Virus record (IMG/VR): IMGVR_UViG_3300034682_000088
Coordinates: 1-36,097 of that record
Direction: 5' to 3' (one strand)
DNA length: 36,097 nucleotides
Source: a virus
Made by a program: the position numbers and the translations under genes. The notes beneath the pieces are model-generated. The model ran no database searches. It was not told where the DNA came from and saw nothing but the letters and a program-made list of their open reading frames with translations. The stretch's first letter is position 1; each line of letters opens with the position of its first letter. Below are positions 1 through 36,097 of the stretch, piece by piece.

Positions 1-57
1 GCTGCGACGGGCACCGTCAAGCTCAAGCTGCATTACGAGGTAGTCGGCAACCTGTAA
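1..57 (+). CDS. C-terminal end of a phage structural protein (partial)
   Basis: Frame 1 is open from the window edge to a TAA at 55-57 and encodes the last 18 residues (ends LHYEVVGNL). A strong terminator follows within 20 bases and connector genes follow that. This position is where a major capsid protein would sit in a podovirus-like gene order, but 18 residues are too few to identify it. Only its location supports the structural guess. Confidence 0.5.
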   Translation, partial: AATGTVKLKLHYEVVGNL

Positions 58-75
58 GGCTGCCGATCACTGTCC

Positions 76-99
76 GCCCGGCCCTGTGCCGGGCTTTTT
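76..99 (+). terminator. Rho-independent terminator
   Basis: A 7-bp GC stem (GCCCGGC, 76-82, with GCCGGGC, 88-94) with a 5-nt loop is followed by five T (95-99). It lies just after the stop of the partial gene and before the next Shine-Dalgarno AGGAG (111-115). The bases 91-107 recur exactly at a second terminator (5506-5522). Confidence 0.85.
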
Positions 100-123
100 C
101 GTTTCTGAATAGGAGTCATCGCC

Positions 124-561
124 ATGAACGACAAGATTGCCGTGGTTTACATCGGCGACAAGCCGAGCAAGAAGGATACCGTCACAGGCAGCCGCCTGGT
201 GTTCCCGCGCCATACCGCGGTGGATGTGGAGAGCCACATCGCCATGCAACTGCTGGAGTTCCCGACCGTCTGGATCCGCCATGAGGCACTGGCTGGCGAA
301 CTGGAGCGGCAGGAGACCACTGCCCAGGCTGCCGCCGAAGAGCAGGAGCGCCTCGCCGCCGAGCAGGCCCGCCTGGCGGAAGTGCAGAGCATGGTGGTCG
401 GTGAGCGCGATCTGGCCAAGATGACCTCTGCCCAACTGGCCACCCTGGTGGAAGGGGAAGATCTGGATATTGAGCCGCAGGGCCCGCAAGAGAAGGTGCC
501 CGAATACCGGGTGCGCGTGCGTGATGCCCTGAAGGCCAAGCTGGCCGAGCAGGGGGAATAA
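124..561 (+). CDS. Phage protein of unknown function, head/connector region
   Basis: 145 residues, with start ATG 8 nt after AGGAG. The N-terminal 55 residues look like a small globular fold (KIAVVYIGDKPSKKD then a FPRHTAVDVES stretch). Residues about 58-90 form an Ala/Glu/Gln-rich coiled coil. The end (about 95-145) is acidic and then basic. It sits between the end of a structural gene and the head-tail adaptor genes, ends 1 nt before the next start, and is probably co-transcribed with them. I do not recognise the family. A head decoration or head-completion role is a guess from position only. Confidence 0.75.
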   Translation: MNDKIAVVYIGDKPSKKDTVTGSRLVFPRHTAVDVESHIAMQLLEFPTVWIRHEALAGELERQETTAQAAAEEQERLAAEQARLAEVQSMVVGERDLAKMTSAQLATLVEGEDLDIEPQGPQEKVPEYRVRVRDALKAKLAEQGE

Positions 562-562
562 C

Positions 563-1144
563 ATGCAGATGGTGTCGCGTGAGCAGTTCCTGCCCACCGT
601 CAGGCTGCACATCACCGGCCCGCTCGAAGTCATGCTGGGTGAGGCCGTCACAGAGGCGGCCATCACGTTCTGCCGGGAGTCGGCCTTGCTGACCCTTGAC
701 CGACTACTGCCCAGCGCGTCAGCCGGCAGCCTGGTGGAGGTCTGCAACATCAGCGGGATGACATCGTGCAATGTGCTGCACCTGACCGGTGAAGGGGGCG
801 CGCCATTTGTCAGTGGGCGTGACTACTTCGCCATGTCGGCCAATGAGCTGAGCATCCTGACTGATCTCAGCGATGCGCGGATCTGGTATGTGGCTGCCCC
901 GGTCAAAGGCGCCACCGACCTCCCAGCCCAGCTCTACCACGATCACGCCGATGCCATTGCCCATGGCGTCGCTGCCTTGCTCTATGCCCAGCCAGACCGC
1001 CCCTGGTCTGACCCCAAGCGAGCCAACTACCACCGCTCCGAGTTTGTCGAGGGTTGGCGCCGCGCCGGCCGGTTCCGCAAAGAGCACAGCGCCCCGACCC
1101 AAGTTGAATTTCACAACCCGCCACGCAAACACTCATTTTTTTAA
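563..1144 (+). CDS. Phage structural/connector protein, function unknown
   Basis: 193 residues. The ATG lies just after an AGGGGG Shine-Dalgarno inside the end of the previous gene. There is no signal peptide or membrane segment. The protein is a mixed alpha/beta sequence with a basic C-terminal tail rich in Arg, His and Phe, from about residue 155 (SDPKRANYHRSEFVEGWRRA). Its place directly before the adaptor gene, with 12 nt between them, suggests a head-tail connection role such as an adaptor or head-closure component. No motif proves this. Confidence 0.75.
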   Translation: MQMVSREQFLPTVRLHITGPLEVMLGEAVTEAAITFCRESALLTLDRLLPSASAGSLVEVCNISGMTSCNVLHLTGEGGAPFVSGRDYFAMSANELSILTDLSDARIWYVAAPVKGATDLPAQLYHDHADAIAHGVAALLYAQPDRPWSDPKRANYHRSEFVEGWRRAGRFRKEHSAPTQVEFHNPPRKHSFF

Positions 1145-1156
1145 AGGACCCCACAC

Positions 1157-1834
1157 ATGGCAACCGTTACCGTTGACTCGATCCTGAAGCGGGTAAATAC
1201 CCTGCTCAACGATCGCACTTGGGTTCGCTGGCCCAAGCAGGAGCTGTTGGACTACTACAACGATGCCGCTAAGGCGATCGTGTTGATGCGTCCTGACGCC
1301 CACACCAAGAACGTTCAGTTCAACTGCGCCGCCGGTACCAAGCAGACTTTGCCTGCAGATGCCCTGCGGCTGATCGAGGTGCTGCGCAATGCCGACGGCA
1401 AAGTGATCCGCTTCGTGCCGCGGCGCGCCCTCGATGACAGTTACCCTGACTGGCATGCAGGCAAGGATGGCACCAGTGTGGCCGCCTACACCTATGACGA
1501 TCGGGACCCCAAGAACTTCTATCTCTACCCGGGCCCCGCCGCCGCAGTGAAGGTGGATGTGATCTACTCCGTGGCGCCGCAATCTAAGGTGCTGGCGGAC
1601 GTGGAAAACGTGGGCACGCCGGCGCTGGCCGATCTGGATGACATCTACATCAACCCGCTTATCGACTTCATCATGTACCGGGCCTTCTCGAAGGATTCCG
1701 AATACAGCGCCAACTCCAATCGGGCTGTCGGCCACTACAACGCCTACCTGCAGCAGCTGGGTGAAAAGACCCAGGTTGATACCAATATGGAGCAGCGCAA
1801 GACCGAAGGCTTCTCCCGCGTGACCGGGCAGTAA
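1157..1834 (+). CDS. Head-tail adaptor protein, DUF6682-like
   Basis: 225 residues, with AAAGGA upstream of the ATG. The pattern fits the phage adaptor family that I know as DUF6682: an N-terminal helix pair (WPKQELLDYYNDAAKAIV), then RPDAHTKNVQFNCAAGTKQ followed by LPADALRLIEVLRN, then a FYLYPGPAAAVKVDVIYSV strand region and a C-terminal helical part. Such proteins sit in the portal-tail interface of short-tailed phages and join the tail to the head. The next gene starts 9 nt after its stop and encodes the DGR-diversified tail protein. The family assignment is from memory of its pattern and could be checked by profile search. Confidence 0.72.
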   Translation: MATVTVDSILKRVNTLLNDRTWVRWPKQELLDYYNDAAKAIVLMRPDAHTKNVQFNCAAGTKQTLPADALRLIEVLRNADGKVIRFVPRRALDDSYPDWHAGKDGTSVAAYTYDDRDPKNFYLYPGPAAAVKVDVIYSVAPQSKVLADVENVGTPALADLDDIYINPLIDFIMYRAFSKDSEYSANSNRAVGHYNAYLQQLGEKTQVDTNMEQRKTEGFSRVTGQ

Positions 1835-1843
1835 GGGGGCAGC

Positions 1844-3409
1844 ATGGCTGGAGTGTGGAAGCGTGACGGCACGGTGGCCGTCACCAATGGTAACAAGAAG
1901 GTGACCGGTACCGGGACAACCTTCGCAGACACCAAGAACGGGGTGGCCAAGGGCCACCTTTTTTGTATCACCAGTGGCACCTCGGTGGATTTCTACGAGG
2001 TGGACTACGTGGTGTCCAACACGGAGCTGTATCTGGTGCAGTCATACCGTGGCACCACTGCCACGGGCAAAGCCTACGAGGTCATTACAACCTTTTCGGA
2101 TTCCGTGCCGGAGTTCGCCCGTCGCCTTACGGCTACCCTGAGTGCCTATCAGCAGCAAAGTGATGCCTTCCAGGCGCTGCTGACGAGCACTGCCACCACT
2201 ATCGAGGTGACCGCGCCGGATGGCACCAAGCAAACGCTGATACCCTGGAAGCGTGTGACCAGCGAGGGGGAGGGCCAGGCGGCCCGCGCCAAGGTCGAAG
2301 CCGACCGGGCAAAGACCGAAGCGGATCGCGCCGCTGCGGCCGCCAATGCCACGGCCGAAGCCGGGACCGGCTCGCTGATGCGCGTGGGCGGCGCCACCAT
2401 CCTCGATGCGGAGCGCTACGCCCTGGAGCGGGCAACCGGCGGCAGACAGACCATCATTCGCGACAGCGCTGGCAACGCCAATGCTATGTTCGTGCTGCCG
2501 CGCTTCAGCTACGCCGACCTGGGCATGACTGCCGATATGGGCACTGGCGATGTGACGGCGTTCGATGTGGGCACTGGCAGCATTAAGGGCGAAATTTTTA
2601 TCGGCGCATATCTTGCGTCCGGCTCCGGCGCTGTCAGCGCGCCGCGGCAAGATCCCCGCACCTCGCTCGATCACACCGCCGCCCGCAACGCCTGTAGTGC
2701 AAAAGGCGCAGGCTGGCATCTGATGACGGCGCACGAATGGGCGGCAATCGCCCTGTGGTGCATGGCCAACGGCTACGAGCCGATTGGCAATACCAACTGG
2801 GGGCGCAGCCACGCCAAAACCTGGATGGTAGGCGATCGGGCCGACAATAGAGCGCCGGGTGATACAGCCGGCACGGGGCGAACCCAGACCGGCTCGATGG
2901 GGTCCGAGGCGACGCATACTCGCACGCTGGGCGGGATTGCGGATCTGGTCGGCAACGTCTGGGAGTGGCAGGACGGATTGCTGCTGCAAGATGGGCGCTT
3001 TAAGATTTCTGCCTACAACACCCAGGCCGAAGTTGACTGGGCGTTTGTCGATGCGTTTCTTGATGCGTCAACACCAACCGGTGGATCGGCCATCCTGTCC
3101 AACGCAGTCAACAACAGACTGGGAGCCATCGGAGACAACGCCAACGCAGGCAACTCAGCCAACGTAGAGTGGCGAGCAATGACAAAATCAGGCAGCTACG
3201 TCAGCAATCAGGCGATGAAGCGGCTGCTGCTGGAGCCGGCTGGGGCCTTGCCGCAGGGGCGCATCTATATGCGCAATTTCGGCGAGCGTCTCCCGTTTCG
3301 TGGCGGCTCTTGGGACAACGGGGCCAACGCTGGCCTGGCTGCGCTCAATCTGAACGCTTCACGCGCGCTCGCGCTCACGTTCATTGGGTTTCGCCCCGCC
3401 TTTGCCTGA
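1844..3409 (+). CDS. DGR target: tail/receptor-binding protein with C-type-lectin (FGE-like) variable domain
   Basis: 521 residues. The first 85 or so residues (VWKRDGTVAVTNGNKKVTGTGT) resemble the virion-attachment domain seen at the start of many phage tail fibers. Residues about 140-172 are an Ala/Glu/Arg coiled coil. From about 225 to the end runs a formylglycine-generating-enzyme-like C-type lectin fold with the diagnostic LVGNVWEWQDG segment and the terminal GFRPAF motif. The last 41 codons lie in the variable repeat. Compared with the template, residues 485, 489, 491, 505, 509, 510, 511 and 513 are changed and residue 482 is silently changed. By analogy with Mtd of Bordetella phage BPP-1 it would bind host receptors at the tail tip. 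That role is inferred from family and location. Confidence 0.92.
   Translation: MAGVWKRDGTVAVTNGNKKVTGTGTTFADTKNGVAKGHLFCITSGTSVDFYEVDYVVSNTELYLVQSYRGTTATGKAYEVITTFSDSVPEFARRLTATLSAYQQQSDAFQALLTSTATTIEVTAPDGTKQTLIPWKRVTSEGEGQAARAKVEADRAKTEADRAAAAANATAEAGTGSLMRVGGATILDAERYALERATGGRQTIIRDSAGNANAMFVLPRFSYADLGMTADMGTGDVTAFDVGTGSIKGEIFIGAYLASGSGAVSAPRQDPRTSLDHTAARNACSAKGAGWHLMTAHEWAAIALWCMANGYEPIGNTNWGRSHAKTWMVGDRADNRAPGDTAGTGRTQTGSMGSEATHTRTLGGIADLVGNVWEWQDGLLLQDGRFKISAYNTQAEVDWAFVDAFLDASTPTGGSAILSNAVNNRLGAIGDNANAGNSANVEWRAMTKSGSYVSNQAMKRLLLEPAGALPQGRIYMRNFGERLPFRGGSWDNGANAGLAALNLNASRALALTFIGFRPAFA
3286..3404 (+). repeat. DGR variable repeat (VR)
   Basis: 119 bp at the 3' end of the target gene align without gaps to the template repeat at 3834-3952 (offset 548). 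There are 14 mismatches, at VR 3289, 3297, 3308, 3309, 3314, 3356, 3357, 3368, 3369, 3371, 3374, 3375, 3380 and 3381. In every case the template base is A (changes to T, C or G). No mismatch falls on C, G or T. The last 22 bp (3383-3404) are identical to the template and correspond to the initiation-of-mutagenic-homing (IMH) end. The homology stops one base before the target's stop region. Confidence 0.97.
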
Positions 3410-3432
3410 GCCTTGCGCCTTGGGTTTTGTTG

Positions 3433-3450
3433 GCGCCACGGTAGTGGCGC
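3433..3450 (+). promoter_or_regulatory. DGR target-recognition hairpin/cruciform after VR
   Basis: A perfect 7-bp inverted repeat (GCGCCAC, 3433-3439, with GTGGCGC, 3444-3450) encloses the tetraloop GGTA. It lies 28 bp after the end of VR and before avd. In BPP-1 and other phage DGRs a hairpin with a GRNA tetraloop just downstream of VR is required for efficient retrohoming, and GGTA fits GRNA. There is no T run, so it is not a simple terminator. No such hairpin is seen at the same distance from the TR. Confidence 0.85.
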
Positions 3451-3469
3451 TTAATCGGTTGAGGATGCC

Positions 3470-3814
3470 ATGGATAAACAACCGCTCGTTATCGAGCAGC
3501 GGATCCGCGACATGATGCAGTATGGGCACATCGCCCTGCGCCAGTTTCCGAAGTCAGAGAAGCATGTGTTGGCGGCCGAGATCAGGACCAGCATGTTGAC
3601 GCTATTGCGCCTCGTCATTACGGCGGCGAAGCGCTATCACAAGAAGACCACGCTCACCGATCTCGATGTCGAACTGGCGGTGTTGCAAAATCAGATCAGG
3701 CTGGCCAAAGACCTGACCTATCTACCCATCAACAAATATCAGCACTGGAGCGGTCTCAATCTCGAGATCGGCAGGATGATCGGCGGCTGGCTCAAATACG
3801 AGCGAGCCGCCTAA
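3470..3814 (+). CDS. avd: Accessory variability determinant (Avd)
   Basis: 114 residues, all helical and basic, matching the size and character of Avd, the four-helix-bundle pentamer that binds the DGR reverse transcriptase and the template RNA and is needed for mutagenic retrohoming. Typical features are the N-terminal helices (LVIEQRIRDMMQYGHIALRQFPKSEK), a Leu-rich middle helix (SMLTLLRLVITAAKRYHKK) and a terminal helix with IGRMIGGWLKYERA. It starts after a GAGG Shine-Dalgarno, lies between VR and TR, and ends 20 bp before the template repeat. Position and sequence together make the call secure. Confidence 0.93.
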   Translation: MDKQPLVIEQRIRDMMQYGHIALRQFPKSEKHVLAAEIRTSMLTLLRLVITAAKRYHKKTTLTDLDVELAVLQNQIRLAKDLTYLPINKYQHWSGLNLEIGRMIGGWLKYERAA

Positions 3815-3833
3815 TCATGGGCTCCGACATCAT

Positions 3834-3952
3834 GCGACTCCCGTATCGTGGCGGCAATTGGAACAACGGGGCCAACGCTGGCCTGGCTGCGCTCAATCTG
3901 AACAATTCACGCGCGAACACGAACACGAACATTGGGTTTCGCCCCGCCTTTG
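3834..3952 (+). repeat. DGR template repeat (TR) / template RNA core
   Basis: A 119-bp copy of VR with 26 adenines, 14 of them changed in VR. Read in the VR frame it gives Asn-rich codons (AAC/AAT at the variable sites), the normal DGR design for maximal diversity. It lies between avd and the reverse transcriptase in the usual order VR-avd-TR-RT. The transcript covering about 3815-4083 (TR plus a 131-base spacer before the RT start) should be the template RNA, whose spacer normally folds to prime cDNA synthesis. The frame through TR is open into the RT gene, but there is no convincing ribosome site before it. Confidence 0.96.
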
Positions 3953-4083
3953 GCAGCAGCCAGAAGGCAACACCTCACGGGGCGTTGTCCAGTGCATTAT
4001 CAAAGGGATGTCGATGCCTCGGCTATCGCCGAAAAACTGAACAGGCGGCACCGGTGCGCCGGGCCGCCGACTTTAAGGCCCTC

Positions 4084-5103
4084 ATGTACGACCAAATCAT
4101 ATCGTTTGACAATCTGCACCAGGCTGCCCTGCGCTGCCTGTGCGGAAAACGCACCTCGCCCGCCGCCCTGCGCTACATGCAGCGCCTGGAAGAGCACCTG
4201 CACGACACCCACAATCATCTGCTGCACGACAGCTATCAGCCCGGCGGATACGAGGAGTTTTATGTTTTTGAGCCGAAACAGCGCCTGATCTCGGCACCCC
4301 GCTTCGTGGATCGAGTTGTCCACCGGGCGATCATGAATGTACTGGAGCCAGCGCTTGACCCGCGCTTTATATTCGATAGCTACGCCTGCCGCAAAGGCAA
4401 GGGGGTACATGCCGGGGCAAACAGGGCACAGCGCTGGATGCGGGCGATCAGGCAAGCTCACGGCCCACTATTCTGCCTGAAGGCGGACATCAGCAAGTAT
4501 TTCGCCAGCATCGATCACGCCCGCCTCAAGGCGATCTTGCGCCGCCACATCCACTGCGATCGCACGCTCAGGCTGCTCGATGCCATTATCGACTCGAGCC
4601 CAGGGCGGCCGGGTGTCGGGATCCCGCTCGGCAACCTGACAAGTCAGCTGTTTGCCAATCTCTATCTCAACGAGTTGGATCGCTACGCAAAGCACGATCT
4701 CGGCATCCGGTACTACATCCGCTACATGGATGATTTTGTGGTGTTGCATCACGACAAGGCGCAGCTGCAGGCGTGGCGGGCGCGCATCGAGCAGTTCCTG
4801 TGGAGTGCGCTGCGCCTGACCACTAACAGCAAGACCCAGATATTCCCGGTTGGGCCGGATAACGGCAGGGCGCTCGACTTCCTCGGCTACCGCATCTACC
4901 CCACCCACCGCCTGTTGCGCAAAAACAGCATCAAGCGCATCCGCTACAAGCTGCGCCGCTTCAAACGGGCGATAGCGGCAGGCAGGCTAACGGCAGGCGA
5001 CTGCCGACCATGCATCCAATCGTGGTGTGCGCACGCCGCGCATGCAAACACCTGGCGGCTGCGCTGCAGCCTGTTTAACATTTCGAGCGGGGCAAATAGA
5101 TGA
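4084..5103 (+). CDS. DGR reverse transcriptase
   Basis: 339 residues from the ATG at 4084, which has AAGG 5 nt upstream. An in-frame GTG at 4054 is an alternative. The open frame reaches back to 3817, but that part is the TR. RT motifs are clear: KADISKYFASID around D135 (motif A), IPLGNLTSQLFANLYLNELD (180-199) and the catalytic YMDD (214-217), then LDFLGYRI. The SQ in the LGNLTSQ motif instead of the QGxxxSP of retroviral and group II intron enzymes is typical of DGR RTs. With Avd it copies TR RNA into cDNA, misincorporating at adenines, and the cDNA replaces VR. It overlaps the next gene by ATGA. Confidence 0.95.
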   Translation: MYDQIISFDNLHQAALRCLCGKRTSPAALRYMQRLEEHLHDTHNHLLHDSYQPGGYEEFYVFEPKQRLISAPRFVDRVVHRAIMNVLEPALDPRFIFDSYACRKGKGVHAGANRAQRWMRAIRQAHGPLFCLKADISKYFASIDHARLKAILRRHIHCDRTLRLLDAIIDSSPGRPGVGIPLGNLTSQLFANLYLNELDRYAKHDLGIRYYIRYMDDFVVLHHDKAQLQAWRARIEQFLWSALRLTTNSKTQIFPVGPDNGRALDFLGYRIYPTHRLLRKNSIKRIRYKLRRFKRAIAAGRLTAGDCRPCIQSWCAHAAHANTWRLRCSLFNISSGANR

Positions 5104-5381
5104 GCTACTTATACGACGGCGAAACGCACGACAACTACGATCCGGCCTTTATGGCGGAGCTGGGCATGAGTGAGGAGGTCATAGCCTCCGTGCTCGCCCA
5201 GCACAACTATGAGCTGACAGAGGGGCAACTGGCGCGCCGCCAGCGCGCCTACGTGGCGGAGTCCGACCCCCTTTTCTTGGAGTGGCAATACGACAAGACA
5301 GCAGCGGCCGAGCAGGCATGGCGCGACAAGGTGGCGGAGATCAAGCTGCGCTACCCGGTGGCCCGTGGGGCGGAAGAGTGA
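5100..5381 (+). CDS. Small phage tail-region protein, function unknown
   Basis: 93 residues, start ATG overlapping the RT stop (ATGA). The acidic N-terminus (YDGETHDNYDPAFMAELGMSEEVI) is followed by a helical half with the pattern SDPLFLEWQYD, a Trp and IKLRYP. Small proteins of this pattern are common next to phage tail-fiber genes, and I suspect a fiber-associated or assembly role. It is not a known DGR component, but translational coupling to the RT is notable. Confidence 0.7.
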   Translation: MSYLYDGETHDNYDPAFMAELGMSEEVIASVLAQHNYELTEGQLARRQRAYVAESDPLFLEWQYDKTAAAEQAWRDKVAEIKLRYPVARGAEE

Positions 5382-5443
5382 TCGTCCGTCTCGAGCCCAT
5401 CACGGCGAGCGTGGTCGCCGTGCTGCTGCAACCAGCCAAGTGA
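5378..5443 (+). CDS. Possible 21-residue peptide
   Basis: A GTG overlapping the previous stop (GTGA) opens 21 codons (IVRLEPITASVVAVLLQPAK), with a hydrophobic middle and high third-position GC. Coupling and codon use favour translation, while the tiny size and GTG start argue against it. The function cannot be told. Confidence 0.25.
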   Translation: MIVRLEPITASVVAVLLQPAK

Positions 5444-5487
5444 GCCTTGCCTCCTGGCGCTGTCAGCGTTAGGATTTACCCATCATG

Positions 5488-5514
5488 GCCCCGCTCTCCC
5501 GAGTGGGGCTTTTT
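5488..5514 (+). terminator. Rho-independent terminator closing the DGR cassette
   Basis: A 9-bp stem (5488-5496 with 5501-5509, one G-T pair) and 4-nt loop are followed by five T. Bases 5506-5522 (17 bp) are identical to 91-107 at the terminator before the connector genes. It separates the DGR cassette from the next tail gene. Confidence 0.82.
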
Positions 5515-5538
5515 CGTTTCTGCCTCTCCGAGATCCCC

Positions 5539-7146
5539 ATGCCCGTACTCGATATCGTCACCATGCGAGGGACTATGCCGCGCGTGGAGCCACACCTCTT
5601 GTCTGATGAAGTCGCGGTGATTGCGCGTGACTGCCATTTTGACCATGGCGTTATCTCCCCGCTGGAGGATGACGCCAGTGCTGGTGTGGAATTGCCCATC
5701 GTGCCTACCACCCTTTTTCACTATGGCCAGCACTGGTTTTCCTGGAACAAGGTGGTGGAGGCCATCCGCTCCCCGATAGCTCAGGACTCGTATGGCCGGG
5801 TTTACTACACGGATGGTGAGTATCCCAAGGTGACCCATGCCCAGATAGCCACAGGCGGTAGCAACAAGCCGACGGCGTGGTATCGACTAGGCATTCCAGC
5901 CCCAGGTGTTCCGGTCGGGATTGGCACGATCACCTCACCTGTTGGTGGTGTGGATGATGACCTGACAGATGACGAAACCCGCTTCTACGTGGATACCTTC
6001 GTTACTGCGATGGGTGAGGAGGGGCCCCCGGGCCCTGTCAGTGGAAAGGTGAATATCGGGATCCCAGGGTCATCCGTCACCTTGATGCTGAGCCCACCGA
6101 CAACCCAGAACAGTAACATCACCAAGCGCCGGATATATCGGTCGGTGTCAGGTGGCGGCCTTGCCGATTACCTGTTGGTCGCCGAGCTGCCCATTGCCCA
6201 AGCATCGTTTGTCGATATCCGGGAGGATGGGGAGCTGGGCGCTGTGCTGGAGACCTACGACTACACCATGCCGCCGGATGGCATGCGCGGCTTGTGTCAA
6301 ATGGCGAATGGCATGTGTGCGGGGTTTGCTGGCAACTCCCTCTACCTGTGCGAGCCTTACCTTCCCTACGCCTGGCCGGAGAAGTACCGGCTGACCACTG
6401 AGCACGACATCGTTGCGATCGCCGCCATCGACACAACTCTGGTGATTGGGACCAAGGGATACCCCTATCTAGCACAGGGTGTAAGCCCGGCTTCTGTAAC
6501 TACTCAGAAGCTGAGCCAGCTGCCACAGGCCTGCATCAGCGGGCGCTCTATGGTCGCCATGGATGGGGTGGTGCTCTATGCCTCTCCTGATGGGCTGGTA
6601 GGCGTTGGCGCCAATGGCGGGCAAGTGGTCACCGAGCAGGTTATTACCCGCAAGCAGTGGCGCGCTATGAAGCCGGAATCCATGCGGGCATGGCACCACG
6701 AAGGCAAGTATGTCGCTCTGACGGATACCCACGCATTCATCTTTGACCCCAAGAGTGGCGACATCCGGGAGCTGACGAACCGGTGGGATGCAGCAGTATC
6801 CGATATGGAGAGCGACTCCCTCTTCGTGGCCAAGGGCCGCAGTTTGCAAGTTTGGCGCGGTGGTAGTGCCAGCAATGGCCAGTTTGTGTGGCGATCCAAA
6901 CTCTTCATGATGCCCGAGGGAACATCGTTCAGCTGCTGCAGGGTGTTGGCGGGGGATATCGCCAAGGTGGGGATCACGCTGCTCGTTGATGGTGAACCCG
7001 TGATGGAGCTGTCTCCTGGCAACCTTGTGGATGGGGCGTTCCGGCTACCGCCAGTGCGGGGCCGCCTCTGGCAGATTGAGGTCTTGGGTACCTCTGTGGT
7101 ACGCCGAATCACGCTGGCGAGCAGCATGGCGGAGATGGTGAACTGA
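5539..7146 (+). CDS. Tail protein, propeller/nozzle-like
   Basis: About 535 residues from the ATG at 5539. The open frame extends back to 5485, but that stretch is the terminator, so the later Met is preferred even though its Shine-Dalgarno is weak. The sequence is all-beta: a fibronectin-like part with ETRFYVDTFVTAMGEEGPPGP, then repeated blades such as GMCAGFAGNSLYLCEPYLPYAWP, LVIGTKGYPYLAQG and VLYASPDGLVGVG. Proteins of this build form the nozzle or tubular ring below the adaptor in short-tailed phages. The assignment is by pattern and position. The stop overlaps the next start by one base. Confidence 0.72.
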   Translation: MPVLDIVTMRGTMPRVEPHLLSDEVAVIARDCHFDHGVISPLEDDASAGVELPIVPTTLFHYGQHWFSWNKVVEAIRSPIAQDSYGRVYYTDGEYPKVTHAQIATGGSNKPTAWYRLGIPAPGVPVGIGTITSPVGGVDDDLTDDETRFYVDTFVTAMGEEGPPGPVSGKVNIGIPGSSVTLMLSPPTTQNSNITKRRIYRSVSGGGLADYLLVAELPIAQASFVDIREDGELGAVLETYDYTMPPDGMRGLCQMANGMCAGFAGNSLYLCEPYLPYAWPEKYRLTTEHDIVAIAAIDTTLVIGTKGYPYLAQGVSPASVTTQKLSQLPQACISGRSMVAMDGVVLYASPDGLVGVGANGGQVVTEQVITRKQWRAMKPESMRAWHHEGKYVALTDTHAFIFDPKSGDIRELTNRWDAAVSDMESDSLFVAKGRSLQVWRGGSASNGQFVWRSKLFMMPEGTSFSCCRVLAGDIAKVGITLLVDGEPVMELSPGNLVDGAFRLPPVRGRLWQIEVLGTSVVRRITLASSMAEMVN

Positions 7147-10100
7147 TGGCCAAGAAACCCGCATACCGTGCTGGCCGGGACCAAGCTGCAACCTCTGAAA
7201 ACGTAGAGCTGCTGACAGGGCAGCGTGGTGACCGGCTCGACAAGGCTGTTACCTTCCGGGAGTTGACCGCCTTGGGGTTGTCCACTCTGCGCCCAGGGCC
7301 TGGCGGCATTTACGTCCCCGGTAAGAACCCTGACCTTTTCCCTCCTGGCCAGATGGAGTTTCCTCATGCCCCGGTCAATGTGATCGCCAATGGCGCATTT
7401 CACACGGTCCTTGTTGAGTGGGATCCGCCGCAGTACCGGGGGCATGCTCACGCCGAGATATGGCGAGCTGAGAGCGACAACCAAGCCGATGCCACCTTGG
7501 TAGGCACTTCGTCGGCCAACCTCTTCTCTGACGCGATTGGTAAAGGTGCAAAGTTTTACTACTGGGTGCGCTTCGTCAATGGCAAGGATGACCGTGGGCC
7601 TTTCCAGGGCGTGCAGGGTGTTGCAGCAGAGACAAGCCGGGATGTGCAGGACATTCTCGACGAACTGCAGGGGAAAATAGAGGAGAGCCACCTGGCCCAG
7701 ACGCTGCTGGGGCCAATAGAGCAAGTTCCCCAACTCCAGTTGGACATTGCAATCCTGAAGCCCAAAGTCGATGAGATCGAGGTCATTCGTCCCAAGGTCG
7801 CCGCCATCGAGGACAAGATCCCCAGTATTGAGCAGGAGCTGGCTGGGCTGGATGAGCGCCAGAAGGTAGCTCAAGAGCTGCTGGATGATGCCCAGCAGCA
7901 GTTGGGGATGTCGAGCATTGAGATCGGACTGGTACAGGATCGCCTGAATGCGAAGCTCGATAAGTACAAGGGGGATTTTGACTCGTTCCGCGATGCGGTG
8001 TTTGTCGTCGATCCTGAAAACGGCAGTATCACCATGGATGCCGTCAATGCGGTGCGAGATGAGCTTCACACTTCGATTACTGAAGTGCAGCAAGATCTTG
8101 ATGCCGTTGCTGGCCAGATCAGCAGCAAGGCAGACAATGTCACCGTTGACGGCCAGGGCTCGCGGATTACAGAGGCAGAGCAGCGCATCAACGGCTTGGA
8201 CGCCAGCTTGAGCCAAACCGTCACCCGGGGGGAGTTCACAGGCGAACAGCAGCGGGTCACCCAGATCGGTCAAGAGCTTGATGCGACAAAAGGGGTGCTG
8301 GCCCAGAAGGCGACACAGCAAGAGGTTGACGAGCAGGGCGAGCGGCTGGCCAACGCGGAAAGCAAGCTGACGGTACACACCGATGAGCTGAGTTCACAGG
8401 CGCAGCGCCTTGATGGGCTGGCAGCCCAACTCACCGAAGGGGATGAAACCCTTCAGGCCAACATCACTGAGCTGGCGCGGGTCACCGCAGAAAGTGACCA
8501 GGTGGCCGCGCAACGGGTCAGTGGACTCGAAGTGAGGACAGGGGCGTCCGAGGCCAAGATCCAGGCGCTCGAAGAAATCTTCGCGGATGACGGTGGTATT
8601 ACTGCTGGCCGATTCGACGCCATCACGGCAGAACTCGAGCTGCAGCGAGGGAATGATGACGACAACGCATCTGCTGCGATCGATGGTGCCCTGGCCGTGG
8701 ATGAGCGCGACCGGGAGACCAGGAAGGCATTTGGGACCATCCGTACAGAGCAGAGGGTAATCCTGACGGAGCAGCAGGCGCAGGCTCAGCGCACAGCAGA
8801 CATGGAAGTGAAGTTTGAAGCGAAGGACGCTGCTACCCAAGCCAGGATCTCGTCGGTTGAGAAGGTGACCTCTGATGCAGACTCGGCCCTGTCGCAGCGG
8901 ATTGATAGCGTCACGGCGGAGTTCAAGGCGGCTGATGCTCAAGCGAGTGCCGACATCAAGGCGTTGGAACAATCGAGCGCATCGGCTGATGAGGCGTTGT
9001 CCTTGCGCCAGGACCAATTGGCTGCGACGTTATCAAGTGCGACGGCAGATCTTGCGGCAAACATCACCCAGGAGGAATCAGCCAGGGTCACCGCCGATGA
9101 GGCTATCTCAATGCGGGTGTCTGAGGTCGAGGCGCAGTTCGGCAGCGACCTCGAGGATGCGAAAGCGAGGGTTGCTGCCGAGGAGTCCGCTAGGGCGAAC
9201 CAAGACGAGGCGCTTGCCCAGCAGATCCGCACTGTAGATGCTGCGTTCAAGGCCGCCGATACGGCGCTGTCTGCATCTCTCGCTGAATCGAGCAAAGCCA
9301 TGGCAGATGCCGACCGAGCGCTGGGGGAGCGGATCAGCACCATCGATGTGACGGTCGGAGAGAACTCGGCCAGCATCACCGAGCTGCAGCGGGTCGTGGT
9401 GAGCAATGAGGAGTCGCTGAGCCAGCGCCAGGACAAGCTGGAATCAGAGGTAGATGTTGGCGCCGCCAGCCTGGTTGAAGGGGCTCTGGCCGGGGATGAA
9501 CGCGACCGGGAGAACCGGAAAGCTCGCGGCGTCATTCTCCAGCAGCAGAGCACGCTGGCGAATCAACAGGAGGCGCAAGCCAGGACTGTTGAGCAACTGA
9601 CCGCAGAGTTTGATGCCGAAACGGCAGATCTGAAGGCGCAGATCACCAATGAGCAGTTGGTTAGATCAACGGCAGATGAAGCCCTGGCACAGAAGACATC
9701 TGTGCTTGAAGCGCAAATCGAGGGGGTGGATCAGTCCCTCTCAGCCAGTATTGCCGAGGTGGCCAGGGTCAGCGCTGATGCTGATGCCGTCATGACCGAG
9801 AAGCTGAATCAGCAACAGTCCACAATGCAAACGGCGGATGCTGAGCTTTCTAGTCGCATCAATGAAGAGGCAACCACCCGGGCTGATGCCGTCGAGTCGC
9901 TGGCCAGTCAGATCCAGCAGGTAACGGCAAACTATCAGCAGGGAGATCAGCAACTCCAAGGCCAGATCACGGCAGAGTCAGTCGCTCGTGCCGATGCGAT
10001 GCAAGCCCTCGGAAGCCAGATTGATACGGTGTCTGCTGTTGCAGGTAGCAAGAATAAAACGTTCTTCCAAGCCACTGCCCCAGGGTCAGCGATGGGCACC

Positions 10101-11258
10101 GGTGATCTGTGGTTTGACACAGCCAACAACAACAGGCCGTATCGTTACAGTGGAACTGCGTGGGTTGCCACTGACGACCCGAGGATTGCAGCCAATGCCG
10201 CCGCCGTTCAACTCCAGAGCCAAGCTATTGCCGACTTGCAAAATGGGGCCCAGGCCATGTGGACAGCGAAAGCCAGCGCGGGCCAGATCACTGCCGGGAT
10301 AGGGTTGATTGCAAACTCTGACGGCACGAGTCAGGTGGCTATCTCTGCCTCTCAGGTGTTCGTATTCGACCCGAATAGTTCAACGCCCATGGCGCCGCTG
10401 TTTGCCATCGACAACGGGCAGGCGGTCATTGCCGAGGCCATTATCCGCAAAGCCACCATCCAGATCCTGAACTCTGAGAAGATCACGGCTGATTATGTGA
10501 AGGCCGGTGTGAGTCTGTCAGCGCCCATCATCAATGGCGCCGTTATCGACATGGGCAACAGCTACATGTCTGGTGGGGCAGCCGGCTTTGGGAAGGGGGG
10601 GCCATATGGTGGTTGGTCATGGACGTGGCATACGATCATCTATGCCGATGGCTCGCTCTACACTGACCGTTTATTCGCCTCGAACGGATCATTTACAGGT
10701 ACAGTCAACGCCAATGCAGGCACATTCCAGAATGTCACCATCGAGGAAACCTGCAATGTGAAAGGCACTGTCTATGCCAACAAGATTGTTGGGGATGTGC
10801 TGAGTGCTAAGGTTGTCAGTGCGAACTCAACAGACAGCGCAGGGAGTGGTCATGTAGTGGCATCGGCGTCCGTAAAAGGTTCGAGGACTCATGCCGCAAA
10901 CTTGTATTGCCTTGGGGTAACAGTTGAGGTGTATGCGTCTGGTGGATATCGGCCAGGTGGTAACGATCAGGATGTGCCGGCGACCATATCGGGCCGCCTC
11001 GTTCTGACAAATTCAGCCGGGGGCATCATCGCGACAGCCCCATTCAAGGTGAGATCAGGAAGCAACATTTCAATTGCCGCAGCCAGCCAATCGATAACAA
11101 TCCAGGGTGGGTTTGACGCTGGTACTGGCGCGGCCTCCATATCCTGCGCGGTCATCATAGATTCTCAGTCTGCGTCATACGGCGGTAGTGCAGGTGTTAG
11201 GGTCCCCGCTCAAAGCATTGCATTCTGCTTGCTACCCTCAGGGAGCCAGTTTAATTGA
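7146..11258 (+). CDS. Large tail fiber / central fiber protein, gpJ-C-terminus-like
   Basis: 1370 residues. An N-terminal linker is followed by a fibronectin type III-like domain (about 75-165: PVNVIANGAFHTVLVEWDPP and YYWVRFVNGKDDRGPF), as in the middle of lambda gpJ. Residues about 175-960 form a very long coiled-coil region built of degenerate repeats. One repeat unit (LxxDERDREXRKA) recurs about 265 residues apart. The C-terminal part (about 1050-1190) holds ITADYVKAGVSLSAPIINGAVIDMG and LYTDRLFASNGSFTGTVNA, a beta-rich tip pattern of gpJ/DUF1983 fibers, and is followed by a distinct end domain. It is a virion surface protein, probably host-contacting. It overlaps both neighbours by a base. 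Confidence 0.85.
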   Translation: MAKKPAYRAGRDQAATSENVELLTGQRGDRLDKAVTFRELTALGLSTLRPGPGGIYVPGKNPDLFPPGQMEFPHAPVNVIANGAFHTVLVEWDPPQYRGHAHAEIWRAESDNQADATLVGTSSANLFSDAIGKGAKFYYWVRFVNGKDDRGPFQGVQGVAAETSRDVQDILDELQGKIEESHLAQTLLGPIEQVPQLQLDIAILKPKVDEIEVIRPKVAAIEDKIPSIEQELAGLDERQKVAQELLDDAQQQLGMSSIEIGLVQDRLNAKLDKYKGDFDSFRDAVFVVDPENGSITMDAVNAVRDELHTSITEVQQDLDAVAGQISSKADNVTVDGQGSRITEAEQRINGLDASLSQTVTRGEFTGEQQRVTQIGQELDATKGVLAQKATQQEVDEQGERLANAESKLTVHTDELSSQAQRLDGLAAQLTEGDETLQANITELARVTAESDQVAAQRVSGLEVRTGASEAKIQALEEIFADDGGITAGRFDAITAELELQRGNDDDNASAAIDGALAVDERDRETRKAFGTIRTEQRVILTEQQAQAQRTADMEVKFEAKDAATQARISSVEKVTSDADSALSQRIDSVTAEFKAADAQASADIKALEQSSASADEALSLRQDQLAATLSSATADLAANITQEESARVTADEAISMRVSEVEAQFGSDLEDAKARVAAEESARANQDEALAQQIRTVDAAFKAADTALSASLAESSKAMADADRALGERISTIDVTVGENSASITELQRVVVSNEESLSQRQDKLESEVDVGAASLVEGALAGDERDRENRKARGVILQQQSTLANQQEAQARTVEQLTAEFDAETADLKAQITNEQLVRSTADEALAQKTSVLEAQIEGVDQSLSASIAEVARVSADADAVMTEKLNQQQSTMQTADAELSSRINEEATTRADAVESLASQIQQVTANYQQGDQQLQGQITAESVARADAMQALGSQIDTVSAVAGSKNKTFFQATAPGSAMGTGDLWFDTANNNRPYRYSGTAWVATDDPRIAANAAAVQLQSQAIADLQNGAQAMWTAKASAGQITAGIGLIANSDGTSQVAISASQVFVFDPNSSTPMAPLFAIDNGQAVIAEAIIRKATIQILNSEKITADYVKAGVSLSAPIINGAVIDMGNSYMSGGAAGFGKGGPYGGWSWTWHTIIYADGSLYTDRLFASNGSFTGTVNANAGTFQNVTIEETCNVKGTVYANKIVGDVLSAKVVSANSTDSAGSGHVVASASVKGSRTHAANLYCLGVTVEVYASGGYRPGGNDQDVPATISGRLVLTNSAGGIIATAPFKVRSGSNISIAAASQSITIQGGFDAGTGAASISCAVIIDSQSASYGGSAGVRVPAQSIAFCLLPSGSQFN

Positions 11259-11617
11259 TGAAAGCCGCTCTGGGCCGGATAGGAAAATCGGTAGGAGAGC
11301 CCAGCCTACCAAGCAACATCGCCAGCGCCTGCCGTCAAAAGCAGGCGTTTTTGTTCTTGCGTGGTGATGATGGGTTTGTGCTCAAGCCACAGGCAGAAGA
11401 TGGCGTGATCGGTGTCCTGGTCTGGGTGGGGTGGGGGGATGGTGGGGCGCCGGAGCGACACCTGCCGGAAGTGAAGCGCCTGGCACGCCTGATTGGGGCA
11501 CGCTGGCTGCGCTTCCACTCGGCGCGTAAAGGGTGGCTCAAGGTTGCGCCAAGAATGGGATGGGTCCGTCAGCCGGATGATGCTGATGGGCTCTATGTGT
11601 TTCAGATCAACCTATGA
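11258..11617 (+). CDS. Small phage protein, possibly GNAT-like
   Basis: 119 residues. The ATG shares its A with the fiber stop. The middle holds DGVIGVLVWVGWGDGG, a helix (LPEVKRLARLIGARWLRF), HSARKGWLKVAPRMGW and a terminal strand (GLYVFQI). This order of strand, helix, strand and Arg-Gly-Trp recalls GNAT-fold proteins seen after phage tail genes. The acetyl-CoA loop is not clear, so catalysis should not be assumed. Confidence 0.65.
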   Translation: MKAALGRIGKSVGEPSLPSNIASACRQKQAFLFLRGDDGFVLKPQAEDGVIGVLVWVGWGDGGAPERHLPEVKRLARLIGARWLRFHSARKGWLKVAPRMGWVRQPDDADGLYVFQINL

Positions 11618-11627
11618 GGTGTAGGTG

Positions 11628-12260
11628 ATGGGGAAGGGCGGTTCGAACGAAATCAAGGAGACCGAGGCTCAGAAGGCTGCGGCCGGTGTGGCGATGGAGC
11701 AGTGGGATCTCTACAAGAACGACCTGCAGCAGTATGAGGACCTCTTCATGGAGAAGGTGGATGACCTCAACAGCGAGGGGGAGTTCGACAAACTGGCGGG
11801 CACCGCAGCGCTTGGCACTGCTCAATCCTTTGGTGAGGCGCGCGCCGGGCTGGCTGACTCCATGGCGGCCAGTGGAGTAGATCCAACCAGCGGCAGGTAC
11901 CAGGAGGCGATGGAAGGACTGGCAACGGACCAAGCCCTGAGTCAGACCGATACCACTAACCGCGCACAATCCAGCCAGCAGGACAAGTATGTTGCTGGGC
12001 TCAAGGACGTGGTGAGCATTGGCGCGGGGCAGAAGGCTGAATCGCTGGCTGGTATTGGCGATGTGGCCACAACCAGCCTGCGCAAGGCGACCAGTGATGC
12101 ACAGAGCTCTTACCAAAGTCAGCAGGCGACGGCTGGTTTGGTGGGAACCCTGGCAGGATCCGCCACCTCGTATGGGCTGGCCAGCCTGAAAGCGCCGGCG
12201 GCAACGGAGATCAAGAAAATCAGCCCGACTGCATCCGTGCTGCAGGGCAAGGGTTACTAA
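11628..12260 (+). CDS. Internal virion / ejection protein
   Basis: 210 residues. ATG 11628 has GAGGTG 6 nt upstream and is preferred over the GTG at 11625. The protein is polar, Ala/Gln/Ser-rich and helical (ETEAQKAAAGVAMEQWDLYK; later QSSYQSQQATAGLVGTLAG), with no membrane segment except a short Gly/Ala stretch near residue 180. It is the first of four consecutive genes with this composition between the tail and the immunity switch, as in the internal-protein cluster of podoviruses. The exact role is unknown. Confidence 0.7.
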   Translation: MGKGGSNEIKETEAQKAAAGVAMEQWDLYKNDLQQYEDLFMEKVDDLNSEGEFDKLAGTAALGTAQSFGEARAGLADSMAASGVDPTSGRYQEAMEGLATDQALSQTDTTNRAQSSQQDKYVAGLKDVVSIGAGQKAESLAGIGDVATTSLRKATSDAQSSYQSQQATAGLVGTLAGSATSYGLASLKAPAATEIKKISPTASVLQGKGY

Positions 12261-12269
12261 GGGGGTTCC

Positions 12270-12650
12270 ATGGGTTACGCCGCAGACACTTACGCCAAAA
12301 TCACCCGAGAGCAGTACCAGGACTGGAAGACGCGCTTCTACCCCAAGCAGCAGGAACTGATGGAACTGGCCACCAACGGCCAGTTGCTGCGGGAGCAACT
12401 GGGGCGGGTGGATGAGAACAACGCCAACGCGCTCCGCTCAGCTCAGCAGGCTACGGCCAACCGCAATGCGCGGATGGGGCTGGGCACCAGCAGCAATGCC
12501 AATGATAACAGCCAGGGGCTGCGCATGGCGCTGATGACGGCAGGCACCGAGAACGGCCTGCGTGAACAGGAGCAGACCCGGCAAATGGGGATCCTGACCG
12601 GCGCGGATGCGGGGCTGCGTGAGGCAATCAAAACCGGAGGGGGTGTGTGA
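12270..12650 (+). CDS. Internal virion protein, small
   Basis: 126 residues, start 9 nt after the previous stop with a GGGGG Shine-Dalgarno. It is strongly helical and polar (REQYQDWKTRFYPKQQELME), then Asn/Ala-rich. Its place and composition match the small internal or ejectosome-associated proteins of short-tailed phages. It overlaps the next start by one base (TGATG), which suggests translational coupling. Confidence 0.68.
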   Translation: MGYAADTYAKITREQYQDWKTRFYPKQQELMELATNGQLLREQLGRVDENNANALRSAQQATANRNARMGLGTSSNANDNSQGLRMALMTAGTENGLREQEQTRQMGILTGADAGLREAIKTGGGV

Positions 12651-12907
12651 TGGGGTACGGCATTTTGGATATCGGCGGTCAGACTCGCCAGCAAGGTCTG
12701 GCAGGCCTGCGCGATGCGGCCAACAGAGAGTCGGAGATGGAGGCTGCCAACAAGAGTCTCAAGACCGCTCGCAAGGGGCAAACCCTGAGCACCATCGGCA
12801 CTGGCGCATCGATGGGCGCCATGTTGGGCATGGCGGGTTCACTCGGTGGCCCTCTGGGCGCACTGGCAGGTGCTGGGGTTGGTTTTCTGGCAGACAGCTT
12901 GTTTTAA
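12650..12907 (+). CDS. Gly-rich membrane-active internal protein
   Basis: 85 residues from ATG 12650 (GTG 12647 is possible), with GGAGGGGG upstream. A polar helical N-terminus (about 1-45) is followed by a Gly/Ala/Met-rich hydrophobic segment (GTGASMGAMLGMAGSLGG, then LGALAGAGVGFLADSLF) like that of proteins that insert into membranes. In this cluster it may help form the DNA ejection conduit. That is inferred from composition and position. Confidence 0.65.
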   Translation: MGYGILDIGGQTRQQGLAGLRDAANRESEMEAANKSLKTARKGQTLSTIGTGASMGAMLGMAGSLGGPLGALAGAGVGFLADSLF

Positions 12908-12916
12908 GGAGGCATG

Positions 12917-14536
12917 ATGAGCGTATCGGGATTGGCGGAAGGTTTTCTGGCTGGCTTCAACACCATGGACCGCTACCAGCGGGGCCAGAAAGAGGACGCT
13001 CGGCAAGAGCGCGAGTTGGGGCTGCGCGATGCAATGGTGAAGCAGAACAAGGAGAACTCAGATCGCGACTTCTCTCTTCGGAAGGCCACTTTTGACAACT
13101 CGGTTGAGCAACAGAAAACAGCCAAGGAGCAATGGGGGCAGGAGTTTGACCTCAAAAAGAAAGAGGCGGGTAGCCTGCGGGATTACCGCAATGCCAACTT
13201 GGTGCTCGCTCAGGCTGCGGAGGGGAGGGCCAAACAAGAGAGTGACTGGCTGGTAAGTGAGAGAGTAAACCAAAAGCTTCTTGAGGATAGCCTGCCATTG
13301 ATTGACTCTGCATTCCAAGCGAGATTAAGGGGCGAGGCGGATCCGGCAGGGTATGTTGACCTGATGAAGAACAAGGAGTTCCAGAAGGGCGGAGCCCTCT
13401 ACCGGTTCAATTTTGACCGATACAGTGATAATCAGCACCTTCAGGACGCTCGGCAAATCGTGCCGCAAATTTCTGGCCTGATGAAGGATATCGACTCTGG
13501 GAAATTGAGTTGGGAAAATGAGGATGATCAGCGAGCCATTGTCCAACGCATCAACTCGTCGAAAATAATTGGCCCATTAAATACCATCTTGGAGCAGGAG
13601 GTTAAGCGCGGTATTGGCGAGGTCGATGCGGCATCTGGTAAAAAAATCACAGATAAAGAGCTGACGCATGTCATTCCAACTCAAGATGGGCGCGGTGTCA
13701 TGTATGGACTGAAGGTAACTTATGCTGACGGCAGCACTGCTGATAGCGTAGTGACCGAAGGTCGAAGCACGCAGCCAGGCGATCCGGTTAAAGTCTCAAA
13801 ATGGGGGGATCTGATAAAGACGGTGTACCAGCGTAGCCAGATGTACCATCAGCTTAGTGGGGCAGGGCAAAACCGCGAGACACTAAACCGTGTTGGTCAG
13901 AACCTTGGCTTAGCCCAACAAGCTGACTTGAAAGGTCATAAGCAGGCGAGTGTTGACTTGATCAAGGAGCTCAACAAAAACGTAGCAAAAGTTCTCTCCA
14001 GTGATGCAGTGGGCAGTCTGGAAGAGAGGCAAGCACAAGCCAAACAACTACTCGCAAGTTACGAAGAAAACCAAGCCAAAATAGACAGCATCTATGGCGT
14101 CAGCAATGGTGCAGCGCCGGATGAATCATCTGGTGTCAATCCTGAGCAGTGGAGCCAGGGCAACCCTGAACGCCAGCAGTTTATGAGGGAGGCTGAGCAG
14201 GGGGGGTGGCTTGGCAGCTATCTTGAAAGCCCGGAAAAAATGGACGGTGCCTTTGCGTTATGGCGCCAAGCTGTTGCGAAAGAGGAGGCAGCCAAGCAAG
14301 CGGCGGCATCTGCTGAGAGGATTCGTGAAATTGAAGGGCCGAAAGAACCACAGCGGCCCAGCATTGCGCAAGCCAGACAGCTGGCGAGCGCCAATATGGC
14401 CACAGGTTTAGGAAAACCGCCCCAGCCATACGGCAAACCAGTTGACGTCATGGGTTTAATCAAGGCTCACAACCAAAGTAACGCTGACAAGCAGGCTTCT
14501 GACGGTTACGGATTGTACCAGCATGGTTACAAGTAA
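12917..14536 (+). CDS. Internal virion protein, large helical
   Basis: 539 residues. The AAGGAGG at 12906-12912 is too close to the ATG at 12914, so ATG 12917 is preferred. There is a charged coiled coil in the first 115 residues (RQERELGLRDAMVKQNKEN), a mixed middle domain (about 130-330) and a helical Ala/Gln-rich end. There is no signal peptide. It lies last in the late operon before a bidirectional terminator. It is probably an ejected internal protein. No enzymatic motif is visible. Confidence 0.7.
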   Translation: MSVSGLAEGFLAGFNTMDRYQRGQKEDARQERELGLRDAMVKQNKENSDRDFSLRKATFDNSVEQQKTAKEQWGQEFDLKKKEAGSLRDYRNANLVLAQAAEGRAKQESDWLVSERVNQKLLEDSLPLIDSAFQARLRGEADPAGYVDLMKNKEFQKGGALYRFNFDRYSDNQHLQDARQIVPQISGLMKDIDSGKLSWENEDDQRAIVQRINSSKIIGPLNTILEQEVKRGIGEVDAASGKKITDKELTHVIPTQDGRGVMYGLKVTYADGSTADSVVTEGRSTQPGDPVKVSKWGDLIKTVYQRSQMYHQLSGAGQNRETLNRVGQNLGLAQQADLKGHKQASVDLIKELNKNVAKVLSSDAVGSLEERQAQAKQLLASYEENQAKIDSIYGVSNGAAPDESSGVNPEQWSQGNPERQQFMREAEQGGWLGSYLESPEKMDGAFALWRQAVAKEEAAKQAAASAERIREIEGPKEPQRPSIAQARQLASANMATGLGKPPQPYGKPVDVMGLIKAHNQSNADKQASDGYGLYQHGYK

Positions 14537-14600
14537 TCGGTTTGCTCGGTTGCGGCAGCCTATCAGGCGATGAGTTTGGCTCAAGCAAGGAGGTAAGGCA

Positions 14601-14621
14601 GGCCGGGGCTCCCCGGCCTTT
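14601..14621. terminator. Bidirectional terminator between convergent genes
   Basis: An 8-bp perfect GC palindrome (GGCCGGGG/CCCCGGCC) is followed by TTT on the + strand. It sits between the end of the late operon (+) and the end of the Mnt-like gene (-), three bases from the latter's stop codon. Confidence 0.75.
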
Positions 14622-14623
14622 GG

Positions 14624-14857
14624 TTATTTATCCTGGTTGCCGCTCATTGCGTCATCGAAGAGTTTGTTGATGACCGCCTTAATCTCTTCGTAGCTGGCTT
14701 GTTGAGGGGTGTCCCCACGATTAATCGCGTCTTGGAGTATCTGCACGATTTCCGAGTTCATTGATCGGCCATTCTTCCTCGCGCGCTCCTGAATTTTAAT
14801 TTTTAAATCATCAGGCAACCTGACTCCAAGCGGGGCGATATTGCTTGCTCCTTTCAT
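14624..14857 (-). CDS. Mnt-like ribbon-helix-helix repressor
   Basis: 77 residues. The RHH core is PLGVRLPDDLKIKI, then ARKNGRSMNSEIVQILQDAI, with the NGRSxNSE motif of the Arc/Mnt family. The C-terminal 25 residues (EEIKAVINKLFDDAMS) form a helix like the tetramerising coiled coil of P22 Mnt (82 residues). It is transcribed away from the Arc-like gene across the palindrome array 14882-14952, as mnt is from arc in P22 immI. Its likely job is to keep the antirepressor silent in the lysogen. This is inferred from family and layout. Confidence 0.9.
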   Translation of the reverse strand: MKGASNIAPLGVRLPDDLKIKIQERARKNGRSMNSEIVQILQDAINRGDTPQQASYEEIKAVINKLFDDAMSGNQDK

Positions 14858-14881
14858 GCGTGACCTCTGGCAAAAAAATAT

Positions 14882-14952
14882 CTACATAATGTAGCAATTT
14901 CTCACTTGACTGAATAGCTACATGATGTAGAGTTTGTGTCTACATGGTGTAG
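14882..14952. promoter_or_regulatory. Three palindromic operators of the RHH repressors
   Basis: The 13-bp palindrome CTACATNNTGTAG occurs three times, at 14882-14894 (centre AA), 14918-14930 (GA) and 14940-14952 (GG). The repeats start 36 and 22 bp apart in the 109-bp gap between two divergent RHH genes. A weak rightward promoter may be TTGACT (14906) with TAGAGT (14928), which overlaps the second operator. I cannot tell which repressor binds which site. Confidence 0.88.
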
Positions 14953-14966
14953 GTATTGGAGCGACG

Positions 14967-15122
14967 ATGAAGACGAGCAGCATCCCGCCATTTGGCGTTC
15001 GGATGGAAAAAGAACTGAAAGACTTGCTGGCCAAGCAGGCAAGGAAAAATGGGAGATCTCTTAACTCTGAAGTGGTCCAGATCCTGAAAGAGGCACTTAA
15101 GTATGAAGAGAAAGATGTGTGA
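14967..15122 (+). CDS. Arc-like ribbon-helix-helix repressor
   Basis: 51 residues, against 53 for P22 Arc. The ATG at 14967 has GGAG 5 nt upstream. An open frame reaches back to 14934 but would begin inside the operators. The N-terminal strand PPFGVRM, then ELKDLLAKQARKNGRSLNSEVVQILKEAL give the full RHH fold with NGRSLNSE. It is transcribed with the antirepressor, as Arc is in P22, where Arc shuts off the ant promoter after infection. Its RHH core closely resembles that of the divergent Mnt-like protein, so the two may share operators. Confidence 0.9.
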   Translation: MKTSSIPPFGVRMEKELKDLLAKQARKNGRSLNSEVVQILKEALKYEEKDV

Positions 15123-15135
15123 GGGTGTAAATGGC

Positions 15136-15167
15136 TCGGCCCCGGCGGGTGCAACCGCCAAGGCCGA
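15136..15167 (+). promoter_or_regulatory. Stem-loop between arc-like and ant genes
   Basis: Outer stem TCGGCC/GGCCGA (15136-15141 with 15162-15167), a 2x2 internal loop and an inner stem GGCGG/CCGCC (15144-15148 with 15155-15159) close a 6-nt loop. It lies in the 79-nt gap before the ant start. There is no T run. In P22 this gap carries the antisense RNA sar that controls ant translation, so a similar control site is possible. Confidence 0.6.
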
Positions 15168-15201
15168 AGGATGTAAATCAAACCAAGTTGAGGACCTGTG
15201 T

Positions 15202-15999
15202 ATGAATTTACACGAGAAGTGTAACGCTTCTGATACTGACAGCCAAGTGGCGCTGATCCCGGTTAACCAGAGCCAGGTCGGTGATGATCTGGTGCAGACC
15301 GTCAATGCTCGCGAGCTTCATGCCTTTCTGGAGGTTGGGAAGGTGTTTGCCGCCTGGATCCAAGAGCGCATAGAGCAGTTTGGCTTCGTTGAAAATCAAG
15401 ACTTTATAGTTATTTCCGAAACTGGAAAAAACCCTAAAGGTGGGCGACCTAGCAAGGAATACTTCCTCGCACTGGACATGGCCAAAGAACTGTCCATGGT
15501 TGAGCGCAACGCGAAGGGGAAGCAGGCTCGCCAATACTTTATCCAGTGCGAGCGCGTGGCAAAGTCACCGAACAACAACCCCATGCTGGTCGCTTCCACC
15601 ATGAATAGCGATCAACTGGCCCTGTTGATGGGGGAGGTTAAGCGGCGTGAAGCGGTGCAGCGTGAGCGAGACGAGGCGATCCGCACCAAGGCTTGCATCT
15701 CCAGCAGCCGAGAGGCGTCCGTAATGGCCAAGCTGGGCCATACCAAACGTGAGAACGAAGCGCTCAAAGAGCAATTGGGAGTTGGCACCAAGCACAAGAG
15801 CGTGAAGGGTGCAGGGCTGGAGCAGTTCTATATCGATGAGGGTGGCAACCGACGCCAGACCGCCAACCGGCTCAAGAAGATTGCGCTGGAGATGGGATTG
15901 GCTGGCGACATCATCGACATTGAAGACCCTAACTACGGCACGGTGAAGGCGTATCCGGTCAGTGTGATAGAGCGTTTCAAGCTGGAGGTGGCGGCATGA
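15202..15999 (+). CDS. ant: Antirepressor, AntA-type N-terminal domain
   Basis: 265 residues. ATG 15202 with GAGGA 7 nt upstream is favoured. The open frame begins at 15103, inside the Arc-like gene, and would run through the stem-loop. The AntA/AntB domain is clear at about 30-125: VNARELHAFLEVGKVFAAWI, RIEQFGFVENQDFIVI, GRPSKEYFLALDMAKELSMV and KGKQARQYFIQCER. The C-terminal half has a coiled coil and a KilA-C-like end (GAGLEQFYIDEGGNRRQTAN). Antirepressors bind the primary phage repressor and trigger lytic growth. Placement behind an Arc-like gene mirrors P22. It overlaps the next small gene by ATGA. Confidence 0.9.
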   Translation: MNLHEKCNASDTDSQVALIPVNQSQVGDDLVQTVNARELHAFLEVGKVFAAWIQERIEQFGFVENQDFIVISETGKNPKGGRPSKEYFLALDMAKELSMVERNAKGKQARQYFIQCERVAKSPNNNPMLVASTMNSDQLALLMGEVKRREAVQRERDEAIRTKACISSSREASVMAKLGHTKRENEALKEQLGVGTKHKSVKGAGLEQFYIDEGGNRRQTANRLKKIALEMGLAGDIIDIEDPNYGTVKAYPVSVIERFKLEVAA

Positions 16000-16139
16000 G
16001 TGCAACCCAACTGCAAGACGAGCTGACCGCCTTGCTCGGCGATCTGGATGCTATTGACCTGACCCCAGAGGATCGCAGGCTGATTGCCAATCGGATTGAG
16101 CGCATGATGCCGGTTGAATATTCACCCGCCCAGCGTTAG
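15996..16139 (+). CDS. Small protein coupled to ant
   Basis: 47 residues (starts MSATQLQDELTALLGDLD, ends VEYSPAQR), with an ATG that overlaps the ant stop. It is acidic and helical, with two predicted helices separated by LTPEDRR, and has good codon use. It ends 46 nt before a strong terminator, so it is the last gene of the arc-ant transcript. I do not recognise it. A role as an accessory of the antirepressor is only suggested by coupling. Confidence 0.65.
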   Translation: MSATQLQDELTALLGDLDAIDLTPEDRRLIANRIERMMPVEYSPAQR

Positions 16140-16184
16140 CATCTCTCCATCGTCGGTCAGTCTGCATGCTGATCGCCCCATCTC

Positions 16185-16223
16185 AAAAGCCCCGAACGGT
16201 TCGCCGCTCGGGGCTTTTCTTTT
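16185..16223 (+). terminator. Rho-independent terminator of the immI-like operon
   Basis: An 11-bp stem (AAAAGCCCCGA, 16185-16195, with TCGGGGCTTTT, 16208-16218) and 12-nt loop are followed by a T-rich run to 16223. It ends the arc-ant transcript 22 bases before the giant gene's start, so the giant gene needs read-through or its own promoter. Confidence 0.88.
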
Positions 16224-16245
16224 GAATACAGCCGAGGCCACTCGA

Positions 16246-19200
16246 ATGGACAAGTACAGTCTCCGTGACGCATCCCTGCCACAACCGCTGCAATCTGACT
16301 CTCGAGGAAAGCAGTTCTGGGATGGCATCAACAGTCAGCTTTCATCACCGCCCGCAGCTGCGGCCCCAAAGCGAGACCTCGACACAGAATGGAGCGATTA
16401 TCCCAAGGCGGTAGGCGCTGGCGCGTTGGAGCTGGTCGGTGGCATTGGTGAGTTAGCGCGGGGCGTGATAAGTCACGGGAAAGAGAATGGGGGGAAGACT
16501 GCTTGGGGGAATGTTGCCTCTGCGATCACCCCCTTGATGAAAGGGGTTGCGGCAACAGGGGATTTAGCTCAATCCGGCGCGGATGCCTTGAACGAGAGTA
16601 TGAGCGCTGACGCCAAGGAGGCACTGGGACGCCGACTGGTCGATGAAACGCCAGAAGGCCGGTTGACCCTGGGGGATGGCGCAGGGGATATCGATGTCTG
16701 GGCGATGAAAATGGCGCAGGGCGTTGGCTCTTTGCTACCGACACTCGCCGCTGGCGGGGTGACTGGGGTGGCCGCCAAAGCCTCTATCGGCCGGGCTGTC
16801 ACTGCATCCATGGTCAAGCGTGGCGCGACCCAGGAGGTAGCCGAAGCGGTCGCCGCCAAGGCCGTGTCCAAAATTGCCACCGGCGCCGCCGTCACCACTG
16901 GTGCGACCGGGTCAGTCGGCAGTGCGGGGGTGAACACTCGTGACACCGTGCTGGGCATGAGCTTTGATGAGCTTTCCCGCAGCGATACCTTCCGCCAGGC
17001 ATTCACCCGCATCGACCAGGATCAGCAGACGCAACACCTCTCTGATGAGGAAAAGCTGTCGTTGGCCCGGGAGGAGACTGCCAATGTTGCCAGCCGAGCC
17101 ACCATGAGCGACGCCAAGGTGTGGGGCGCGGCGGCTGTCGGTTCCATGATGGGCGATGCCATGCTGTTCAAGATGCTGGCGGGCAAGGCGGCCACCGGTG
17201 GAGTGCTGAAAGGTGCTGCCAAGGGGGAGGCAGGTGAGGGTATCAGCGAAACCCTGGAGGATGGGGTGCAGCAATACGCCGTCAACGAATCCCTCAACGA
17301 GGTGGCCGCCGCTGATATCGACCCGATGAAGGGGGTCATGTCGAGCGCGATCGAGGGCGGCTTGATAGGGATGGGGACAGGTGGTGCGGTAGGTGCTGTC
17401 GGTGGGGCGCGAGGCGGTAAGCATGCCAGCCAGGAAGATGGCGTTGGGACCGGTCCGGTTGCAGAGCCTTCCGCGCCGGTGACGGAGGACGCTGCTGGTC
17501 CGGCAGTGGATCCGAACTTTGCATCTGCTCCACTGGAAGACGGCGAGCAGGCGCCCTCCGCCACACAGGCTGAGGGAGAGCTGAATCCGCTCGGCCCCAG
17601 TGGGAGCCAGTTCCCCGGTGTGTTTGAACGTGATCAGCGCGGCATCTTGCGTGTGAAGGGGGATGTTGATGCGCTGGCGTCATGGGCCGAGCAGGCCGAT
17701 ATGCCCTACATCACCGATGGTGATGGCATTGCAATCCCCGCCAAATATGCCAAGCAGGCAGAAAAGGCGATCAAAGGTTACCGGCCGGTTGCAGCCGAGC
17801 CGATGGCAGAGCCTGCGCCACTGGCCGATGTTGCTCCTGCTGCGCCACCTGCCGATATGCCCCGCTTCAGTCAGGTTGACCCCATTGCGGACGAGCCAGC
17901 GATCAAGCGGCAAGGGTTCGTCATGCGCAATGGCGATGGTCAATCGACTGGGGAGCCGGAGCCCTATGTCCGCCCGCAATCAGGGGATGAGCTGCTGCAT
18001 GAATCAAGTGCCAACTGGCAGGCTGGTCAGCCACATGCCGAGTCAGCACCAGTAGATCTGGAAGCGCTGCGCAAAGAGAGCGCCCAGCGCTGGCGCGACG
18101 GCAACAAGCCAGAGGCGGGCACGCCGGTTCGCACTGAGGAAGACACCGAGCAGGTGCTGAACGCATTGCGGGCCGAGGGGGTGAATGGCTGGGCCGGCCG
18201 ACAAGATCCCAAGCTGGATATGCCGAAGGGCCAGGAGTTTATCCCGCATGGCCCCCAAGCCGGGTTGCCGGCGGTCGTGGGTGATGGGGTACAACAGGCG
18301 GCCGGTAAAGCCAAGGGGCTCCCGCTATCCGATACCATCTTTGCAGGCGGCCCGAGCCACGGCGGCCAGGCGGATAATACCAACTATGCCCGTCCTCACC
18401 TGACCCGCGAGCAGGTCGATACCAGCATGGGCGAGCAGTCCACCCGCGATCCGCGCAGCCCGGTGGCGCAGTCCATCGAGCAGGCAGGCAGCGCCACCGA
18501 TTCGGTATTTGGCCCGCTCAAGTCGTTGCGCATCACCCGCAAAGGCAAGCCGTTCGCAACCGAGAAAGAGGCTGCCATGGCCAGCCGCAAGGGCCAGGAG
18601 ATGCCGGTGCCGCTCAATGGTGGCGGCTTTGGGGTAGCGGCTATCGGTGAGGTGCAACAGGCCCAAGCGCAGCAGGGCGCAGTCAAGCAACCGTCAAGCA
18701 ATTCGGCCCAGCAGGATCGCCAAGACGGAAAGACTGAGATCGCGCAAAATGGCATGGTGATCGTTCATGGTTCCGGCAATCCAGGCATGAGCGAGCAGGA
18801 TATTCAGATTGTCCGCGCAAGTGGTCAGAAGCAGGGCAAAAAGGGCCGTGTCTATGGTGGCTTCTATGGCACCAGCGAGCAGGACGCGCACCAAGCGCAA
18901 GCCTACGCCGATATGATGGGCGGCACGCCCACCCTGTACGATGTCAAGATTAAGCCTGGCACCAAGGTGTTGCACAAGCAGGGGGATATTACCCGCCTTT
19001 CTGAAAGCTACATCAACGAGTTGGTGAGTCAGGGATATGGTGTGGTCACCGGCACCGACCCGCGCGGCCAGACAGAGCATGTAGTTATCGACAAAAGCGC
19101 CGTAGCAAGCATGGCCCCGCGCGGCGCGCAAGCAACCCCGTCCCAAGTCAACGACACGAATGTCGCTGACATAAGGCAACCATCTGATCAGCCAGCCAAA

Positions 19201-22200
19201 AGCGTAAGCGCTGAAACAGTTCCGGCGCCGTCTGCCACCGCGGGCGAGGCCAGCCAACTAGCACCAGCCATCGATACCGGATACCGCGGGGTGATCCCCG
19301 TCAACCAACCACAGGCAGAGGTGAGCAATGAGCCAGTTACCCCAGTACCTGCAATCAGCAGTGAAGGACAACGCGATCAGCCTGGCGCAGGCGAACCTGC
19401 TGCAGCAGGCGCTGAACCAGCCATTACCGGATTCGCCGATGGAGCTGGAGCCGGAGATCGGGGAGATCTCGCTGCGCCTGCACCTGTACCTGATGGACAG
19501 CAGCAAGATGACCAAACACTGACAGCCCCGGCCACAGATGCCGGGGTTGCTGTTTCTGAGGTGGCGCAACCAGATCCGGTAGTGCCTGCACCTGTCGCCG
19601 CACCTACGCCATGGGCAGAGGCCATTGATAACCCGGATGGAACCATCACCTTGAAAGGTGATGTGCCGCTCATCAAGCAGTGGGCCAAGGATAGCGGCGT
19701 AAAGGCGATCCCGGGTAAGGGTGGCCTGGTAGTAGCCAAGTCGTTCACTGCCAAGGTGCGAGGCCTTACTGCTCCGGCCGCCAATGAGCCTTCGGCACTG
19801 GTCGAGGCTGCTCGAGGTGGGGTAGTTCCGGAGCCAACCGAGGTAGATCTTATTGATCGCGACTTGCTGAAGGAGCATGCCGGACGCTGGAAGTACCGAT
19901 CTGCTGTTGGGGCTGGCTGGTTTACCTCCAACACCAAAGAGGGCGCTATTGACAGGGCGCGGGAGGCCTACCGGAGGGCTTTCGAGAAGGGGGACCCCGT
20001 GCCGACTCGCGAGGAGCGCTGGGAACAGTCTGAGCGCGAGTTTGCTGGGCGCATGGACAACCGCTTTGGCGGGATGACCATAAATGAGTTGGAAAAACGC
20101 CACCAGAACCTCGGCGGTACCATTGCGGATTTGCAGTTGGCTGGCCGGCACGAGATGAATGGCAATGGCGGGCGTCGCACCGGTGCCGCAGTAGCCAATG
20201 AGGGGGCTCGTCAGGCAGGCCAAGAGAAGATGGATCTCGAGCGTTATATCCAGTTGCGCCGTGATCGAGAAGAGATGGCAGGCAGTGCGCCGACTCGGAT
20301 GATAGAGGAGGCCCGCGCCGAGGTTGCGCCCGTCGATGCCAGCACCCTGGCCGATGACGAGGCGATTGCAGTGGCCGATGAGCTGGGTCTGGAGCATGGG
20401 GATAACCCGGACGATGCCCGCTGGCGGCTGGATGGCGTCAAGCCACAGGTGCTGGCCGACACGGTTGATCGGGTGCGCAATCCTAGCCAACCAGCCAAGT
20501 TTGAGCGCAGCAAGGATAATCCCAATATCGTGGCGGCCCCGCCGGTGGAAGGCGAGCAAGAAACGCGGCCCAACCGGGTGCGGATGTCGCAGCAACGGGT
20601 TGCCGCCGTGGGCGAGCAGGCTGGCTTGACGGCGGATGAGGTTGCCGGGATTGTGTCGGATTTCAGGGCTGAGTATAAAGGGGCTCGGTCACTCGATTTT
20701 ATTGTTGGTCAAACTCAAGAGGATCTTTATGGACCAGAAGGCAGCCCCGAGCAAATCGGATGGAGCGACGGGGGATACCTCCCCGGCAAGCAGCAGGTCC
20801 ATCTCTTCGCCGACAGCATCACCCGCCGAGCGGGAAGGCTCGGTCAGGATATTCACCAAGGAGATGGGGGAGAAGGAGGGGTATCTGGAGATCCCGTTCT
20901 GGATCAGTCGTTCAGACCAGCGTCACGAGATGAACAGGGTGTGGGAGGCGCAGAAAGAGCAAAAGCGGAAGTCGTCACTACCTTACGTCATGAGGTCTTG
21001 GGCCACTACGGTCTGGACACGTTTACGCCAAGCGATAAAGAGGCCCTTCTCCAGAAGCTGATCGACGCCAAGCAGGAGAAATGGATCGCCCCAGTCTGGC
21101 AGCAGATTGCGGGCGATTCTTTTTATGGCAAGCAGAGCGCACTGCACCAGGCGGAAGAGGTGTTTGCTCATCTCGCCGAACGCGCGTTGCCCTCCCGCTC
21201 TATCCAGGCCTGGAACGACATCAAGACCCTGCTCAGCCGCCTGCTGCGCAAGGTGGGGCTGGTCAAGGGTCCCATCAGGGAGCACGAGCTCGATAGCCTG
21301 ATCAAGGCCGTTGGCAAGGGCATTCGCAGCGGTGAGCGCAGCCGCCAGAATATCCGGGGTGACAAGGAGGTGATCGGCAAGCAAGCCGATGAGCCAGCCA
21401 AGGATGACAAGCCTGAACGCATAATCCGCTTCTCCAAACAGGCTATGGCGCAGGGCGAGAAGCCAGCCAAGCACCTGACCCGCAAGGAGGCGGAGCTGGT
21501 AACCAAGGAGTGGTTCAAGCAGTACCGTGGAGCCAGTGGCATTGATGTGCAGATCCACGCCACCCAGGCAGAGCTGGAGAAGGCGCTGGGGCTGGCGGCA
21601 CAAGATGGCCTGATCCGCCGCGCCGCCTTTGATGATGACAGCGGAACCCTGCATGTGGCCGCGGATACCATCGCCAATCCCAAGCGGATGCGCGAGATCC
21701 TGCGCCATGAGGTGCTGGCCCACTATGGCCTGGCCAATGTCCTGGGTGACGGGGAATACACCAAGCTGATGAGCCGCCTCATCCAGTCCCAGAAGGACCC
21801 CAGCATGAAGCCGGTGTGGGATTGGGTAAACACCCATTACGCCGATGAGGACATCGGCACCCAAGCCGAGGAGGTGGTGGCTCATCTCGCAGAATTGGAG
21901 CAGGGGGCCTGGGGCCGTGGCTGGGATCGGGTCGTGGCCTGGGTCACCCGGGCGCTGCGTGCAGTTGGTTTTGTACCGGATGGCATCACGGCTGCCGAGA
22001 CCCGCAACCTGATCGAGGCGCTTGGCAAGAAGATGAAGCGCGGCGGCCCTGACAATGGCGGCCCGGATGGTGGCCAGAAGTTCAGCCAGGAAGCCGAGCG
22101 GCCAGCCCAGAAAGGCGGTATCAAGATGAGCCAGGCCAGTACCGCAGCTGATGCGGCCATGGAGAAGCTCAACCTGGGCCCCAAGCCCGACATCATCGAC

Positions 22201-24705
22201 AAGACCAAGGCCAGCCTGAACAAGCTCCGTCAAGTTGACCGAGGCGTGGTCAGCTCATGGATCGATCGCGTCATCAAGAAAGCCAACACCGAGGTGCTCG
22301 ACGCGCTGGCCCCCATCAAATACGCCGAGGAGGCTGCCGGCATTACTGATGCCGCAGACTCCGGTTATGTGGCGGCACGGATGGCGACGGGGGCCGCCTC
22401 CACCATGCAGGCGACCATGCTCTATGGTCTGCCGGAGTGGAATGACGGGGTGATCCAGCGCAAGGCGGGTACCGGCGAGAAAGACGCGCTGCTGGGCATC
22501 TTTGCCGACCTGGGAGCTGATCTGCACAACTGGCTTGGCTGGATGGCTGGTCACCGGGCGGAACTGCTGATGGCGCAGGGCAGAGAGAACCTGCTCGATG
22601 CCAATGACATTGCGGCGCTCAAGGGGCAAGGCAAGGGCAAGGAGGCCAAATTCCTTGATGCCAAAGCCCGCTGGAACCGCCTCAATGCCGCAACCCTGGA
22701 CCTGGCACAAGAAGCTGGGCTCTTCACCAAAGAGGCGCGGGCCGAGTTTGAAAGCGAATGGTACATCCCGTTCTTCCGTGAATCAGATGACGGCGACGTG
22801 ATCGCCCCCTTCAAGACGAAGGGCATTGCCAACCAGAACGCCGGTATCAAGAAGCTCAAGGGCGGGGAGGCCAACACCAACGACCTGCTCGAGAACATCT
22901 TCACCTCCACCTCCAAGCTGATCGACGCGTCCATGAAGAACATGGCGGCCCAGAAGACGGTTTGGAACCTGGCGGATACCGGCATCATCGAGGTCATTCC
23001 GAAGCCAAACAAGATGGATTACCAGGCCCTTGCCAATGGCAAAGACAGGATCATGGTCAAGCTGGAGGGGGAGGACTACATGATCCGGGTTGAGGATCCG
23101 GACCTCTATCGCGCTATGACCTTCTTCGACCGCAAGCCGTTCGGCGCCATGGTCAATGTGGCGGCCAAGGCCAAGCGCCTGCTTACTGCTGGGGTCACTG
23201 CATCTCCCGAATTCATGCTGCGCAACTTCCTGCGCGACTCACTCTCCAGCTGGGCGATCAGCAAAGACGGCTTCAGGCCGGTGATCGACTCCATCAAGGG
23301 GGTGAAAAAGACCCTGGCGATGGACGGCAGTACCATTGATGTGATGTTCAGCGGAGCCTCCTTCCTGGGCGGCTACGTGAATGGCAATGACCCAGAGGCG
23401 ATGGCCGATACCGTGCGTAAGTCGCTGCGACGCAAGGGGATGACGCCCGAGCAAATCGCCCGCTACGAAAAGAGCATTATCCGCAACGCCGCTCAGGCAA
23501 AGGGCGTGGTTGCCAATGCGTGGGAGAAGTACAACCGCTATGGCGAGGCTTTCGAGAATGCCAACCGCGAGGCGGTCTATGCCGCAGCCATCAAGGCTGG
23601 CAAGAGCCACGCCCAGGCGGCGTTCGAGTCGAAGGACCTGATGGATTTCTCCATGCTGGGTGCCTCACGCACCATGCAGGTCATGACCCAACTGCTGCCG
23701 TTCTTCAATGCCCGGGTGCAAGGTCTAGGCAAGCTGACCCGCGAACTGCGGGACAACCCGAGAGCCATCGCCAAACGTGCAGGCATGATCACGGCTGCGA
23801 GCCTGGCTCTGCTGGCCGCCAACTGGGACGATGAGCGATACGAAGAGCTGCCGGATTGGGACAAGGATACCAACTGGCACTTCTTTGTCGGCGATCAGCA
23901 CTTCCGGATCCCCAAGCCGTTCGAGATTGGGGTGTTGTTCGGCACCATCCCGGAGCGCATGGTGCGCGCCATGGGCGGGAAGGACACTGGCGCGCAACTC
24001 GGCAAGGCGATAGCCAGGGCGGTCGGTGAAACGTTCGCGCTCAACCCCACGCCGCAGATCGTCAAGCCGTTGGTGGAATCCTACTTCAACTACGATGCCT
24101 TCCGTGGCATCCCCATCGAGAACGCGCAGGACCTCGCAGTGCAGGCGGAGGCTCGCTACAACGAGCAGACCAGTCTGATGATGCGTGAGCTTGGCGAAAC
24201 CCTGGGTATGTCACCCAAAAAGCTGGAGCACCTGCTGATCGGCTACACGGGCACCATCGGCAGTTACGTGATGGCGGCGGCCGATGGCCTGATCCGGGCC
24301 GGCACGCCCGGGGAGTCTGCAAGCTGGCGCGCCGATGAGATCCCGCTGGTGAAGGCCGTGTACCGAGGCAGCGGCCCTGCCAAGTCCACTCAGCACATGG
24401 AGGAGTTCTACCGGATGCTGAACGAGGTGAACCAGCTCAAGCGCACCGTTGATCAGTACCGCAGCGAAGGGCTGACCGACAAGGCAAACGAGCTACTGGA
24501 AGAGCAGGGCGGGATCCTGAAGTCGCGCCGAAGCCTGAGTCGAACCCAGCAGCAAGTGCGTGTGGTACGCAACAGGATTGAGCTGATCCAGCGCGACCGC
24601 ACAATGACAGCAGAAGAGAAGCGCCGGCGCATCGATGAGATGCTGGCCCGCCGTAATGACCTAGTGTATCAAGCGGTAAACAAGAACAAGGCGAACTGGG
24701 AGTAA
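16246..24705 (+). CDS. Giant polyvalent internal virion protein
   Basis: 2819 residues from ATG 16246 (GAGG 8 nt upstream). The frame opens at 16114, but that stretch holds the terminator. In order: a Gly/Ala-rich hydrophobic part with an EGISETLEDG motif (about 60-430); two related 60-residue modules (about 453-515 and 1120-1178: VKGDVDALASWAEQ and LKGDVPLIKQWAKD); an ART-like domain (about 838-952: VHGSG at 841, GGFYGTS, TEHVVID); two metallopeptidase-like units, each a DF/VQI strand region, then RHEVLGHYGL (H1582) or RHEVLAHYGL (H1821), then AEEVxAHLAE; and a large helical C-terminal region (from about 1960) of the type known from polyvalent proteins (I believe LPD38). Such proteins are packaged and ejected with the DNA. 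Two internal stretches code better in the +1 frame. Confidence 0.88.
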   Translation: MDKYSLRDASLPQPLQSDSRGKQFWDGINSQLSSPPAAAAPKRDLDTEWSDYPKAVGAGALELVGGIGELARGVISHGKENGGKTAWGNVASAITPLMKGVAATGDLAQSGADALNESMSADAKEALGRRLVDETPEGRLTLGDGAGDIDVWAMKMAQGVGSLLPTLAAGGVTGVAAKASIGRAVTASMVKRGATQEVAEAVAAKAVSKIATGAAVTTGATGSVGSAGVNTRDTVLGMSFDELSRSDTFRQAFTRIDQDQQTQHLSDEEKLSLAREETANVASRATMSDAKVWGAAAVGSMMGDAMLFKMLAGKAATGGVLKGAAKGEAGEGISETLEDGVQQYAVNESLNEVAAADIDPMKGVMSSAIEGGLIGMGTGGAVGAVGGARGGKHASQEDGVGTGPVAEPSAPVTEDAAGPAVDPNFASAPLEDGEQAPSATQAEGELNPLGPSGSQFPGVFERDQRGILRVKGDVDALASWAEQADMPYITDGDGIAIPAKYAKQAEKAIKGYRPVAAEPMAEPAPLADVAPAAPPADMPRFSQVDPIADEPAIKRQGFVMRNGDGQSTGEPEPYVRPQSGDELLHESSANWQAGQPHAESAPVDLEALRKESAQRWRDGNKPEAGTPVRTEEDTEQVLNALRAEGVNGWAGRQDPKLDMPKGQEFIPHGPQAGLPAVVGDGVQQAAGKAKGLPLSDTIFAGGPSHGGQADNTNYARPHLTREQVDTSMGEQSTRDPRSPVAQSIEQAGSATDSVFGPLKSLRITRKGKPFATEKEAAMASRKGQEMPVPLNGGGFGVAAIGEVQQAQAQQGAVKQPSSNSAQQDRQDGKTEIAQNGMVIVHGSGNPGMSEQDIQIVRASGQKQGKKGRVYGGFYGTSEQDAHQAQAYADMMGGTPTLYDVKIKPGTKVLHKQGDITRLSESYINELVSQGYGVVTGTDPRGQTEHVVIDKSAVASMAPRGAQATPSQVNDTNVADIRQPSDQPAKSVSAETVPAPSATAGEASQLAPAIDTGYRGVIPVNQPQAEVSNEPVTPVPAISSEGQRDQPGAGEPAAAGAEPAITGFADGAGAGDRGDLAAPAPVPDGQQQDDQTLTAPATDAGVAVSEVAQPDPVVPAPVAAPTPWAEAIDNPDGTITLKGDVPLIKQWAKDSGVKAIPGKGGLVVAKSFTAKVRGLTAPAANEPSALVEAARGGVVPEPTEVDLIDRDLLKEHAGRWKYRSAVGAGWFTSNTKEGAIDRAREAYRRAFEKGDPVPTREERWEQSEREFAGRMDNRFGGMTINELEKRHQNLGGTIADLQLAGRHEMNGNGGRRTGAAVANEGARQAGQEKMDLERYIQLRRDREEMAGSAPTRMIEEARAEVAPVDASTLADDEAIAVADELGLEHGDNPDDARWRLDGVKPQVLADTVDRVRNPSQPAKFERSKDNPNIVAAPPVEGEQETRPNRVRMSQQRVAAVGEQAGLTADEVAGIVSDFRAEYKGARSLDFIVGQTQEDLYGPEGSPEQIGWSDGGYLPGKQQVHLFADSITRRAGRLGQDIHQGDGGEGGVSGDPVLDQSFRPASRDEQGVGGAERAKAEVVTTLRHEVLGHYGLDTFTPSDKEALLQKLIDAKQEKWIAPVWQQIAGDSFYGKQSALHQAEEVFAHLAERALPSRSIQAWNDIKTLLSRLLRKVGLVKGPIREHELDSLIKAVGKGIRSGERSRQNIRGDKEVIGKQADEPAKDDKPERIIRFSKQAMAQGEKPAKHLTRKEAELVTKEWFKQYRGASGIDVQIHATQAELEKALGLAAQDGLIRRAAFDDDSGTLHVAADTIANPKRMREILRHEVLAHYGLANVLGDGEYTKLMSRLIQSQKDPSMKPVWDWVNTHYADEDIGTQAEEVVAHLAELEQGAWGRGWDRVVAWVTRALRAVGFVPDGITAAETRNLIEALGKKMKRGGPDNGGPDGGQKFSQEAERPAQKGGIKMSQASTAADAAMEKLNLGPKPDIIDKTKASLNKLRQVDRGVVSSWIDRVIKKANTEVLDALAPIKYAEEAAGITDAADSGYVAARMATGAASTMQATMLYGLPEWNDGVIQRKAGTGEKDALLGIFADLGADLHNWLGWMAGHRAELLMAQGRENLLDANDIAALKGQGKGKEAKFLDAKARWNRLNAATLDLAQEAGLFTKEARAEFESEWYIPFFRESDDGDVIAPFKTKGIANQNAGIKKLKGGEANTNDLLENIFTSTSKLIDASMKNMAAQKTVWNLADTGIIEVIPKPNKMDYQALANGKDRIMVKLEGEDYMIRVEDPDLYRAMTFFDRKPFGAMVNVAAKAKRLLTAGVTASPEFMLRNFLRDSLSSWAISKDGFRPVIDSIKGVKKTLAMDGSTIDVMFSGASFLGGYVNGNDPEAMADTVRKSLRRKGMTPEQIARYEKSIIRNAAQAKGVVANAWEKYNRYGEAFENANREAVYAAAIKAGKSHAQAAFESKDLMDFSMLGASRTMQVMTQLLPFFNARVQGLGKLTRELRDNPRAIAKRAGMITAASLALLAANWDDERYEELPDWDKDTNWHFFVGDQHFRIPKPFEIGVLFGTIPERMVRAMGGKDTGAQLGKAIARAVGETFALNPTPQIVKPLVESYFNYDAFRGIPIENAQDLAVQAEARYNEQTSLMMRELGETLGMSPKKLEHLLIGYTGTIGSYVMAAADGLIRAGTPGESASWRADEIPLVKAVYRGSGPAKSTQHMEEFYRMLNEVNQLKRTVDQYRSEGLTDKANELLEEQGGILKSRRSLSRTQQQVRVVRNRIELIQRDRTMTAEEKRRRIDEMLARRNDLVYQAVNKNKANWE
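19328..19522 (+). CDS. Candidate gene nested in the giant gene, +1 frame
   Basis: 64 codons (MSQLPQYLQSAVKDNAISLA, then an amphipathic helix, ending LYLMDSSKMTKH) with AGAGG 6 nt before the ATG and its own TGA. Third positions are G or C in 56 of 64 codons. In the giant frame over the same bases only 21 of 65 are, against about 80 % in ordinary parts of the giant gene. The giant frame here gives only a Pro/Ala/Gly linker. This is the signature of coding selection in the nested frame. It is either an independently translated small protein or an older gene overrun by the giant frame. Confidence 0.6.
   Translation: MSQLPQYLQSAVKDNAISLAQANLLQQALNQPLPDSPMELEPEIGEISLRLHLYLMDSSKMTKH
19526..19548 (+). 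terminator. Terminator-like hairpin inside the giant gene
   Basis: A 7-bp GC stem (CCCCGGC, 19526-19532, with GCCGGGG, 19540-19546) and 7-nt loop are followed by TTGCTGTTTCTG. It begins 3 bases after the stop of the nested gene. It resembles the intergenic terminators at 76 and 5488, both followed by GTTTCTG. The T run is imperfect, so termination may be partial. Confidence 0.5.
20729..21061 (+). CDS. Second candidate nested gene, +1 frame
   Basis: 110 codons from an ATG with AAGAGG about 6 nt upstream. The best-looking part is EKEGYLEIPFWISRSDQRHE and the charged helix NRVWEAQKEQKRKS. Over about 20843-20992, 39 of 50 nested-frame codons end in G or C, against 17 of 50 in the giant frame, which here is a Gly/Glu-rich insertion absent from the second metallopeptidase unit. 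After about 20990 the giant frame again looks normal (HEVLGHYGL), so the nested tail is probably over-run. The start could also be ATG 20864, but its Shine-Dalgarno is too close. Confidence 0.45.
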   Translation: MDQKAAPSKSDGATGDTSPASSRSISSPTASPAEREGSVRIFTKEMGEKEGYLEIPFWISRSDQRHEMNRVWEAQKEQKRKSSLPYVMRSWATTVWTRLRQAIKRPFSRS

Positions 24706-24729
24706 GGGGGAATAGCGGCCCTGGCTGAG

Positions 24730-24769
24730 CCTCTGTGATAGGGGTAATCTGGGGCCTTTATCGCAGAGG
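24730..24769 (+). promoter_or_regulatory. Inverted repeat before the small membrane-protein gene
   Basis: CCTCTGTGATA (24730-24740) pairs with TATCGCAGAGG (24759-24769) in 10 of 11 positions, with an 18-nt loop. The right arm contains the AGAGG that would serve as Shine-Dalgarno for the ATG at 24779, so the fold could hide the ribosome site. It lacks a T run. A weak terminator for the giant gene is the alternative. Confidence 0.4.
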
Positions 24770-24778
24770 GCCCTGACC

Positions 24779-24982
24779 ATGTGGATACTGTTTGCTCTGA
24801 TAATGATGGTGGTGGCACTGAAAGCTTTTAGTTTCAGCTTCACCCTGGCACTGATACCCTTTGCGGCCGGTTGTTGGTGCTTCAGTAAGTCCAGTCGCGA
24901 TGACATGGACACCTTCATGGCGTTCAGTTTCTTCGCTGTCTTGATAGGGTTTGCGTTGAACTTTCTCATTAGTATCTGGTGA
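24779..24982 (+). CDS. Small membrane protein
   Basis: 67 residues. Two or three hydrophobic segments are visible: about 2-30 (ILFALIMMVVALKAFSFSF and on) and about 47-66 (AFSFFAVLIGFALNFLISIW), with a short polar loop (SKSSRDDMD) between. It sits in the b-region-like gap between late genes and attP, where lysogenic conversion and superinfection-exclusion genes are common. Holin-like activity is also possible, but no endolysin is next to it. A terminator follows at 25019. Confidence 0.65.
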   Translation: MWILFALIMMVVALKAFSFSFTLALIPFAAGCWCFSKSSRDDMDTFMAFSFFAVLIGFALNFLISIW

Positions 24983-25018
24983 TATTTTGGCAGGGATTTA
25001 GAGAAAGGCACGACACTG

Positions 25019-25040
25019 ATGGGGCTACGGCCCCATTTTT
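25019..25040 (+). terminator. Rho-independent terminator
   Basis: A perfect 7-bp stem (ATGGGGC/GCCCCAT, 25019-25025 and 25030-25036) with a 4-nt loop merges into TTTT. It ends transcription of the small membrane-protein gene and insulates the SOS-type site that follows. Confidence 0.85.
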
Positions 25041-25082
25041 AATACCCAAATCAGTCCGAAAATGATAAATTCAAGGAGTGTA

Positions 25083-25098
25083 CTGTATGGGTATACAG
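25083..25098. promoter_or_regulatory. LexA (SOS) box
   Basis: CTGTATGGGTATACAG fits CTG-N10-CAG and is a perfect inverted repeat in its arms (extended ACTGTAT/ATACAGT, 25082-25088 and 25093-25099). It lies between the AAGGAG (25073-25078) and the first codons of the following small frame, so LexA would cover the translation start. Confidence 0.8.
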
Positions 25099-25263
25099 TG
25101 TTTCACAGTCGAGAGACTGGGAGAGCAAGGGGGAAATCGGATGGAATCACTACTAAGCTAACTGGAAGAGTTTGTTGAGACGCTGGACCTGGCGCCTGAG
25201 GAGGAGAGCAAGATCGCGCGCATTCTGGAAAAACTACGCGATGAAGCCACCGTGTCAGCGTGA
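25087..25263 (+). pseudogene. Small SOS-controlled gene interrupted by an in-frame TAA
   Basis: AAGGAG is 8 nt before ATG 25087. The frame runs MGIQCFTVERLGEQGG, an internal Met at 25141, then TAA at 25159-25161, and continues open as LEEFVETLDLAPEEESKIAR to TGA 25261. One C-to-T change (CAA to TAA) would explain the stop and restore a 58-residue acidic helical protein. A 24-residue peptide ending at the TAA is the alternative. No family is recognised. A terminator follows. Confidence 0.5.
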
Positions 25264-25282
25264 TGCGGAAGGATTCGGATTG

Positions 25283-25305
25283 GCCCGCCATTGAGCGGGC
25301 TTTTC
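25283..25305 (+). terminator. Rho-independent terminator
   Basis: A GCCCGC/GCGGGC stem (25283-25288 and 25295-25300) with a 6-nt loop is followed by TTTTCT. It ends the LexA-controlled unit. Confidence 0.82.
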
Positions 25306-25329
25306 TATGCGCGTTCGACAGGTAAAGGC

Positions 25330-25599
25330 TGGGGTTTTTCTGGGGCAATTTTGGGGCAAGATTTTTCAGATTGGGGCAATTTTGGGGCAAAAATATCGGG
25401 GGAATGAGGTGTTATGAGGTGGGGGTTATTCTTCTCGAAAGGCTGCTATATCAACGGATGCAAGGGTTTGCGCGGGTTTGGCTGCGGTGTGGTCATCCCC
25501 AGTTGATTACCATGCCGGGGTAGTAGATGTAAGTTTTTACCACTTTAAAAACAATGCCTTATATTTATCCGCCGTTTTCTTGGGGCGTTGTTGGGGCAA
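25330..25599. other. Candidate attP region with phased TGGGGC integrase arm sites
   Basis: TGGGG(C/T) hexamers start at 25330, 25341, 25352, 25372, 25383, 25581 and 25592. Within groups the spacing is 11 bp, one helical turn. TGGGGCAATTTTGGGGCAA is repeated exactly at 25341-25359 and 25372-25390. The last pair lies in the 3' end of int. ATGAGGTG is repeated at 25404 and 25414. Clustered repeats flanking a 190-bp gap next to int fit arm-type sites around an attP core. I cannot identify the core itself. Apart from these repeats, 25306-25564 holds no gene that I can support. Confidence 0.65.
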
Positions 25600-26839
25600 A
25601 ATGGCCTTTTGACGTCATCAGTTCCCAGATCCGCGCAGCCTCCGATTTGCTGGCTGACGCGATCCACTTCCCGTAAACGGACTGAAGCATTTCAAGATCT
25701 GCGTGTCCCATCTGGTCGGCGATATAAGCGAGGTTTCCGTGCGATGTCAAATTCCAGCTGGCGAAAGTATGCCGAAGTTGGTAAAGACGGCGATAGCGGA
25801 TCCCGGATCGTTCGACCACCCGAACCCACATGGTCACAAATCCAGACTGGGTGAACCAGTCTCCAGAGTTGTGCTCAAACGTCGAGGTCAGTTTTGGAGA
25901 GAACACCGGCCTAACGGAGATGGTTTCCTTGCCAACCTCCTGGTCAACGCTGATCACTACCGGCTTTCTCGAGTAAGTGAGCTCACGCTGACCAGATAGC
26001 GCCTCTATTACAGGGGGCTGCATGTCCACCACCCTGACCAAGCCGGTCTTTGGCAACTTGAAGTAGTCGCCACCCGGGCCGACACTGCGCCTTACCGTGA
26101 TCGTCCGCTTTTCGAAGTCGATATCTTCCCACGCCAGAGCGCGAAGCTCACCGGGGCGCAGGCCGGTATAAACGGATACGGTGATCATGCGCCGGTGCTG
26201 AACGTGGGTGCAGGCATCCAGCGCCAGCAGGTACTCTGAATATTCGAGCGGGTCGGCAGGTGATCCGTTGCTGGAGGATACCAGCTTGAATCCAGCCAAC
26301 ATCTTGCCGGCATCTTTCATGATATCGTTTCGCTCGCACCAGAGCAGAAACTGGCAGAAGCGTTTCAGATAGGTGTTCACCGTGGCAGGCCGCAGTTGCG
26401 CCATCAGTTCGTTGCGCAGCCGCTCGAGATCCTTTGGCTTCAAGCTTGCCATGTCCCTCTCAGGGCCGAGAATAGCAAGACAGGACTTGAACCCGCAGGG
26501 GTAAATCTTTCTGGTGGTCGGCTTGAGAGTTGGCTCCAGCAGTTTCCAGAACTCGGCGCAGGCACTCCCCAGTTGATGGCGCTTTCTTACCGGGCCGAAC
26601 TTTTCCGCCGTTCCGCTGTTTGGAAAATGGGAGGCGTAGTTGAAGGTGTTGATGGCGATCTCATGCTTTATTGTGGCCAGCTTGTTGGCGGCGAATTTCA
26701 CGTTCGCTTTTGTGATGGGGAGGTCCAAGACCTCCCGGCACCTGACGCCTTTATAGGTGAAGTTGATGCGCAGTTTTTTGCCATGAACTTCTAATCCGGT
26801 GACGCCAGCCACTAGATCATCATGCTTGACTCTACCCAC
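25565..26839 (-). CDS. int: Tyrosine-recombinase integrase
   Basis: 424 residues, GTG start. An N-terminal arm-binding domain of the DUF3596 type (LEVHGKKLRINFTYKGVRCRE) is followed by a core-binding SAM-like domain (about 88-185) and the catalytic domain: R228 in TGLRPGE, K264 in KLPKTG, YQLRHTFASW with R356 (Tyr replaces the usual first His of HxxR, as is common in this subgroup), H379 in QMGH and nucleophile Y389 in SVYGKW. It integrates and excises the phage DNA at attP/attB. Its start overlaps xis by 28 bases and its 3' end abuts the arm-site array, as in lambda. Confidence 0.95.
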   Translation of the reverse strand: MGRVKHDDLVAGVTGLEVHGKKLRINFTYKGVRCREVLDLPITKANVKFAANKLATIKHEIAINTFNYASHFPNSGTAEKFGPVRKRHQLGSACAEFWKLLEPTLKPTTRKIYPCGFKSCLAILGPERDMASLKPKDLERLRNELMAQLRPATVNTYLKRFCQFLLWCERNDIMKDAGKMLAGFKLVSSSNGSPADPLEYSEYLLALDACTHVQHRRMITVSVYTGLRPGELRALAWEDIDFEKRTITVRRSVGPGGDYFKLPKTGLVRVVDMQPPVIEALSGQRELTYSRKPVVISVDQEVGKETISVRPVFSPKLTSTFEHNSGDWFTQSGFVTMWVRVVERSGIRYRRLYQLRHTFASWNLTSHGNLAYIADQMGHADLEMLQSVYGKWIASASKSEAARIWELMTSKGHFAPTTPQENGG

Positions 26840-27018
26840 TTGTCATACTCCGCAACGTTGTAACGAATCTGGTTGTCAGGGGCGCGGCGCCACACCAGGC
26901 CCTCTGGCCAATCTCCTTTCAGGCGGCGCCCTTCGGCTGCCTTCTCTGACATGCCGGTTAGGGCAGCGAAAAGCTTTGGCCTTACCCACTTGGCGCAGGG
27001 GTAGACAAATTGCTGCAT
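26812..27018 (-). CDS. xis: Excisionase-like DNA-binding protein
   Basis: 68 residues, with a winged-helix excisionase pattern: KWVRPKLFAALTGMSEKAAE (helix-turn-helix), GDWPEGLVWRRAPD and an IRYNVAEYDKWVE end. It overlaps int by 28 bases on the 3' side, the usual xis-int coupling. AGGACCAAACC precedes the ATG. It would bend attachment-site DNA and direct recombination toward excision. Confidence 0.85.
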   Translation of the reverse strand: MQQFVYPCAKWVRPKLFAALTGMSEKAAEGRRLKGDWPEGLVWRRAPDNQIRYNVAEYDKWVESSMMI

Positions 27019-27392
27019 GGTTTGGTCCTCGCGTTTAAAAGAGACTCGAGCCGGTGACGCCCGAGCTGGTTGTAGTAAAAGGTTTGAACTTGCTTGCGGG
27101 AGTTTGCCGCCTGGTCAAGGCGGTATTCACCCAGTTCGGTGATTTTCAGGTTGTGCTGGTTGGCCAGCCTGCCGATGGCCTGGGCGCTGACCCCCAGCTC
27201 CCTGCCCAACTCGGTGGCGCTCCAGAGCTGGCCGGCAACCCGGGGCGCTTCGATGGGCAGGTCGAAGTGCGCCAGGATGCGGCCGATCTCGGCGAGCTTG
27301 GCCGATCGGGAAAGGGTGGGGGAGCGCACGGCGCTGACCAGCTCGTTGAGAAGCTGGCTGTCCTGGTCGATGGTCAGTTGAAGTTGCTGCAT
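26982..27392 (-). CDS. Helix-turn-helix regulatory protein
   Basis: 136 residues. A helical N-terminus (about 1-50) is followed by an HTH at about 57-86 (WSATELGRELGVSAQAIGRL, then NQHNLK) and a KilA-C-like tail (DQAANSRKQVQTFYYNQLGR). It overlaps the xis start by 37 bases, so it is in the same transcript. A role in regulating early or excision genes is likely. The target is unknown. Confidence 0.72.
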   Translation of the reverse strand: MQQLQLTIDQDSQLLNELVSAVRSPTLSRSAKLAEIGRILAHFDLPIEAPRVAGQLWSATELGRELGVSAQAIGRLANQHNLKITELGEYRLDQAANSRKQVQTFYYNQLGRHRLESLLNARTKPCSNLSTPAPSG

Positions 27393-27448
27393 GGCGTGGC
27401 CCTCCTGTCCCAGAGGATGGGGCGCTGGGTGGATTGAAGGAAGGGCCG

Positions 27449-27763
27449 TTAATCAGCGGCAGATGATGTAGCCGGGTGTTTTGCCTCGTAGGTTTCGTCT
27501 TTGTGCGCCTCCCATGAGTAGGTTGCCGGGAAGGCGCCACGAGTGCCTTCTTTGACGAAGGCGAAGATGTGGCTGTGCTCACCTGTCGAGTCTGGAACAA
27601 CCTTAACCCAGCGATACTCTGGAACGCAGAGGAAGCAGTCATATCCATCAGCCCGCACAGCCCTCATAAACTCATGGATGTCGTGATGGCCGCGAGACAT
27701 GAAAATGCGCTGCCTATCACAACTGACGTCGTAAACGTCGAGTGGATATTCTTTTCCGCTCAT
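27449..27763 (-). CDS. Early phage protein, unknown
   Basis: 104 residues from ATG 27763. GTG 27772, further upstream, would overlap the stop of the next-upstream gene. It has an alpha/beta N-terminus (DVYDVSCDRQRIFMSRGHHD), an IHEFMRAVRADGYDCF helix and strand, and a polar tail. There are two Cys and several His, but no clear metal site. No family is recognised. It follows a single-pass membrane peptide with two bases between. Confidence 0.6.
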   Translation of the reverse strand: MSGKEYPLDVYDVSCDRQRIFMSRGHHDIHEFMRAVRADGYDCFLCVPEYRWVKVVPDSTGEHSHIFAFVKEGTRGAFPATYSWEAHKDETYEAKHPATSSAAD

Positions 27764-27765
27764 GC

Positions 27766-27855
27766 CTACCACCTTCCAATCAGTGCGGCCGCCACAATGA
27801 CGGCCAGAATGTTAATGGCCAGGATGGCGAGCCCGGCGGCCCGCTGTCTGGTCAT
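27766..27855 (-). CDS. Single-span membrane peptide
   Basis: 29 residues: MTRQRAAG, then about 18 hydrophobic residues (LAILAINILAVIVAAALI) and GRW. It starts within the stop of the DUF4406 gene (ATGA overlap) and ends 2 bases before the next start, so it fills the operon gap exactly. The positive N-terminus predicts the amino end inside. The function is unknown. Confidence 0.55.
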   Translation of the reverse strand: MTRQRAAGLAILAINILAVIVAAALIGRW

Positions 27856-28163
27856 GCCGCCACCTCGTCAGCCAAGTGCGGCACGGGGAGGATTATGGCC
27901 TTGCCGAGCTTGATGGCCAGGGCGTGCTCTGCTCTGGCGCCGGCGCTGCGCTCCCAGCCAGGCAGCATGACCAGCTGATCTGCCATCTTGACCATCTCGA
28001 TGCAGATGGCCATGTGTTCGTGTTGCTCCAGCCCATCCGGCAGGATCGCCGGGTTTAGGGCCACATGGCCCAGGCCAAGCAGGCGGTGCGCCTCGGCATT
28101 GAAGGCGTCGCGGTTGAAGTTCGGCAGGCCTGAGATAGGCCCGGCTATGTAGATTTTCGCCAT
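27852..28163 (-). CDS. DUF4406 protein, nucleoside deoxyribosyltransferase-like
   Basis: 103 residues. The family start is clear (KIYIAGPISGLPNFNRDAFN), followed by LGHVALNPAILPDG, a MVKMADQLVMLPGWERSAGA segment and an AxxExALAIKLGK helix. The fold is that of nucleoside 2-deoxyribosyltransferases. The family is common in phages, and its reaction is unproven. TTAAGGACCAACC precedes the ATG. Confidence 0.85.
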   Translation of the reverse strand: MAKIYIAGPISGLPNFNRDAFNAEAHRLLGLGHVALNPAILPDGLEQHEHMAICIEMVKMADQLVMLPGWERSAGARAEHALAIKLGKAIILPVPHLADEVAA

Positions 28164-28177
28164 GGTTGGTCCTTAAA

Positions 28178-28203
28178 TAGAAAGCCCCGGACTGGCCGGG
28201 GCT
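28178..28203 (-). terminator. Leftward Rho-independent terminator
   Basis: The 8-bp stem AGCCCCGG/CCGGGGCT (28183-28190 and 28196-28203) with a 5-nt loop, read leftward, is followed by TTCTATTT. It lies between two early genes and is probably an attenuator within the operon that antitermination would pass. Confidence 0.75.
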
Positions 28204-28207
28204 CTGG

Positions 28208-28426
28208 TTATGCCCGCCAGCCGCGGTACCCGATAAAGCCCGGTGCCAGCACCTGCCGGATGGGCAGGACAGGGAGGTGGGCTATCAGGGTCTTGAGCTG
28301 TGGGTTGTCGGGTTGGCTGTCGATGGTGACCCGGGCGCCGGGGTTAATGCGGAGGTATCTGGCGCGGGTTTCTTCGGCTTCGGTGCGGGTCAGGCCGGGC
28401 TGGATGATGGGGGCTCTGAAGCGCAC
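28208..28426 (-). CDS. Small early phage protein, unknown
   Basis: 72 residues, basic. The middle (TRTEAEETRARYLRINPGAR then VTIDSQPDNP) and LPVLPIRQVLAPGFIGYRGW end look folded. It starts 3 bases after the stop of the preceding (upstream) gene. There is no known family. Confidence 0.6.
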   Translation of the reverse strand: MRFRAPIIQPGLTRTEAEETRARYLRINPGARVTIDSQPDNPQLKTLIAHLPVLPIRQVLAPGFIGYRGWRA

Positions 28427-28429
28427 GGC

Positions 28430-29194
28430 TCACCTCCTTGGCTGCGTTGGTGCGGCTGCGAACGCGCTACTACCTGCCTGGCCTGCTTCATTGCTGCCAG
28501 TACAAGCGTTACGGTGGTCACTGGCCCGCGGGCAGCGCTTGTTGCCACAGTCTGGGCATATTACGAAGCGCATATCGTTTATGGTTAGCGGGTGACAGGT
28601 TCGACAACCGCACCCAGGCTTCGGCGTGGTTTGCGCAGATCCAGCCAGCGCGGCATTGATACGATCTGTCAAATCGCATCCTCTGTGATACTCCGATATG
28701 CAGCTTGGGATCGATTCTTCTATGTACTGATTAGCATCGCGAAGCGGGTCAGCCAATGCAGCTATCTGCCGGGTGGCATCCTTGAGTTGCTCAGCCAGTT
28801 CCAGTTCACGCTTGTGGTGATTGGCCAGCAACTCCAGTCGCGAGCGCAGAGGGTGACGGTCTGGGACGATGCCGGAGAGAATGGCACTACTGATATCAAT
28901 GCCAACCCGATTCCGTTCGCTAAGCAGCTCGTCGATTCTAGCGAATGCACCCTCAAGGCGAGCGCGCAGCAGGCGAGGCCCGGTGTGAGCTTCTAGTTCT
29001 TCGGTGGTGAAACCGTCGCAGGCATTCCAGCAAGCTGCCAGCCGCCGGGCATTGGCGGCGGTGACTGACTCGGCGACCAAGTGGCCGCCGTAGTATTCGA
29101 CGGCATCGCTGCCGCTCATTTCTGGGACGGGGTGGTCTGCCACAACCGCCCCGGAATGGCCCACCCGCAGCAGGCCCTTGGTGTGTTCGTTCAT
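28430..29194 (-). CDS. Ead/Ea22-like early protein with zinc-ribbon end
   Basis: 254 residues. The N-terminal part includes YYGGHLVAESVTAANARRLA followed by CWNACDGFTTEELE, the pattern of the lambdoid ead/Ea22-like proteins. The middle is coiled coil (about 100-165). The C-terminal part carries CGCRTCHPLTINDMRFVICP with DCGNKRCP, a Cys-rich zinc-ribbon-like site. It is an accessory early gene of unknown function. It overlaps its upstream neighbour by 4 bases. Confidence 0.72.
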   Translation of the reverse strand: MNEHTKGLLRVGHSGAVVADHPVPEMSGSDAVEYYGGHLVAESVTAANARRLAACWNACDGFTTEELEAHTGPRLLRARLEGAFARIDELLSERNRVGIDISSAILSGIVPDRHPLRSRLELLANHHKRELELAEQLKDATRQIAALADPLRDANQYIEESIPSCISEYHRGCDLTDRINAALAGSAQTTPKPGCGCRTCHPLTINDMRFVICPDCGNKRCPRASDHRNACTGSNEAGQAGSSAFAAAPTQPRR

Positions 29195-29535
29195 ACATCC
29201 CCCAGCATTCTGATTTCGTCGTCCGTCAGGCCAGCGGCCCGGGCCTTGTCCATCACCCGCAGGCGCTCGGCGTTGAGCGCGTCAGCGCGGCGATCTGCGT
29301 CGTTGGGCTCGATGATGCTCACCGGCGCCAGCCAACTGCCGCGCACCTTCACGGCGATCTCCTTGCTGACGTTGGCGTCGCTCCCCTGGACGCCCTTGCG
29401 TGTCGCCATGCGTGCGGCGGTGGATGCTGATCCGCAGACGTGGATCGGGTGCTGATGCCCACGCCCCTCGGTGAGGTCGGTGTTGGTGTAAACCACCCAG
29501 ACGTCCTTGGTGTCGGTTATGGTGAGGTCGGTCAT
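29191..29535 (-). CDS. Early phage protein, unknown
   Basis: 114 residues, ATGA overlaps with both neighbours. Strands at the start (LTITDTKDVWVVYTNTDLTE), a short Arg/Ala helix, then SIIEPNDADRRADALNAERL and a terminal AGLTDDEIRMLGDV helix that resembles a small DNA- or protein-binding helical hairpin. The family is not recognised. Confidence 0.62.
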   Translation of the reverse strand: MTDLTITDTKDVWVVYTNTDLTEGRGHQHPIHVCGSASTAARMATRKGVQGSDANVSKEIAVKVRGSWLAPVSIIEPNDADRRADALNAERLRVMDKARAAGLTDDEIRMLGDV

Positions 29536-30683
29536 GCGGCACCTCCGGCAATGACTTTCCGGAGACCCTGCGAGTCGGGCGTACTTATGATGCCCCTGGT
29601 CTCCATGGCTTCAACAAGCCACGCTGCGCGGTTGTATCCAATCCTGAAATTACGCTGGATTGCACTGACAGAAGCCCTGCCTGACTCCATTACGAATTCA
29701 ACGGCATCTTGATAAAGCTGGTCTTGATCTGCCGGAACTGCTTCACATGCCGCTTTCTCCTCTGCCGGGGCTTGGTAGTCCATCATGGTGCAGAGGTCGG
29801 TGATGGCCTTCGACAGCAGGATGAGGTTCGCAGCGTTGCACTGGCGCCAGTGGTGGGCGTAGTCATCGGCATCATCATCAGAGTCGTAATCCGGAATGGT
29901 GATGGCGCGCAGGCTGAAATCGCTGTTTAGCTTGAAGCTGATGGGTTCGTGCCACAGTTCCAGCTCTTCCACCTGGTAGCCAGCTTCCAGCAGGGAAACC
30001 ACATCGGATGCGCGATCCCCGTTGAGATCCATGCCCTTGAAGGTCACCATCTCTTGCGCGGTGTCGGCAGACTTGAGCTTGACGAACTGGAGCGGGGAGA
30101 AGGGGCCGAGCGCTTCCGGGCGCTCTGCACTATCGGTCAGGTAGTCTTTCAGGCGGTTGCTGATCCCCATCTTGATGTCGTCGATGTGGATGGTCTGGGT
30201 CTTGAGGGAGCCCATGCACTTCACCAGCAGGTGCATGACCACCTTGAGCGGGCGCTTGGTGGTGGTGTTGAGGTACAGCAACTCGTTGCTCTGGTCGTAC
30301 AGGGCGTGGATGAGCGTGGTTTCATATTCAGCCGTGGCGGCCATCTCAACAATCAATTGGTCCTTCATGGCCAGTTTCTCTTTGCGAGTAACCTTCTCCC
30401 GCAGACCGGAGCTGATCAGCGCATCAACGCGCTCTTTGAGCTTGCGGTTGACGATCTTGGTCGGAATGAGCTTAGTGTCTTGGCGCACGACGAATGCGTA
30501 GCCGACGCCTGGCAGGTTGGTAACAAGCTCGCCGGTCACCAGGTTGTTCTCGAACCCGGCGCAGCTGAGCTGATTTTCAGTGAGCGGAGTGAAGGAGAGC
30601 TCGGCCAGGTGTTCGCGCATTGCTGCGATGGCTGGGAGCTTGGCACTGTAGATGCTGGCGGATTTGATAACGGAATGGTTCAT
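29532..30683 (-). CDS. RdgC-like recombination protein fused to an FtsK gamma domain
   Basis: 383 residues. Residues about 1-310 follow RdgC: MREHLAELSFTPLTENQLS, a TKLIPTKIVNRKLKERVDAL segment, TRKEKLAMKDQLIVEM, and the late NAANLILLSKAITDL that matches the ILMTGELAALI end of E. coli RdgC. Residues 321-383 are an FtsK gamma winged helix: DAVEFVMESGRASVSAIQRN, FRIGYNRAAWLVEAMETRGI. RdgC forms a DNA-encircling dimer that limits RecA. FtsK gamma reads KOPS and contacts XerD. Both parts are clear by sequence. What the fusion does is unknown. AAAGGACCCAGACC precedes the ATG. Confidence 0.88.
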   Translation of the reverse strand: MNHSVIKSASIYSAKLPAIAAMREHLAELSFTPLTENQLSCAGFENNLVTGELVTNLPGVGYAFVVRQDTKLIPTKIVNRKLKERVDALISSGLREKVTRKEKLAMKDQLIVEMAATAEYETTLIHALYDQSNELLYLNTTTKRPLKVVMHLLVKCMGSLKTQTIHIDDIKMGISNRLKDYLTDSAERPEALGPFSPLQFVKLKSADTAQEMVTFKGMDLNGDRASDVVSLLEAGYQVEELELWHEPISFKLNSDFSLRAITIPDYDSDDDADDYAHHWRQCNAANLILLSKAITDLCTMMDYQAPAEEKAACEAVPADQDQLYQDAVEFVMESGRASVSAIQRNFRIGYNRAAWLVEAMETRGIISTPDSQGLRKVIAGGAA

Positions 30684-30703
30684 GGTCTGGGTCCTTTGGT
30701 CGG

Positions 30704-30883
30704 TTAGTTGCGGGCTTTCTTGGCCTGCAGGTCGTGGATCTTCTTGGCTGCGGCCTCGGCGGTTTGCCGGTCGCAGGTGATGCCGCCAGGCAGAACGAAC
30801 TTGCCTGGCTGCTTGGGATCGGGCATGACGACGCCCAACCCGATGACTACTGCACCGCAGTAGGGGTTTTCCGTGGCTTTCAT
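30704..30883 (-). CDS. Small early phage protein
   Basis: 59 residues from ATG 30883, which has GAGGACCCCC upstream. The frame is open back to 30997, but that part overlaps the end of the methyltransferase gene and has no ribosome site. It is a small beta-rich domain (YCGAVVIGLGVVMPD, KFVLPGGI) with a basic C-terminal helix (AEAAAKKIHDLQAKKARN). The family is unknown. Confidence 0.62.
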   Translation of the reverse strand: MKATENPYCGAVVIGLGVVMPDPKQPGKFVLPGGITCDRQTAEAAAKKIHDLQAKKARN

Positions 30884-30941
30884 GGGGGTCCTCGACTTAT
30901 CCACCGTTTCTGTATGGCTGGCGGTGGATGGATTGGTGGTA

Positions 30942-31544
30942 TCAGGCCGCGCGCTTAGAGCCAATGCCGCGCACAAAGGGGATGCGAGGGGATGCACCCA
31001 CTTTCATGGTGGGGAAGGCAATCAGGGCGCAACCGAAGTTGGCTCCGCTCTTTCTGGTTGCGCCATCGCGCTCGTAGAACTGATAACGGCCATCCGGCTC
31101 GTAGATGATCACATCCTCGGCCAGCAAGCGGCGCCACCATGTTGTCAGCGGCTCGTATGGCAGCAGCATCATCCCTGGCCTGCCATTGGCTTGCTGCTGG
31201 CGGGCCTGGGTGATGAACTCAGGTTTCAGGTCGAACGGCGGGTTACACCACCAGTGCTCTGGCCAGTCAAGGTTGAGGCTGTCGATGCCGATACAGACCG
31301 TGCCAGCCTGCTCGGCCTCACGAATCTGGGCTCGTACATCTTCCCGGGTGCGGTAGTCCAGCAACTTATCAAGCAGCAGGTGGCTGGTGAAGTAGCGGCT
31401 GCACTTGGCAGTGAGTGGTTCGGCGGCAACATCGCACTCGAAACGCCGACCATAGAGTGCTTGGGCATCTGCGAAGCACTCCCATGTTGTGGCCCAAAAG
31501 TTCTTGTCGCTGGCCGGTGTGCCGCTATCAATCAGGATCGCCAT
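30942..31544 (-). CDS. Phage Dam-type DNA N6-adenine methyltransferase
   Basis: 200 residues, typical of the phage Dam family (PF05869). The start (KNFWATTWECFADAQALYGR followed by FECDVAAEP) and the catalytic CNPPFDLKPEFI (NPPF at 101-104) are diagnostic. The motif-I-like glycine loop is weak, as usual in this group. It would methylate adenine in DNA, probably GATC by family, to protect against restriction or mark phage DNA. Its start overlaps the stop of a 46-residue gene. Confidence 0.9.
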   Translation of the reverse strand: MAILIDSGTPASDKNFWATTWECFADAQALYGRRFECDVAAEPLTAKCSRYFTSHLLLDKLLDYRTREDVRAQIREAEQAGTVCIGIDSLNLDWPEHWWCNPPFDLKPEFITQARQQQANGRPGMMLLPYEPLTTWWRRLLAEDVIIYEPDGRYQFYERDGATRKSGANFGCALIAFPTMKVGASPRIPFVRGIGSKRAA

Positions 31545-31684
31545 CAGCGCACCTCCTTGGGGTCGATGCCAAGCTGGCTGGCCAGCTGGCGGCGCTCTAT
31601 CTCGTCGCGTTTTCGCTGGCGTTGTTGGAGTAGCTGTTTCGTCTTGCGGTCTTGCACCATGCCGCGGTGGCGGTAGAGGCTCAT
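31544..31684 (-). CDS. Small basic protein
   Basis: 46 residues (MSLYRHRGMVQDRKTKQLLQ, then a charged helix ending GIDPKEVR). ATG 31684 overlaps the upstream gene's stop (ATGA), and its stop overlaps the dam start (TGATG). The protein is highly basic and helical. Size, overlaps and position support a real small gene of unknown role. Confidence 0.6.
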   Translation of the reverse strand: MSLYRHRGMVQDRKTKQLLQQRQRKRDEIERRQLASQLGIDPKEVR

Positions 31685-32898
31685 GCTGCCTCCTGGTGTT
31701 GCTCTTCCTGCTTGCTGGCGGCGAACTGCTCCTCCCACAGCTTCACCTTGAGCTCGCAGGCGTAGACGATCTGGCCTACCAGCTTCTGGCCGATCCCCTT
31801 CACCTTGTCCAGCTTGTTCCCCTGGTGGCTCATCACCTTGTAGAGGGTGTCGATTCCGGCCTCCTCCAGCGGCTTGATGGTGCGCGGCGGCAGGCCGCAT
31901 TCATGGATGCTGACTGTCTTGGCCCATTCGGTGCGGGGTTGCAGGTGGGGGTGACTCTGCTCCAGTGCCTCCTGCATGAAGGCGAAGATGTCCTGAGTCA
32001 TGTCGTCCGGGGCCCCGGCACCATAAGGCGTCGGGTAGATGGGGTTCATCCACTGGCTCAGCATGACCGAGCATCCGGAGCCATCGGATTTCATGGCGTG
32101 CAGCTTCCAGTTGAGGTCATTGATGAGGTAGGGGAGGTTTGACTGCAGGCCGTGATCCACCAGGTAGACATTCCAGAGCGTGCCGTCCTCGCCCTTGTAG
32201 GTCTTGGCAAGGTGCTTGAACCAGACCAGCTTGGCATCACGGCAGATCTCGAGCTCCATGATGACGCCGTGGCGGCTTTCCAGCTCACGATCCTGCTCGT
32301 TGATGGCATCCAGCAGGTCTTTGATGCGGCGCTCGAGTTTCAGCACCTCGGCGCGGTAGGCGGCCTCATTGCTCTTGTGCTTGGCGATCGCGGTGCGCTG
32401 AAGCTCCAGCTGGTCGTTTTTCTCCTTGATGCGGCGCTTCATTCCTGCCGGGTCCATGGCCTTGAGGTCAGCCAGCTGGCGATCGGTCTGGCGGGAGGTG
32501 AATTGCAGGGCGCTGAATTTGGCCTCAATCTCGTTCAGGGCGCGCTGCGCCTTGTAGAGCTCGCCTGCTTTGGCTTCCAGCTCGGCGGCGCCTTCTTGCC
32601 GTGCGGCAACGATGCGCTGCTCGGCTTCAGCAACCTGCTGGCGCAGCTCGCTGACCAGGGCAGCCTGGGTGAGCAGCTCGCCATCCCGGCCTTCCAGCTC
32701 GCCGATCAGGGTGTTGAACTCGTCGATGTGGGCGTTGGCCGCCTCGCTGATCATGGTCAGGTTGGCGTTGAGCAGGGTTTCGAAGCTGCCGATGGCGGCC
32801 TTGGCCGGGGCGTCCGGCATCAGCAGGATGTTGCGGATCTGGCTGGTGAGGGTGTTCAGGGCGAGACTGGTCGCCTCGCTGGGGTTCAGCGTGGTCAT
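31681..32898 (-). CDS. Coiled-coil protein with RNA polymerase alpha-CTD-like tail
   Basis: 405 residues. About 60-230 is a long coiled coil (ELRQQVAEAEQRIVAARQEG and on). About 235-325 is a globular domain (VWFKHLAKTYKGEDGTLWNV). Residues 334-383 form a helix-hairpin-helix unit (GLPPRTIKPLEEAGIDTLYK, then DKVKGIGQKLVGQI) that aligns with the alpha-CTD of RNA polymerase ([20 protein letters not shown] and LGKKSLTEI). It could bind DNA or an RNAP-type partner. AGAGGACCAACC precedes the ATG. The function is unknown. Confidence 0.75.
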   Translation of the reverse strand: MTTLNPSEATSLALNTLTSQIRNILLMPDAPAKAAIGSFETLLNANLTMISEAANAHIDEFNTLIGELEGRDGELLTQAALVSELRQQVAEAEQRIVAARQEGAAELEAKAGELYKAQRALNEIEAKFSALQFTSRQTDRQLADLKAMDPAGMKRRIKEKNDQLELQRTAIAKHKSNEAAYRAEVLKLERRIKDLLDAINEQDRELESRHGVIMELEICRDAKLVWFKHLAKTYKGEDGTLWNVYLVDHGLQSNLPYLINDLNWKLHAMKSDGSGCSVMLSQWMNPIYPTPYGAGAPDDMTQDIFAFMQEALEQSHPHLQPRTEWAKTVSIHECGLPPRTIKPLEEAGIDTLYKVMSHQGNKLDKVKGIGQKLVGQIVYACELKVKLWEEQFAASKQEEQHQEAA

Positions 32899-32922
32899 GG
32901 TTGGTCCTCTGGGAGTGCAAGG

Positions 32923-32941
32923 GCCCCGTTGGCGGCGGGGC
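32923..32941 (-). terminator. Weak leftward terminator-like hairpin
   Basis: A GCCCCG/CGGGGC stem (32923-32928 and 32936-32941) with a 7-nt loop lies in the 49-base gap between two early genes. The leftward T run is poor, so it is at most an attenuator. Confidence 0.4.
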
Positions 32942-32947
32942 GGGTGA

Positions 32948-34036
32948 TCAGTAGTTGATGGTCAGATGGTCGATCTTGTTGCTGGCGATGTGCTTGATGA
33001 GGTTGATGGCTTTCCCCTCATCGATCCCTAGGCCCATCAGGTCCATCAGGATGGCGTTGTTGATGGTGCGGCGGTGCTCCATGTCGGCGGAGCGCGCAGC
33101 ATCCTCTGCGGCTTTCTGGCGCTGCTCGTCGGCGATGCGCTGACGTTCCTGCTCTGCTGCCCGGGCGGCGGCCTCTTCCGCCTGGCGTGCAGCGTTTGCT
33201 TCGGCCTGCTGGCGGGCCAGCTCGGCGGCTTCGGAATCACGCCGGGCCTGCTCTGCAGCCTGCTGTGCCACCTGGGCTTGGCGTTGGGCCTCCTGCTCGC
33301 GGTGCTGGGCGGCTTCACGCTCCAGGCGCTGGCGATTCTCTTCCTCCCGGCGGGCTTGCTCCGCCGCCTGCTCGGCTATCAGGCGCTCGCGGTCGATGCG
33401 ATCCTGTTCGGCCTGCTTCTGGCGCAGTTGCTCCAGCTCGGCCTGCTCGGCTTCGTACTTCAGGCGGGCAGCCAGGGCCTCGCCGAGGCGCTTGGCTGCG
33501 AGCTCCTTGGCGACGGTCGCCTGGGGCAGCAGCTCTTGCCAGGTGTCGTCCAGGGCGTTCTGCTCGACCTCCTGCAGCATGACCTGCAAGTCGGCGGCGG
33601 CGATCTCGATGCTGGCAGAGGATCCCAGTTCATTGAGGCGGGCCAGTCGGGATTGCAGTGCTGCCACTCGGGCTTCCTCTGCCGCTTCGTACTGGGTGAG
33701 CGGGGCGCGCACCTCGTCTTTCAGGGCGTCCAGGGTGTCGCGGATCTGCTTGCGATTGGCGTCGATGCGCTTGGGGATCTCCTTGAACTTGTCCGTTTGC
33801 TCTTTGCCGAGCCCGTCCAGGTAGGTCTTGGTGCGGGCGACAGCATGGGCGACGCTGGCGATCTCCTTGCGGCCCTTGGCGGTGGTGATGTCGGGTACCA
33901 GGCTGGTTGCCTTCTGGCGAATGTCGGCCAGCAGTTCAGCCACGCCCTGGCCCTCGGTGAACAGGGCGACGGCGGTGGTGGGTTCGATGACAACCAGTTG
34001 GGCCTGGGTTGTCTCTGTTTTGGCTTGTTCGGTCAT
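32948..34036 (-). CDS. Long coiled-coil early protein
   Basis: 362 residues. The N-terminal 150 residues are helical (IRQKATSLVPDITTAKGRKE and then a TYLDGLGKEQTDKFKEIPKR segment), and about 185-330 is a TolA-like Ala/Glu/Gln/Arg coiled coil. The end (NNAILMDLMGLGIDEGKAIN) is a small helical domain. Proteins of this kind, with an N-terminal part like DUF1351, often lie beside recT in phages and may be single-strand DNA annealing partners. That is inference. TAAGGACCCGCC precedes the ATG. Confidence 0.78.
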   Translation of the reverse strand: MTEQAKTETTQAQLVVIEPTTAVALFTEGQGVAELLADIRQKATSLVPDITTAKGRKEIASVAHAVARTKTYLDGLGKEQTDKFKEIPKRIDANRKQIRDTLDALKDEVRAPLTQYEAAEEARVAALQSRLARLNELGSSASIEIAAADLQVMLQEVEQNALDDTWQELLPQATVAKELAAKRLGEALAARLKYEAEQAELEQLRQKQAEQDRIDRERLIAEQAAEQARREEENRQRLEREAAQHREQEAQRQAQVAQQAAEQARRDSEAAELARQQAEANAARQAEEAAARAAEQERQRIADEQRQKAAEDAARSADMEHRRTINNAILMDLMGLGIDEGKAINLIKHIASNKIDHLTINY

Positions 34037-34052
34037 GGCGGGTCCTTAGGAT

Positions 34053-34079
34053 TGAAAAGGCCCGCAGTGAGCGGGCCTT
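34053..34079 (-). terminator. Leftward Rho-independent terminator after recT
   Basis: A 9-bp stem (AAGGCCCGC/GCGGGCCTT, 34057-34065 and 34071-34079), read leftward, runs into TTTTCAAT. It lies between recT and the coiled-coil gene, so downstream early genes need read-through or antitermination. Confidence 0.82.
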
Positions 34080-34084
34080 GTTGG

Positions 34085-35128
34085 TTATTGCTGGGCGCTG
34101 TGCCCGGTACTGAGCTGCTTCTTGCGCTCGCCGGCGATCTGCTTGATACCTGCGATGATATTCTGGTCGCCGGTTTCGTTGGCCCAGGCCCAGGCTGCGC
34201 TGTAGGCCTGCTGCCACTCGGCGGTATCGCTGGATCCCTCGATGGCGGCACAGTGGTCGGCGTAGGCGCTGGCGTGGTCAATCTGGGCAGCTTGGTCAGG
34301 CTCGGCAGCCTGCTCGTGATCCAGAGTAACAGGCTCGGTGCTCTGGCCGCGGATGGCATCCAGGGCGCGGCTGCCGCCTTGTTTTGGGATGGGTTTCTCT
34401 GGCTGCCGCGAGAAGTCGAACTCATCGCCAGACTCCAGCAAGGTAACCAGTTCTGATGCGGACGGGAGGCGTCGAGCGAGGCGATGTAGGACGCTTTTTA
34501 CCGCCATCCTGTCGTACCACTTGGCCCAAGCCCCGTATTCGCTATTACCGGTCTTACTGGCACTTTTGACGCGCTCGATATCTTCTTTTGGCATGACCTC
34601 GACAATCAATTCGCCTGAGTGCAGCTTGGCAAAAGCGAAAGCCAGTGAGAACTCGCCCCGGCCTTTGAAGGTGGGGCGGTAGTTGATGTGTTCACCTTGC
34701 TCGTCCATCCAGTAATCGAAGGCGTCGCCATCAAACACGGCTTTGGCGGCAATGACGGCAATCTGACCGCTCATGCGGGCGCGCTTTAGCACGCCGTCAA
34801 CCATGGGGATGTACTGCGCTTTGAGGACGAAGTTGGTGCCTTGCTTCTCCTTGAAGGTGACCAGTGCCGCCTCTCGGTTGTCCGGCACAAGCCCGTGTGT
34901 CGCACACCGGATAAGGGACTGGATGACTGACTTTTGGTCGGCGTTTGCCAACTCTGGGTTCTGTGCCATGGCAGTGGCGGCGGCCCGCACAAAAGCCTCA
35001 AAGCTCACGCCTGACGGCAGAAGGGCCTCAATGCCCTGGCTGCGAAGCTGGGGTGCAATCATTGCGAAGAAGTGGCCAGAGCTGCCCTCTAATGGCACCA
35101 AAGTCTCTACGTTTGATACGTCGTTCAT
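34085..35128 (-). CDS. recT: RecT-family single-strand annealing protein
   Basis: 347 residues. The RecT core is obvious: FEAFVRAAATAMAQNPELAN, the SVIQSLIRCATHGLVPDN helix, REAALVTFKEK, AQYIPMVDGVLKRARMSGQI, RPTFKGRGEFSLAFAFAKLH and WAKWYDRMAVKSVLHRLARR. The C-terminal 100 residues are a polar tail. With the RecE-type exonuclease immediately upstream (ATGA overlap) it forms a two-gene recombinase that anneals homologous single strands in phage DNA repair and recombination. Confidence 0.95.
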   Translation of the reverse strand: MNDVSNVETLVPLEGSSGHFFAMIAPQLRSQGIEALLPSGVSFEAFVRAAATAMAQNPELANADQKSVIQSLIRCATHGLVPDNREAALVTFKEKQGTNFVLKAQYIPMVDGVLKRARMSGQIAVIAAKAVFDGDAFDYWMDEQGEHINYRPTFKGRGEFSLAFAFAKLHSGELIVEVMPKEDIERVKSASKTGNSEYGAWAKWYDRMAVKSVLHRLARRLPSASELVTLLESGDEFDFSRQPEKPIPKQGGSRALDAIRGQSTEPVTLDHEQAAEPDQAAQIDHASAYADHCAAIEGSSDTAEWQQAYSAAWAWANETGDQNIIAGIKQIAGERKKQLSTGHSAQQ

Positions 35129-35970
35129 GCTGCTTTCCTTGTCGCCCAGGCTGGGCGCTGGAGGGGTTTGAAGTCGTGCCAGTCGTTGTTGACCCGGCAG
35201 TCGTGGAAGCGATGGAGGTCGCGGCGGAACAGGTCCTTGCCCGCATCCTTCCAGTCATCCGTCAGGGGGCGCACCCGCACCGGGTAGCGGCCACAGTTCA
35301 CGCTGGTGCTGACAGCCAGAAAGACGAATTCCGGCTCCTCGCCCATCACCCGGTGGAAGCCTTCGGAGTACATGGCATCCTGCACGTGGTAGCGGAAGTC
35401 CTCGACATGGCGCTCGAAGCGCCCCATATCGTCCACCGACTTCACGTCGATCATGATGGGGTGATTGCTCAGGTGGCGGTCGGGGCGGATCCGGCACAGC
35501 TCCTGGGTCTGGGGGTCAATCCAGTAGAAGGAGGCCTCGCTGTGCCCCTCTTGTTCCAGCAGCCAGCGGGCGTCCGGGTGGGCCATCACGCTGTCGCGCA
35601 TCAGGTAGAGCTTGCGTCCCTCCTCGGCATCCATCACCGTCTTGCCCAGCTCTGCGCAGCCTGCCAGGAACTCGGCCTCTTCAGCCTTGCCGGCGTTGGT
35701 GCGGCGGTTGAACGGTGGGGCGATGATGAAGCGGCTTTCGAACTCGTCCGGTTCGAGCAGCAGGCAGTGGATGGCGCTGCCCATGTCGAAGGCCTTGAGC
35801 TTCTCCTCATCTACCGGGGCATTCTTGGCCCAGATATAGGTGGCCGGACTCTCGGCTATCTGGTCGAGCTGGCTTTTGCTGACCCCGGGGCCAGCGTGGT
35901 ACTCCTCGTTGGAGAGGCCGAACACCCGGCCCAGCGGGTGTGCGGCGGACGTGTCGGCGAAGGCGTTCAC
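35125..35970 (-). CDS. recE: RecE-type 5'-3' exonuclease (PD-(D/E)XK)
   Basis: 281 residues, GTG start 6 nt after GAAGGAGG. It matches the C-terminal nuclease part of RecE (DUF3799/PF12684): LSNEEYHAGPGVSKSQLDQI, H68 in GSAIHCLLLEP, E145 in GHSEASFYWID, D164 in CRIRPDR and D175-x-K177 in MIDVKS, then YHVQDAMYSEGFH. It degrades the 5' strand of duplex ends to expose 3' tails for RecT. It is much shorter than E. coli RecE (866 aa), holding only the nuclease domain. Its GTG overlaps the stop of an upstream gene. Confidence 0.93.
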   Translation of the reverse strand: MNAFADTSAAHPLGRVFGLSNEEYHAGPGVSKSQLDQIAESPATYIWAKNAPVDEEKLKAFDMGSAIHCLLLEPDEFESRFIIAPPFNRRTNAGKAEEAEFLAGCAELGKTVMDAEEGRKLYLMRDSVMAHPDARWLLEQEGHSEASFYWIDPQTQELCRIRPDRHLSNHPIMIDVKSVDDMGRFERHVEDFRYHVQDAMYSEGFHRVMGEEPEFVFLAVSTSVNCGRYPVRVRPLTDDWKDAGKDLFRRDLHRFHDCRVNNDWHDFKPLQRPAWATRKAA

Positions 35971-36097
35971 AGAGGACCTCCTTCTGCTGTCAGTCTGCGA
36001 CCTATGCGAGTGATGGCGCTTCTAATTTGGCCAAGCCTCACCCTCGCCCTGACTCGCTTCAATTTGTACTCGCGCACTTTCTGGCACCAGCAACAAA
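35967..36097 (-). CDS. C-terminal end of an early gene (partial)
   Basis: The frame is open from the right edge to a TGA at 35969-35967 that overlaps the exonuclease GTG (GTGA), with 42 codons in the window. It is very basic (KLKRVRARVRLGQIRSAITR) with a Cys pair near the edge. Operon coupling supports a real gene. No identity can be given. Confidence 0.5.
   Translation of the reverse strand, partial: CCWCQKVREYKLKRVRARVRLGQIRSAITRIGRRLTAEGGPL

Follow-up and report, generated by a model that had tools for sequence, protein, structure and literature searches.

Evidence for a complete BPP-1/VHML-type diversity-generating retroelement in a temperate Aeromonas-type phage

In the diversity-generating retroelement (DGR) of Bordetella phage BPP-1, the site of initiation of mutagenic homing (IMH) in the variable repeat (VR) differs from its counterpart IMH* in the template repeat (TR), a detail of this system that is not a defining feature of DGRs. 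Guo et al. (2011) described phage DGRs with a GC-rich stem of 7-10 bp and a GRNA loop, located 4-34 bp after VR (PMC3240598). A DGR was also described for the ACA phages, near-identical members of which differ mostly in VR, and a third gene comparable to the small ORF treated below was reported there (PMC10612066). TaqVP is a crystallised DGR variable protein with the FGE subtype of C-type lectin fold (PMC6328139).

We analysed a DNA stretch of 36,097 nucleotides (IMG/VR virus record IMGVR_UViG_3300034682_000088), referred to as the window. The phage is temperate and its host association is of Aeromonas type. The window almost certainly carries a complete phage DGR of the BPP-1/VHML type. Its elements follow each other in the order target, hairpin, avd, TR, 131-nt spacer, reverse transcriptase (RT) and small overlapping ORF:

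1844-3409, + strand: target gene, coding for a 521-aa probable tail-tip receptor-binding protein with diversified C-terminus (open frame; PHROG; phmmer)
1844-2119, + strand: tail-attachment-like N-terminal domain of the target, about residues 1-92 (AlphaFold model, VIA-align)
2384-3406, + strand: predicted FGE-type C-type-lectin-fold domain carrying the variable residues (model, residues about 181-521)
3286-3404, + strand: VR (14/14 differences from TR at template adenines; adenine-site diversity in relatives)
3386-3404, + strand: invariant GC-rich 3' end of VR at the IMH position, same as TR 3934-3952 (alignment)
3433-3450, + strand: putative target DNA hairpin/cruciform GCGCCAC-GGTA-GTGGCGC downstream of VR (7-bp stem, GRNA loop)
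3470-3814, + strand: avd, accessory variability determinant (Pfam bAvd, NCBIfam DivGenRetAVD, phrog_3206)
3834-3952, + strand: TR (26 adenines; TR-specific markers recur in VR of the same phage)
3953-4083, + strand: TR-RT spacer, 131 nt (role proposed by analogy with BPP-1, PMC12875486)
4084-5103, + strand: DGR reverse transcriptase, 339 aa (phrog_1423, RVT_1; YMDD and GNLTSQ motifs)
5100-5381, + strand: small 93-aa ORF that overlaps with the stop of RT and travels with the target gene (phrog_5714)

Repeats, hairpin and genes of the element

An earlier sequence-only reading of this DNA regarded VR, avd, TR and RT as present and intact. This holds: both repeats lie where they had been placed, and the frames of the target (1844-3409), avd (3470-3814) and RT (ending at 5103) are open and intact. 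Realignment of VR and TR over 119 bp, without gaps, returned the same 14 differences, all at template adenines, which occupy 26 of the 119 positions. Seven are A>T, four A>C and three A>G, and VR of the window is free of non-adenine drift, as had been stated. The non-randomness of this pattern stands as well; the earlier chance figure was a binomial 6e-10, and the hypergeometric P is 1.6e-11. Template adenines are found at codon position 1 or 2 of the target frame in 24 of 26 cases, mostly in AAC/AAT codons, so that mutation there creates no stops. No further VR or TR copy was found across the 36-kb virus record, and no second target. Among 146 related loci, a survey that retained only VR/TR pairs with at least 75% of differences at A, 1806 of 1858 differences are located at adenines.

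The last 19 bp are the same in VR and TR, both in the window and in all close relatives; a difference between IMH and IMH* of the BPP-1 kind was not found. By analogy with BPP-1, the GC-rich 3' end of VR may represent the IMH site. Because the two ends are identical, the downstream hairpin is the obvious candidate for a mark that would tell recipient VR from donor TR. It lies 28 nt past the VR end and had escaped the sequence-only reading. It consists of a 7-bp stem with GGTA loop and agrees with the rules of Guo et al. (PMC3240598), with a stem as short as the known range allows. Such a stem occurs no more than 80 nt from VR in 82 of the 146 related loci, in 75 of them with a GRNA loop; control searches gave 19 after TR and 1/146 in shuffled flanks. 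In Aeromonas phage phiARM81mr the stem carries a compensated base pair and the loop reads GATA.

Avd matches Pfam bAvd (E 1.8e-39) and NCBIfam DivGenRetAVD (E 3.3e-32), both above curated cut-offs. Although these profile libraries match, a sequence search of PDB with Avd yielded no match. RT carries the GxxxSQ and YMDD motifs. Its best solved relative is 8ub7 (E 2.3e-59), followed by a group II intron RT at 5.5e-19, a gap of 40 orders of magnitude to group II RTs. The 8ub7 entry, deposited as 'Reverse transcriptase', is the BPP-1 DGR complex. Judged by its sequence, RT is of DGR type.

RT very probably starts at ATG 4084, which is preceded by AAGG. The longer ORF 3817-5103, in which RT would include a translated TR, was also considered. 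This frame merely reads through TR and has no convincing ribosome-binding site. It was rejected because a one-base insertion between TR and RT in one close relative (L086) disrupts the longer frame and leaves RT intact, and because in most relatives, 107 of the 137 related loci, a stop codon intervenes between TR and RT. We therefore consider the read-through ORF incidental here. The TR-RT spacer is expected to fold and to prime cDNA synthesis as in BPP-1 (PMC12875486). In close relatives the spacer varies only by one inserted base (that of L086) and two base changes (L088). No Rfam-listed RNA was matched.

Variation of VR and TR among related phages

Seven distinct close relatives with both repeats were available: phiARM81mr (L003, the same as L084), L085-L089 and Aeromonas caviae KAM479 (L234). 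A more distant relative with both repeats is phiWae15. Plasmid searches contributed two useful A. caviae records only.

Comparison of VR among related phages had been set beforehand as a test of activity. VR is not uniform, an outcome in favour of activity. Averaged over pairs among seven phages, diversity reaches 0.61 at VR adenine sites, against 0.03 in the rest of VR and 0.02-0.03 in TR. The window, phiARM81mr and L087 possess identical TRs, and pairwise comparison of their VRs gives 14, 15 and 17 differences at adenine sites and 0 elsewhere. Recent activity, proposed earlier from a single VR/TR pair, is thus shown by relatives. TR markers at TR offsets 36, 37, 80 and 99 (0-based) recur in VR of the matching phage. 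In the target immediately 5' of VR, the window and phiARM81mr diverge at 21% of four-fold sites, and among the 26 four-fold non-A sites of VR there are 0 differences where about 5 are predicted (P about 0.002). The lack of silent VR differences despite flanking divergence shows that VR was overwritten from the shared template.

Ordinary recombination among divergent target genes, instead of mutagenic homing, is an extremely improbable source of the VR differences. Recombination is frequent around the target; one relative (L166) matches the window at 99.9% identity as far as VR and differs inside VR. However, recombination would import silent non-A differences, of which there are 0 among the VRs of the window, phiARM81mr and L087, and the adenine-only pattern requires a template. 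The aligned repeats of relatives provide direct natural evidence for adenine-mutagenic copying of TR into VR. Some drift or error does arise in this group, since L085 has three non-adenine VR/TR differences.

TR itself contains 7 variable sites in 119 bp in close relatives, compared with 8 in spacer plus RT, together about 1020 bp (Fisher P 4e-4), as counted by eye after the data had been seen and with one recombinant-looking patch of L089 left out. All three private TR changes of L086 are at adenines; these three events hint that its template was mutagenised itself or patched from a VR. In A. caviae KAM479, a match 119 bp too long resembled a tandem TR duplication and proved to be an artefact of TR matching VR.

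Exchange and loss of the cassette

Only one base differs between the window and phiARM81mr across 3717-5113. In RT, 0/160 four-fold sites and 0 amino acids differ; in flanking genes, 8-37% of four-fold sites do. The 5' part of avd, with 13% divergence, lies outside the exchanged block in this pair. Other close relatives differ from the window at 0-2% of RT four-fold sites and, where comparable, at 21-34% of those in the downstream gene 5485-7143. Taken together, phages with RT and TR nearly free of silent differences have a downstream neighbour that differs at 21-37% of silent sites. RT of phiWae15 differs at 58% of four-fold sites, which indicates that these sites are without constraint. Since RT and TR are near-identical where the downstream neighbour has diverged, the simplest reading is that avd-TR-RT was recently exchanged horizontally as a module within this phage group.

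The module is also lost at times. L166 and L173 (IMG/VR) and the A. caviae W3 phage-plasmid (NZ_CP097210, L235) retain target, VR, hairpin (with one base change in the stem of L235) and the small ORF (5100-5381 in the window), and their avd-TR-RT is replaced by one common junction, TTGAGG|CxTGTTTAAC. No RT was found elsewhere in these three records. The deletion fuses the ribosome-binding region of avd to a short frame, and the overlap with the small ORF is preserved. A different, partial deletion is seen in L172, where an avd fragment remains. Where target homologues have 1.5 kb or more of sequence downstream, 7 are without nearby RT as against about 39 loci with RT; this tally is our own count, and several of the loci are fragments.

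At the common junction the last ~10 RT codons persist in drifted form, and the cassette-less VRs differ from known TR haplotypes by adenine changes and 0-2 other changes. The drifted RT tail and the adenine-changed VR indicate that loss came after diversification, and an ancestral empty site is disfavoured on the same grounds. L166/L173 and L235 have the junction in common, and a comparison of their VRs gives differences at 15 adenine sites and at one TR-marker site. VR was therefore probably changed after cassette loss, either via recombination, which is demonstrably common here, or by a DGR in trans. A bolder proposal would be that avd-TR-RT is a shared, gained-and-lost module in the Aeromonas phage community, and that the DGR of co-resident phages, acting in trans, goes on rewriting cassette-less VRs, with the hairpin kept in the main deletion allele. 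We regard this as unlikely.

These relatives also bear on whether the DGR of the window, although recently active, is now silent and its VR fixed. Present activity is beyond what one genome can show, DGR-minus relatives show that loss and freezing occur, and a prophage with frameshifted RT is described in the ACA paper (PMC10612066). On the other side, the window has an intact avd, TR, spacer, RT and hairpin, RT does not differ from that of phiARM81mr at any four-fold site or amino acid, and VR has no non-adenine drift. Silencing is rather unlikely.

Target protein and comparison with known systems

In the complete DGR of the BPP-1/VHML type proposed here, TR would be transcribed within an avd-TR-RT RNA, and RT with Avd would copy it into cDNA, misreading adenines. 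The cDNA would then take the place of VR at the target's 3' end, with the common GC-rich 3' end and the hairpin present only at VR as guides. We infer these biochemical steps of homing. As a result, up to about a dozen residues would be altered in a tail-linked protein of C-type lectin fold, probably with a shift in host-receptor binding.

The target matches tail-fibre PHROGs at its N-terminus and phrog_2889 at its C-terminus, and phmmer relates it to TaqVP (5vf4, E 1.3e-47). Its AlphaFold model, built from a 35-sequence alignment, has mean pLDDT of 83, with the C-terminal domain mostly at 85-97. The predicted C-terminal domain superimposes on TaqVP with Z of 49 and rmsd of 1.6 over 334 residues, a close structural match which bears out the lectin/FGE-like target recognised by the sequence-only reading; Z values to TvpA, Mtd and formylglycine-generating enzymes are 12-14. 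VR closes at the last codons of the target, on this C-type lectin fold scaffold. The tail setting assigned in that reading likewise finds agreement, as the first ~90 residues of the model resemble modules of lambda tail-tip, JBD30 baseplate and LKA1 tailspike proteins (VIA-align). Z of 8-9 is moderate and suggests tail attachment. The upstream neighbour codes for an SU10-type head-tail adaptor; genes on the downstream side code for an internal virion protein and a tail-tip protein.

Location of the target in the tail and its function in receptor binding would fit these data. It is likely, judging from homologous systems in BPP-1 (Mtd) and the ACA phages, that host-receptor range is diversified via the target. 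Diversification for a non-receptor role, e.g. FGE-like enzymatic activity or another surface function, appears very unlikely. The fold is common to formylglycine-generating enzymes, PvdO and EgtB, and enzymatic activity was mentioned as possible by the TaqVP authors (PMC6328139). Nevertheless, diversification of the equivalent surface and the tail-attachment-like N-terminus indicate binding, and the divergent VR of ACA phages resides in the anti-receptor, where the authors tie it to absent cross-infection (PMC10612066).

DGRs of this kind are already known. Added interest comes from a natural comparison set that shows function, trade between phages and occasional loss. DGR activity can be seen in it very cleanly under natural conditions: the template hardly changes from phage to phage, and the target varies only at template A. 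A published temperate phage, an A. caviae genome with the cassette and natural cassette-less alleles as controls make the system tractable. It could address whether carrying a DGR is worth its cost, at what rate the DGR disappears and whether it can act in trans from one prophage on another.

The closest known system is phiARM81mr (KT898134), which has the same target-avd-TR-RT-small ORF block with the hairpin. Its RT protein is 100% identical to that of the window and its TR is identical; its VR differs at 17 adenine sites and its flanking genes at 8-37% of four-fold sites. The deposited annotation reads 'retron-type RNA-directed DNA polymerase' and '23S rRNA-intervening sequence protein', and a DGR is not called. 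Pseudoalteromonas phages ACA1/ACA2 and Vibrio phages VHML and VP585 share the order antireceptor, avd, TR, RT and small third gene, but their RTs are only 50-57% identical to that of the window. ACA phages are P2-like, and their TR is described as a translated N-terminal extension of RT (PMC10612066), an arrangement unsupported in the window.

The BPP-1 DGR (mtd-avd-TR-brt) corresponds in mechanism, gene content, GRNA-loop target hairpin and FGE-subtype C-type-lectin target. Its brt product is about 40% identical to RT of the window. BPP-1 has a distinct IMH*, whereas TR and VR ends of the window are identical, and in detail the target of the window resembles TaqVP rather than Mtd. TaqVP of the Thermus aquaticus prophage (5VF4, PMC6328139) is the nearest solved structure to the predicted C-terminal domain and has VR in the same place. 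TaqVP consists of a single domain, to which the target of the window adds about 180 tail-linked residues at the N-terminus.

Loss of the cassette in related phages

Three relatives that lack the cassette, two IMG/VR phages (L166, L173) and the Aeromonas caviae W3 phage-plasmid NZ_CP097210 (L235), have one junction in common, TTGAGG/CxTGTTTAAC, with the break at the slash. At this junction avd, the template repeat (TR) and almost the whole RT are gone; the target gene, variable repeat (VR), hairpin and downstream small ORF are retained. The small ORF remains alongside the target even after cassette loss. The VR types found among these three relatives are separated by 15 adenine sites.

Features of cassette loss
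L166, 1834-2324: shared cassette-loss junction region
L173, 9190-9690: shared cassette-loss junction region
L235, 19882-20372: shared cassette-loss junction region
L172, 5760-6080: partial cassette loss, separate event
Window, 5100-5381: small ORF (phrog_5714), start overlapping the RT stop

Partial loss in a further relative, L172, is independent of this junction. Most of the cassette is missing together with the hairpin, an avd fragment remains, and VR is still adenine-diversified, with two additional non-A changes.

Template changes and mutation spectrum

TR of the close relative L086 (5750-5868) carries three private changes, all at adenine positions; apart from these, TR evolves slowly. 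Self-mutagenesis or VR-to-TR conversion are possible sources of these changes. In the VR/TR pairs of 146 loci with RTs akin to that of the window, adenines preceding C are most frequently changed to G (~70%) and least frequently to C (~10%).

Other genes and an Aeromonas caviae record

At window 14624-15999 a pair of Arc-type repressor genes, one on each strand, adjoins an AntA-type antirepressor, within the structural gene region and immediately ahead of a 2863-aa LPD38 polyvalent protein. An RdgC-like protein carrying a fused FtsK gamma domain is encoded at window 29532-30683. An intact DGR is also present in A. caviae KAM479 (NZ_AP026896.1), a record labelled plasmid in PLSDB, yet chromosome-sized (4.9 Mb).

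Probable cassette exchange between phages

Window 3717-5113 differs from Aeromonas phage phiARM81mr (KT898134) at a single position in 1.4 kb, whereas flanking genes are 8-37% divergent at four-fold sites. Most simply, the DGR cassette was recently exchanged as a module.
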